A DNA stretch of 64,000 nucleotides from Chalara sp. BL73 (taxonomy: Eukaryota > Ascomycota > Leotiomycetes > Helotiales): contig CAKJVC010000150.1 of assembly GCA_918026815.1 (NCBI GenBank), positions 1,054,001-1,118,000 on the forward strand. Direction: 5' to 3'. A program made the translations under genes and the position numbers. Below the pieces are notes generated by a model, which worked only from the letters and a program-made list of their open reading frames with translations, was not told the origin of the DNA and did not search any database. This document shows, one piece after another, positions 1 through 64,000 of this stretch. The stretch's first letter is position 1, and every line of letters starts with the position of its first letter.

Positions 1-1
1 T

Positions 2-1186
2 CTCCTTCCGACAGAAAATCGTCGAGTCGCCACTGTTCAGTGCGAGAGTGGCCAGTCACGTTTTGATGTTATTGTCCAAGAATCACACAACACAGCAGCG
101 ACATCAGAGCTGGAAAACAAACTCTACACACGAGCGTGGGTCTTTCAAGAAATGACTGTAGCGCCGCGTGTCATATCGTACGGGGCGAAGGAGCTAGAAT
201 GGTACTGCCGCGAACACAACTGGTGCGAGTGCTCCTACTTGGTGCCAGAGTCTTATGACCAACCCGTTCATTCCGGTCACTGGATAAAGTGCAGAGAACA
301 GTACATGAACAGGGATTACCAAGACTGGCTTGACATGGTAACGGAATTCACTCGCCGGAATCTAACACAGCGAGGTGATCGTCTGCCCGCTATTTCGGCG
401 CTTGCAAAACAGTTCAGTTCAAAGTTAAACGCGCCATATATGGCGGGCATCTGGAATTTAGAACCAATGGTATGGCGCGGTCTGAGATGGAAGCCTTGGA
501 CAGTGGGCACATATCTGGCCGGCACTGAGGTACCTTCATGGTCATGGGCATCTGTAGAATGCCTCAATGGCGTTGAATATGGTCATCCCATTCCATCTGA
601 CGGTATTGAGTACCGAGATACTGGCGTGAAGCTGCTTAAATGGGAGACATACCTCAAGAGCACTAGTTTGTTTGGCGAGGTATCAGGGGGGATTTTGAGA
701 GTCACAGGTCCTCTTCTTCATGTGAAACTCGAGATCAAGCCAAACCCTGAATCAAACTGGAGGAGGAATACCACTTATCGGTTTTCCATGCTCTCAACTA
801 GGCGTGCAAAGTTGAAGGGAGTAGATCATACCATCGAGAAGTGTCGGACCAACCAGTATCAAGAACTCATTGACTTTCGTCCCGACACGCCCTTGGAGCT
901 GCATTCGATTCGTTCGTCTTCTCAACGAGGCCGATGGACATTTAAGAGGTCTTCGGATCAACCTAATGAGCACCCGAAAGCCGTCTTCGGGGAAGTTTAC
1001 TGTCTTCGCTTTATCGATCACACGATCTATGATCCGGACGAATTAAGCATTTGCATGCTCGTACTTGGATGCCTGGATGCAAGGATGCAGACTTATCAAC
1101 GAATTGGTTTCGCATACTTCAAAATGGTGGAACAAAATATTCCGTTCTTTAGAGAGGTCGATTCGCAAATATTGACTATTGTCTAG
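2..1186 (+). CDS. HET-domain (heterokaryon incompatibility) protein, 3' part
   Basis: The reading frame is open from the left edge of the window to a TAG at 1186, so only the C-terminal 394 or so residues are present. The first visible methionine (152) is internal: the frame upstream of it reads ARAWVFQE-like (TRAWVFQEM), the canonical motif near the end of a HET domain. Further on, around 533-560, PSWSWASVEC matches the conserved PSWSWAS motif of the post-HET region. HET proteins trigger cell death when incompatible fungal hyphae fuse; the HET fold is regarded as related to TIR domains. No intron is needed in the visible part. The N-terminal half, which would carry the start of the HET domain, lies outside the window. 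Family assignment is firm; specificity cannot be inferred. Confidence 0.88.
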   Translation, partial: LLPTENRRVATVQCESGQSRFDVIVQESHNTAATSELENKLYTRAWVFQEMTVAPRVISYGAKELEWYCREHNWCECSYLVPESYDQPVHSGHWIKCREQYMNRDYQDWLDMVTEFTRRNLTQRGDRLPAISALAKQFSSKLNAPYMAGIWNLEPMVWRGLRWKPWTVGTYLAGTEVPSWSWASVECLNGVEYGHPIPSDGIEYRDTGVKLLKWETYLKSTSLFGEVSGGILRVTGPLLHVKLEIKPNPESNWRRNTTYRFSMLSTRRAKLKGVDHTIEKCRTNQYQELIDFRPDTPLELHSIRSSSQRGRWTFKRSSDQPNEHPKAVFGEVYCLRFIDHTIYDPDELSICMLVLGCLDARMQTYQRIGFAYFKMVEQNIPFFREVDSQILTIV

Positions 1187-2514
1187 ATTGATTGGGTCGC
1201 AATAACAAGATTGAGATGAAGAGGGACACTATAGCTCTTTTCCTGAGATGCATTAAATTTCTAGTTGAGCGAGGAAAAGTGGCGAAATTGATGTAGGTCG
1301 AAGAAAGGTGTATATAAAATACAAAGCAGAAAGAAATTTCGCTAGCCCTTATTATAGCAGGCGAGGCCAAAAATGGATGCGGAGTGAACATGACTGCGAC
1401 GCTGAAAATGCATGTGAGGTCAATGAATATGAAGACCAAATCCTGGCGTTGGCCTGGGTGCCAGCATCCTGTGGCTGTGTATACAGCAAAGTCTAAAATA
1501 AAATAAAATTTGTAACTATCGAAAATAAAAAGTCGATATACACGTTTTGTGTCACAAACAGGGTCCTATAAGCCTGGAAAGGTAGCTTGTAGGTGCTTCA
1601 ATACGAAAATAGTAAACTAAGGAGGGAAAAAGCAAAACTCGGGAGCTATCGGCATAAGTCAAGCTCACAGGTCATTGTCCACTAGTCCCAATTAAGGAAT
1701 ACACGCGAGCTGGTCACGTGCTAGCCCTGATATTTTGTACACCATTTTGCATATTTTTTAAATACGTTTATAAATTATATTAAACTTAAAAGAATTACTT
1801 GTCTAGTTTTTTTCGTTGACAGCAGTTAACTGATTTAAAGGTAAATTAATTGTGTACTATATAAATATATTTTTTTGCTTTCAAATATAACTGTTACGGT
1901 TACCACGTGATCGTCTCGGATATGCTTTCCTATTTAGGATTAGTGTTCCGCATGTTTTGACTTAGTCGACGATTCTCTGCTTTACCTTTTCTCCTTAGTT
2001 TAGAATCCTCGTAATAGAGCCTCCCTATTAGCTTCGATAGTACCAGGATTTGAATTCGTGACAAACGCGGCTGCCTCATCTACTGTGCGTGTGCCCATCA
2101 TGGCTAGCTACGAGTGGATCATGTGACCTGTCAAACAGGCCATCGAGCGGCCTGTGCTGCTATCTTTGCAGAATCTCCTCTTGGCGGTGGATATCGTAAG
2201 CTACTGTACCTTCCAGTGGCTGTGATGATGAAAGTTAGCTACAACATTATCATCTGTAACTCATCTACTCATTATCTTCCACTCGGTTGCACTTTAAATT
2301 GTTAATTGAAGGGGATATTGTGAAACAAAACTTTGTGCTCAATACTTTTGGGCAAGGAAAGGCAACCGGCACTCTTTGAGTCCCGTGAGAGGGGCGGCGG
2401 CTAATCATCCGCCAGCCGTGCGTGACGTGAGGCTAGCCCTCTCCCTTCCTCTGCACATCTGTTCTCATAGACAGCTGCAATCGCAGCCGTCTTCCTCACC
2501 GGATTGCAAATGCC
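1187..2514. other. Intergenic, with LINE 5'-end relic and AT-rich block
   Basis: I see no convincing gene. It holds the LINE-related repeat at 1550-1720 (separate entry), followed by a strongly AT-rich stretch at about 1730-1900 that could be an old mutated repeat. The part just before 2515 serves as upstream region of the NVJ2-like gene. Confidence 0.6.
1550..1720 (+). repeat. Relic of LINE 5' region
   Basis: About 170 bp align by eye with 48980-49151, the sequence ahead of the Tad1-like LINE. Shared landmarks in the same order are TGTCAC(G/A)AACA, GGTCCTAT, CCTGGAAAGGT, TTGTAGGTGCTTCAATACGA, ACTAGTCCC and GTCA(C/T)GTG. Several differences are G to A relative to the LINE copy. No gag or reverse-transcriptase sequence follows; the similarity ends in AT-rich DNA. 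Confidence 0.75.
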
Positions 2515-5500
2515 ATGATGTATGGTCTGGCGCGGTTTCTCTTCGTTTACTTTCTAGGTGGATTGACATTTTTACCCCTCGTCATCGTTGGCATATTCCT
2601 CCATGCGTATTTCGCCTTTCCTACACGCGCAACCACGACGGACCGCGAAGATGGGGATGCTGCCATCACTCTGCCAGGCGATGATAAGGAGGCAGCGAAA
2701 CAGGCGCAGAAGACGCTGGGGGAGAAGTTTCAACTACAGAACAATCACGAAGCTGATGTAGCTGCGGGCTATTTTGCTGTGACGCGGGAATATACACCTG
2801 GTGGCATAAATGCTGCACCTCCCGAACGCACTACACCAATCGGATCTACAACTGTTTCTGCTCCAAGCCAGAGTGTTTATCAAAGCATGTACAAGTCCCT
2901 CTTCGAAAGAAAGCCAACCTCGAATCCGCTGGACAAAGGCGCAGGCAAAGCACCGAGAAGGGGTGGGAACATATTTTACGTGGTTTTGCGGTAATTGCAG
3001 CGGACGGTTGTTCTTTGGCATATCGCTAATTTCTATCTAGGCATGGTCATTTGATGTTATACGACGACGAGGAGCAAATTGATGTGCGCCATGTTGTTTC
3101 GCTGGCTCACCATAACGTTAGTATTTTCGGAGGAGGGGAACACATACCAGAAGGAGAGCTTTTTATAAAAAGAAATGCTCTATGCCTCTCACGGAAAACC
3201 GAGATAGCAGAAATGACGCCGGACGGGCGGATGTCGAAACCATTCTACCTTTTTTCGGAAAACTGCTCTGAGAAGGAGGACTTCTACTTCGCACTTCTTC
3301 GCAATCAAGAACGAGGTCTACACACGAAGGATAACCCGCCAATACCATTGAAGTATGATGTTAAGGACATTATCACCCTAGTGCAAAGGCTGCATTCTTC
3401 AGAAGAGCATCTGCAGACAAGGTGGATTAATGCCATCATTGGAAGGGCATTCCTATCACTTTATAAAACTCCAGAAGTCGAGAATTTTGTGAGAGCCAAA
3501 ATCACGAAGAAAATTTCTCGGGTTAAGACGCCATCCTTTTTGTCAAAGATCGTTCTTCGGCGAATTGATATGGGAGAAGCCGCACCATTTATCACTAATC
3601 CTCGACTGAAAGATTTGACCGTAGATGGAGAGCTTATTGTCGAGGCCGATGTTCGTTACACTGGGAATTTTCGAATTGAAGTAGCAGCGACGGCTCGGAT
3701 TGATTTAGGTGCAAGATTCAAAGCCAGGGAGGTAGAGCTACTTCTTGCCGTTGTGCTCAAGAGAATTGAAGGCCACGCCATGGTTAGGATTAAGCCGCCG
3801 CCTTCAAACCGACTCTGGATGACATTCTCTTCAATGCCAAAGATAGACATGACAATAGAGCCAATAGGTATGTTAGTTGAGAGGCATTTTTACTCTCCCA
3901 ACATCCGTTTTCAGAGCATTGTTCGTCAAACATTCTGTATCGCACCACCTGTTCCAACGATAATCTTGCTCTGGATATAATGTGTGGTACAGCAGCAGCA
4001 GCTAATTTTTTTTACCTTTACAGTTAGTTCCCGTCAAATTACCTATACTCTAATTCTTCGTCAAATTGAAAACAGAATCAAAGAGGTCGTTGCTGAGAGT
4101 CTGGTATATCCTAAGTAAGTACTTTCTATATTGTCAGCTGTGTATGCCTTTAGCGTTGCACAACGCCCCGAAGCTAGCGATGTCGCATTGTTTCTACTTT
4201 ATTCATTTTTGTTAACGTCTATGGATAGCTGGGATGATTCTCCGTTCTACAACACGGAGCAGAAGACTTGGAGAGGTGGGATATGGGCGGATGACTGGCC
4301 GACGCAATCCGATAACCCAGAGACTATTGCAGCACAGGAAGGCGATGTAGAAGGGGTGCAACACCTCGAAGCAGAACACAGTGAGGATCTCTTAAACTTG
4401 TCACAAAGCGAAAAGAGTGCAAGCATGCCAGCTATCGATATATCTACAGCCGACGGGGCTTATTCTCGAAAGGCTGGCAGGTCCTCCATAAGCCTTGGGA
4501 ACTCGACAAGGTCTGGTGTATCCACTGGAGTTGAGGTTTCCTCGTCTGAGAAGCCCCGGGCTCTTCGATCAGGGTCTTTTGCCTCCGCAACGCAACCGAT
4601 TGTTGGTACCGACAACATTGATGCGTTCAAGGAAACTTCTTCATCAGAGAACTTTCCGCCAGGCAGAGCCATAGCATCCATTTCAGCGCTTTCCCAAACG
4701 AACTCACCAGTACATACCCCAGCTGGGTCGCCGGCTCGCACATCTAACGTAGAAGATCGTTCTCGTCACTCTTCGATATCTTCTGATACTTCGGAAAGGC
4801 TAGATTCCAGCACTGATACCCTACAGACAACGTCCAAGCTACAAGAGAACTCTAAACATTCTATCTCTGATCCACCATCCCGAACCCAAAGTCTAGCTAG
4901 TTCAGACGATGCCGCCTCCAACTCCGACCCACCGCTGTTAATGAAATCATTCGGCTCTTTTGGGCGCGATTTCAAGCGAAAAAATTCTACCTCATCATCT
5001 AGTACAACGTCTACAGCCGAATCTAAACGGATATCCTTGGCGGCTGTAAGCAATGCTGCTGCATCCGCTAAAAAATGGGGTTGGAATGCGATCCAACGAC
5101 ACGGAGACCAAAAAGTAGATAATGTGACGGAAGGTAAAAATAGTCCAAATCGTCCACTTGTCATGGGACGAGGACAGCCTCTGCCACCTCCAGGAACGCC
5201 TTTGCCACCACCAGAGAAGAAAACCAAGACTGCGCCGATCCCTGTCCCGAAGCGCAAGCCTATACCTGTAACTACGTCAATGGCGTCTCAGAAGCCTGTA
5301 GGGCATAAACGAGAAACCGCCGGCGTTCAAAATCCAGAGATTTCAGAAACTCCGCCTCCTCTTCCCAAGAGGCGAAGTCGAGAAAACGCAATAGATGAAG
5401 GCGATGGTAGCATCGACGATGGCCTTCTTGTTGTGGCTGCGCCTGCGGTTGATTCAGAACCCACGACACCGCTGAATGACGATGCGCCCGGATATCTACC

Positions 5501-5696
5501 GCATTGGGAAGATGAAGCTGAACAGTTAGAAAATCAAGCGAAAGAACACCAGACCGTTGACGCCTCTAAGAGGCGATCAAACTTCTTGTCAAGCAGTCCA
5601 GAGGAGGACGGCCGAACCCTACCTACATGGTTAGCGGCTCAAGAAGAAGAAGCAAGATCAAAAAGCACATTTGTTGACGAGGATATGGGTGTGTAA
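2515..5696 (+). CDS. NVJ2: NVJ2-like ER tether, PH plus SMP lipid-transfer domains
   Basis: Four exons: 2515-2990, 3041-3867, 4024-4114 and 4229-5696, giving 953 residues with all phases consistent. Residues about 5-35 form one hydrophobic membrane anchor. A PH-like region follows (about 155-270, with HGHLMLYDDEEQIDVRHV). The SMP lipid-transfer domain spans roughly 285-475, with LTVDGELIVEADVRYTGNFR, the conserved PPPSNRLW and MTIEPIVSSRQITY. The last splice restores PNWDDSPFYNTE, a conserved ending of this domain. The C-terminal half is low-complexity, Ser/Pro-rich and probably disordered, with proline-rich motifs near residues 780-850. Yeast Nvj2 sits at ER contact sites and moves ceramide; the same role is inferred here. 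An alternative name would be TEX2-like or PH-domain protein. Family call is strong. Confidence 0.9.
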
Positions 5697-7710
5697 TATG
5701 ATAAAGGCATAGGTTCGGATGACTTGAGCTCTCCATTGGTGACGGCGGTGCCCTGAATGGTGGTGGAACTGAACATTGGCGTTAGATATGACTTGAAGCA
5801 TCAGCATAAGAAGGCGTTTACGGCCTGCATTCAGACGCAAGCCAGAATAAGATACACATATTTCCAGGCTCCAAATCGTAGCTCCGTTGCCTACTTCAAA
5901 TATTGGCTTATAATGACTCATGTTCAAAAATGGGAGCATATCTCGAAAAATGAAGTACATTATCATTTTGCCGGCGAAGTTGCGAAAGTATGTCCCCCGA
6001 CTCAACGGTGCCGAATCTGTCGAGAGATAATGATTCAGCGGTGGAGCACGAGCAAAATCACTAATCCATAATCAGCCCAAAATCTGAGACCAGTAGCGAC
6101 CAATTTCTCCTTTCTTTTACATGACATCACTCTTGTGACCTATTTTTGGCCTGTTTGTACTATCCTCCCCACTAAACAGGGGCTAAAGAATGGGGGAAGT
6201 GGAGTCACATGGCCCAAAGCAACCTTTGAACGGTCAGAGACGCTTGCGGCTCTTTTGCAAGGGGCCTCCAGTTTTTTTGCACGAGGCCAGCGGCGATGGA
6301 AAAGTAGAATCAAACCTTTGATGAACTACACAACAACAAAAAAAAGAATCTGTTGCGCGGTAAGATGATAGGCCGAGAGAATAGTCAATAGGTGAGCAAC
6401 GCCAATATTATAGTATAATAAAAATGTTTGTAGAATAAATAAAAGGGGATTGCGCCAAGCTTTGGCCAAGCTCGTCAGTCTGCTTTTAGCACCCAGCTAA
6501 TTACAGCGTGGAGCTCCTCCATCAAACTAGGCTTTGATTTAAAATACACATTTTCTACACTTAATAGTGCTTTTACTAATTGAAACTTCAGCAGAATATA
6601 TAATAAATATTTGAATTCCGTATAAAGGAAAATTTTAGGCCCTGCAAGCTGCGGAATGTTAAATTGCATGGGTGAGAACTTGTAGCCTAAACCCATCCTC
6701 TCCTTCACGGTCTTACCCCGCCGAGGGGCAGCATTGGTAGCCCAGACTGGAAGTAACCTTGGCGAGGCCATGGCGGTGCGGAGCTTTGGCTACAGGCGTG
6801 ATAAGTCTCTCGAATATTATCTGGTCCGCATCACGCTTTTAAAGATCGGAAGCGCCAAATGCGGGATTATGGCGACGAGGATTAAAGAACTGGTTGACCA
6901 AAATGAAGTTATTCGTATCGGGTTAACTATACCAATCGAAGACCATGAAAGGGGAGCACATGCAGGGTAAATACATTAATAGGAAAGAGATCGCTGCAAT
7001 TATGGCCTGTTCAGCGTACGGGTAACGAGGGGTCTTGTTCTTAGTGTAGATGATACTGCAGGGTTAGATATTGAAGATGGTTCCATTGCTGGTGAATCTG
7101 TTGTGCTTTTCTAGGTAGATTATTTATTGGCGTCAATTTGGTACGAAGTGTTGGGGTTGCGGCCTTAGGAGCCCCCCAGGCACCGACGCTAGCATCCCTG
7201 TACTTTAGCTAGCTACCTTCTTTCTTTCCTTTTTGCTTATTTTGACGACTACACACCTACATACAGAGCCCCTATTTCACTTTATTTGCGGGCGTACCAC
7301 ACTCATACAAGTGATCTTGGCCTCTTACGCGAACCGACGTTTTGAAGTGACACTCTTGCTTACGCAATACGTTTTCCCTTCCACCGGCGAGGAGCCCCGT
7401 GACAAACGAACCGTCCTCTCTGCTTGGCGGTTGCCTGATATTCTCGGATGTGCCAAAGCGCCGTCTTACTCGTTCGCTAGTTTATGACCTCAAAAAAGGC
7501 TACAGGACCCTTAAATATTGACATTTTGTGAAACTTATTCAAATTTCGATCTATCGGCTGTCCATCACGTTCCAAAAAAAACTTAATGTTCCTCGACCAA
7601 GCTTCTTTTTCCTTCTGCTAAATATTTGAATTCTCTTCCCTTCTTTTTATTCTTGCTTGCACGACGTTCGAATTAGTGCTTTCATGGCTGCAAATTGATC
7701 GCGCGTCAAC
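5697..7710. other. Intergenic, no gene recognised
   Basis: Contains the 3' flank of the NVJ2-like gene and the promoter of the ABC transporter. A few open stretches of 60-105 codons occur (5757-6071, 6135-6368, 6734-6970) but show no family motif or splice context. The part around 6400-6660 is AT-rich. I see nothing else I can support. Confidence 0.5.
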
Positions 7711-10700
7711 ATGGAAAAGCCAAGCGATCTCGAGATGATACCAATAGCAACGCCCACGGACACGCGTCAGGATGCTGGAGCCGCCGAAGATAAACATGTA
7801 TCCTCCAAATCATTAAATACGGGCGATGAGGGAGATCCGAAGATAGATTATGACGCTAAGGCAACGAACAAGACACAATTCTCTCATTTTCTGGTTGGGG
7901 ACCCTTTAGTCGTGAAATGGATGCGGAAAACTGATGGATGCCTTAGAGAGTTTTCACCTATTCAACTTTGCTTGATAGAATCGTGTTGGTAGCTGCGGTG
8001 TTTGGCCAGATTGGAACTGGAGTGGTATAGGAGGCACTACTCCTTGTTACAAACCCATTGCTGATGTCATGCAGACTTTACCACTTATGATCATTGTCTT
8101 TAGTAAACCTCGATAGCCTCCGACACTCAGATGGTAATTAATAATGTATAGGTCAACTCATTGGTGATTTCACTAGCCCTAGAGTCATGTCACGAAGTGA
8201 CTTGGATAAGCAGACGTATAGGTCCCCTCTTCTCTGTTCTCTCTTCCGTACGACATACTCGTTAAGCCAGTACACAACTAACCAGGCATAGACTCTATTT
8301 CGTGTATCTTTTCATTGCGAGATTCTTCCTTTCCTACTTGTCCATGCTTTCCTTCCGCATGATAGGCCTTCGAATATCTGCAAGAATCCGCCTCGAGTAC
8401 CTGAAAGCCTTGTTCTCTCTACCGGTTTCCGTCCTTGACACCGTACCAACGGGTCAGACATCAAACACCATTACTACGACAGCGAATATCCTCCAACTTG
8501 GTATATCAGAGAAGCTGGGCATATTCATTCAGTTTACCTCATTGATTATAGCTGCAATCATTATCGTAAGTGTATTGCCGCACAGCCAGTGCAACCGGAG
8601 ACTGGAGTTATGTGAGACCTCCATCGCTAATACCGTCTAGGCATTTACTTTCTCATGGAGCTTGACGCTAGTGATATGTTCTGTATTAATTTTTATTGGT
8701 CTCGTTTTTGGAACTACGGTGCCTATCATCATGAAGATAACTAAAGAGGTCGAGTTCGCTGATGAGAAAGCCTCCTCTATTTCTGGCGAAGCCTTAGGGT
8801 CGATTCGTATGATCATTGCAAGTGGGGCGGAGTCTCGAGTGTCGAAGAGGTACTCTGGCTGGGTTGAAGAATCTAGGCGAAGAGTCAGTCATCCTTCCTA
8901 GCTCCATACACTTCTAACTGGTTTTAGGGCCACAAGATGAATTTCGTCCAAGGAGCCATGTATTCGCTCTGTGAGTTTCTCTTAAGTTCATCGCTGCGAG
9001 CAACGGATATTGACTGACAAAAAACAATAGCATTCTTTGCTGTCTATGCGTAAGTGATGTCTGCCGCCGACAGAGCAGTTTGGTAACTGACCTGAAATTA
9101 AAGTGCGATGGCACTAGCATTTTGGTTTGGATTCAAACTATACGTCGATGGGCATATAGACAATGTGGGAAACATTCTCATGTAAGTAGTCTAATGCACC
9201 CAATTCCTCATGGACAGTTAGCTATTGGATACTTCACTTCTTAGCTATTGCTTAAGAAGGCTTCTCAATATCAATTCTGCCTCTTAGACGGCCGAAAGAG
9301 TTGACTGACTTGGTACAGCGTTCTTATGAGTGTAATGATGATAGCATTCTCTGTATCCCAAACTGCTCCTCCGATAATGAATATTTCAAAGGCTGCGGGT
9401 GCTGCTACAGACTTCTTCGCCGTTATCGATATGCCCAAGCCCCATATATTTGGCCTAAAAGAGCCGGACGTCTCACCACGGGATGACATTGTTCTCGATT
9501 CAGTCACCTTCGCGTACCCAAGTAGGCCACATATCAAGGTCCTGGATGATCTCAGTGTTCGATTCGAAACGGGCAAGATTACCGCCATTGTTGGGGCTTC
9601 TGGGTCTGGCAAGAGCACAATTGTCGGCTTGCTAGAGCGATGGTACGAGCTCGATGACCGCAACAAAGTTGTGATCCCTGAAAGCGCAATTAAGGACGAG
9701 AAGGCCGAAAAGGAGAAGGAAAAGGAGAAAGAGAGATCGAACCGCACCGAAACTATCGAGGAAGCAAAGCCTGCGATCCCTCTTAGCGGTTCCGTTCTCA
9801 TCGGTGATCATAACCTCGATACTATCGACTTGAAATGGTGGAGGTCGCAGATTGGCTTGGTTCAACAAGAGCCTTTTATCTTCAATGACACAATATACAA
9901 GAATGTTGAATATGGCCTTATCGGCTCGAAGTGGGAGGGTGCAGACGAAGCAACAAAGCGAAGTCTTGTTATAGAGGCATGCAAGGAGGCATTTGCAGAC
10001 GAGTTTATTGATAGACTTCCTCAGGTAGGGCAGGCGGCTTGAGGCCAGCATAACACGGTTCTAATCTGCTTTTAGGGGTATGAAACCCAGGTTGGTGATG
10101 CAGGGATCAAGCTTTCAGGTGGACAAAGACAAAGACTTGCAATTGCCCGAAGCATCATCAAACGGCCTACTATCCTAATTCTAGATGAAGCAACAAGCGC
10201 AATTGACGTTCGTGGAGAGCAGCTTGTTCAGGCTGCTCTCGATAAAGTCAGCGAAGGTCGAACCACCATCACAATCGCTCATCGCCTTTCGACGATCAAG
10301 AAGGCAGATAAGATTGTAGTTATGAAGAAAGGGAAAGTAGTCCAAGAAGGAACTCATGAAAGCTTGCTCAATGACAAAGAAGGTGCCTATTGGGCATTGG
10401 TCAATGCTCAACAGCTTACTATGGGGGAGAGTTATGCTGACGGAACCAATTTAGTTGAGGCTGCACAGGATGCCCTCATCCGTACAATGAGCTCTATGAG
10501 TGGGAAAGCAACGAGCACAACCGAAGTTGTAGGCTATAAACCTAAGAGCTTCCTCGGCAGCTTTGGCCTTTTGATGCGCGAGCAGACAGGACAATGGCCA
10601 TGGTACTGTTGCCTCTTGTTTGGTTGTTTTGGCGCAGCCTCTGCATATCCCCTCCAAGCATGGCTCTTGGCGAAGGAAATTAATGTTGTGATGTATCCTG

Positions 10701-12614
10701 TCTCGTTGATTCCAAGAGAGAGCGCCCATTGGGCGCTTATGTTTTTTGTCCTTGCACTCTGTATAGGCTTTGCCTACTTCGTTATGGGTAGCTCTTCCAA
10801 CGTTATTTCTGTGGTATGTTGAAACTCTAGCCTCTCGTAACCTGCATATGTAATTATATACTCACAATATCAGAACATTGCCTGCACCTACCGACAGGAA
10901 TACTTCGACAGCATACTGGCCAAGCCTATTCCATTTTATGATGCTGAAGAAAATTCGGCTGGGAGCTTGACTTCTCGCGTCGCAAACGACCCGACTCAGC
11001 TTCAACAGCTGCTCGGGGTCAACATGGGAATGGTCCTTGTCTCGATCCTAAGTTTAGTGGGCTGTGCAATAATAGGCTTTGTTTACGGATGGAAGCTCAC
11101 TATATTGACTGTGTTTGTCGCCGTGCCGCTGATCATGGCAGCTGGTTACTTTAGGGTTCGGTATGAACTTCAATTCGAGTCTATGAACCAGGCTGTTTTC
11201 GCAGAAAGCTCCAAGTTTGCCGCGGAATCTATCACCGCATTTCGAACTGTCACTTCCTTGACTTTGGAAGACATGATCTGCCACAGATACGATTTTCTAT
11301 TGAAGGGGCATGTGAAGGGAGCATTTGACAAGGCAAAGTTCTCCACGTTGATTTTCGCTGCAAGCGATAGTATCACCCTACCTTGTATGGCCCTGACATT
11401 CTGGTACGGTGGGAAGTGTAAGTTATTCTTAGCAATTGCACCTTGAAATAGGCTAAGTTACATTGTTAGTACTTCTCAGCGGCGAATATGACCCTATACA
11501 ATTCTTCGTGATCTTTTTTGCGGTCATTAACGGGGCTGAAAGTGCGGGAAGTATTCTGAGTTTCGGCCCTAATGTTGCACAAGCATCTGCTGCTGCGAAC
11601 AGGATTCTTAGCTTCCGCGTACGAGACAACTCGGCAGCTAAAGGTACCTTGAGACTTCAAGATACAGCTGATGGTGTCAAAATCGAATTGCGGGATGTGT
11701 GGTTCAAGTACCCTACTCGTGATATTCCGATCTTTACAGGATTAAATCTAACAGTACGTCCCTTCTATACGAATCCGTGAAGTTTACTGATACAGTTACT
11801 AGATTGAGAAAGGACAGTTTGTAGCGCTTGTCGGAGCTTCAGGTATGGTGGAATCAGCTAGGGAAATGGCTTAGTAACTAATGTGACTTAGGATGTGGCA
11901 AGACCAGTATTGTCTCTCTACTCGAAAGGTATTGACAGTCCGGTAAAGTATTTGTGGCTACTAACTAACGCAATACAGATTTTATGAGGTGCAGAAAGGC
12001 AAAATAATCGCCAATGGCAGCAATATCGCGGATATTGATGTAGTGGAATACCGAAAGGCAATCGGCCTCGTTTCCCAAGAGCCCACTCTCTTTCAAGGCA
12101 CTATCAAAGAGAACATTCTCCTTTCTATGGACGAGTCGACCCCAATTGAGAAGTTGCATCAAGCATGTCGAGACGCTGAAATTCACGACTTTATCACCTC
12201 GCTTCCTGAGGGATACAACACGGATGTTGGAAATAAGGGGGTAGCCCTCAGTGGAGGCCAAAAGCAGCGAATCTCAATCGCAAGAGCTTTGATTCGCGAT
12301 CCTAAAATTCTCCTTCTCGACGAAGCGACATCGAGTTTAGATTCCGAGAGTGAAAAGTTAGTTCAAGTAGCGTTTGAGAGAGCTGCCGCGGGACGAACCA
12401 TGGTCGTCGTGGCTCATCGACTCGCTACTGTGCAGAACGCAGATGTGATATTTGTGCTTGGTGAGGGGAAGGTGTTGGAGACCGGGAATCATCAAGAGCT
12501 CTTGAAGCAAAGGGGAGTGTATTATCAGATGGTAAGTTTTATTATTATTTCTAGGTTGAAATATACAATGCTGACTCGTTAATATAGTGTCAATCACAAG
12601 CACTTGATAGATAG
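7711..12614 (+). CDS. ABCB-type multidrug exporter (full transporter)
   Basis: Seventeen exons (7711-7893, 7947-8024, 8075-8102, 8152-8215, 8292-8565, 8641-8883, 8928-8970, 9031-9049, 9104-9181, 9319-10024, 10076-10813, 10874-11417, 11470-11753, 11803-11842, 11892-11928, 11979-12531, 12588-12614) join in phase to 1312 residues. Order is TMD-NBD-TMD-NBD. NBD1 has Walker [10 protein letters not shown] near residue 429, signature LSGGQ near 585 and Walker [15 protein letters not shown]2 has Walker [18 protein letters not shown] and [11 protein letters not shown]. This is the P-glycoprotein/leptomycin-resistance architecture; it should sit in the plasma membrane and export hydrophobic compounds with ATP. 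NBD1 carries a highly charged Lys/Glu insert (about 9688-9765) between Walker A and the Q-loop. The intron density is high for this family. No tailoring genes lie next to it, so the substrate is unknown. Confidence 0.93.
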
Positions 12615-13843
12615 ATGGCGTTTTAGTCGTGGCATAATCATCTCCCCTCTCCACATTGCCTGCTCTGGAGGGAAAGAGATACGGATGCGGACCCCACTTC
12701 TTCTTCATGTATTGTATTTTTAGTATGAGCAGAAAGTCACAACTTAATTCGACTTCCTGACTTAACTTTTGCGTCTTGAGATCTCGCATCAGCCTGTATG
12801 CTGGAGGGGGTAAGTTTATATATCTAAAAGGGTTCTGTGGCTGCTACAACCTACCGTTGAAGGCAGTTGCCGACACTTGGTACTTTAGCCAAACGTTCCG
12901 ACGTATTCCACGGGAACGAATCTCATTCATAGTTTCGACGAGACAACAGCCCCCAGAGAGCGTTGGAGGTGGAACGCGCTCGAGAGACGGCAACCGTCTA
13001 CATACTGTGCAGTACACCATTTACGGGACGCCCAGATATTTACCTTTTCTTATTTCCTTTCCCTGGTTCCATTAGTTCAACCACGCTCACTAGAAGTTTG
13101 CGTACCGTAACCAGAGTAATAGAGTACAGGTAAACAAGATAAAAACACCCTCGCAATAATAATCTAGCACCCTCTCCTACAGAGAGGATGCGCTTCATCG
13201 ACGATCCTCATCAATTGCACAAGACCGCTCTACGAGCTGGTTGGCTAGGTTCCGAGCCTCCGAGCTTTGGATCAAGTTGGAACGCCACGTGTCGCAGTCA
13301 ACACTTGTCTTTTTGGGGGCCAATTCTCTGCCTTCGGCAGTGATCACCCACGCGCCGATCCCCGCGCCACAGGGGTCTTCTGTATTTGATAGAAAGCATC
13401 ATAGCTCGTATCGCGATGATGGACACTGGTTTGCTGACCGCGAGGCTTCCATCCAATCATTAACTGTATATGCCTGATGATCGATTGCTCGCGTTGATTG
13501 ATTTGCATAATCGCAGGACCTTGTTTTTGGAGCCACTTTTTCTTTGCCATTTCTCAGAGTAAACCTTGTAACGAACCCTTTTTTACTACGTCATCGACTT
13601 CTCGGAGTAAGTCGCGCGTTTTAATATACGGATTTATATGACCATACAGTGAATTACTTGGCCCAGGGACATTCAGAAGTTTTCTATATCTAAACTCAGC
13701 TCTGACAATTTGCAGGGGCAGAGATTGAGAAAGCCGGGGGAGAATTAGCGATCTGGGGCTACATAAATAACGCTCCTCTTCACGGTGAACACCGCTGGTG
13801 CTGAGATATCGATTTCAACGCTTGAGAAAGGGCCACCGCAATA
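12615..13843. other. Intergenic, nothing recognised
   Basis: Separates the ABC transporter from the membrane-protein gene. Short open frames at 12776-13075 and 13241-13477 have no recognisable domain. No repeat or RNA gene was seen. Confidence 0.5.
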
Positions 13844-15763
13844 ATGGCGCCAATAACCAACATCACGATCACTGTTCCAGAAGGTACTTCCAACCATGGT
13901 GATCCCGATATCCTCTGCGTGCCCTCGAAATGGACAGACATATTCCTCTTCTACGCAGTCAACTACCTGGCTCATGCCGTAACAGTGAAGGCATTTCCAG
14001 GTGAGAAGCTTGAGGAGACTGCATATGACATTGCGATGGCTTTTATTTACCCCTATTCTGGGCTTTTGCGGGGAATTGAGGCTATCACTAGAAGGGCTGC
14101 TTGGTGTCGAGGGAACGAGTTGCAAAGAGCGGCTAGGGCCGGAGCACTTTGCGTTGTCGTTCGCAACTCCATCTGGCAGCCACTTAATGGCCAGATTGTT
14201 TCCGGATGCGAGATTTGCAAGGCGCCGGATTATTTGAATAGGGGGGGTCCTGCTGTTCAGAGAGCTGATGGAGAGAACGGGGCCGAGGCTGGAGAGGTTG
14301 AATCGAATCCATAGTAAGTGTTGACACGTCTACGGAGCCCGGAACGGAATATGCCAACAACATTTAGCACGGCAGCTCTCTGGTCTGTCCTAGTGCCCGG
14401 AAACTTCTATGAAGGCCTTGGAAGATATCCGATCATTGAAAACGACAGGATCGTCCATGGATCCAGATATCTGCCTCCTGGCTATACACTCGCCTGTTTG
14501 CCCTCGAACACAAAGATCGAGACAAGTTCCAGAGGCGATCTGGCCAATGTCTCGATTTCGTCATCTTACAGTCTCGTTAAAGCTCTGGTGTCGATTGTTC
14601 AAGTCTTCTTCGCTTCAGCGACGATATACAAAACTCGTGGGGATCAAGTTAACCGATACGGATATGCCGCATTTGGTCTGACCGTTCTCCCATACATCAT
14701 CATGTCAATTGTCAATTTAGTTGGCAACTTGCTCACGCCGGATTTTCCTACAATGTATCTGGTCCGGTCTCCTGAAATGGCTGAGGCCGAGCATCCAGCA
14801 CGAGGGGGTTGGTTTGATGGAGTCATCGGCTTCGTGGATGGCGAGCCAAAAGAGGGAGCGATAAGTGTACAATTCGAGAAGGTTTCCGATGGATTCTTGA
14901 TTCGCGCAGCCGAAAGGCCGCCAATTGTCAAGGCGCCGGATGAGGATACAGTTGTCAATGAAGAAAGGGCCTTACCAACTCCTGATGCCGCTGCCCAAGT
15001 AGCAAAGAATTCCGGAGAACGGGTCAAGAAGGTAGAACATACCAGCATCGGCCATTTGGAATCAAGAGATGCCCACCAAAGCGTCGGAGCCCAACTACTA
15101 CTTTCTCTCCAACACACGATTTCTGCCTTCGGATTTCGAAAGCCCCTGAGGACATCAAGAGAGGACCAACGAGAGCGGATATTGGAAAAACCTTACTGGA
15201 TCAGCAAAGACCAAGAAAGTGTTACCAGAAATGTCTTTCTGAATCACATAGCGTGGGGAGAAATCCAGGGAAGTGAGCTACCACCAAAAGGAGCTATCGC
15301 CCAAGCGCCAGTTCGACCAGATCTCCATCTTAAAGTCCCCACAGCAAGTAACTTCCACTACGATGGTTCGCAGGCGTGGAACACAGGTCGAGTTATGTTA
15401 TGGACATGTTTTGCGTTCGTTATGTCCGGGGTCCCACTGGCTGTCATCGGGGGGCTCACACGGTTCAAAACCGGCAGCTCGACGACGCCACAAAGGGTGT
15501 GGATCATGGGATGGCTGGTAGTCGGGACGTTCGTGGGTTCTATATTGCCGTCCTACGTCGCGGGTTTTATAGAGCTCTTCACGGATGGCAGGGCCGAGCG
15601 AAAGGGGAAGGGGAAGAAGGGTTGGGAATATGGGAAGCGGGCATATTGGAAGTTGGTTTTCAGGATTGAGCTCTTGGTGGCTTATGCCGCCTTTGCTATT
15701 GGGGGCTTTGTGGTGGTGGGACAGATGCTGAAGGAGTATGGGACTTGTAACAGGCTTTCTTGA
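13844..15763 (+). CDS. Fungal multi-pass membrane protein of unknown function
   Basis: Two exons, 13844-14313 and 14368-15763, separated by a 54-bp GTAAGT...TTAG intron; the splice makes a Tyr codon and gives 621 residues. An early segment (WTDIFLFYAVNYLAHAVTV, about residues 28-46) is followed by hydrophobic helices near VKALVSIVQVFFASATIY, YAAFGLTVLPYIIMSIVNLV, VMLWTCFAFVMSGVPLAVI, VWIMGWLVVGTFVGSILPSY and LLVAYAAFAIGGFVVVGQML. A long hydrophilic loop (about residues 300-470) separates the second and third helices. The general pattern recalls uncharacterised ascomycete membrane proteins; I cannot assign a reaction. The start is the first ATG followed by a continuous frame. The gene is clearly real; the function is unknown. 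Confidence 0.8.
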
Positions 15764-17938
15764 TGGGGAGCTGGATTGGGAACTTCGACATGCATTTTGC
15801 CTCTGGCCTCCTACAAGCTCGTCTTCAAAGGAGGCATGTCACGTGAGAGCGTCAACAAAAGTACATTTTCACTACCGTGAGGAGAATTGAGTCAATAAAT
15901 GGGGGAAAGCTCACGCCTCAATGGCACGGTATATCCTTGCCTTCAGGATCCTCGATGTTGACATCCGTTATGTGGACTTAGCTGAATCGATACCGACGGC
16001 TATTCAGCTCTTCAGTGATCACTTGGTGATTTGGAATGTTGAGAGGGAAACAAAGAGCTAATGACTGAGAATCTTGTCATGTGCTCGTTCTTTCGAAATC
16101 TAGCATGAGTTCTGGCAGAATAAAGACGGTGTGCGACAGGCATGGGGCATGTAGTCCTGAAACTTTATAAACTACTCAAAAAATAGGCTTTGGAGTGAAA
16201 ACCCGGCCATTCGCTTTAGCAGCCTTCTGTACATTGGCCTCTCGACTCTTCGTACGTATCTCTTGCTTTGTTTGTACAGGACTTTCTTTCGAAGTATCGC
16301 TTGTAAAAGCCCCCGACATTGTAGTAGACTCGCCCGCTGATTAATTTCGTCGCGTGTCGAAAATGTTGAACAGGTTAGGTCTAAGGATCATACCTAGACT
16401 ATTGTAGGCACCAGTAGGTATCGGTGTGATGACATGTGAGTATCACACCTCTATAAATAAAGGGATTCTCTCCTGTAATTTAGATTCTACAACCTTCAGC
16501 AATTGACTCTTGTTTGCCCTATACTCTCTGAAGGCCACGTGACTACTACTTCTTCTATTTGAACAGAAAACAGTTTTCCGAACAACGGTCGAAAGCGTGG
16601 CAGAAGTTGTTTGCGCGACCAACTCAATCACCGTACGCTAAATATCCATGTTACTCCAAGCCTGTATATTTCTAGGAATATTTTCACCAAAAGATAGCTA
16701 ATGTAATGTCTAGTTAGTTCGAATCCACCCGACTGTATAACGTAGCAAGATCATTAGAAAGGGTTTTGTCAACAATCCGAGAAAGTAGGGATCGAGCTGC
16801 CGGTTCGATCTGCAAAGGTTAGATAAAGTTGAGAATTGTCACGGCCCTGGTTAGAGTGTCTTGGGGGCCCCTGACACCACGGGACCCTCGCTTACACTAG
16901 CCCCTGGCCAGTCTCCTGTATACAAGGCCCCGCTTTCCTTCCCTTCTTCTGTTTGTAGCTTGTTCTCTTAGTTATAACAATTGACAGTCGTCCATACCTT
17001 TGAGTCCCTCTACCTGAGATCTACGGATCGAGATCCCTGTTCGCCTCGAGTTGTTACAAGAATGAGGTTTTTGGCAGCTATCTACATTAGTAACTGGGTA
17101 ACCACTAGAAGTTAGGCCGTACCTGTAGTGGCAGCAGCTGCAAGTACTACTTGCGCCTCATCGGATAATAACGCGGCATCATGTCGACTTAAAGAGACTA
17201 CGGAAGGCGCATAGCGTTTCCTTGATCGGGTTACACCTGATTTTATTAAGTTTGGAGGCTGTAGCAATGATTGCAGATTGAAAAGAAAATGAATGGAGTA
17301 TTAAGGACCTTGTGATGTGAGGATGCAAGTTATCACGCAGCCACTTCTGCCACTAATGCTTGACAGGATTCGTGGAGCCAATATGAGCCTAGCACCACAT
17401 ATCAATATTGTTGCAAAAATATCAAACAACCCTTTTTTTTATAGAATTCTTTGGAATTGAAAAATATTATATTGTTCTTTTAATTATGTAACTTTATTAT
17501 TGTTATTATGTTTACATTATTATATAATGCCAAAAAAATGTAGAACTTCACTTGTAATATTACTGTATTTTCAAAGCCCTAGCCTACAAGGCTGTGATTA
17601 ATCACGTGGTGATGAAGTCCATTTCGCACTAGTATTCAGCTTGCGCTAGATTATTTTAGGATTAGGGATTATTCCTCTCGATGTGTGCACCAACTTTTTC
17701 CAAAACACAAAGCATGAAGAAACACTTCTAAGACCTCATACAGGTGTCTCTACCGTGGCATGCCATTATATCTTCTACAATCCTCATCTAAGATATTGGA
17801 TTGGCGGGCCATATGCCAAATCCTGGAGAGCCTCAGACGAGGCTGAGCGTCGATGTGACGGCTGGGAACAGTACGGCGCCTGTCAATCAGAGGTCATCTA
17901 TTCTAACGTCCGCTTGTCCTTTAAAGTACTGATCATGT
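15764..17938. other. Intergenic with solo LTR and AT-rich tract
   Basis: Holds the solo LTR at 16837-17058 and a very AT-rich tract at about 17400-17560. An open stretch at 17683-17949 lies just ahead of the NLR and could be untranslated leader or an unrecognised first exon; it has no motif I know. Confidence 0.5.
16832..17063 (+). mobile_element. Solo LTR with 5-bp target duplication
   Basis: A 222-bp unit (16837-17058) begins TGTCACGG and ends TTGTTACA, the TG...CA ends of an LTR retrotransposon. It is flanked on both sides by the same five bases, AGAAT (16832-16836 and 17059-17063), as expected of integrase insertion. It aligns with 46689-46904 through landmarks such as CTTCTTCTGTTTGTAGCTTG, TTATAACAATTGACAGTCG and CTGAGATCTACGGATCGAGA. 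There is no internal coding region, so this is what remains after recombination between two LTRs. The TATA-like box of the other copy is altered here (GTATACAAGG). Confidence 0.88.
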
Positions 17939-20900
17939 ATGCAATCTAGTCTACTTTCAATTGCTGATGATGGCCAAGACGTGTCCCTGCACCCTGGACA
18001 CATTCAACCTACCCGTATTGCTGGCAGTCTCTGGGCCGATGTGATCAGCAATAGTGACTGGCAGATCGCAGATGGAACTACACATGAAGGTCTCAGCATC
18101 CTAGTTGAACTGCTGAAAGATGTTGAGCAGGCAAAGAATGAGTGTATTAGCAAGAGGTGGAGGTACAAACGGAAGTCCGGCGAAATTATTATCTTCCGAG
18201 ATATATTTGATAAAATAGCCAAGTGGATCGATTTGTTCAAGCAGGTTGGAGACATTGCTGTCCAGTATGATCCAATACATGCAGGACTGCCCTGGGCTGG
18301 CGTTCGATTTCTCCTCCAGGTCAAGTGTCCTTAAGTACATGTCTGCTCTTGTCTAACGATTAGTAGATTGCTATCACCGACTTGTCTTCATTTGCATTCA
18401 TTGTTGAAGATGCTGAAATGATTGCAGAATTAATCACTCGTTTTACCATCCTTGAGCAGGTTTATCTTGAACGCCCTTCACCGACTATTGTCAGTCTGCA
18501 GCTAGAGCTCCGGAGGTTGTACAAGGCTATAGCCGCCTATCTTTCAGATGCAAAGAGGTACTTTCAACAAAACTCGTTCAGTAAGCCCATTCCTTAATAT
18601 CACTTTTATAAGCTAGCTTAGCATAGAAGAGCGCACCTTGAAGAGCGCAACGATTGGGATAGACAACCTTAGTACAACTTCTAGGATGATCAAGGAACAG
18701 GTCTCGAAAATTCGTTGGTATACTTCTATTTCTGACGCTGAAAGTATGTCGATTATACTCTACGCCACTATTTACACCTACTGTATTCCTAATGCGTTTC
18801 CCCAGTTAGTACCATGCGCCATTCGGAGTTGAATGGCCTCTTAGTCCGCCTTGATGAGCCAATGAGAAGAATTGACAAAACGGTCGAAAATATGAAAGAT
18901 AAACTAGAAAGTAAGTTTAAAGGCTTGATGTATGGCTTTCTTGTTGACCAGAACTAGGATCCGAACGCATGAGCATCCAAAATTGGATAAGCTCGCAGCC
19001 TTACAAGCTATACCATAGCCAAAGCAGAAAGGGTATTCTTTCGGGATCGGGTGCCTGGTTGCTGCAGGATGAAGTATTCCGAAAGTGGAGAAATGATAGC
19101 GTCTCGTCGATCTTGTGGCTGCATGGAATTCCGGGCTCAGGCAAGAGCAAACTCGTGTTGGAAACTGTCCCCTTTTGCCATAATTACTGCTAACATCGCT
19201 TACCAGATCAATCGTCGTTGACGAGATGCTAAAGGATTGTGCTCTAGACTACATCCCCAGCCCAGCCTACTTCTACTGTTCACAGAATCCGGCTGAACCT
19301 GGCCGTTCTGAGCCAGATGACATTATGGCCAGCATTGTTCGGCAATTGTCAAACCCCATCCCTAATGTGACCGTGTTTCCTCCTGTGTTGGATTTATACC
19401 GCGGGCGAGAGGAAGAAGGCTTCGCCTCTGGACCGATTAGCTTAGAGGAAAGTGTTACTGTCATCTTGCAGCTCTCCCGGTATTACCCACAAATGACAGT
19501 CATAATCGATGCCATTGACGAATGCCATTTTGGAAAGCGTGCCGTACTGCTGGATGCCTTAGAGGAAGTACTTCACAAATCGGTCAGCATGGTCAAAATA
19601 TTTGTCTCGAGCCGGGATGATCACGATATTGTTTGCCACCTGCGCAACTATCCTGATCTACGCATATCTTCTTCGAAGAACATGCGTGATATCGAAGCTT
19701 TTATCAAGGCTGAGGCAGAGTCTCTTGTTGAGAAGGGGAAGTTGTTGCGCTATTGTGGACTTAAAGAAGAGTTGAAGGTAGAAATCATCAGGACATTATG
19801 TGCAGGCGCCGCCGGAATGTAAGAGATTCAGCTCGTTCTTGTTACGTACATGATGCTAATCTAACTCTGATACTAGGTTTCGCTGGGCTAGCTTGCAACT
19901 CGAATATTTATGCACGTTAACTACAGCAGAAGCAATCAGGGAGAGACTTGGTCGACCACCTCCAAAGTTGACAGATCTATACGAAGATCTCTACAGTCGA
20001 ATAGAAAGATTCCAAGAAAGCGACCTTCGCGTAGCTTCCAGCGCATTCAAGTGGCTTTTATGTGCGAAACGACAGTTGAAGACACGGGAGTTTCTAGCTG
20101 CCATCGGAGCCAATTTATCTGGCCGCTTCATCGAAATCACGAAAGAATCAATTCTGAGCCTCTGCAGCAATTTTATCCTTTTAGACACAGAGCAAGATGT
20201 TTTCCGGTTTGCCCATTTTTCAGTCAGAGAATATCTAGAGATGAAGCCTGAGTACTCAAAAGAGCTATCGAATTCTTTAGCCGTAGAGAGCTGCCTTTGT
20301 CGGCTCATCCTGGCCGCTGGATGTGGAGGGCCATATACTCCTACTTCGCTAGGCTACAAATTAGACAAGTGGACTCAGATCGACAATGGCTCATTTATTC
20401 CACCCAAACAAGACTTCACATATTACGCTATGCTCTTCTGGGCAAAGCATGTCGAGGAGGCTGGCGAGCACAGATTTAGCGAGCCTTTCCGAGGATTACT
20501 ATCTTCGTTTATTCTAGGGAACCCAGATGGTTCTGCACCACCGCCTTTTGTCCTGTGGATGAGGCTCATAAAGAGAGTTCCACCGCCATCTCTAAGTCAC
20601 AAGCTGTTGGCATCTTGCTGCAGTGAAGACAGCCCACTGTTTGTCTGCTGCGCATATGGGCTTGCAGAATTCGTCGGTCCGATATTTCAACGGTTTTCCA
20701 GATCACCAGAAAGGTTGGTTAACAATTCTGGGAGATCCGCTCTTGAAGTTGCCATCCATTACAGAAACTTATTGGTTTTCAAGGAGTTGATGAGCGCAGG
20801 TACCATTGTTACGGAAGCGGCTGTTGAAGCTGCGGCAGGAAGTTCAAATATCGCCTTCATGAGTCTGCTCCTCGAACTACCCAACAAGCCTCATCATCTG

Positions 20901-22940
20901 CATCTTCCAGTAGAGGCAATCGAAATATCTGTTGGTAACACGTGGATCGGTGAAGCCTTGACCCCGCTCCTGCTCTCGGTTGTTGGGCATGTTGACATTA
21001 CAATCAGAATGCTCTGGGGAGCTTCAGAAAATGCAGCGAGCGGGAAAGAGAACATGGCATTACTTCTTAAGCAATCTGGAGTGAAAAGTGTTCCTGATGA
21101 TGTTATCATTGCGGCTGCCAGTAATCGCTCTTCGGGTTTACAAATGATGCACATTCTGTTGTCGTGTCCGGAAAAGGTCCACATTACTAGAGAGGTACTG
21201 ATGGCAGCTGCGAGAAATCCTCAATCTGGCCCAGACGTGATTGCTTTGCTGATATCTCGCTTGGGGAAAGGTATTTTGCCTAGCAACGTATCTTCAACAA
21301 ACCTCGACCTCTCTAGCGGTGTGGCGATCGCTATGTTTCTTTTAGAAGGGGAGCGCAGCGGCGGCGTCCAGTCGGCGTTGCAACAACCAGTATCTTCGCG
21401 AACGCCCGATATTGCTTCCGAATTTGCAAAAGCATGGGAAATCAAACTTTCTTCCGACTTCGAAGCCACCCGTGCTAAAGTCAAGTCCACAGCTAATTTA
21501 GAGTCGCCATCCGACTCATCACCATCTCTAGGGGAACAAACTCCTATGTATGATGGTGGAGTCTTACCATATAATCGTGCATCGCGAAGCTGGACGTTTC
21601 ATCCGGCAGTGAAGAGACTTTTTACTAAATACCCATCATCCGTAGTGGCTAGCACCAGGGCATCTATGCTTAAATACGATAAGACCAGCCCTAAACATGA
21701 TATTCAAGGAATTGATTGGGATCTCCTCGGGACAACGAAATCGGATGCAAGAGACTCTCGAAAAGTAACGTACTATAGCTACAGGAATATTGCCTTTTCT
21801 GAATACTCAACGATGGGCACCATTAATTCAACAAACCTTAGTGTGAGCATCAACAAAGCTGTATATTGAGCAGAGCTGATATTCAGTCAGAAAGGCTACA
21901 ACTATTTGCCGAATAGCGACAGCTTTTTCGAGTTCAATAGTACCTTCATGAACAATTCTCTCGATAGGCCTCATTTCCAGCTTAGCAACCTTCTGGCCTG
22001 TGCAACGAATGACGATGTTTACTACGTCGCCAACTCCAGCACTCATGATTCTGAAATCCCCATTTTCTCTGGATCTGTTTCCGGTATTTACCGATTAGAT
22101 GGAATACCCAACAGAGATACAATGGGCGTTAAGGGGGCCATTTCCGAAGACGTATTTCCTGGCAGGATCTCAGCGTTAGCAGCAGATAGCAATGTCATTG
22201 CAGCTGGCGGACTCGAGGGCAAGTTTGCAGTGATTAGTCGATCCGTCATCGATCCTCAGTTGATTTCACAAGGATCATTGACGAGTTCAAGCAACCCGCT
22301 TACGAACTATGTTATGATGCCTGATGCGCGACACGCTTCATTTGCATCGAACGACGGATTTGTGAGAGATGTAGAATACGAGACCGGCAAAACCGTAGTG
22401 CAGGGGAGCTACGACTTTGCTGTCAACTGCCATGATAGAAGCCCAGATGGCCGTCTTCAAGTCGTTGTTGGTGACGACCCTCAAGTCCTTGTTTCTGAAG
22501 TGCAAACTGGAAAAGTTCTTTTCCGTCTGGACGGCCATCGAGACTACGGTTTTGCCTGTGCGTGGTCCGACAACGGATGGCATGTTGCCACTGGCAATCA
22601 GGACTGCACAATAAAGATTTGGGATGCTCGTATGTGGACCTCCATGACAAATGCATCAGGCACGGCGAATCCTTTGGAAACGATCGATAGTGAAATGGGC
22701 TGTGTGCGAAAATTGATCTTTTCTCCAGCAGAAGGTGGAAAAAGAGTTTTGCTTGCAGCAGAGTCCGCAGACAATGTCTCGGTAATTGACGCTGATACAT
22801 TTCAGAGCCGGCAAGTCATCGACTTCTTCGGAAACATTGGCGGCGCCAGCTTTACGCCTGATGGCCAAAACCTTTATATCGCAATTTCTGACGAAGTGTA
22901 TGGGGGTGTGTTGAAGTATAGTAGGCGCAGTTTGGAGTGA
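17939..22940 (+). CDS. NACHT NLR fused to a DUF2415/WD40-type protein
   Basis: Eight exons (17939-18319, 18367-18580, 18627-18743, 18806-18910, 18958-19156, 19207-19818, 19877-21842, 21891-22940) join in phase to 1547 residues. Residues about 50-140 match the N-terminal domain usual before fungal NACHTs (VQYDPIHAGLPWAGVRFLLQ). The NTPase follows, with Walker A GIPGSGKSK near 329 and Walker B VIIDAIDECHF. A winged-helix-like region and ankyrin-type repeats (for example SGRSALEVAIHYRN and MAAARNPQSGPDVIALLISR) extend to about residue 1020. Then, from about 1150, comes the start of a WD40/DUF2415 protein (HDIQGIDWDLLG), PHFQLSNLLACATNDDVYYV, a WD repeat (GNQDCTIKIWDARMW) and its conserved end (IDFFGNIGGASFTPDGQNL). 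The final intron, 21843-21890, lies inside the WD part. The exact start is uncertain: an upstream exon is possible. NLR proteins act in cytoplasmic nonself recognition; the WD part is inferred to be a fused sensor, decoy or scaffold. Confidence 0.85.
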
Positions 22941-23806
22941 AAATGGCACGGGTTAATTCTTTTTTCTAGAAAGTACAGTAATACTCAAGAATTTTGTGTT
23001 TATTTGGCGGTGGCTCCCACTTCGAACGGGGGGGCCATTTAGAATGCAGCTAAGCTACAGTGCCGCGCTCCTTGGTAGTTATTTTTTGACTTCTGTAGCG
23101 ACGCTATTTCCGTTGGTTTTATGTAGATTTAACAGGGACTAGAGATAGTATCACCTGAGAATTTTGCCAAAAGACTCGTAAAAGTCTTTAAATGACTCTA
23201 ATATCATGGCACGACTACTATCGATATATCGCAAATCGGCGAGGCTCGCCAAAGGCTCTTGATTTTTTGAGTATAGGAAATGTTGAAGTATGTTGGATGA
23301 TGTAAAGGGTACATCACGGCTATACGGTAATTGTCTTTGGGGACGGTGGAAATCATAGAGGAACGATTGTTGCAGGTACTGGGCTCCCACCAGCAGCCGC
23401 GTCCAGGTCAGTCTCTTTCTTAGTAGGGCTCAACGCAGGCGCTTTGGTCATAATTACTGATAAAGACATCTCCAGTCACTGACCCATCACTAAGCGTGAC
23501 AACACGCGCTCCACCTTCAATTTGGATGCTGAAGTTGACTGCGATTAAATAGTACCAGCGCGTCTTACCTCTTCATTAACGTATATTATTTAACCTCAAT
23601 TTCCCATCGCTGATGTCACCACCAATACTCTCTCTTGTTCCGATAATGGACCGGCCTTAGCTTTGCGTTGCAAGTTGGACTTCTCTTTGCACCCACCTTT
23701 ATCTCTTGCCTCGAAAAATCTAAAGTGATTTGCGATATGGAATCAAATCACGGTGAGTATCGTCAATACGCCGAGCCTCTGCACAGTCTGGCTAGTACCA
23801 CATATG
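22941..23806. other. Intergenic, nothing recognised
   Basis: Lies between two convergent genes. A minus-strand open stretch at 23151-23390 (79 codons) has no recognisable domain. No repeat or RNA gene seen. Confidence 0.5.
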
Positions 23807-25408
23807 CTACGAAGCCGGTAGATTCGTGTTGTGCCAGCTTGGTATCCTCCACTCCATCTCGTACAAAGGGCTTAACGGTTTCACTTGTGGATGTTTGTCG
23901 ATATAGCTATTGCCTATAACTCTCCTTTCAAAAATCGGTCCCATTGGCGTAAACCAGGCAAGTCGGAAATGTATATCACGGATTCCGCGTAGGATGCACA
24001 TTGTATCCGCAATTTGGCTTGAAATATCGTAGTAAAAGCGGTTGTCTTCTTCTTGTTCGGCCCAAATACAATGGTCATACATTTCTTCCGAATCAATAAT
24101 GATGGAAAGATTAGGGATGTTGAAGTTGATTTTGATGAAATCAGCTAGACTTTGCCATTTTCGAAGATAATTATCTTGGTTCCATCGAAAGAATTGTTTT
24201 GGTTGGACTCGAAATAAAAGCTGTCGAACAAATTTCAACCCTTCTAAAGGTAAACGATTAAAAAAACAAAGGATTTCCGTAGGAATCTCGGCGAATTCGA
24301 AGGACGCTTTCGTATAAAATACCTCAAGCGCATCACAATACATTTGCTTGTTTACTAAAAACAAGGCAAATGGAAGCTCTCGACACTCACAAGATTTTGC
24401 ATAAGAACCATGCATTGTTGAGCAGCAACAATCTGCGAAGGTCTCAGAACATTTGGAACAACAAGTCGAACGCGAATTGTGCGATCTTTCGTATTTCTTT
24501 ATCAACTTGCTGTCTTCTATGCATAACTGACTGAATTGATCCAGGTAGCAACCTTCAGTTCCGAGATGTGTATAGTTTAATATCTGAAGGCGTAACTCTT
24601 GTGGGAGTTGGGAATAAGGAAACCCAGAATGTGATACATAGTCGTTCGTCAATTTTCGGCAAGACCTTTCAGCAAGGTTTCTAAGATTGGCATTCCTTTG
24701 ACGTCCAAATCGAATAGTACACTGTTTCAAGAGAGGCAAAGCCACAAGTGGTTCGATAACCTTCTCGCCAGAGTCTAAATTTGCAACATCGCATATAAAG
24801 GTAAGCCTCAGCCGTCCTGGAGAAATCGCAGACGACAGATGGTTGCAAGTCAGCTTCCACTGTTGTACCAGACTTTGACCTGTTTTGCTAGCTGAATCTA
24901 GAACGGGATCGGCATCTGTTGCAGGCGCGAAACACACTGCGCAACCCCCTTCTGCCTCGTCTGAAGGGTGTCCTTCGTGTCCCTTTGGACATGGCCAGCA
25001 ATTAAGCCGGATAAGCAACGAAGTCATAGCCCCTATGGCTTTGACACTCATAATCGACAAAGGGGCCAAATCAGCTTCTGTGTGTCCTCGAAAAACGAAT
25101 TTGTTTCTGCTGTAAAAAAGACCGAAAACCTCACGATATATATCTTTGGAGACCAGAAGTAATTCCATAAAGGGCCTCGAACAGTAACAGTCCCGAGTCC
25201 TTCTACCAAGAACAAGCGCTCCCCGTTCTCGCATCCGATAGAAACAATCATCGGAACTAGTCCCAATGGCATGTCGCGTTGGATTTGGTGGTAGAGAGGA
25301 AATTTGACCAGGCGTAAGATCTATTGGGCATGGCCTGACCAAATCCAAATACGAGTAAATCCTTAGTCTCGCCTTAAAAGGGAGATCTAGGAATGATAAG
25401 GATACCAT
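23807..25408 (-). CDS. F-box-like protein with two tandem copies of its domain
   Basis: Single exon of 533 residues. It begins FLDLPFKARLRIYSYLDL, the F-box-like (2EXR-type) start common in fungal proteins, followed by ELLLVSKDIYREVFGLFYSR, the usual 'established members return to the nest' helix and strand. The same plan recurs in the second half: YSQLPQELRLQILNYTHLG, then FALFLVNKQMYCDALEVFYT. The protein is thus an internal duplication. Between the second F-box-like helix and its VNKQ partner lies a Cys-rich stretch (CCSKCSETFADCCC) that could bind metal. F-box proteins link substrates to SCF ubiquitin ligases, but this divergent fungal type has no known substrates. The intergenic flanks contain no obvious partner. 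Family level only. Confidence 0.75.
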   Translation of the reverse strand: MVSLSFLDLPFKARLRIYSYLDLVRPCPIDLTPGQISSLPPNPTRHAIGTSSDDCFYRMRERGALVLGRRTRDCYCSRPFMELLLVSKDIYREVFGLFYSRNKFVFRGHTEADLAPLSIMSVKAIGAMTSLLIRLNCWPCPKGHEGHPSDEAEGGCAVCFAPATDADPVLDSASKTGQSLVQQWKLTCNHLSSAISPGRLRLTFICDVANLDSGEKVIEPLVALPLLKQCTIRFGRQRNANLRNLAERSCRKLTNDYVSHSGFPYSQLPQELRLQILNYTHLGTEGCYLDQFSQLCIEDSKLIKKYERSHNSRSTCCSKCSETFADCCCSTMHGSYAKSCECRELPFALFLVNKQMYCDALEVFYTKASFEFAEIPTEILCFFNRLPLEGLKFVRQLLFRVQPKQFFRWNQDNYLRKWQSLADFIKINFNIPNLSIIIDSEEMYDHCIWAEQEEDNRFYYDISSQIADTMCILRGIRDIHFRLAWFTPMGPIFERRVIGNSYIDKHPQVKPLSPLYEMEWRIPSWHNTNLPAS

Positions 25409-26713
25409 TGTGATATACAGAGCACAGTCGAAACTGGTGGCACTCTGAGTTTATAGGTACTGGATTCAAAAGCGATAGGAGGGTCAAGCGTAGACTTGCG
25501 AAGCCAGCGGCCGAGTACAGAGGGATGGGAAGATAGCATCTACCTGTAGTAATGTCGAATGGCCGACACTTTATACGTTGAGTGTCGTGTGTTTGGTGTT
25601 GGGTGTTGCCAGGGCGTTCCTAGGCTGCGAAGGAAGAAGATTATGGGAACCTCTTTTGTGCTGTGAACGACTTGGATGGTAAGAAAGGAGCTGGGAACGA
25701 CGGCGATAAGTGATGATGATGCCTTACGAAACGGATAAACGAGGCGAAGCTGGAATTGATGTCTATTGGCAAGCAGCACTAGCAGGGACCCTGGTAAAGT
25801 CGATTTGGTATTCAACAGGGGTTGCACAAATTCAGATTCCCAACTTGATTATATCGATGCACAGAGCTATACAAAACAATTCCTACTAACAAAAGGCAAA
25901 GAGATGTGCACTGAATATATCTGTAAATTTTTCGCTGGCAGACATCTCTGATTATGGCAAGGTTTTCAAGTATCGGTTTTCAAGCCTAGCCCTGAATTCC
26001 TGCAATCCCTGTTGATTGTTGGTGTTGGTGTTGGCGCAATCTATTCCCACACCAATCTACAGGATTTCAACTGTGGCAGTTACTAGATCCTGCTTCTTCC
26101 TGTGCACTGCCTAATTCGGGACGTGCTTAGCCATTTATTCCTATTGTCAATAATCCATGTATATCAAATAGATCTATTCCAGTATCAATCAAATTACATA
26201 AAAAGAGAAAGATTCCAAAGTTCAAATTGCATATCCACCAACTTAGAGTCATGCTATTCTACCTCGATTCTTATTTTTAGTTCCCACAGTCTATTTAGAT
26301 TGAACGCCGATATTTTCCTGGCTTCATATTTTGCTAGACCTAATTCGGACTTCCCTAGTAGTATATTTTTTGCTTCTAAAGTTCAAGTGGGGAGCTTTAC
26401 ATCTATTACCCCCAAGACGAAGTATAAAGTGGTTGCGGTCGCAAGATGCCATGGTATTCGGTGACGCTATTCGCGTTGAAAGATTGGAGTGTGTTAGACA
26501 GAATCTGACGTTACACAACGCAGGCATGCCCAAGACATGCTTCTCGCTGCTTTGTTTGTGCAACAAGCTTAGCCTGATCCCAGGAATTACACAAAAAGTT
26601 GAAAATTCACTAGAGAATTTCTAGCCTGTGTCTACAACAGCCTATGTACACTACTTTGGAGCTCATTCAAGCATCACTTACTATGGTGTTTCTTACCTTG
26701 GGGCGGTCCGGGA
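25409..26713. other. Intergenic, nothing recognised
   Basis: Upstream region of the F-box-like gene, then anonymous sequence. Several 60-120 codon open stretches (for example 25540-25827 minus, 26102-26464 plus) have no motif. The end adjoins the NB-ARC fragment. Confidence 0.45.
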
Positions 26714-27000
26714 TTATCGCGTTAGAGATATTGCTATCTGCGTAAAAGACTTCATGAGCTCTTCTTTGTCAACTGCAAAAACCCAGAGGACAACAGAGTA
26801 ATACTCGCTGATGTAGGTTTCATATGTAAAAGCAGTTGCGATCTGTGTCTTCCCTACACCTCCGAGACTTGTAAGAACAAGCAGTTTCTGCTCATGGACA
26901 TTGCACGTGAGATAGATTACGTTGGAGCCGTTCTTACCTCGGTGCCTTTGTCTCTGGAGTTATGGCCATTTCGTTCAGTGAAATTACCTGCCAGTGAAAC
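26714..27000 (-). pseudogene. NB-ARC (STAND NTPase) fragment
   Basis: On the minus strand the frame reads KLLVLTSLGGVGKTQIA, a clear P-loop of the NB-ARC type, followed by YYSVVLWVFAVDKEELMKSF, the strand-loop region after it. The frame stops at 26714-26716 (SLTR then TAA), before the Walker B motif, so the NTPase is cut short. Upstream of a likely intron (donor GTAAGA, acceptor GAGCAG, in phase) is NFTERNGHNSRDKGTE, which resembles the FTGR motif that opens NB-ARC modules; its glycine is replaced by glutamate. The fragment sits directly downstream of the RFA1-like gene on the same strand. It may be a decayed NLR or the broken end of a fusion. Confidence 0.7.
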
Positions 27001-27151
27001 AGCGGAAAGATCATCAACCTCTTTGTCTGCTCTGGCGTTCTCTCTCTTATGCTCGAAATCCAACAAGCATACACCATATTCACCACCACATCTCGCCGCA
27101 TCTCCCCCGTCGAATTCTTCAAATCTCGTACAATCCCCATCCCCTCCCCCA

Positions 27152-28120
27152 CTACCCTTCCTGGATGACCGTCTCCTTCTCAAACCTGAGTTCGAAATCG
27201 CCAGAATCAAATGTAAGTTGTTTGGGAGCTAGGGAGACGATGCATGGGCTCGAGATGAAGTATCTAGAGCCTTCCTGCAGCGTACCATAAAAGATGTCGC
27301 ATAATTCGTTATAACAGCTAGCCGTTATCTCTCCGCTCTCGTCAACAAGTCTGATTGTGAAAAGTCTTTGGCCTTTTCCCAAATCATCCGGTCCCTGCAC
27401 ACTTGACTTTTGCGTCACACGTGCCCTGATGGTCCACTTGCGAGCAAAAGGCGTCAAGGCTTCAATGGGATAGACGAGGCTGTTGGCATGCATTAAAGGC
27501 CCGATAACTGGGGGTTCCTCGGGTTCTGGCTCCTCTTCTTCTACTTCAGGATGTTCGTCGCGCACTTGAAGGTTTCGACGGATTGTTTCACTTAAATTCG
27601 CTGTTAAGCTTACGACTTCAGCTTTCGGGTTATCGTCTAGCGATGAGGGTTCTCCAAGCCTTTCGTGTACACCCATGTGTTTTAGTACGTCTAGTTCCAA
27701 TATGACAAAGATTCTGCTTAGCCAGTTTGTTAGCCCGACAATTTTCCTCGTTAACGACACTAGGGAAACACTCGCCTTTTGCCTTTGACTACAAAACTAG
27801 TGTATTTCATGAGGCGACATACACAGCCTTTGACTATTTCGCCTTCGCTAGCGAGATGACTTAGGCTCGTGGCAAGCATGCATTGAATCCAATGTTCCCC
27901 ATCACTCATAACTACCCGATAGCGGTCTGTGGATGGCGTGCTAAGCGGCTTGACATGCAGGCACTGCAGTACAGGGCTGGGGAACAACTCCTCGGCCCTG
28001 GTCACAGAAAAAAAGTCAGCTTCAAGTCTTCAAGTCTTTTCCAGATGCCATGTTGAAGGCTCTTCTTACATACCTGACTGCGCCGTTGGATAGTGACTCG
28101 AAAGCAGCGGTAGCATCCAT
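27152..28120 (-). CDS. RFA1: RFA1-like protein (RPA large subunit), C-terminally truncated
   Basis: Three exons on the minus strand (28120-28074, 27997-27776, 27713-27152) encode 276 residues. The N-terminal OB fold (DBD-F) is recognisable from ELFPSPVLQCLHVKPL, RYRVVMSDGEHWIQCMLAT and VKGKR-IFVILELDVL. An acidic linker (EVEEEEPEPEEPP) follows. Then DBD-A: VYPIEALTPFARKWTIRARV, RLFTIRLVDESGEITASCYN and YFISSPCIVSLAPKQLTF. Full RFA1 proteins have about 600 residues with DBD-B and the zinc-containing DBD-C; here the frame stops right after DBD-A. The second intron uses GC rather than GT at its donor (AG|GCGAGT...GCAG); only this splice restores the conserved sequence. RPA binds single-stranded DNA in replication and repair. 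This copy lacks the trimer core and is best read as a truncated paralogue. Confidence 0.82.
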
Positions 28121-28439
28121 AGCACAGGGAGTATCACGAGCTCGAGCAGTATACGAGCTAGTTAAATCATGGCAATTACCCTGAGCGCTTTGAAGAAAGA
28201 CAGAGAATAATCTTGATATCTTGTCCTGACTCTAAAATAACCTACACCGCTCTCTCAAATCACGCTCCCAATATCTGCATGTAACGCCGACCATCGGTGT
28301 AAATGATGACCCAAGACGCTAGATCCACCCATTTCCCCACTCTACGTCTCACGATCCTATGTTGTTTGCCCGCTCTAAAGTTGCTATTGTACTGCACAAC
28401 TCCTACTTTAGCGCACGTGTTTAACCTACTTCACGTCCC
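28121..28439. other. Divergent promoter region
   Basis: About 320 bp separate the start of the RFA1-like gene (minus) from the start of the F-box-like gene (plus). I see no clear binding site. Confidence 0.5.
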
Positions 28440-29947
28440 ATGGCTGTTGAAGCGGAGCGAAGGAGCAACGGCTTCGCAAGCCTTCCTCAAGAAGTATTCG
28501 ATGCCATTGCTGAACATATTTCCGTGGTGGATAAGCGTGCCCTTACCACTGTCTCAAAAGCGATCCGTGTGCTTGCTGAGCCAACCCTCTTTTCGACGGT
28601 TTCACTGAACAATAAATATCACTTTTTCAAAGTTTCACATGTGTTGGCTTCTAAACCACACCTATGCAAGGCGGTCCGCACTTATCGCGTGACTGGTGAC
28701 GTTGGCTGGTGGTGTCTTGACCCTCTTGATCAGCTGAAGTCCCTACGCAAGTTCTCGTTTCGGCCATCGCATGATGAGCTTGCCCCAAGGGAGCCAACTA
28801 TTCACATGTTGGAGAAGCTTGCTACAGGGAAATGGATTCATCGCGCTCTGAAAATATGTACGCAATCCTCTCATCCTGTGCATGGAAAATAATCGTTGGA
28901 TAGCGGTTTGAGTCGGTTGATTTGTCACGAATATATCCACACCACCGTGCTAATTTAACAGAAGGTTTTATACAGGTGCTTTATTCTGAACTTCCGGATA
29001 TACCCGTGGAGCTACGGGAGAGGGTATTATGTGCGGTGATGTCGACTCCTTCCCTGGACTCTTTAACAGCACTATACGTAAAGGATTGGAAGGGCTGGAT
29101 TGAACCGGACTACGAATTTAAGCCAGTTCAGCCCAGGTGCCCCCCTCTGCTACAGACCACCAAAATCACGGCGTTACGTTTCCTTCGTTTACGCTGGGAC
29201 GGTGCTCCGTTGTCTTGGATCTCAGAGCTGCTGCGCCTCCCCCGCAGACTTGAGGCCCTGCACCTACAATTTAGTCTTCGGTACTCTTTAATGGGTCTAG
29301 ATGTGTTCATGACACTAGATGCGGCGCTAGAACCCGTCGCAGATACCTTGATAACGCTCACTGTCCTTCCGGTGCTAGATTTTGATGACGAGACGGACAA
29401 CGAAACCTATATGGAGGATGTGGGCTGCCGTTGGAGTAATTGTGGGTTGAGGGGTTTTAAAAAACTTGAGAATCTTGGCCTCCCTGGCTCGTCGTTAGAG
29501 GAGTTTCGCAGATTGATGAGCGACCATGGCTATGGTGGCCAGAACGAGCAGCACTTACCAGAGAAGTCGCTAGAGCTACCCGCCACCCTTAAGACACTAT
29601 ACCTAAATGATGCATGGCTAGTTCGCATGAGCACAACCGGTTACTCTCCTTTCAGGGACGAGCTTCGAGCAATGGAGGCGTTGACATTAGATTGGCAAAC
29701 AGCTGACCACCTAAAGGAGTTGTGTAGAGTGCTTCAACATTCTCCTGAACTAAAGCTCGTTAAGGTCAATAACATGAATAGTGACGTCGATCTCGATGAA
29801 TTGAGGCAAAACTTACCGCCAGTTTACCTGGAGCAGGCGCTGAGGCCACTATTTGATCGTGGGGTAAAGGTCGCAATAGATTCTCTCAAGGATGACACGT
29901 TACAACTGCCTACATGTCTTGAAGACCGGGACAAGAACTTGATATAG
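28440..29947 (+). CDS. F-box-like protein
   Basis: The start reads NGFASLPQEVFDAIAEHISV followed by DKRALTTVSKAIRVLAEPTL, a typical fungal F-box. The frame from 28440 ends in noncoding sequence and a second frame is open to 29947. I join them provisionally as 28440-28877 and 28976-29947 (donor GTGCAT, acceptor TACAG, in phase), giving 469 residues; a donor at GTACGC a few bases earlier would give a stop. The second part has leucine-rich segments such as LRFLRLRWDGAPLSWISELL and LPATLKTLYLNDAWL, consistent with irregular LRRs. Such proteins are presumed SCF substrate receptors. The family call is fair, the splice site weak. Confidence 0.65.
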
Positions 29948-30414
29948 ACCTTCTCGGCTCCGCATTACTTTGGTAATCGCTAACTTAGTTTGCCGGCATC
30001 ACAGGCAATAACAGGAGAATGGTCAGCTGAATGGCTTGCTTTTTTTTGATAACTGCGAACTCTTTGGAGTAGTTTGTTTTACGTAGAGAAAAAAAAGGCT
30101 TTTTCACACTCGAAGCTCGAAGAGAGCAGTCTATATATACACGCGGGGAGCTCGGCTACAGTAAGCCATGTGTGCTTTACGGAGGCGTGACATATACAAA
30201 TTTCAAATCTCATATTGCGTGGTGTATGGTATTGTATTTTAGAGGTTGATATATAACGAGAATACTAACTCGGCCACTGCGCTCCCCCAAAGGTTCTACT
30301 GTAGCCGCGAACAGTTTCTGAACCTAAGGCCCCTTGGTCACGCGTTATTCTGGAAACGTAACACAGGAACAACATACCTAGTTGTAGAAGGAAAGGGAAA
30401 TTAACCATAACATT
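29948..30414. other. Intergenic, nothing recognised
   Basis: Convergent 3' flanks of the F-box-like gene and of the secreted NTF2-like gene. No gene, RNA or repeat was seen. Confidence 0.5.
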
Positions 30415-30952
30415 TCATAAGCATCCTCCCGCGTCATCTCCAATAAGGTTTACCGCTAAGAAGTCGTTTAGATATTCCGTGTTGGACAAGATCTTCTCTC
30501 CGCTCCATTTTATAATCCACGAGTACGTTTGGTTATATTCCACCCCTTTTGACGAAGTCATTATCAGCACATGAATAGGTGGGGAAAATAGAGGCCAAGA
30601 GAGAGGGAAAGCCGCCCATACCATTCGTCCCTATATATCCGTTGGGAACATGCGCCTGGACGCTTGTATATGCGCCATAGTCCCCTTCGCTGATGACACG
30701 GTCTATGGTGATAGTGAGCGGTGGGTTGGAAAGCAGGCAGTTGATAGCGTCGAAGATAGCGATCACCTGGGGTTTTGTGCGCACGCCGAAGCCAATTGTG
30801 TTCCACGTCGAGGTCGGCGTGAAGAGCGCATAGAAGTCGGTAAAGTTGCCGGTCTTCAGGGACTTGAAGAGCTGCTGGACTCGTTTGGCGGAGGGGGCCG
30901 CTGCGGCGGGGGCGGAGAGCAGCAGGAGCGCAGAGATAGCACGGAATTGCAT
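30415..30952 (-). CDS. Secreted SnoaL/NTF2-like small protein
   Basis: Two exons (30952-30622 and 30545-30415) with a 76-bp intron GTATGG...AAAAG encode 153 residues. The first 19 or so residues are a signal peptide (MQFRAISALLLLSAPAAAAP). The mature part has the NTF2/SnoaL plan: an N-terminal helix (RVQQLFKSLKTGNFTDFYAL), a central strand region and the sheet-forming end (GVEYNQTYSWIIKWSGEKIL, then TEYLNDFLAV). SnoaL-like proteins act as cyclases, isomerases or dehydratases in polyketide and terpenoid pathways, but secreted NTF2-like proteins of unknown role also exist. It sits 0.9 kb from the divergently transcribed FAD monooxygenase and may belong with that cluster. Confidence 0.75.
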
Positions 30953-31819
30953 CTTGGGCTGCGAGATGGAAGGCAGGAGCTGGACAATAAGGAGAGCGTT
31001 CTTGACGAGAGTAAAATGGATCAGAAACTGTTTGGATATAATCCATTGATGTCAAAGGTACAAGCAAAGTGTTTATATTGTGATTTTTAGCGCTATGTAC
31101 TCCACGTGGCGTCCACGTGGCGGCTGATTGCATTTAAAATTACTGGGGAGCGAATCCTATCAAAAGACATCTTGTTAGAAGTAGTTAGAAGGCTGTGATA
31201 TTTATTTTATTATATGTTCCCCTAAGAAAAAAGAATTTGCAACAGAATTACCAATATAATGCTAACGTCCAGAGTTTATATACAATATTATCGTTAGGTG
31301 TTTAGATAACCAAGCCATATTTAACGGGAATAACAGGGGTGTGCTGTGAATCTCCTCCTTAGCTCTATTTACCCTTGGTTCCTGATATTTAAAACTCCTG
31401 CTGATTTCTTAGCTTGTAGCTAGCTATATTATACTATATTCTACATGACTTATGCTATTATGTAAATTATCGCGTAAGCAATATGAAAGTTAAATGTTAG
31501 ATTGTGGCATTAGTAACTTGTGGCTGTAGATAATTTTATATTATCAAAAACTCCTCACCTGAGGAAAGGAGCAATAATGCCAAAACAGGGAGAAAGGCGA
31601 CCCTTTAGTGCTTACATTGTTACACGAATGCATCGCGGCGTGTCTCTAATATATGTGGCTTTACCTTTCGGGATATTGGAGCGGGGTAATGTCACCCACC
31701 TTCTTTCAGCTTCGGGCTCTTGTCAGACCGAGAATATTGGAACCTTCCACTCACCACTACTAAGTACATTTCTACCAGCAGTTCGTTTTCCGTACATAGT
31801 TCCTCCGTTTTATTCCGTA
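30953..31819. other. Divergent intergenic region, AT-rich
   Basis: Shared upstream region of the NTF2-like gene (minus) and the FAD monooxygenase (plus). It is AT-rich from about 31190 to 31520. An in-frame open stretch extends upstream of the monooxygenase start to 31520 but lacks family similarity; I treat it as leader. Confidence 0.5.
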
Positions 31820-33212
31820 ATGTCAATCCCTAGTACTCAAAGTTTTCAAAGTTCATGCCCGTGTAACATCATCATTATAGGAGCTGGCTTGGCCGGGCTG
31901 GCCTCCGCGCTTGCACTGAACCAAGTAGGCCACCGTGTGACAATTCTCGAGCGCACTCCTGAGCTACTACATGTAAAGTAGTCCAGTTTTCATTACTATC
32001 TTATCAATCCGGCCTTAGTATTAACCACTGCGCACGAAAAAGGTCGGGGCAGGCATCCAACTCTCTCCTAACGCAACCCGCATCCTGCACAAGTTGGGCG
32101 TCCTCGCCGACATCACTCCACACGCTTACCAACCTGAGACCGGCAGCCTACGCAGCTGGCACAACGGGAGCTCCCTCGCTCGCTCCCTGCCGCCAGCGTC
32201 GGTCATAGAGAAGACCTACAAGGCACCATATATTGTGGTCCATCGTGCCAATCTCCTCGCGGTTCTAGTCTCCGCAGCCACGGCGCGTGGTGTCAGTGTC
32301 CGCCTCGGCTGCGAGGTTGTGGAGCTCGATCTTTCCCAGAAGGCCGCGGTGCGTCTCTCCAGTGGGGAGTATATCGACTGCGACGTCCTCCTCGGTGCGG
32401 ACGGAGAACGCTCGTTCTGCCGGGATGTTCTGCTCGGTAGGTCCGACCTCCCCAAGCCCACGGGGGATGTTGTCTTTCGTATTGTCGTGTCGCGCAGCGA
32501 CATACTGGCCGACAAAAGCCATCCGTCATGGGAGATCGTGCAGCAAGGAAGTGTGAATGTGTGGATGGGTCCCGATGCACATGCCGTCTCCTACCTTCTA
32601 AACAACAACGACATCCTAAATATTGTCCTAATCCGGAAGGATGACATGGAGCGGCCAGAAGACGTCATGTATGGCCCGCAACACGCTGACCTCGAGGATG
32701 TGCAGCGCGCCTTTGATAGCTGGGACCCGGCACTCCGCGCACTACTCGAGGTGCCCGGCCAATCTGCTTGTATAAAGTGGAATTTATTGCAGATTAATGA
32801 GCTGGCAGGCTGGGCCCACGAAGGGGGAGCCCCATTTTGCCTCATTGGCGACGCGGCACATGGGATGCCGCCTTATTTGGCACAAGGCGCTGCAATGGCT
32901 TTCGAGGACGCCGCCGTGCTCGGAGCCATCTTTGCGCGGGTGTCAGACAAGACGCAGATTCTGGATGCGCTCAAGGTGTTTGAGGCAGTAAGGAAACCAA
33001 GAACGGACAAGGTCAAGGAGCGCACGCTGGCGAGGAAGGTAATGTATGACATGCCAGATGGGTTGGAACAGCAGGAGCGCGATGAGAAAATCGCCTTAGG
33101 TCCTGGAAATTGGTCTCCAGATGAGTTGGCGGTTCCAGACTTTCAGAACTGGCTATGGGGATATGATGCGGCGGCTGATGGGGCACAAGCGTGGGAACAA
33201 TATTTACGGTAA
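31820..33212 (+). CDS. FAD-dependent monooxygenase (salicylate-hydroxylase type)
   Basis: Two exons, 31820-31972 and 32043-33212, give 440 residues. Residues 17-40 are the FAD-binding Rossmann start (IIIIGAGLAGLASALALN, then ILER). The splice restores VGAGIQLSPNATRILHKLG, conserved in this group. The DG motif is LLGADGERSFCRD and the second FAD motif is LIGDAAHGMPPYLAQGAAMA followed by FEDAAVLG. Group A flavin monooxygenases use NAD(P)H and O2 to hydroxylate or epoxidise aromatic or prenylated substrates; in clusters they often act after a prenyltransferase. It lies 516 bp upstream of the DMATS gene on the same strand. I chose the ATG at 31820 because it places the FAD motif at the usual distance; earlier codons add nothing conserved. 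Confidence 0.88.
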
Positions 33213-33728
33213 ATGTGACCGTTTTGAGAAGTTGTTTTTAATCGAAGTATGTGTGAGAGCTACATCTTTACCTAAAGCTCTCATATCAAGGCTTGCCTAT
33301 GGACTTGCTGGGGCATAACTCCCGCAACACGATTGTCCTACACGCGCGTCACGTTTATGCGTTCCGGGCTTGCTAATATTGTAGGCTGAAATTATGGGGG
33401 CTAAGAGAAGCATACTAGGTTCCCTTTTGTACTGCCTACGACCTGCATATAGCTATTGGCTTTTCACCTTGTATTACGGTAGCATTTCTGCGAGATATCA
33501 TGCGCTGTCATCTCATCCGCGAGAGGACCAATACTGTTGCTCAATTATCTGCAACACGTTTTGCCCAACCAAGGTTTGGATAAATCAGGCTACAACGATA
33601 TAACTAGACAGTGATATATATCCGTTAGTATTTGCGAATAACGCTTCGCTGACCCAAAACTTGCGTGCCGCCTTTCTTAATAAGCGCTCTTTACTACTCC
33701 CTCCCTAGGTCATTGAACACGAGTCAAC
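33213..33728. other. Intergenic, DMATS promoter
   Basis: Separates two genes read in the same direction; contains the promoter of the prenyltransferase. No recognised site. Confidence 0.5.
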
Positions 33729-35078
33729 ATGGCGATAACAGGAACTCAAGGATCCGTCGTGTTTCGCAAGCTAGCGTTGCCAAACACAGACTCGCAGTAC
33801 TGGTGGGAGACGACGGGGCGCCACATAGCCAATATGATGGACGTGGCTGGCTATCCAGAGGAAACACAACGTACCTTCCTATTGTACTACCGTGATACCG
33901 TGTGCCCTCTTCTGTGCGGCATCCCCAACGCCAGCGACCCAAGCCAGGCCAAAAGTTGGACGTGGGACGGGTCAACGCATGAGTATAGCTTCGAGTTTAA
34001 GAAAGGCGGGATAAGGCGGCCTGAGGTGCGTTTCGTGCTCGATGCCAGTCGCTTGCGACCCGTAGATACTGCGAACCCTTTCAACCCATTGCAAACCGAT
34101 ATCCTCATCGAGACATTTGGTCCTCGAACCCCCGGGTTCGACAATACATGGTATCGGGCGCTCAAGCGGCACTTTGACTATTCATACCTCCCAGCAAATG
34201 AGCAACACCGCTTGGCGGTCGAAGCGGGCCACCTGTCGCCTATCCTAGTCGGCTTCGACATCGGGCGAGAGCTTCCGTCTCCCACAGCGCTGCCCGTCAT
34301 AGGCAAAGCTTATTTCCTGCCCTGCTTCGCAGCTGTCGCGGAGAACAGCATGCGCTTCGCCTGCATCTCCGCTGGTATTCGCGCTCTCCCAGGCATTGAA
34401 CAGTGGCCTAACATCCTCTCCTCCCTTTCCACCATCGAGGAGTACCTCACCACTAAGCCAACAGACTGGGCTAATGGCGCCCGCTACCTCGGCACTGACT
34501 TCTTGTCTCCAGACAACACGCGCCTGAAAATCTACCTCCGCTGTCCGGGCACCAGCTTTGACGATATCTGGGACTATTTTACGCTTGGTGGGCGCATTCC
34601 CGGGCTGGAGGAGGAGAAAGAGAAGTACCGTGACTTTGTCAACCTCCTAGGCGGCGTCACCGCCAAAGATATTGGTAATACAGCCCATAGCAGTGGCATC
34701 GAGACGGCGAACCGCAGGAAGCTGACGACAATATACTTCTCCTTGGACAACCGGCACCCCATCCCCTCACCCAAGGTTGCCTTTTGCGCGCGAAACTTTG
34801 CTGCTAATGATGCGGTTATTGCGCAAGGCTTGGACGCGTGGATGACCAAGTATGGTTGGGGTGAGGAGGCAATATCAGTCGAGGAGCTGGTGGCGAAGGT
34901 GTTTTCACACCGATCACTCAGTGAGAAGGCGGGCATTTTCACTTTCATCGGCTTAGCACGTAAGGACCCCACCAAGCGGGACTTGAGCATACAAACGTAT
35001 TTGTGTCCCGAACTATATGAGAGCCCAAGGGGGCTGGTGGGATTACCGGACACGAAAGAAGAAATATCACTAAGCTGA
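33729..35078 (+). CDS. DMATS-type aromatic prenyltransferase
   Basis: Single exon, 449 residues, the normal length for fungal DMATS enzymes (about 420-470). Family marks in order: YWWETTGRHIANMM near residue 24; HEYSFEF at 84-90, whose Glu85 aligns with the catalytic glutamate that deprotonates the indole; ILVGFDIGREL; RLKIYLRCPG, carrying the Lys and Tyr that bind the diphosphate; LTTIYFSLDN; and TFIGLARKDPTKRDLSIQTY near the end. These soluble ABBA-barrel enzymes transfer dimethylallyl (or longer) groups to tryptophan, indole diketopiperazines, tyrosine or xanthones without a DDxxD motif. The substrate cannot be read from sequence. The neighbours (FAD monooxygenase upstream, SDR convergent downstream) suggest a small tailoring cluster. 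Confidence 0.93.
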   Translation: MAITGTQGSVVFRKLALPNTDSQYWWETTGRHIANMMDVAGYPEETQRTFLLYYRDTVCPLLCGIPNASDPSQAKSWTWDGSTHEYSFEFKKGGIRRPEVRFVLDASRLRPVDTANPFNPLQTDILIETFGPRTPGFDNTWYRALKRHFDYSYLPANEQHRLAVEAGHLSPILVGFDIGRELPSPTALPVIGKAYFLPCFAAVAENSMRFACISAGIRALPGIEQWPNILSSLSTIEEYLTTKPTDWANGARYLGTDFLSPDNTRLKIYLRCPGTSFDDIWDYFTLGGRIPGLEEEKEKYRDFVNLLGGVTAKDIGNTAHSSGIETANRRKLTTIYFSLDNRHPIPSPKVAFCARNFAANDAVIAQGLDAWMTKYGWGEEAISVEELVAKVFSHRSLSEKAGIFTFIGLARKDPTKRDLSIQTYLCPELYESPRGLVGLPDTKEEISLS

Positions 35079-35470
35079 GGATAAATAAGACAGGAAACTT
35101 CGCTCTATATTTGTGAGGTTTACTAGATTAAGACTGTATATCATTTCCGAGAGGGTAGCATTTATTATTGATAGGATCAGTCAATTGTTTGTCATGCAAG
35201 ATATAAAGTATATTAGAATAACCAAATTTATTTATTTACTTCTCTTGGGAGCCCGACCCATTTATTTAGCGATATCAATCCCCCATTCCATAGTCTTGCG
35301 GTTCCTTTTTCTTGCATAATAGGATCAGCAGATTTTAAAACGTACATAATGCAATACAGAAACAGGATGACACGAATAGGAAGCAGAAGTAACTGGCTGC
35401 ATTCAGCGGATACATAACTTGGAATGACTATGTGGCTTGCATCTCCATGCTACACCAAGCTCTTTCACGC
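35079..35470. other. Intergenic between convergent genes
   Basis: AT-rich 3' flanks of the prenyltransferase and of the SDR gene. Nothing recognised. Confidence 0.5.
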
Positions 35471-36545
35471 CTATTCCCATGGGTGGCCTTCTTTTTGTAA
35501 CTTAGCATTGAGATAGGCAAGCTTAGTCCTGCCCTCGCGCATAATTTCATCCTTATGGGTTTCCATTTCTTCTATATCCCCTGTGTAGTATCAGGCAATA
35601 GTCAGCGTCAGCCCTGTGTTTGAAATTGAGTGCCTGGATGCAAGTGACAAATACGTACAATTGACACTCACAACACCCCCTCTCAGCCAGTCCGCACGCG
35701 GGGTGCTGAGGAACAACGTCATACCACCGGAAAGCATGGGATCATCACGCGCGAATGGCTTGAAGGCATCGGCTGTCATGGCGGTGTCGAGCAGGCCTGG
35801 CAGCATCGTGAAGCAACGTACGTTCGGCTGCTCTGCGTGTAAGATCTCCATGATACGCGTTTGTGCCAGCTTGCTCGGGATGTAGCTGCTCATGTTGGGC
35901 AGTGACATGCCCGCCGCTCCAGTGCTGAGGGTGATGACAGTGCCGGCAGGGGACGTGGTGGTGTCGGCAAGTTTCTGGGTCAGGAAATGATGGATCATAA
36001 GGTAGGTTCCCTTGACATTCACCTCCTGTAGCACGGACACACTATTAGCATCCACTCCCCACCTCCATAATGGTTGAAGTGAATACAGGACCTACATAAT
36101 CCAGCCACCACTGCGATGGCTCTATGCTCCCCATTGCGCCCCAGCTGAAGACTCCCGCATCGTTGATAAGCACATCGACTCGGCCTATCTCAGAACTGAC
36201 TTTCGCCCAGAGGCCTCGCACTTCGTCCTCGTATCGAAGGTCTGCAGCGTAAGCGACAATTTTGGTATCTGCCCGTGCCCCCTCCGTTATGCTCCCCAGC
36301 GTAGCAGCGACTACGTCCAGCACCTCAGCCTTGCGGCCAGTGATGACGATAGCCTTGGCACCAGCGGTAGCCCAGGCTTCGGCAATGGCTTTGCCAACAC
36401 CCCCCGAGACCCCAGTAATAAGAACCGTCTTACCACCAGCCGATAGCATCAGGTTTGACGGCTCCAGAAGTGGGTACAAATCGCGATGCATGACCCGAGT
36501 GAGCTGTACCGGCCAGGTTACGGCGTCAAAGTCGGTTTGGCCCAT
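35471..36545 (-). CDS. Short-chain dehydrogenase/reductase (SDR)
   Basis: Three exons on the minus strand (36545-36096, 36025-35659, 35580-35471) encode 308 residues. The cofactor motif TGVSGGVG is near residue 44, NDAG stands for the usual NNAG, and the catalytic pair is in SSYIPSKLAQ (Tyr-x-x-x-Lys). The second splice restores DYEVNVKGTYLM; the last small exon adds WDIEEMETHKDEI, the conserved C-terminal motif. Classical SDRs oxidise alcohols or reduce ketones with NAD(P). Gene order (convergent with the DMATS gene) suggests a tailoring step. The substrate is unknown. Confidence 0.85.
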
Positions 36546-38032
36546 CTGGACTGTTGAGGGCGCTGTTAGCCGGGTGCGATACTATAAGAAAACGATAAAA
36601 AGAATAACCTTTCCGATCTCTGTACGGATGGTTTGGGGACTTGGAGATTGAACTTCAAAAAGGAGCAGTACTCTGTTGCTAAATTGATCTCTGCAGCTGG
36701 TGTAAAACGCATACTGGCCGGATTAATACAAATAAACGGCTGAATATTGAATGCATTGTCAGCGGACCAAGTGTGGTTATTCAACAGGTACTGCGCCTCC
36801 GCGGGAATGCAACCTAGGAAGATTGGCCCAAGGTCCCTTTCAAGGAAATATATACTACAATAGAGACACACCAGTAGCATCTGCCGTAGATAAGCTGGGA
36901 ATAATACTGCTTAGCCAACACCCTTTCCCCAATCACAACCTTAAGCATATTGATTTCCACCTACACCATTTCGGACAATATCAGGAGTGACGCACATGCC
37001 CCTGTTGTTTTTGTCTGATCTTACCACCCTTCAACTATTATTCACAAGCATACTCTTTATCACGCATGCATAGGGGTCAGACACGCCCTAGCCTCCCTTC
37101 GACTAATCCTAACCAGTTTTAACCAAAAGTTCAATTTGGCCGAGTTTTAATACAACGCTATTTTGGAAAAAGTTGCGGGAACGTTACGAATCACAGAGGC
37201 AAAAAATCAGGGTCACATACAACAACAGGTGGGGCGTGTATCACTCCCCAGCAGGATGGTCTTCCCGCCAGATGCACGTCATAAAACCATGCTAGTTTGA
37301 GGCCCCCCAATCTCTAAATCAACACCAGAACTACTACAGTACCATCAAAACAACCCCCAATATTCCTCACACATCCTGATATATACCTAGCTCAACAGGC
37401 ATAAACTTTAAAAGATAAAAAAGATCATATGTATTAAATGTTTGATTTTTCAAGGAACAGCTTGCATGTACATGTAGTGTAAAAAATACCCGCCAAAAAA
37501 AACCCCAAGGGAATTGAATACAGCAAAACGCACCGTAATAGAACCACCGAAAGCCATTTAGTAATGCATACACAAAAGAGCGAAGATGCCTTAAGCAGCT
37601 GAAATCTATTTTACGGATTAATTAAAGCAAATCCATTTATGGTAAATAATTTAAAACTTGGAATGTTTCAATTTGGGTCCCGGCAGTTGTCCATTAGTTC
37701 TGACACTTCTTGGTGGTCCAAAGAGAAGGAGCATTAGGTGAGAACAGGATGTTACATGACAGCCTACAGCCGTTGGGTATTGTTGAAGGGAGCGTCTCTC
37801 TGCAGTCAGCCCCCGAGTGCGGGGGCGGGGCGGGAGTTCGCCCGGTGGTGTGTGTCAGAAGTATCTGCGTGTGCCTGAATTATAAAAGAGTCTTTATAAA
37901 GACGAGAGGGTGTCTCCTTGGCACACAGCTGGAGTATAATATTCATGAATTTGGCTATCGGGGCTCCACATCGGCTTTCTTGACCGAATGCCTTCACATA
38001 TTGAATGGTGTTAGTCAGTTCTCCCGACCGCA
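36546..38032. other. Intergenic, AT-rich, nothing recognised
   Basis: About 1.5 kb between the SDR start and the rhodopsin-like gene. A minus-strand open stretch at 36566-36880 has no motif. The part 37350-37680 is AT-rich. No repeat partner was found in the window. Confidence 0.5.
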
Positions 38033-39286
38033 ATGTCGTCTTTTGACCGTAACACACCGGTGCTGAGCCCGCCCGAGGGCCAGGTATCCAATTTCGATAA
38101 CCCAACAACGCTCATGCCAGCTGTCATCGCGACAGCGGTCCTGGTGTACCTCCTTACGACAATAACGGTGGCCGCGCGCCTTTTCATTAAGGCGTACCTC
38201 ATCGGCGTCCATAACATCGAAGATATCCTAAGTTACTTCGCCTGGGCCGGATTGATGACCTATACCTCGCTGCTGGTCTACATTGAGAATTTCGGCCTTG
38301 CGCGCCACATGTGGGACGTACGGCTCGTTGAGCTGCCACACATGCTATTCTACGTGAACATTCTCTACTGCATCTACGGCCCGAGCACGGCGGCTGCGAA
38401 ACTGTCGGTTCTGTTTCAGATCAAGCGAATCTTCGCCAGCACAAGCCGGAATCTCGTATACTGGGTCGTAGTCCTGTCGATAATATTGAACAGTATCTTC
38501 TATCTCGGGTTATCCCTGAGCTATATTTTTCAGTGTCTGCCGCGTGAGAAGATTTGGAACGCCACCGTAAAGGGAAAGTGTGTCAATTCGAATTCGTCGA
38601 ACCTCGCCGCAGGTATCCTGAACCTGATTTCTGATACGGAAGCGCTGCTGTTGCCAGCATGGGCGATTTGGCATCTGAACATGCCTATCAGGCGAAAATT
38701 GAACGCATTTGCCATCTTTGCCGTTGGCTCTTTGTAAGTCATATTCGCCTTGTTCCTTGGCTTCTATTCGTTTAACTGACAGGGCGAGCAAAGAGCGTGT
38801 ATTATTGGTATCGGTGGTATTTACGTGCGCGTACTTGTCCTCAGGAGCCCCGACTTTACGTGGCTGGGTACCAAGCTCGCCATGCTCGTGATAGCCGAAA
38901 TGGCCGTCGTTATTGCAGTTGGCTGCTCGCCTGTATTGCCACGTCTATATCACTACTTGCGCGGGCCGGCACGGGGTCCCGGTACGGACGATGGAGTTAC
39001 AGAAGGGAAGGCTATTCTCACCATCGGTGGCTCTGGCGGCTCAAAATCCAATGTAACAAAAAAGGCCCGCAAGGGAGGCGCCCTTGGAAGCACGCTGGCC
39101 AAATACATGGGCCCCGGGGGCATGACTGGCATGACAACACTGGGGTCGCGCGCAACTATAGCAAAGGAGGATGATCAAGTTGAGCTTACACCGTACGAGA
39201 CAATAAATGGCGTCCGGAGGACAGTAGAGATTGACCAGGAGTCGACAACGCAAGAGGACAGGATGCACGGCAGAATACAGCCCTAA
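38033..39286 (+). CDS. Fungal rhodopsin-like seven-helix membrane protein
   Basis: Two exons, 38033-38733 and 38794-39286 (intron GTAAGT...GCAAAG), give 397 residues. The splice yields AVGSLACIIGIGGIYVRVLV, which matches the family pattern around helix 6. Hydrophobic helices are visible near VIATAVLVYLLTTITVAARL, YFAWAGLMTYTSLLVYI, MLFYVNILYCIYGPSTAAAK, YWVVVLSIILNSIFYLGLSL, ISDTEALLLPAWAIWHLNM and LAMLVIAEMAVVIAVGCSPV. The C-terminal tail of about 110 residues is cytosolic and Gly/Lys-rich. This family often occurs in secondary-metabolite clusters and among Pth11-like receptors; a sensing or membrane role is inferred only. A nearer acceptor (ACAG at 38782) would break the frame. Confidence 0.82.
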
Positions 39287-41638
39287 TAGAAGTTCACTCC
39301 CATTTCTCCGATATCTAAGATAGCCTCAACCAGGTTAGCTATGGAAGAGCAGACGGTATCCTGAAGTTTTCGGTACGTCGTATGTAATGAGATATGCTTG
39401 AAAGGGAGCAGTCGTTGCGGTTTTTTCAAACTGAGACGTCAAGTTTTTATGGTAGTGTATATCTCCCAGGTGACTTGGAAACATACCACCGCCTAGCCGT
39501 TAAGCGGTTAGCCACCAGCATTATCTCAAACTCGAGTGCATTAAAGCCTCACCAATCATTGACATGGTGTTAAATATTTGATTTAATGTTAAATATTGTA
39601 TTAATTTTTAAATCGATTTCATAGTTTAATAAACTAATAACTCAACGTATTTTAATCTATTTGTTAAATTAATAAACTAGTGCAATTTTAAATCCGCCAA
39701 AAAAAAAAACTCAAATATTTTGTTACTATTAAAAAGTGAAGGATTTGTTTTATATTATAGTACTGAACTAGTTTGGCCCCAGACATAATATAATATAAAG
39801 TACTTCCAAAGGGTCGATGCTGCCACTATGCACATATCTTGAACATCTATCAATCTGAAGTTTGGCGAGTCATGGTCCTAGCATTTGGACGAACAATAAG
39901 TGCGTCACAATCGCACCCACGTCTTTCGCATCCCCCGATCCACTCCCCTGCAGTTTTGAAAATGTTGCAATTGGGTTCTAACTGGCAAGCTGAGAAAGAA
40001 GGGAGAGCGTCCCCATTTGCGAGAGAGACCAAATATTGTGAAATGCGATGCCTACTTCGGTCAGCCTCCTCTGCGTGCAATGCGATATGACACAGAATAC
40101 TCCCCTGGTGGCTGTAAGGTGTGGGGAAGAGCAAGTCTGGGCTGGTAGGCTGGTTTGCAAATTCGATCCCTTTAAGGCTTCTAAACAAAGTCGACAAAGA
40201 GGACAAGTCGGCTTCCCGCTACTTAGAAGGCTTCCCCATTGCATAGCTTCATCTGGTTTATTGCTGACCTTTGCGAATGAGTGAGAGCAGCACACTTAGC
40301 CAAACCGCTCAAGAACTTCCTGGATCCAGTAGTCCTCCTCATAGCACTTTCCATAAACTGAACATCCTCCACCCCCTGCAGCCTCACGCTGAAGTGCGTA
40401 AATAAAGCACCCGAATAGTTGCGAATGTTGAATGAGACTTTTAAAATCTTGTCGTCTTGTAGGATATCCTTCAGCGTCTACTGTTTTACACCGGCGGTTG
40501 CGCCGAGCAAATGCACACCAAAAAAACAGACACGCCTGGTCGGAATTCCCGTATCGATCGTAAGGGCGAAGATGGAAATGGAGTCCTCACGGCAGAGGTG
40601 TACGCCTTCGGGATCGATGTACATAGTTGGCAGTATAAGACTGGCGGCGCATAGCGGAAGACTAGCCAGTCGACCAGGTCACCGATTTGCTCCGTCGTAT
40701 GAATAATCTCTGTCATAATGTGTTTCATATTAAGCTTGGAGGAGTTATAATTGCCATGTTTCCTTCTACCGAGATTCTAGCTCAACTGTATTACCGCAGT
40801 TAAAGAAGCTGAATTATGCATAGAGTAGCAGCGAAGAGCGTTGCGTTAAGAACGCCAAGGTTAAATAGCCAGCTCTGTTCACTGAATAGCACATCAACTG
40901 CTTGACGCATTGTAAATATTAAGTATAAAAATGAGCCTGCTCTGATAGAGCGGGGAAATTCAAGTACAAGTGAGCGAAGATACCCTAAATAGCCGTGCGC
41001 AAAGCGGACACACACCAACCCCCTGCCCATGCCTCCCGCCCTCCCACCCAATAGACGTCTTTAAATGCAATTCATACTCCTTGTCTTGCGTTGAAGATCC
41101 AATTTGCGTGCTTTCCCTTGTAGTCTTCACCATAAACGACTCTTACGAATCAGCTTGGCAGAGGAAGTTATTGACGCGGTTGGTTCAAATTCGCTCGCTG
41201 CTGCACCAGCAAACAACCATATCGCTCAGTGCGTGAAACAAGCGCCTGCAGTTTATGCGAACATACTTCCGTGGAAAGTCTGGTGTTTAGCTTCGCGAGC
41301 TTCGTACATACTGTAACACATGCAGCGAGATCTTTCTTTATTAGTTTGTGTGGCTTTACTATAAGTTATTGCACTATATTAAACATTTAACATTTCATTA
41401 ATTACACCACTGATCTCACGTTTATGTCTAGCAACTCCAGCATTTCACAAGTTTTCCTCCCGAGTTGCGTTGCATTATATAGCGACTGAGCCTGTCACTA
41501 CACATTGTCGAGATCTTTCGGTCTGAGAGAATTAACAGCTTCTATTCAAATACCTCGGTGACATCTGTGCTGCAAGTAGCTGGAGTAGATGCACAAGCAG
41601 TCTTCACATACTGGCAGCGGGGTGTCGCTCTCTCGCCA
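39287..41638. other. Long intergenic region, AT-rich part, no recognised gene
   Basis: 39540-39800 is very AT-rich and may be an old mutated repeat. Overlapping open stretches at 39850-40295 (minus) and 40419-40728 (both strands) show no family motif. No RNA gene was seen. Confidence 0.45.
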
Positions 41639-42579
41639 TTATTTGTATATGAGAACCACATCCCTTCCAAAGTTAAGCTCCACCTCGCCAAGGGAACCAT
41701 TGTTGGTTAAGGCTATAATCCGGCTGAGGATCCGTGGAAAGTCTGGGTTGGATAGTAAAGGGTTGAACAAAGCAATATCGTGTGAGAAGTCATCGCGCGA
41801 GGGGTTAGCGCGGAGGTTGATCGCCTGCTTGGCCGCAACAAGGCCTCCTCGTGGGAATAGAATAAGGCGTGAGGTGAGCTCGTTGATATAGGCGTACATT
41901 TCCTTAGAAGAGTCGAAGGCCTTGTTAATCCAGCCAATTCTCTCCGCCTCCTTTGGAGTGATGTCTTTGGAGCTCAGGATGTACTCCATTGCCAGCCCGC
42001 GTCCAATCAGTCTAGGCAGCTGCTGACTTCCCCCACCCCCGGGGAAAGTTCCGACGCCGGTCTCAAACTGTCCCAACAACACGTCGTGCTTAACTGCGAA
42101 GCGCATGTCCAATGCCATTAACAGTTCGTTTCCAGCGTTGCGCGCTCTACCCTCTACGGCACCAATGGTTACTTGAGGCAGGTTCGAGATGTTATACATA
42201 AGCGCGGAGAAATTTTCTACAGCATTATCTAGGTCATTGAATTAGTTACAAGGCATTGCGACTGTATCCCGGAAATCTACTTACCAACCGCAAGGACCGC
42301 AGGATCTAGGTGATTACAGAAGAATCTAGGAACGTCGCTCTTAAAGATAACCACCCTTGTTTGGTTGTCTCCCTGAAGCCGTCGTACAATGTCGGTCATT
42401 CCGGACTGGGTGTCCTGGCTCCAGACATTAACCGCCGATGCGGGATTGTGAATAGTGATTTCAAGGATGCCATTGTTCTGGGAGGTCTTGAGCGCTGCAT
42501 ATTTCGGAAGATCCAGTGCGAGGGCTTTTGGGAGAAGCAGCCCGGCCAGAGCTTGGATTGCAAGCCATGTGAAAGGCAT
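41639..42579 (-). CDS. Enoyl-CoA hydratase/isomerase-family protein with signal peptide
   Basis: Two exons (42579-42285 and 42228-41639) encode 294 residues. The crotonase core reads ILEITIHNPASAVNVW at the start, RVVIFKSDVPRFFCNHLD before the splice, then VTIGAVEGRARNAGNELLMA (oxyanion-hole region) and GQFETGVGTFPGGGGSQQLP, where the Glu matches a catalytic position of hydratases. The first 21 or so residues (LAIQALAGLLLPKALA) look like a signal peptide or membrane anchor, which is unusual because crotonase-fold enzymes normally act in mitochondria, peroxisomes or cytosol. The usual A-x-G-G-G motif is altered (RARNAG). It may be a repurposed crotonase in the nearby metabolic group. Confidence 0.82.
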
Positions 42580-43560
42580 TTCAGTGATGATGGTGGAGAA
42601 AAAGCCGTAAAACTTAGATGATCCTCAGAGATGACAGAGAACTGGATTGGAGTGATACCACACAGTAGCAGTGGGCAAACGTCTGCTATTCATATATTTT
42701 TCGGGCGATAAACATCAAGGCGGCATGCCAGAGCTACATCGCCAACTTCCCTACTGGTGCATTTGTCAGTCATCAAAATTGTTATTAACACCGAACGGGC
42801 TGACAAACTCAGTTTAAGCTGGATCTAGAGATTAGGGTTTAGATAGCCGAGGGGCGAATTTTATTATCCCTTGAACAGTACAACGTGGTGATGGACCTTC
42901 AGAATCAAGTCAAGTTTTAAGCGCAACCACGGCAGCATCTGTGCCATAGACGCAACATTTTAACATTACCACACGGATCGAAAGCGAAGTGTCCATGCCG
43001 TAGCCATATTCAAGTTGAATGGAGGCAAATCAAGTAAAGTAAAAAGAGTTATGCACAGACAAGACCCTTGAGACGTTTCTTCCAGTGTTTATATCTCGGC
43101 TCCTCTACGCAGGCGCAGGAAGTAAGTTTTGTCATCTCCTTAGTCTCCCAGCCAATTCGTTGGGTCAGGAACTACTGTTTCCTCACTGGCAGAACAAGAC
43201 TGCAACAAGCTTTACCTCCTTGCACCTGAGTAGCCTGGCAGGTGGCTTTAGCCCCAGGTCTCATTAGGTAGGCACAAAGTTCCATCAGGGTAACACCTTG
43301 TACACTCGGAGAAGATAACCATCCTCCCACCGAAACCTAGACCACAATCGGAGGGACAATTGTGCCGTTTGCAGTCATTAGCGGCTGAGTGGAGAGTTTA
43401 AGTGGGTTGTTCACTAATCAGATAAGTTGGGCTGAAAGAAGAAATTTGCCACAAAATACTCGCTAGCTTCCCGCTGGGACATCCATACCCCGCATACCGT
43501 TGATAAAATATAAAGGTGATGGTGCAAAGGTGCAAGAACCCAAATACAATTGCCGACAGA
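42580..43560. other. Divergent promoter region
   Basis: Nearly 1 kb between the starts of the crotonase-like gene (minus) and the MDR reductase (plus). It could hold shared control sites, but I recognise none. Confidence 0.5.
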
Positions 43561-44637
43561 ATGAAAGCCCTCGTTGCCAACCGTGGGATTCTTAACCGAT
43601 CTACCAATCTGCTCTCAGGGAAATCGATCGGGCAGGGGGTGAAGGTCGAGGAAGTTCCTATACCGACCATCTCAGACAAAGAAATTCTTATCAAGGTTCA
43701 CGCAACAGCCCTTAATCCAATCGACTTCAAATTCATCGACTTCATCGCTCCATCAGGTAGCCTTACTGGTTGCGACTTTGCTGGTGTGGTAACCGAGGCC
43801 GGGAAGACCGCATCGGGAACGTGGAAGGCAGGCGATCGAGTCGCTGGATTTGTGCAAGGCGGTGTTAGCAAAGAATATGGCACCTTTGCAGAATATGTAA
43901 AAGCTGAGGAAGACCTTGTATGGAGGATTCCAGAAGGAGTCAGCGATGAAGAAGCGTCCGTGTATGGCCTCTCAGCAGTTACCGCGATGCAGGCCCTTAA
44001 TCTCCATCTCGACGTCCCCTGGGTCGGCGAAGTGGAGAAAGAGGGGAATGCCGACAAAGGCCCAGCAATCTTGATTTATGCTGGATCGACCACCGTGGGC
44101 ATCTTCGCAATCCAAATTGCTAAGAAAGCAGGCTACACTGTGGTAACGACTGCGTCACCGCACTCCTTCGACCTTGTTAAGAGATACGGCGCGGACCATG
44201 TCTTCGACTACCGGTCCTCCAGCGCAGTCAATGACATAAAAAAAGCTTTCCCTCATATCTCGCGGGCTTTGGACTGTTTCTCTGAAGGCGAATCGACTAA
44301 GTTCTGCGCCAAGGTTCTCCAAGAAAACGGCAGCAAAGTCATAACGTTGCTTGATACCAAAACAAAAGTGCCAGGTATCGAAGTTCAGATGATCATGTCC
44401 TTTCAGCTTCTAGGCAGAGCGTTCTCCTGGCTGCCGCCTATTGGTCCCAAGTATCCTGTTTCTCCTTCAGACCGGGAAGCCCTTGCACGCTTTTACAGAA
44501 GTTTATCCAGTCTTGCGAAAGAGTTGAAGCCCCCTCCTGTTACTGTGCTGAGCGGCGGATTTGATGGCGTCCTTGAGGGATTAGACAGGCTTCGAAAGGG
44601 GAAAGTATCGGGCTCCAAGCTCGTTGTCAAGTACTAG
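43561..44637 (+). CDS. MDR-family zinc-free oxidoreductase (ToxD/trans-enoyl-reductase-like)
   Basis: Single exon, 358 residues starting MKALVANRGI at 43561; an in-frame ATG at 43516 adds residues without similarity. The GroES-like N-terminal domain contains ALNPIDFKFIDFIAPSGSLT and GCDFAGVV. The Rossmann domain has ILIYAGSTTVGIFAIQIAKK and VFDYRSSSAV. There is no zinc-binding Cys cluster. The end matches the family ending GKVSGSKLVVKY. Such enzymes reduce enoyl or quinone substrates with NADPH and act as trans-acting enoyl reductases beside PKSs or as stand-alone reductases; no PKS is in the window. It may belong with the prenyltransferase neighbourhood. Confidence 0.88.
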   Translation: MKALVANRGILNRSTNLLSGKSIGQGVKVEEVPIPTISDKEILIKVHATALNPIDFKFIDFIAPSGSLTGCDFAGVVTEAGKTASGTWKAGDRVAGFVQGGVSKEYGTFAEYVKAEEDLVWRIPEGVSDEEASVYGLSAVTAMQALNLHLDVPWVGEVEKEGNADKGPAILIYAGSTTVGIFAIQIAKKAGYTVVTTASPHSFDLVKRYGADHVFDYRSSSAVNDIKKAFPHISRALDCFSEGESTKFCAKVLQENGSKVITLLDTKTKVPGIEVQMIMSFQLLGRAFSWLPPIGPKYPVSPSDREALARFYRSLSSLAKELKPPPVTVLSGGFDGVLEGLDRLRKGKVSGSKLVVKY

Positions 44638-45182
44638 AATCGGTGGAGAAATTGGTCTCTGTACTTTCGCGGTGTAATCTTCACTTTTTGTTCTCTTGAG
44701 ATAGATAATCTTCACATTTTTCTATTAGGCTGGCGCTTCGCCCTGTCGGAAAACTGCACTATCTTTTCTTTTACCATTTGCCACAGCTACTTTCAAACTA
44801 CCGCCAGTAAGCTCTTGCTGGATCTCAGTTCCATTACCCCTCTTTTTCGATTTCTGCCGGAGTCAGGAGAAAGAACACAGGAAGTAGCTCTGCTCCCTAT
44901 CTGTGTTTCCCTCCGCAACCAATCCATCATTTCTTACGAAAGATGATATAGTACTAGGCAATTTATACTTATTCAAAGCGAGCGAGCAGAGAAGACCACA
45001 TTTTGCCCCTAGCACTCAACTCCATAACTATCCACCAAACCCCTATTAAAATTCTATGTGAAGTTATACAACTTAATGCCCTAGTATACTTCTTTCGAAA
45101 GTACCAATTTTTATCTAAAACGCCGAAATTTTGACTTTAATACTTTGTATGCCACCACCCCTGTCGTCATACAAGCCTCAAT
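44638..45182. other. Intergenic, nothing recognised
   Basis: 3' flank of the MDR gene. No motif or repeat seen. Confidence 0.5.
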
Positions 45183-45490
45183 TCAACGAGGCATACTCTC
45201 ATATAACGCATCAAACTTCTCCTTCTCTAAAGTATCACAAGCTGCCTGCAAACAAGACTCAAGACGTGCGCGAGCTTCTTTTCTTTGCGAGAGATCAGCT
45301 AAAACTTCAGCAAACATCTGCACAACCCGTGTCTTCAAATGCCACCAGATATGTTCAATTGGATTGAGATCTGGTGAAAACGGCGGCCACCATTTTGAAC
45401 TTCGAGATCCTTCTTTTATGAGACCGAGCCGCTACCTTATGCGCAGCATGTATTGAAGCACTATCTTGCAATAAAACATATCCGTCATTT
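45183..45490 (-). pseudogene. Tc1/mariner transposase C-terminal relic
   Basis: Read on the minus strand, the frame ending at 45183 gives WWPPFSPDLNPIEHIWWHLK, the DDE-3 signature holding the third catalytic region, then a typical C-terminal helix region ending YESMPR and stop. Upstream, GYVLLQDSASIHAAH (the second catalytic Asp region) lies in another frame, so a frameshift falls between about 45380 and 45430. The N-terminal DNA-binding half is missing and I found no terminal inverted repeats. Confidence 0.82.
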
Positions 45491-46688
45491 ATTCCCCGGT
45501 GTCTTCTTCAACTTAGACTTCCTCCTCCGCAGTCAACTAATCGATCAGCACGAGCACGGCATCTCAAAAGATATGCCTCATCCACTTCCGGCGACGATGT
45601 CATGCAAAGAACCCGATAGAAATGGGGCTAGCTCGGCCTCGTTCAAGATTACTCTCAGCGGAAGCTAACGTACCAGCAGGATAGACCAACTGCGCTGGCC
45701 TGTTTGGCACGCACCCTCGCCGAAAGAACCGGTGACAAATATTTTACCGGGTCATGGGCCGGCGCATTTTCTCGAAGATTTATGCTGACTTGTGTGTATC
45801 TACAGGCGGAGAGTAGATACGAGGGGAATACAAAAATGATAGAATACTGTACACCGAGCTGATCATGGGCCTTGCTGGATGCGCGCCAAATCGTTTCATT
45901 GCTCTAAGTTTCCCTAGCCTACCGGCCCCGTGTCGTCAGATGTTCTACAACGCCAGGCGGTACCGATCCATACGGTCGTGCGACTAAGTGCAAACTCGCC
46001 ATTGAGGTATTCTGGTCTTTCCCTCGCTCTTAAATACAGGCTAACATGCCGTTTTCAGGAACCAGTGTACGAAAATTTCCCCTGCCAGCCAAAGCGTGGA
46101 CCGACCACGGCATTCCAGTTAAGAACCAATTCGAAGATAACCGCGCTACTTCTGTCAGTAAATTATTCCTCAACTGCCCAGATGAGGAACTCAAGTTCCC
46201 CTGCTACGCGCTGTTCCTGGACCCAGCCCACGCTCTCGTGCTCCGAATCCGACCTGGTCGCCCTGCCGTCGGGGAGGGCGACATTCCCGGAAGCACTGAA
46301 GGACCCTGTATCCGCTGAGCTACTGACAGGCAACCACATGCTTCGCAACCGGAAAGAGGATCCAAAGCAAAAAGGCATGGTCTTTCACGCACTTGCTAAC
46401 ACGGAGCGCATTGGATTGGCTTCATGCATGGAGGGATACGATGGCATGACGAGGGATGCGTGGGACATGAGTCCGCCAACGAATGCGGAAGGGAAGATTA
46501 GATATTCGGCCCGGGTCTAAGGAGAGGTCTTGGGGCTTCTAGCGATTAGAGCAGTGTGTTCACAAATCAATCAATCCATCAATTATTAATTGATTAATAA
46601 TCGATTATTTGATTTGATTTCGATTAACGCAAAGCTTTGATTAATCATGATTAATAATCAATTACTAGAGTTTTATAAAAAACTTTTA
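45491..46688. other. Repeat-flanked region, coding remnants unclear
   Basis: Overlapping frames at 45930-46520 and 46046-46318 are fairly GC-rich and might descend from a gene, but no family is recognisable. 46560-46680 is an AT-rich stretch of alternating TTAAT and ATTAAT units that can fold on itself. Confidence 0.4.
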
Positions 46689-46904
46689 TGTTACGGCCCT
46701 GGCCCTATCTCGCTTAGAGGCCCCTAGGCCTGGCTCCTGACACCACAGACTCGTCAGCCTCCTGTATATAAAGCACTGCTATCCATCCCTTCTTCTGTTT
46801 GTAGCTTGTTCTCTTCGTTATAACAATTGACAGTCGTTCACACCTTTGATTCCCTCTTCCTGAGATCTACGGATCGAGATCCCTGTTCGCCTTGAGTTGT
46901 TACA
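46689..46904 (+). mobile_element. Solo LTR, second copy
   Basis: 216 bp beginning TGTTACGG and ending TTGTTACA, homologous along its length to the LTR at 16837-17058 and in the same orientation. It retains a TATA-like box (TGTATATAAAGC, about 46762-46773) ahead of the conserved CTTCTTCTGTTTGTAGCTTG segment, as expected of an LTR promoter. No internal region follows. The flanking five bases do not match (TTTTA versus TGGAG), so the target duplication is lost or the copy was rearranged. Confidence 0.82.
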
Positions 46905-47144
46905 TGGAGTAGTGTGGCACAAATCAACTGCAATTGATACAAGACTAATCTCTACCCTTTTTACTACGTCCCGAGTCCTACTTATACCCTTCCTACTCTT
47001 GTCGACATTGATACATGCCAAGTATTAAAACCGCTACCGAGCCCCCTCATTAACCCCTAACACGTGACATCATGGCACCTGACACCAGGCTACGCAGTTG
47101 CAAATACAAAAAATAACCTAACTGAATGTAGTATTACTGTATTG

Positions 47145-47370
47145 TGTTAGCCATTTTACAGCCCTGACTTGAACTTTATTAAAAAATTCTGGAATACAAT
47201 GAAGAATTACTTTCAAGAAAACTATCCAGAGTCCATGAATTACATCCAGCCACGCGTAGCAGTGAAGGCAGCTTGGGATATAGAGCACATGAGTTCAAGG
47301 AGCTTGTAAGTAAATGCCTCAAAAGTGTCAAGACGTTATAGCTGCAAATGGAGAGTGTACAAAGTGGTAG
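47145..47370 (+). pseudogene. Second Tc1/mariner transposase relic
   Basis: The frame at 47160 reads SPDLNFIKKFWNTMKNYF, a decayed version of the SPDLNPIE-x-x-W motif of Tc1/mariner transposases, then AAWDIEHMSS. After a frameshift near 47300 the C-terminal part continues as ELVSKCLKSVKTL and a stop. Only about 70 residues of the C-terminus remain, AT-rich upstream. It lies on the opposite strand to the relic at 45183 and differs in sequence, so it is a separate element. Confidence 0.72.
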
Positions 47371-48262
47371 AGTAGTAAAATAAGTAGTAAAGAATCCCAA
47401 ACACTATGAAGATCATCACCACATGCCAAGACGTGGCTTTAGAATTGACTACCCTTTTAGGAAAAGCGGTGTCTACAAGGTTGATACCCTAGCTAGCGTA
47501 TTTACAACTATTAACCGCTGTACCTTGTATGCAATCACACGGTACGGCACTAAATTTCTTTATCTGCGGTACCTGCTTCCATCGCGATTGCTGCTTGCTC
47601 ACCCCCAATTCCAAGTCTGCTCCAAACTTGAGTGCCGAGCCGGAGGCATCATCGTGGCGAAGCAAGGCAGCTGCTTGCGACCGTATTTCGCTTGATTGGG
47701 CTTCCCTCAATTCCGTAGATCATACTGTAGACATTTATGGGACGCATTTTGTGCCTATTTTGGAAGGTAGCTGAACTATTCAACTATTAGTACTCTCATA
47801 AACATTTATCAACCCACTTACGCAAAGCCAATCACAAAGACTGGTATTTAGGCAGTGCCAAGTCTCGCGTTTGATTAAAATTCTGCCCTGCCCTACCCTC
47901 AATCCCTCCGATTCGTCAGTTATCCGACATTTCCTTCTTGACACCTCCGCCGGCTTGGCGAGCGTATTTGCAACATGTACCTGGAGTCCTGCATAAGCTG
48001 TTGATCGTCCTTGGGTTTTCCCTCCAGTATTTGTTGTACTGCTTCTTCACGCCCAGTGTTCCCAACATTCGACTCGGGGTCTTCTCGATGCTCCGGTGAT
48101 TCTCTCAACATCTGAGCAGTACTTTTATCTCACTTATTGTTTGCTTACATACACTTATGTTTCCAAGATTTAAAACCGCTGTTAGTTTCAATTGTCTGAT
48201 TTAATGAAACTCTTTCTACGTACCACACCACAATCAGAATCCCATTCCCTCCTCGCACTAAA
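47371..48262. other. Intergenic, nothing recognised
   Basis: Short open stretches at 47423-47774 show no family. No repeat or RNA gene seen. Confidence 0.45.
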
Positions 48263-48559
48263 ATGTCATATTGGTACTATCCAGGAACTTCTGTGCCGAG
48301 TTCAGTCTACATATGGTGGCTCTTCATGGTATTCACCCCTCGTACTTGGATTACGACTTGCATCTCTGGCTTCGTAATGGCATTCACTTTGGAATATCGA
48401 GCAAAGACACGATCAACTCCTTCTGGAATCAGACGTTTAGAAGCAGACATAGAAGGGGCCTTCCCGGATGTTAAAGCAAGGCTGGAGTGGCACAGAAAGA
48501 CAGTGGAAGACTTGGAAAGGAAGATCAAAGAGGATGCTGCTCGGAGTACAGGAGTTTAG
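48263..48559 (+). CDS. Possible small membrane protein (98 residues)
   Basis: The frame starts MSYWYYPGTS, has one hydrophobic segment (SVYIWWLFMVFTPRTWITTC and on to about residue 42) and ends with a charged helical tail (ARLEWHRKTVEDLERKIKED). This anchor-plus-coiled-coil plan looks protein-like, but I recognise no family. A smaller upstream exon is possible. Weak support: single open frame, no conserved neighbour. Confidence 0.35.
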   Translation: MSYWYYPGTSVPSSVYIWWLFMVFTPRTWITTCISGFVMAFTLEYRAKTRSTPSGIRRLEADIEGAFPDVKARLEWHRKTVEDLERKIKEDAARSTGV

Positions 48560-49316
48560 TTGAGAAAATTTGATCAGAACTTGTGAATTTCAACTACTTT
48601 GGACTCATCGTGGCAGGAACTATGTGATGGGAGAGTAGCTCGAACAACAGGACATATTGGCTTCGTCAACTGTACTGGGCTACCGAATCGTCTGCTCCTA
48701 TGTTAGCGCGGACTAGATCTCGAGAAAATACCAGTCGTCAACTTACTCTCCTTCAACTGCAGTAATAACAGCCGGCGCAACTCCCTCGCCCGATAAGACG
48801 CTTTATGTCATCCCATAACTGCCTCACCACCGCTGTGAGAGCCCCGCCGCCGTGACTGAAACTCAGAACTCTGTACACAATTCTGCTCGGCAGAGAGGCT
48901 GAAATATAGTCAGGCACATCACGTCCCGTGCTCTAGACCACACGTGACCTATATTAGCCGAGCTCTCAGAGCCCTCGTGTGTCACGAACACGGTCCTATG
49001 AACCTGGAAAGGTGGGTTGTAGGTGCTTCAATACGAAGATACCAAACTATGGAGAAGAGGCGGAGCTCTGGAAAAAACTCTCAACTACGTCTGGCTCTCA
49101 GGCCAGGTGCTACTAGTCCCTATTAGGGAACACACGCAAGTTTGTCATGTGATGACGTGACAGGTGGTGCACGTGATTTCAATTACAGCGCGCTGCCAAG
49201 CCCCCGGATCTGCCTTGTGGGGAATTGAAGACACAAGGCCTTTGAGGGCAGCCAGCAATCCAGTCAGCCAGCAATCATATTAGTGAGAATCGGTAGTTGT
49301 GTGGAGGAAGGAGAAC

Positions 49317-50669
49317 ATGGAGGCCGTGACGCGTCAGTCGAGCCGGGAACGCGTCCAGACGTCGAAGGCATCAGAATGGAGCAAGAGAAGATCTAGAGCG
49401 GTGTCAAGCGATATAGAGGACACGATTGAAGTAATTGAGGAAGGTCCCATTCCATTGCAAACTAGACGAACGGGGATCGGCGCGCATCCCAAGGAACAAA
49501 GTGTAGCGACGAAGGTTAAGGCCCTCGCCGCGAAGGCAGGAGAACGTCCTGCAGCAGCGGCAGCGACCCCGAACCAGCCGGTGCACGAAAAAGCGAATGC
49601 AAGCGTAAATATGCAGATCAAAGTGCTCACTGACTTGGTCAAGTCGCTGTTGAAAGCAGTGGAGGAACAGAAGAAGGAGCACGTGACCCAGATCAAAACC
49701 ATAACGCGGACCTTCACGGAGCAGATAGAAACACTTAAGGCAGAGCTTAAGGCAGAGCTTAAGGCAGAGGTTACAGATATGACGGAAAAGATTCAGACCC
49801 AGCTGTCCAATGCCCAGGCACCGTCAAGCCCATCCCCATCGTATGCAGAAGTCGCCCGAACGCCACCAGACAGCTTACCCAGCAATGTACGAACCCTCTC
49901 CTCCCTGCGCACCACGCCGTCAACAATGACCGATACGCTGTACTGTACGGTTGACACGTCTAGAGTTGGGGAGGGAGAGAGAAGCAAGGCACAACCTGGG
50001 GCAGTTCGGAAGGCAATTGAGGAGGAGATTCGCACCGTGGAAGGACAAGCAAATTGGCGCTGCGCTGCGGTGATCAGAGACGCCAGGAACACGGAACGCA
50101 TCAAGATTGTATGCAGAGACGAAGCTGAACTCCAACGGGTCAAGGAAGCGGCCCAGAAAACTGCGGCCGAGGGAGTCCGAGTGCTGCGAGACCAACTGTA
50201 CCCGGTCAAGGTGGACAATGTCAATCGAACAACTATACTCGATCACGACGGAAATATTTTACCGGGCGCCGCCGAAGTCCTTGGGGAGGAAAACGGGGTC
50301 CACATAGCCAAGATTGGGTGGCTCAGCAGGAAAGACGCGGGTAAAGCTTATGGTTCAATGGTGGTCTATGTCACCAAAGGCAGCGAAGCAGCACGTCTGT
50401 TACAAGACCAATACTTCCATGCCGCAGGAGAGTCAGCCTACACCAGGGTTTTCGAGCCGCGATATGGTCCACAGAAATGCTATCGATGTCAGGAAATCGG
50501 GCACAAAGCGTACTCATGCACGCAACCGCAAGTCTGTGCCAAGTGTGCTCAAGTAGGACACCACCACAGTGAATGTCAAGCAGTAATACCAAAGTGTGTT
50601 ACATGCGGAGGGCCACACGAATCGCTCAGCGGGAACTGCGGAACACGCCACCGCTCCCGGGATGCGTAA
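49317..50669 (+). CDS. LINE ORF1, gag-like protein with CCHC knuckles
   Basis: 450 residues from the ATG at 49317. The middle is a predicted coiled coil with three tandem 12-bp units (CTTAAGGCAGAG) encoding LKAE repeats near residue 140. The C-terminus has zinc knuckles: CYRCQEIGHKAYSC and CAKCAQVGHHHSEC, then a variant CVTCGGPHESLSGNC. Such ORF1 proteins bind element RNA. The stop overlaps the start of ORF2 (ATGCGTAA at 50662-50669), suggesting reinitiation or coupled translation. Confidence 0.88.
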   Translation: MEAVTRQSSRERVQTSKASEWSKRRSRAVSSDIEDTIEVIEEGPIPLQTRRTGIGAHPKEQSVATKVKALAAKAGERPAAAAATPNQPVHEKANASVNMQIKVLTDLVKSLLKAVEEQKKEHVTQIKTITRTFTEQIETLKAELKAELKAEVTDMTEKIQTQLSNAQAPSSPSPSYAEVARTPPDSLPSNVRTLSSLRTTPSTMTDTLYCTVDTSRVGEGERSKAQPGAVRKAIEEEIRTVEGQANWRCAAVIRDARNTERIKIVCRDEAELQRVKEAAQKTAAEGVRVLRDQLYPVKVDNVNRTTILDHDGNILPGAAEVLGEENGVHIAKIGWLSRKDAGKAYGSMVVYVTKGSEAARLLQDQYFHAAGESAYTRVFEPRYGPQKCYRCQEIGHKAYSCTQPQVCAKCAQVGHHHSECQAVIPKCVTCGGPHESLSGNCGTRHRSRDA

Positions 50670-53600
50670 AACCTTTCAAATACTCCAATTGAATGTCCGG
50701 AAGCAGCGAGAGGTGCAACACAGTTTAATGAGTGATGAGCAATTGAAGGATTGTGGAGTGTTGGCGATATCTGAACCATATGCGAGGATCATCGACGGCA
50801 CTTTGGTGACAGCCCCTATGGGACACCCAAACTGGATCAAAATAGTACCCACAGTCCAACGTGTGGAAAGGTGGGCGGTTCGAAGCATGCTCTGGATTCG
50901 GAAGGATATCGAAGCAGAACAGGTGCCAATACAATCATCGGACCTCACGGCAGCGGTATTGCGACTCCCAGACCGGTCGATACTGGTAGTGTCAGTCTAC
51001 GTTGAACCGCAGGATGCAGAGGCACTGAGGGTTGCGATATGCGAATTACACCAGGTAATAAGAGATACACGCAGCAAGATTGGCACCCGCGTGGATGTGG
51101 TACTTGCCGGGGATTTCAACCGGCACGATCAATTATGGGGAGGAGAGGACGTCTCAGGGGAAAGGCAAGGAGAGGCCGACCCGATCATCAACCTCATGAG
51201 TGAGCATGCCCTACACAGCTTGCTCTCGAGAGGAACGAAGACGTGGCAACGGGGGAATCATGAGTCAACAATTGATCTGGTACTGGCTTCCGAGGAATTG
51301 GCAACATCAGTGGTGAAGTGTACAGTCCACACGACCGAGCATGGATCCGATCACAGAGCAATTCAGACAACGTTCGACGTCGCGACGCCGGAACGAGCTG
51401 TTGAAACAAGGCTACTTTTCAAAAATGCGCCGTGGACCGACATAAAAGGCAGGATTACTACCAATCTTCGCTTCGTTCCATTTGGTGGCAGTGTACAGCA
51501 ACAGGCAGATGGGTTGATGACCGCGGTGCTGGAGGCAGTCCATGCACTCACCCCAAAGGCTAAACCTTCACCATACGCGAAGAGATGGTGGACAACAGAT
51601 CTCACACAGCTGCGGCGAGTCTATACGTACTGGAGGAACCAGGCTAGAACGCAACGACGGTTGGGTCGCATGTTTCCTGAACTAGAACAGCAAGCAAATG
51701 AAGCTGCTAAGGAATACCATGATGCTGTCCGGAGACAGAAAAAGGCGCACTGGGAGGACTTCCTCGCAGATGACACAAACATCTGGCAAGCGGCAAAATA
51801 CCTAGATCCTCGTGGCAGTTCAGCATTTGACAAGATACCGCCGCTAACGAGAAGAGACGGATCCACCACGAAAAACAAAACTGAACAAGCAGAGGAACTG
51901 CTGTCGGTGTTCTTTCCCCCACTGCCGGAGAGGATAGAAGATGAAGGACCACGACCACAGCGAACCGCAGTGTCGATGCCTCCCCCGACCATGGAAGAAG
52001 TCGAACGGAGGATGTTCGCGGCGAAGCCACGGAAGGCGCCAGGAGAGGATGGGTTACCAGCCATGGTATGGAAGCAGGTATGGCCAGTGGTCAAGGACAG
52101 GGTGTTGCTCCTCTTTCAGACGTCGTTGGACGAAGGGGAACTCCCTACACAATGGAGAAATGCCAAGATCATACCGCTGAAGAAGCCAAACAAAGGTGAT
52201 TACACGGTTGCAGAATCATGGAGGCCGATCTCGCTGCTCTCCACACTGGGGAAAACACTAGAATCGGTGATTGCTGAGAGAATATCGCACGCAGTAGAGA
52301 CCTTTGGTCTGCTCCCCACGAATCACTTCGGGGCCAGAAAGAAGCGCTCTGCTGAACAGGCACTTTTGCTGTTGCAAGAACACATCTATAATGCATGGAG
52401 ATCAAAGAAGGTCCTGAGCTTGGTTAGCTTCGACGTGAAGGGCGCATACAATGGAGTGTACAAGGACAGGCTGTTGCAGAGACTCGCAGCGAGAGGCATC
52501 CCACCGGCCCTAGTACGGTGGATTGATGCTTTTTGCTCAGAACGCACCGCAACCATACTAGTCAATGGCCACACGTCTCAACAGCAGCCACTGCCACAAG
52601 CAGGCCTACCGCAAGGGTCACCACTGTCGCCAATCCTGTTCCTCTTCTTCAATGCCGACCTAGTTCAACACAAACTGAATGCAAATGGGGGATCAATAGC
52701 ATTTGTGGACGACTATAACGCGTGGGTTACAGGGTCATCAGCGGATGTGAACCGAGAAGGGATTCAAGCTATCATCGACAAAGCAATGGACTGGGAAAGG
52801 CGGAGCGGAGCCACGTTCGAAGGCAAGAAGACAGCAATCATTCATTTCACTAGACGGCATGACCGAATCAGTACCAGACCGTTCACTATCAAAGGTGAGG
52901 CAATCGCACCAAAGGAGGCGACCAAGATCTTAGGAGTCGTTATGGACTCCGGACTCCGGTATGTACAGCACATCGGGAAAGCAACAACCAAGGGCCTTCT
53001 TGCCGCGATGGCATTAAAACGACTACGGCTGGTTTCTCCCTCAACTGCAAGGCAGTTGTTTGGAGCGACGGTAGCGCCAGTCGTGGACTACGCTTCAAAT
53101 GTGTGGATGCATGCTTGCGGGCACAAGGGCATGGCCTTAATGAACCGAATACAAAGAATCGGAGCACAGGCCGTCACAGGAGCTTTTCCGAACCGTCGCC
53201 ACCGCAGTTGCAGAAGCCGAGGCCAGCATACGTACAGTGAGCGAGCGGTTTGCAGAGAGGGCTACGAAAGTGTGGGTCAACATCCGCACGCTGCCCGAAA
53301 CGAATCCAATATCGAAGCTAAACACCAGAGCACTCCGGAGATTCACGTCACCATTGCAAAAGATAGCTTGTGCGCATCAAAACATGCCAACAAATAAGAT
53401 GGAGGTTATTCAGCCTTATGTAATCGCTCCGTGGGAGGAACGGCTCCCCGCTACAATCGACTTCGGAACGGAGGAGATTACCAACATTGCGAACACTATC
53501 TGCGGTATTCGGATTGCGACAAGCTCGTCCGCGAGAAAGAGGATAGTGGGGATGGGAGGAGCCATCCACGACACTCTCGGCATTGTAACAGGTAGAGAAC

Positions 53601-54424
53601 CGAGTGCATACTCGGTCACGCTGGGAGCAAGAACGGAGCAGAACCCGTACACGGCTGAACTCGCCGCGATAGCGATGGCAATGAAGCGCCTACCGCTACA
53701 TCTGGTGGGAAGACAGATCACGATTATTTCAAACAACCAGGGAGCCCTGCTAGCAACGAGCCAACCAAGACATCAATCAGGACAAACCAGCATTAAAGAG
53801 ATTTACGAGGTAGCGTCTGCGCTGAGAAAAGGAGGCAATTCTATCTCGATGATATGGATCCCGTCTCAGGAGAGCTTCGAGCTCGGCAGGAGAGCAAAGG
53901 AAGCCGCACGACAGGCTACCGAGCCAGACCGAACACCACAAGGGCAGTGCTACCAAGCCAAATCTACAACTATCAACAGGGGAAAAGCAGAAAAGGCAAT
54001 AAGGACACTACCAGACGAGGTGGGAAAGTATTCCAGAGAAATAGACACCGCACTGCCAGGAAAACATACTCGTACCCTATACGACGGTCTCAAGCGGAGA
54101 GAAGCGAGCGTATTAGCACAGCTCCGTACAGGAATGGCACGACTGAACGGATATCTTCACCGGATTGGAGCAGCGGAATCTGACCAGTGTGCCTGCGGAC
54201 AGGCAACAGAAACTGTCAAGCACTTCCTTTTCCGATGCACGAGATGGGACGCACACCGAACGCAAATGCTAGCACAGACAGACACTAGAAGAGGCAACCT
54301 CTCCTTCCATCTTGGGGGGAAAGCTCCATCTGACCCAGAGACATGGACACCAAATATAGACGCGGTTCGAGCAACGATCAAGTTCGCCATAGCCACAAGA
54401 CGACTGGACATGGAAGTAGAGTAG
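50662..54424 (+). pseudogene. LINE ORF2: endonuclease, reverse transcriptase, RNase H (one frameshift)
   Basis: Starts at the ATG inside the ORF1 stop (50662). The APE-type endonuclease begins ILQLNVRKQREVQHSL and includes VLAGDFNRHDQLWGG and the catalytic SDHRA. The reverse transcriptase follows: RPISLLSTLGKTLESVI, LVSFDVKGAYNGV, GLPQGSPLSPILFLFFNADL and the catalytic FVDDYNAWV. The first frame runs on to 53397, but homology passes near 53181-53190 (TTTTCC run) to the frame that gives FRTVATAVAEAEASIRTVSE and then an RNase H-like domain (TAELAAIAMAMKRL, ISNNQGALLATS) and a terminal Cys/His motif (CACGQATETVKHFLFRC), stop 54424. The shift looks like one extra base, a mutation or an assembly error. 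The usual RNase H aspartates are not evident. Confidence 0.87.
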
Positions 54425-54540
54425 GCAACTAACTTCCTACAATAGGAAATCCCATTTCTTTCTTTTATCCCGACTAACCCCTTATCACCTCGTGTCCCCA
54501 GCAGGTCTCGCTTCAGTCGCCGACAATAGGACATTGAACA

Positions 54541-55262
54541 CTTGGAGGAATGAACTTCAAGTTAACTTGCCACTAACTACGCACGAGACCACGTGGAATA
54601 TGTGTTACTGAAATCGGAAAATATAAATAGAAGCAGTTCTGTATGGGCTTCAGGAGGCATTAGAAACACCGAAGGAAGCGTATTATGTAATATAGAATAG
54701 GGCCCTTTAGGCTTAGCCGGGCGCAATAAACTACTACTATTCTGCCTTGTGGGGTTATAGGTGGGGGTTTGCCGAACTCTTATCTTTGTTAGGCGGAACC
54801 GTAGAACAGCATGTTTTGTCGCCTGGACGCGGCCATTGCCTCTGTTATCTCTTTTACCTTCCTGTAGGCAATGTCACAATGAGCTTCAGTTTTAGCGTTG
54901 GCGATTCCATCGCAGCAATTGAGTTTGCTAATAAAATCCGCTTCCTCATTTCTCTACTTGTTCGAATGTCTTTCTGCGCATTGCTTAATGCTGCAGACAG
55001 GGGTTGCGGTCTGTGTTTTACAAGGAGGCTGAGCGCGGCGCAACCTCACACCTTCATCTCTACACCTGATGTGTGCATAGTCGCAGCCTGCCTTGAGACA
55101 AAGCGTCAAATAATGATGGATCCTTTTATCCATGCCCGGGTATAAGCAAAGACTTCCAGTTCTAATAGCCCATCGAATCCTTTGTCGGCGGGGTCGAGGA
55201 CTCAGGCTGGACGCGTCCCCACCAACCACGAAGCACTTTGGCGGGAAGGGAGTTTAACAAAT
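54541..55262. other. Region upstream of the Ras-HET gene
   Basis: Contains the NLR first-exon relic at 54879-54943 and, after it, the promoter of the Ras-HET gene. The Ras start codon lies about 320 bp after the relic. Confidence 0.55.
54879..54943 (+). pseudogene. First-exon relic of a fungal NLR or ankyrin protein
   Basis: From the ATG at 54879 the frame reads MSFSFSVGDSIAAIEFANKI, which closely resembles the MSFGFSVGDFIAxxELAxKI start found in many fungal STAND proteins. The frame after it loses similarity, and no NTPase follows before the Ras-HET gene. It is probably a left-over of an NLR gene. Short, so moderate confidence. Confidence 0.55.
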
Positions 55263-58019
55263 ATGGCCTCGAAGGTGAGCGAGTGACCGCCTGCCGTGTT
55301 GCGGCTGGGGAACCAGAGTTTAGTTGCTAATCGACCGGTGCCATAGTTTTTGAGAGAATATAAGCTTGTGGTTGTTGGTGGGAGTGGAGTCGGGAAGTCG
55401 TGCTTGACGATCCAGTTAATCCAGAGCCACTTCGTCGATGAGTATGATCCTACCATCGAAGACTCATACCGCAAACAATGTGTGATCGACGAAGAGGTGG
55501 CGTTACTGGACGTCCTCGACACGGCTGGCCAGGAAGAGTACTCGGCCATGCGAGAGCAATATATGCGAACTGGTGAAGGTTTTCTGCTAGTGTATAGCAT
55601 TACGAGCCGACACAGCTTCGAGGAGATCTTAACGTTCCAACGGCAGATCTTGGCGGTCAAAAAACTGGATTACTTCCCGATTATTGTGGTTGGCAATAAA
55701 TGTGATTTGGAGGACGAGAGACAGGTATCAAAGCGAGAGGGTGAAGCACTGGCGCGTTCCTTTGGCTGCAAATACATTGAGACATCCGCAAAGTGCCGCA
55801 TCAACGTCGACAACGCCTTCTACGACATGGCTCGCGAGATAAGACGCTACAACAAAGAGTCCTCAGTTAGACGGTCGCGTCTTCCTGATTGGAGGCCTCC
55901 GACTAGGACACCGGAAGCTGATTTCGAGTTCGACTTCTATCTCACACCGAAACCCAATATTGATGCTCCTACGCAGGTGAAGAAGACTCTCTACCGATCT
56001 CTAGATTCCGACAATTTCGAGATACGATTATTGAAGGCGCACCCTGATTACCTTGATATTGGCAGTTGTCCGCTAGGGTTTTCGCTGGAATATGCGTCCC
56101 TGATCAATCCACCCGAATACATTGGACTTTCATATTTTTGGGGCGATGCAGAAAAATCGTGGGACACAATGATTGACATCGGTGAACGGTCTTTCTTTAA
56201 GGTGAAAGTCACAGACAATCTTGGGCGAGCTCTCCAGGCCCTTCGGCCTAAACTTGGTACGAAGATGCTCTGGGTGGATGCCTTGTGTATTAATCAAGAA
56301 GATTTGACAGAGCGAAGTCAGCAGGTTCGACTGATGCGGCAGATTTATTCGAGGGCGAAAGAGGTTATTTCTTGGGTTCCGTGTGATACCTGGAATCCAT
56401 ATCGCTTTGGGGGCTATTCCCGCTCGCAGGGAGACGCGATAGAGTCTCTGATCAAAAATAAATTTGATGGAGAGGGAACCAAAGCTCGATTATCACCGCT
56501 CAAGACGCAAGAACACAAGACTGGAAATAGACGGGTGAGAGACGGATGGGAAGTAATTCACGATTTCTTCAGCGAATCTTACTGGACACGCGTTTGGGTT
56601 ATCCAGGAAATAGCTGTAAACCCAAATGCCAAAGTTCTCTGTGGAGAGTTCGAGATCCATTGGGATGATATAGTTGCCGCTCTCATGACGTGGAAGGAAA
56701 ATCCGGACGCGGCACCTCTCCACCAACGAGCTTTTCTCAAGGCTATGCATCTTGCGGAATTTCGGGATAGATTTTCGGTCAAGAGGGAGCCGATAAGCCT
56801 GCTTGATGCTATGCGTTGGAGTTACCAGACCATGGCGACGGATCCGAGAGACAAGATCTTTGGTTTGCTGGGTCTATGTCATGATGGGGATACCTTTGTC
56901 CCTACACCGAATTACAAGCAGCCTCTTGAGGAAATCATTACGGATATGAGTAAAAGAATGATGAGTTTCAATCGCTCGTTAGATCTTATGTGCTTAAAAG
57001 GGGCTTCTTTGTCCCAAGTGAGCAATAAGTTGCCATCATGGACACCGAATTGGATGAACCTTTGGTCCGACCCCTTTCACTCCATGACAATGTACGAAAC
57101 GAGATTCTCAGACTGGCACCGCACCTACCCCTTCAACCCCGTTCACAGGGACTCCACAAACAAGATTTTAAAAGTCAAAGGCACTCAGAGCGGCACGATA
57201 TACCAACTTTCTTCCGTCATGGCTCAGCCGAGCCCCGAGGGACGAGTCAGCCTATCGGTTGAGCCTCGAGCACGCTGGATCACATCTACGGCTTCGCTTG
57301 CCGATAAAAATTCCTCGCTAGGCAGAGCCAATTATAATGACCTCGCAGTGCGAGATTCCATCTGGCAAACTCTGACAATGGGTCTCCTTTCCCCTTGGAT
57401 GTCCGTCGAGTCCGCGGCTATGTGTTTTTCGAAACTTTGGACACCCGAGGGAAGGGGGGCGATTCATAACCTTACGCTGATAGAATGGATTGACAGGAAT
57501 GCGTGGCTTCCATATAGGGACTGGACACTGCGGGAGTGGTCACAGATGAAGGCTCGTCCGCCCTCTCGTTCTCCATCCTCTGCGGGAAGCTGGAGGTTTC
57601 TAAAGCTCAGTCAAAACCAAAGCCAAAATCAAAGTATTGTAGAAAAGGAGAAAACAGAAAACACTATTGAGCAGCTTAATGCATTTATCGACACCCTCGA
57701 GAGTGTCTTGAAGAGCGGGATGCGATTATCTGTCGTCCATGGATTGGATCTGTTATGCAAGGAGTATATCGGGATGGTGCCTCCAAGTGCGAAGCCGTTA
57801 GATCAGGTGTGGCATATTCAAGGGTGCAGTGTGCCGATCGTGTTGAGGGAGTTCGGCGGGAATAGTGGAGAGTTGTGGTACGAGGTCATTGGGGCATTGT
57901 ATTTGCACGATGCAAAGAAAATGTTTGCAACTGAGGAGAAGTGGACAAGGGGCGAGAAAGAAGATAGTGCCGTGATGAGCACACCGAAAAAGGTGGTACA
58001 GGTCTTGAATCTCTGCTGA
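55263..58019 (+). CDS. Ras1-type GTPase fused in frame to a HET-domain protein
   Basis: Two exons, 55263-55274 (ATG GCC TCG AAG) and 55347-58019, with a GTGAGC...CATAG intron, encode 894 residues. The tiny first exon and the splice to [11 protein letters not shown] reproduce the usual start of ascomycete ras genes. Residues 6-174 are a complete G domain: P-loop GGSGVGKS (15-22), switch I YDPTIEDS with Thr40, switch II DTAGQEE with Gln66, NKCD (121-124) and ETSAK (149-153). Ser17 takes the place of human Ras Gly12. Where Ras would have its hypervariable tail and CAAX box, a linker (about 175-215) leads into a whole HET protein: [57 protein letters not shown] and the C-terminal [14 protein letters not shown] motif. 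No stop or splice signal separates the halves. HET domains trigger incompatibility cell death; a Ras switch controlling HET is inferred. Confidence 0.92.
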
Positions 58020-59390
58020 AGGAATCGAGACTTTTGCGGGCGAGTAGTGGACCGGCTTCATCCTCAATAAACCGTCACTCAGACTAGCACGGACGTTTTG
58101 CCATATAACACTCCCTGTCACGCTAGAGTTTATTTAGTGGCATAGTATCGTCAGGGGCGTGCGAGAGCTGTATGTACTGGATGAGTGTGACTAGATTCAA
58201 CTCACCTTTAATAACCTGAGATTTGTCTCCAATTTCGGATCTTTCTCCGATTTTGACTTCTTTACTCCCTTTTGGCCTCCTCATCGGAGAAGATTTTGGC
58301 TGATTCCGGTGGGCTTTGGGCGTTGGCTCCAATACTGACGGTGCCCCCAATTTGCTACCGTACCTCGTCGCACTGCCCACCTCAAGATTTGGATGACGTT
58401 CGACTTCTCCACAAACGACATCTACCTCTATAATCGGCATTTCAACTCCATCCAGAAACGGCGCCCAACTTCTCCAAGACGATATCTAACCTCTAGAGTC
58501 GGCACTTGAACCCCATTCAGAAATAACGTCCTCCATAAACAGCATGGACTGAGAACCGCTGGGTGAGTGAACCCTTCGTTCTTGACCGGGCTGCCTTTCT
58601 TCCGTCCAGTTTTGGATATGGATCCTGCTCTATGGTTGAGCTCAATCACATTGCAAACGGCTTTTCGAGCAAAATCTATTTATTTGCAATTGAAAAATCG
58701 ATAGTTGCGACTTTTGCAAAGTTACTGTAACTGTTGGTATGTTAGGCCCTGAGTGAATGAGGAGCGAATAAAGGATTCTGGTCACATGACCCCCTGTAGC
58801 ATAAAAGAACGCATTGTAGTAGAGCAACAATCATGAACAAACTTACTACATTCTACTTACCAGCAACCACGTATCAAGTACGCGGCGTTGCTACAAGTGG
58901 AGTAGTACCTCAGTAACATTCTGGGCAGCCTTTGGCCTAGGCAGCTGGCCTTATGGCTCGTTGGTTTGGCGTGGTGTATCGAAAGAGACTAAACGGGCCC
59001 TTTTTATACGAGGGCGAAAAAGTTACAAAGTTAGCTAAATAGTTTACGTTCAGATAACTAAAGTATTCAAATACGCGGTTGTTATTTTTAAAAATACAAC
59101 TGTTGTTGGTAGCTATTTGTATGTAGTTATGATCATGTGACTAGCACCTGAAACAGTGGGACCTCGACCTCACTCAACTCTGTAGAACTAGAGCTGTAGA
59201 ATCAATCAAGGATCCATAATCATAATAACACCAGCAAGAGCGTAGTTACAACTACTACGCCTTTTGTTACGTGATAGGTATCCGACAACTGTTTATATAT
59301 TATATAATACGTTTGTCACGATTCAAATACAGGCGCCGTTACAGCTGTTTGTAGGGGTTTTTACACAAGGATTCTAAACTAAAAAAGGAA
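58020..59390. other. Intergenic with a short tandem duplication
   Basis: 3' flank of the Ras-HET gene and the tandem repeat at 58401-58530. A minus-strand open stretch at 58123-58440 has no recognised family. Confidence 0.5.
58401..58530. repeat. Diverged tandem duplication, 65-bp unit
   Basis: Two adjacent copies, about 58401-58465 and 58466-58530, share ACTTCTCCA, CGA(C/T)ATCTA, CCTCTA, TCGGCA, CCAT(C/T)CAGAAA in the same order and spacing. Confidence 0.65.
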
Positions 59391-59848
59391 ATGTGAAACG
59401 GCCAAGCCTATTAGCCAGATTTGGCGTGCTCGCTCTTGGCATCAGGACCCCTATTTTCATCACTCTAGATGGTTGATTCTATTAGCTCTACAATCAAATT
59501 CGTATGCCCTATTCTACAACCTATTCTGCGACAAGATCACCTACAATCTATCCGTTTGACAGGAAAGGTGCAGCTGGCGCTTATAGCGCCGTTATATGAA
59601 AAGCACCACCAATTAATTCCTTCAATACACAATACCCAAAATCCGGACTTCTCGGCAGGATGTTTCGGAACGTCTTCTGTCATACGGATAGATTGTAGGT
59701 GGTCTTATCACAGAATAGGCCGTAGAATAGGGCATACGAATTTGATTGTAGAGCTAATAGAATCAACTATCTAGAGTGTTGAAAATAGGGGTCCTGATGC
59801 CAAGAGCGAGTAAGCCAAATCTGGTCGATAGGCTTGGCCGTTTCACAT
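59391..59848. mobile_element. Foldback/MITE-like element with 172-bp inverted arms
   Basis: Left arm 59391-59562 begins ATGTGAAACGGCCAAGCC. The right arm, 59677-59848, read on the other strand, begins with the same bases and stays about 90% identical to the end (both finish near CTATCCGT-TGACAG). The 114-bp loop holds no gene. The open frame 59469-59774 is a by-product of the palindrome, since its start MVDSIS and end LIESTI come from the two arms. No transposase is encoded, and I could not define a target duplication. Flanks differ outside the arms, so the boundaries are good to a few bases. Confidence 0.85.
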
Positions 59849-60786
59849 CTTCTGTCTTGCCTCATTGCTCCAAATTGTAGAAGTCAGAGATGGATTCAAA
59901 ATACCCGGCCCTCAGCCAGGTCCATTCGAGGTCCGTATATATTCCCCCATGATACAGTGGTGTCAGCAAGGGGAATATCTAATGTTCTCGACTATATTTT
60001 GCACTATTGGTTGAATGCAGTAGTTTGGCAGCAAGTGATCATCTCGACGCTGGTGATATCAACAAGTGGATTACTCAGTCTGCTTCGGCGCAGGAATCCG
60101 GCCGGTTGATCGACGTACGGCACCGAGCACTGCCTGTTCTTCCCCGCACTCATTAGCATGGAGTTGGCTCCTCTCTGGAAAAGCTTGTGGCCTGAAGCCA
60201 AGGTTAGCCCAGCGACCTTCTGTATGACACTTCAGGGGTCGACTAAATTGTAATTCAAACCCACTTATTCAATCCTGATATAGAATCTCCTGAAAATTAT
60301 AGGTTGAATAAGCAGCCTGTGATGTTAGTTTACGCATAAAACAATAATCAAAATTGAAACAGCCTAAAGAGTAGAATCAGAGCCATATATATATTAATTT
60401 ATTAAAACTGCTATGTACGCAAAAACCAGTAGAACTTATGTCCTGGCCATTTACTACACCAATATTTTGTGTGCTTTTTTGCTGTTGGTATTTCGGTGAA
60501 GGTTCGGTGACCTAAGAATCAAAAGTTTATGCTCAAAATATGTAATTCTTTTTTTTGTTTTGGATCGTACATAATATTCATGTTTTAGTGATCTACAGCA
60601 ATTAAATGGAATGTCTATTAACTATCTGGTTCAATCGTACTTATAATAAATTTGTGGAAACTATTGTCCGACAGTAGATTAACAATTTCTGCATTACTAC
60701 TCCGACAAGACCAGTATAAAAAAAACTAGATTGTCCAGATTGTTTGAAGTATTTAATAATATTGAATTGTTCTTTTACATTGCCAA
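59849..60786. other. Intergenic, AT-rich
   Basis: From about 60240 on the DNA is strongly AT-rich, consistent with old mutated repeats around the ankyrin relic. No gene seen. Confidence 0.5.
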
Positions 60787-61095
60787 TTAAGCGCCTGAAG
60801 CTGTATAGTGAAAAAATTCATTTCCTTGTTTGTCAAAGTAGCAAGGATTTGTCTCAATAAACAATAAATAGTCTAATGTCCAAATGCCGATCTCGCGCAG
60901 CCCAAAAAGTTGCACTTTTCCTTGGATGTCTGTTACGGTAGCCCCGAAACTAATAAAGAACTTTACTATCGCCATATAGCATTCGGCTGGGGCGGCTTGG
61001 AGAGCATTTCCGTAGTGGCAACCTTGAGCATTGACATTGGGCTCTTTCTCAATTAGCAGCCTCACTATCGCTTCGTGGCCATTATAAGAAGCAGC
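60787..61095 (-). pseudogene. Ankyrin-repeat relic
   Basis: On the minus strand, starting after a likely acceptor (TTACCCAG), the frame reads AASYNGHEAIVRLLIEKEPN, then VNAQGCHYGNALQAAPAECY and MAIVKFFISFGATVTDIQGK: two fungal-type ankyrin repeats as found at the end of NACHT or PNP-ankyrin proteins. The frame then leaves the pattern and stops at 60787. The upstream part is lost into AT-rich DNA. Probably the tail of a former NLR. Confidence 0.75.
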
Positions 61096-62498
61096 CTGGG
61101 TAAGTTCTCCACATTTGTTCCTAACTTAATTGAGTACTAATTGGTTAAATACAGATTCTCGATTGCGTCAAGCACACTCATACTAAAGAAAATGCTAGAA
61201 GCAAAGTTACAGCTGTTTCCCCAAGTACCACGGTATGAGAAGTGGGTTTTGTAGCTAACATAAGCTCTACTTTAACTCTTTGTTAAATATATTATCTGAA
61301 AGTTACTCCGTATACCTTGGCAGTATCAGTAACGCAGAAGTTATTTGTATCTCTAGAATTGGAAATATAGGGGGGAAGTAGTCTTTAGTAGAGTAAAACA
61401 TGCATATTTTAGGGGTGAGCTAGTAAATACTGAAACCTGGTTGGTCCACGTGATTTATTGGCGTATAATACCAGTATAGCGATTATTTGTCGTTATATTA
61501 TACGTTATGCATAATTATTATCTACTTTATATAAAATAGACCCTTAACCAACGGCTCTTGATTCTGAACGCGGGATGTGACTTATGCAGTGGCATGTGCC
61601 GGCTGGGCATGCACCGGCGGTACCTTTTAAGTAATAAATTGACAGGTCAACTAAGCCCGCCGAGAATCTGTGCCCTCTCTAAGGGGCCAGTTTCACATCG
61701 CTAGTCATGCTAAAAACCGTAATTGGGCTAGTGAATACCCTTGTAAAGCCACAGTTCTGAGTATGTGGGGCTCGGGTCGATCAGCGCAGCGCGACTGTTA
61801 GGTTCGTGAAATGTGGATTTCAAGCCTGAAATATCATCTGAATATAGAGTCAGGAGAGATTGAGAAAGACATTCAAGGCAGATGCGAAGATCAATAGGAA
61901 TACTGGAGTTTCTATGAAAGCAACATTGCCCAGCATCCTTCGCGCACGGACAGCTGCGAGTTTTGATTCGACTGTATGCGGGGAAGCTGGTATTGCCTCT
62001 CCGGGAGAGCTAGTAAACCCTATTCGCCAAATTTAATGCCGGAACCATTAGTGTCTCCTTACTACTCGCATGGCTCATCACGGTCGCCACTTAAATTGTC
62101 TACCGTCTGTCCTAGTGCCGGGACTGAGTTTAGCTTTGAAGATCAATAATAACACTACGGCTAGGTGTAGGTTTACTAAGAACCCCTATCTCCTTAATCG
62201 CACCGAAGCCATTGATCGTTGATTTGTTGCCCCAGACACTTATGAAAATCTGCGATCTTCGAGGCGCCTTCTATTCCAGTTATGTCTCTCGTGGGGAAAG
62301 CCACCTAATCTTCGTTGAGAGTCATGGTCCACATGAAGGGCTCGTGGAAACACCATGTCTTTTTGCTTGGGGAGAAACGCCAATATATATCTCCATGTCC
62401 CTAGCTCCATCTGCGCCTGGAATTGATGTATTATATCCTACAAACTCTCGCATTCCTCTCGTTCTCTCCATTACTATCTTCACAGCAATACAGCAATC
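61096..62498. other. Intergenic, nothing recognised
   Basis: AT-rich up to about 61560, then ordinary sequence and the upstream region of the last gene. An open stretch at 62212-62502 overlaps the start of that gene in another frame and lacks motifs. Confidence 0.5.
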
Positions 62499-64000
62499 AT
62501 GATAACACTCCTTTCTGACCACTACGTTGCAGAGCCGGTCACTGTCGATGACCTCCAGCTTGCATCTCTTGCATGGGGCTTTACAATTGGATTCGGTTTC
62601 CTTACAACTTGGACTGCAATCAGGCAAACGGCAGATATGCAGCGGAGATATGGATATTCGAAGCTTAATTCCCCCTACATTGTGATGATTTGGCTCGAGA
62701 TCTTAGTCTGCCTTATCTTTTCAATAATATGTTGGCTCCATTTGAATGACATCATTCCCCCAAGGTATTTTCTGCCAACTATAGTCCTCGATAATGGAGC
62801 TAATGTCATGCAGTTTTGCATTTTTCTTCGTCATTCGTGAGCTTGACCTCCAGTGTGCCAGCAAAATACTGACTGAAGGCAGTTACAACATGGGCACTTC
62901 AAGTCCAGTTTCTACTCCAAATTATCATCAACAGAGTTTCAATTCTCCTCACGGACCGCGAAAAAGCCATGAGACTTAAAATAGGAGTAGCCATTCTTAT
63001 CACAGCTGTTAATATCTCCGTATATTGCATCTGGGTCCCCGCAAGACTTCAAGTTTCCGCTAAATACGAACATGTGAACGAGATATGGGATCGTATTGAG
63101 AAGGGTATCTATCTCGTAGTTGACGGTTTGTTGAATTGGTATTTTATCCACACCGTCAAAGTCCAACTCGTGAATCAAGGATGTTAGTAGGCATAAGTAT
63201 TTCCTTCCTCCTGCGCCGATATAAAGTGCTATTGCCCTTTCTATCCGAAACTTCTGTCCAATGCATCAGCTTGTTTGGTTAGGAATTGCCAGGCTAATTC
63301 TAGTAGTGGTGAAATATAATCGACTCGTCCGGTTCAACATGTGGATTATTGGCCTCTCACTCAGTATGGATGTACTTATCATTAGCATGATGAGTTTGAA
63401 GAATTCTTTCGTGTACGGCTCTGTTACCTTTCTTTTAATCTTCCAAAATCGCTGATTTATGACATAGATACATGCAATTCCACCCCTTGGCCTACATGGT
63501 CAAGCTCAATATTGAAAGTAGGAAACATCATTTTTCATATTATTCCATTGTCCACTCCGAATTATGTCTCAACTACCCCATCAACCTGTACACATCACAG
63601 GTGCTAGTTTACTTGCTTGCCTTCGGAACTAGGAGTACTAAGAGGATTTTAGTGTCAATGGCGGATTTAATCGCTAAAGTCTCGCGTACCAATACCAATT
63701 GGAAAGATCCCAGTCTTTCCTACAGTCAAAATACGTCACACATCAAAAGCGGCCATCACGACACACAATCAAAAGCTAATCGCCTTTCAAAGCCCTCGAA
63801 CCTCAAATCGCACAACCCATCTTCTACGTCCTCGGAAATCCAATTGGACGATTTTTCTGATGTCGGAGAGGCGCCGTTACAAGCAATAGGTCTGGAGGTT
63901 AATTCAAAAAACGACCTACAAGTTCACACACGAAGGAGGAGTTTGGGCGCGAGTGTGAAAGAGGGAAGTGAATCGGAACTGGGGTATGTTGTACGACTAA
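62499..64000 (+). CDS. Fungal multi-pass membrane protein, 3' end outside window
   Basis: Six exons are visible: 62499-62764, 62814-62836, 62883-63182, 63304-63412, 63468-63517 and 63653 to the window edge, all in phase. The protein begins with VTVDDLQLASLAWGFTIGFG, followed by NSPYIVMIWLEILVCLIFSI, FAFFFVILTTWALQVQFLLQ, AILITAVNISVYCIWVPARL, EIWDRIEKGIYLVVDGLLNW, LVRFNMWIIGLSLSMDVLII and YMQFHPLAYMVKLNIE. This order matches a widespread ascomycete family of seven-helix membrane proteins of unknown function. The last exon encodes a hydrophilic Ser-rich tail and is still open at 64000. The 23-bp second exon would be missed by most predictors; it is needed to keep the helix intact. Confidence 0.85.

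Follow-up and report, generated by a model that had tools for sequence, protein, structure and literature searches.

Does a single gene of the helotialean fungus Chalara sp. BL73 encode a Ras1-type GTPase joined to a HET incompatibility protein, and if so, what could a Ras domain be doing in front of a HET domain? A first-pass annotation of a stretch of 64,000 nucleotides (hereafter the window; G000:C129:1054001-1118000 of a 58.7-Mb genome in 199 contigs) claimed such an in-frame fusion. It proposed either that the nucleotide state of the Ras part gates the HET domain or that the Ras part is a decoy. Here we describe the gene, its relatives and the source of its Ras half, and we weigh these two mechanisms against other explanations.

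Anatomy and reality of the fusion

Exons 1 and 2 (Table 1) together encode 894 residues, and a single open frame spans both halves. Shuffling the bases 300 times never gave an open run above 154 codons, against 890 in the real frame, and each of the other five frames of 55263-58019 carries 26-49 stops. No stop or splice signal had been seen between the halves, and indeed the frame stays open and a GT[AG][AT]G donor is absent from 55801-56000. The small first exon and the intron position, annotated as usual for ras, recur in the native ras1 of this genome (G000:C7, minus strand; three introns), in which intron 1 interrupts the same place, between MASK and FLREY, is 75 nt long and also begins GTGAGC.

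Table 1. Features of the Ras-HET gene, in positions of the window
Feature	Position	Strand	Description
Exon 1	55263..55274	+	ATGGCCTCGAAG, codes MASK; matches first exon of native ras1
Intron 1	55275..55346	+	72 nt, GTGAGC...CATAG; branch-like CTAAT at 55327-55331
Exon 2	55347..58019	+	Remainder of Ras-HET protein; 890 codons and stop, unbroken
Ras G domain	55362..55844	+	PF00071; exon-2 protein residues 6-166
Codon AGT	55383..55385	+	Ser at the place of HRAS Gly12
Place of native ras1 intron 2 (76 nt)	55461..55462	+	Intron absent in fusion
Place of native ras1 intron 3 (70 nt)	55737..55738	+	Intron absent in fusion
Linker	55857..55985	+	Between Ras and HET parts
HET domain	56118..56609	+	PF06985, residues 258-421; carries 19-letter and 10-letter motifs
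LPSWTPNW	57030..57053	+	Second half of HET protein
C-terminal part of HET protein	57627..58019	+	Modelled as helices and strands at mostly high pLDDT; last residues NLC

Pfam assigns Ras and HET to the exon-2 protein, the remaining listed families being overlapping GTPase models. Both domains are complete, as had been claimed: PF00071 scores 198.7 bits (E 6e-59) over model positions 1-161 of 162, and PF06985 scores 98.1 bits against a cut-off of 22.5 (E 7.8e-28) over positions 1-146 of 146. An AlphaFold2 model computed from a 78-row alignment (mean pLDDT 84.9, pTM 0.70) has folded Ras and HET parts, with pLDDT below 50 at residues 179-208 (55881-55970). Comparison with a viral fold library was uninformative, the 50 rows shown consisting largely of viral GTPases of the Ras, Rab and Ran kinds.

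Of 7,992 candidates scored in a search with the exon-2 protein, at least 552 matched it at E <=0.001. Among the best 120, which were listed, the same domain order recurs in five more Ras-HET proteins, 40-80% identical to the window protein (P0001): P0002 (80%), P0003 (75%), P0004 (65%), P0005 (59%) and P0006 (40% over 72% of the query). P0004, from Hyaloscypha variabilis, bears the database name 'Ras family domain containing protein'; a Ras-HET protein is thus already predicted in the database, its HET part uncommented. The linker motif [ST]VR.S..P.W..P is common to P0001, P0002, P0003 and P0005, as is F.F followed by PK within 3-5 residues. Over aligned residues the linker is identical to that of P0001 at 58% in P0002, 47% in P0003 and 56% in P0005, at 28% over 18 residues in P0004, where it is shortened, and at 15% in P0006. 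Such common linker residues favour one translated protein.

That two adjacent genes were merged by the gene model or by the assembly is extremely unlikely, given one open frame across both halves, the missing donor, and five other sequences of the same order, three of them with the linker motifs; nothing positive in favour of such a merger was found. On account of the open frame and the conserved family we reject an artefact and a pseudogene alike. As read from the DNA, a Ras1-type GTPase, a predicted disordered linker and a complete HET protein lie in one gene, and the fusion is real.

In TOL and PIN-C the HET domain is N-terminal. It is so in BH as well (PMC10890737, excerpt), whereas in the window protein a Ras domain stands in front. 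TOL, PIN-C and BH otherwise resemble the window protein in a full-length HET domain, a PSW.P.W motif behind it (mentioned for TOL and PIN-C) and a long C-terminal part (PMC10890737, excerpt). Induction of cell death is described for other HET domains in excerpts of PMC10890737 and PMC12881547. A fold search gave weak support for a TIR-like fold of the HET part, and no solved HET structure was found by sequence. Two conserved glutamates of the HET part, Glu322 and Glu421, are candidate residues for a putative NAD+ hydrolysis. The genome has a large HET repertoire, with 70 matches to this HET part (62 scored of 453 candidates).

Upstream, at about 49287-54739 of the window, lies a non-LTR retrotransposon with a CCHC frame, an endonuclease and reverse transcriptase frame, and a third frame reaching 54424. 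Its last 320 bases occur at six other places in the genome at 100% (rounded) identity, which points to a recent insertion. Its end is 523 bases upstream of the Ras-HET start codon, and the insertion may have changed the Ras-HET promoter. Nine frames were scanned between 32 kb and 58 kb. Three belong to the retrotransposon; the other six are a DMATS-type prenyltransferase, a FAD monooxygenase, an enoyl-CoA hydratase, an alcohol dehydrogenase, a rhodopsin-domain protein and one without a match, so that none of the nine is a partner gene next door. At 32025-35078 the FAD monooxygenase-like frame adjoins the DMATS-type prenyltransferase, and the two are possibly part of a secondary-metabolite cluster.

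An old copy of ras1 with altered switch residues

The Ras half is closest to the native ras1. By exon, ras1 is 77-93% identical to it against 63-72% for a second Ras gene (G000:C66), which we reject as the source. Over the first 175 residues 18 differ from native ras1 (89.7% identity). dN is 0.066, a figure that includes both branches, and at pS 0.74 the silent sites have reached saturation, which makes the dS of 3.2 unusable as a date. Saturated silent sites with few residue changes indicate that the Ras copy is old and under purifying selection, and on the saturation we reject a recent duplication. That the neighbouring introns 2 and 3 are gone while intron 1 is retained would fit either a partly spliced transcript copied back into the genome or later intron loss. 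P0002, P0003 and P0005 begin at internal methionines, like plain open frames, which suggests that they too lack introns 2 and 3. Residues 1-24 of P0006, which end ATQ directly before WLREYK, may represent intron 1 taken for coding sequence.

The first-pass annotation had recommended a phylogeny of the Ras part. In our Ras tree P0001-P0005 form a clade within fungal Ras1 (96/93). P0006 falls outside it in the free tree, a placement that is unsure (branch 0.64, odd composition, unsettled bootstrap). Terminal branches of the five Ras parts measure 0.09-0.31 against at most 0.08 for Leotiomycete Ras1 rows, and by this measure the Ras part is evolving faster than unfused Ras1. The changes are unevenly placed in the window protein. 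Within the region of HRAS 1-86 it differs from its own ras1 only by G12S and D48E, and from P0236, a Ras1 grouping with Leotiomycetes that serves as our reference row, only by G12S, with 12 changes beyond. Relative to this reference, the effector lobe is changed at 1 of its 84 positions and the remainder at 12 of 80, against means of 1.9 and 10.1 in unfused proteins; by these counts the total divergence of the Ras part is not extreme.

Ras codon 12 is a site of activating mutations. All 120 unfused Ras1-like matches compared (the best 120 of 7,978) have Gly12, as do 52 of the 56 readable other long Ras proteins among the matches listed (22 unreadable). Among Ras-HET proteins position 12 is Ser in P0001 and P0006 and Gly in P0003 and P0004 (the P-loop is unreadable in P0002 and P0005). 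This gives Ser12 in 2/4 Ras-HET vs 0/120 unfused proteins (Fisher 7.9e-4, a value in which kinship of the rows overstates independence). Across 12 nucleotide and switch positions, 5/6 Ras-HET vs 3/119 unfused Ras1-like proteins differ from P0236 (Fisher 1.4e-6; the list is partly post hoc and the rows are related, which again overstates independence). Changes in switch I are P34A in P0003, S39N in P0004, S39T in P0002 and I36V in P0006, and position 34 changes affect the response to GAP. P0004 keeps Gly12, Pro34 and Gln61, and P0005 is unchanged at the readable key positions. The altered switch can also reflect decay of an unused GTPase.

What would these residues do to a switch? Under the first of the two proposed mechanisms, the Ras part would be a working GTPase that GEF and GAP of the cell switch between GDP and GTP; its state would gate the HET part, and a disturbed Ras pathway would lead to death. 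The window protein does retain the P-loop, Thr35, DTAGQ, NKCD and ETSAK, its model has RRAS2, choanoflagellate Ras and KRAS as best PDB neighbours, and P0003 and P0004 keep Gly12. Against this stand Ser12 in the window protein and P0006 and the missing anchor: the window protein ends VVQVLNLC, with no CAAX box, where native ras1 ends CVIM, and without an anchor it would probably not meet membrane-bound regulators. Replacement of glycine 12 renders Ras insensitive to GAPs (PMC7710308, excerpt), so gating by RasGAP cycling fits badly in this species, and we regard the nucleotide switch as unlikely. G12S has intermediate transforming strength (PMC6813200, excerpt). A Ras decoy with this residue would probably be biased to the GTP state; Gly12 in P0003 and P0004 means that a GTP lock is not general among Ras-HET proteins.

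Repeated joining and exchanged N-terminal domains

On a tree of 48 HET rows, P0001-P0005 group by their HET parts in a single clade (100/100), which sits among HET proteins with short starts and no recognised domain. The HET part of P0006 groups instead with P0038, which carries SH3 and ZZ domains (100/99), and with P0037 (100/98). A single clade for the six HET parts is rejected (delta lnL 326, p-AU 5.9e-5), whereas a single clade for the six Ras halves is not (p-AU 0.476); one origin of the six proteins is thus rejected for the HET half only. It follows that Ras either entered this HET family on at least two occasions or was shifted about inside it: the trees would accommodate two separate captures of ras1 as well as the transfer of a single Ras module from one HET gene to another.

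These trees bear on the notion that an old Ras copy was caught by chance before a HET gene and persists as a mere folding or expression tag. Its HET relatives lack such a Ras part, and the longer terminal branches of the Ras parts would be in keeping with it. The very low dN beside saturated silent sites, the frame continuous in 6/6 predicted sequences, and a Ras domain that joined the family twice or moved within it all speak against a passenger, which we consider very unlikely.

Other domains occupy the same position in this HET family. On the 48-row tree parsimony requires at least 10 changes of N-terminal type, and 2 for Ras vs the rest, when P0037 and P0132 are counted as CBM48-like and the 27 rows scored 'none' are those with nothing recognised. 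The AMPK1_CBM model passes the Pfam cut-off with P0131 and P0033 and stays below it with P0036, P0034 and P0123, and PF16561 is precomputed for P0032, P0035 and P0126. A profile of four CBM-type N-termini matched 7 of 24 others (P0123, P0124, P0036, P0034, P0135, P0126 and P0042) at 88-98.5% probability, and P0037 (66%) and P0132 (62%) weakly; the other 15, Ras, Rab and SH3 rows included, fell below 1%. Fronts of the AMPK1_CBM/CBM48-like kind are thus seen in P0032, P0033, P0035, P0123, P0124, P0126, P0131 and others. In P0007-P0023, which are the closest relatives by HET, no domain is recognised at the N-terminus.

P0031, from H. finlandica, carries a Rab-like GTPase in front of HET. It is an annotated gene model, as is P0004, and the named relatives with GTPase and HET are Hyaloscypha species, order Helotiales. 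P0031 ends oddly, and the GTPase part is not seen in the one close relative listed, P0122 (89% over 46%), which makes Rab-HET the least secure of the fusions. Q61L-type Rabs are GTP-locked. Among readable long GTPase proteins 53/54 have Ser at position 12 (44 unreadable) and 53/54 have Gln at the Gln61 place. Since Ser12 is usual in these proteins, only the Leu at the Gln61 place is telling in P0031. Two basidiomycete long GTPase proteins, P0064 (Tulasnella; also with a kinase domain) and P0163 (Panaeolus), likewise combine Ser12 with Leu at the Gln61 place. In the genome of the window no second small-GTPase-HET gene was found among the matches listed: with P0031 as query the GTPase part appears only in the window's gene and HET parts elsewhere, and other Ras matches all lie in frames of at most 298 codons.

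The variety of fronts also bears on a further explanation, in which the Ras part would take HET to Ras-binding proteins and so set where, rather than when, it acts. The effector lobe of the window protein is nearly unchanged, and CBM48-like, SH3 and Rab-like fronts are also binding types. Switch I, on the other hand, varies in the relatives P0002, P0003, P0004 and P0006, and a targeting module seems to us quite unlikely.

A candidate death sensor with an exchangeable bait

Of the two mechanisms in the first-pass annotation, a decoy fits the sequences better than nucleotide gating. It is favoured by the lack of an anchor, the faster Ras part, the exchanged N-terminal domains and Ser12. Counting against it, the P0007-P0023 proteins without a recognised N-terminal domain imply that a bait is dispensable for the HET part. 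We put at about an even chance that Ras-HET senses and kills in one protein, with a bait that can be exchanged and with the Ras part as the decoy.

In the model that we infer, the C-terminal two thirds would be a HET death protein, made up of the effector domain (TIR-related according to the literature) and C-terminal parts. The N-terminal third would be a soluble Ras1 copy, held out as bait on a flexible linker of about 45 residues. Lacking a lipid anchor, the fusion should not signal as Ras. Ser12 would probably make it hard for RasGAP to switch off, leaving a standing GTP-like Ras surface, and the otherwise nearly unchanged effector lobe would keep that surface on offer. A non-self factor would then engage it: once hyphae have fused, this could be a partner protein from a different strain, or else it could be a parasite factor that binds or alters Ras. 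Engagement would release the HET part or bring HET parts together, and the cell compartment would be killed.

How does this compare with known systems? Fungal Ras1 is alike in sequence, first exon and intron 1, whereas the fusion lacks the CAAX box and introns 2 and 3, has Ser12 and is joined to HET. HET-E, HET-D and HET-R (HET-NACHT-WD40) likewise pair a HET effector with a nucleotide-binding domain; in Ras-HET a small GTPase rather than a STAND NTPase stands before HET, and no WD40 was found. Plant NLRs with integrated decoys (PMC5658179, excerpt) also carry a copy of a cell protein on an immune protein, varying among relatives. In contrast, the fusion has no NB-ARC, NACHT or repeat families in a Pfam scan at E up to 1, HET takes the place of TIR or CC, and the bait is N-terminal. 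Ras-HET is no NLR with an integrated decoy, yet its mode of action may be similar. For NLRs of fungi, decoy domains are described as possible and poorly documented (PMC5658179, excerpt).

The earlier statement that no Ras-HET protein had been described agrees with the literature searched, a body that leaves subscription papers and preprints outside its scope. None is described in the excerpts of PMC10197012, PMC12881547, PMC10890737, PMC7849911, PMC9815663, PMC4986451, PMC1325252 and PMC5658179. Words starting with 'Ras' are author names only in those of PMC10890737, PMC4986451 and PMC1325252, and PMC5604411, the one paper found to contain both 'Ras domain' and 'HET domain', names them separately in the excerpt. 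Nor did the literature searched yield a description of an integrated-decoy system without an NLR core in fungi.

More tentatively, and with rather less than even confidence, we suggest that Helotiales possess one-protein death receptors, each a HET part with an exchangeable bait (carbohydrate-binding, SH3-ZZ, Ras or Rab-like). Small GTPases would have been acquired on as many as three occasions, with substitutions of a GTP-holding type in two of the Ras baits (Ser12) and in the Rab-like one (Leu at the Gln61 place). A standing active Ras or Rab would then be a trap for non-self, an integrated decoy without an NLR core.

Where the front domains of a HET family are exchanged and can be recognised, they point to candidate triggers, and a Ras bait substituted at codon 12 opens the question to direct tests with existing Ras reagents. 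If the decoy reading is true, the integrated-decoy principle of plant NLRs would also apply to a protein of a fungus that lacks any NLR core.
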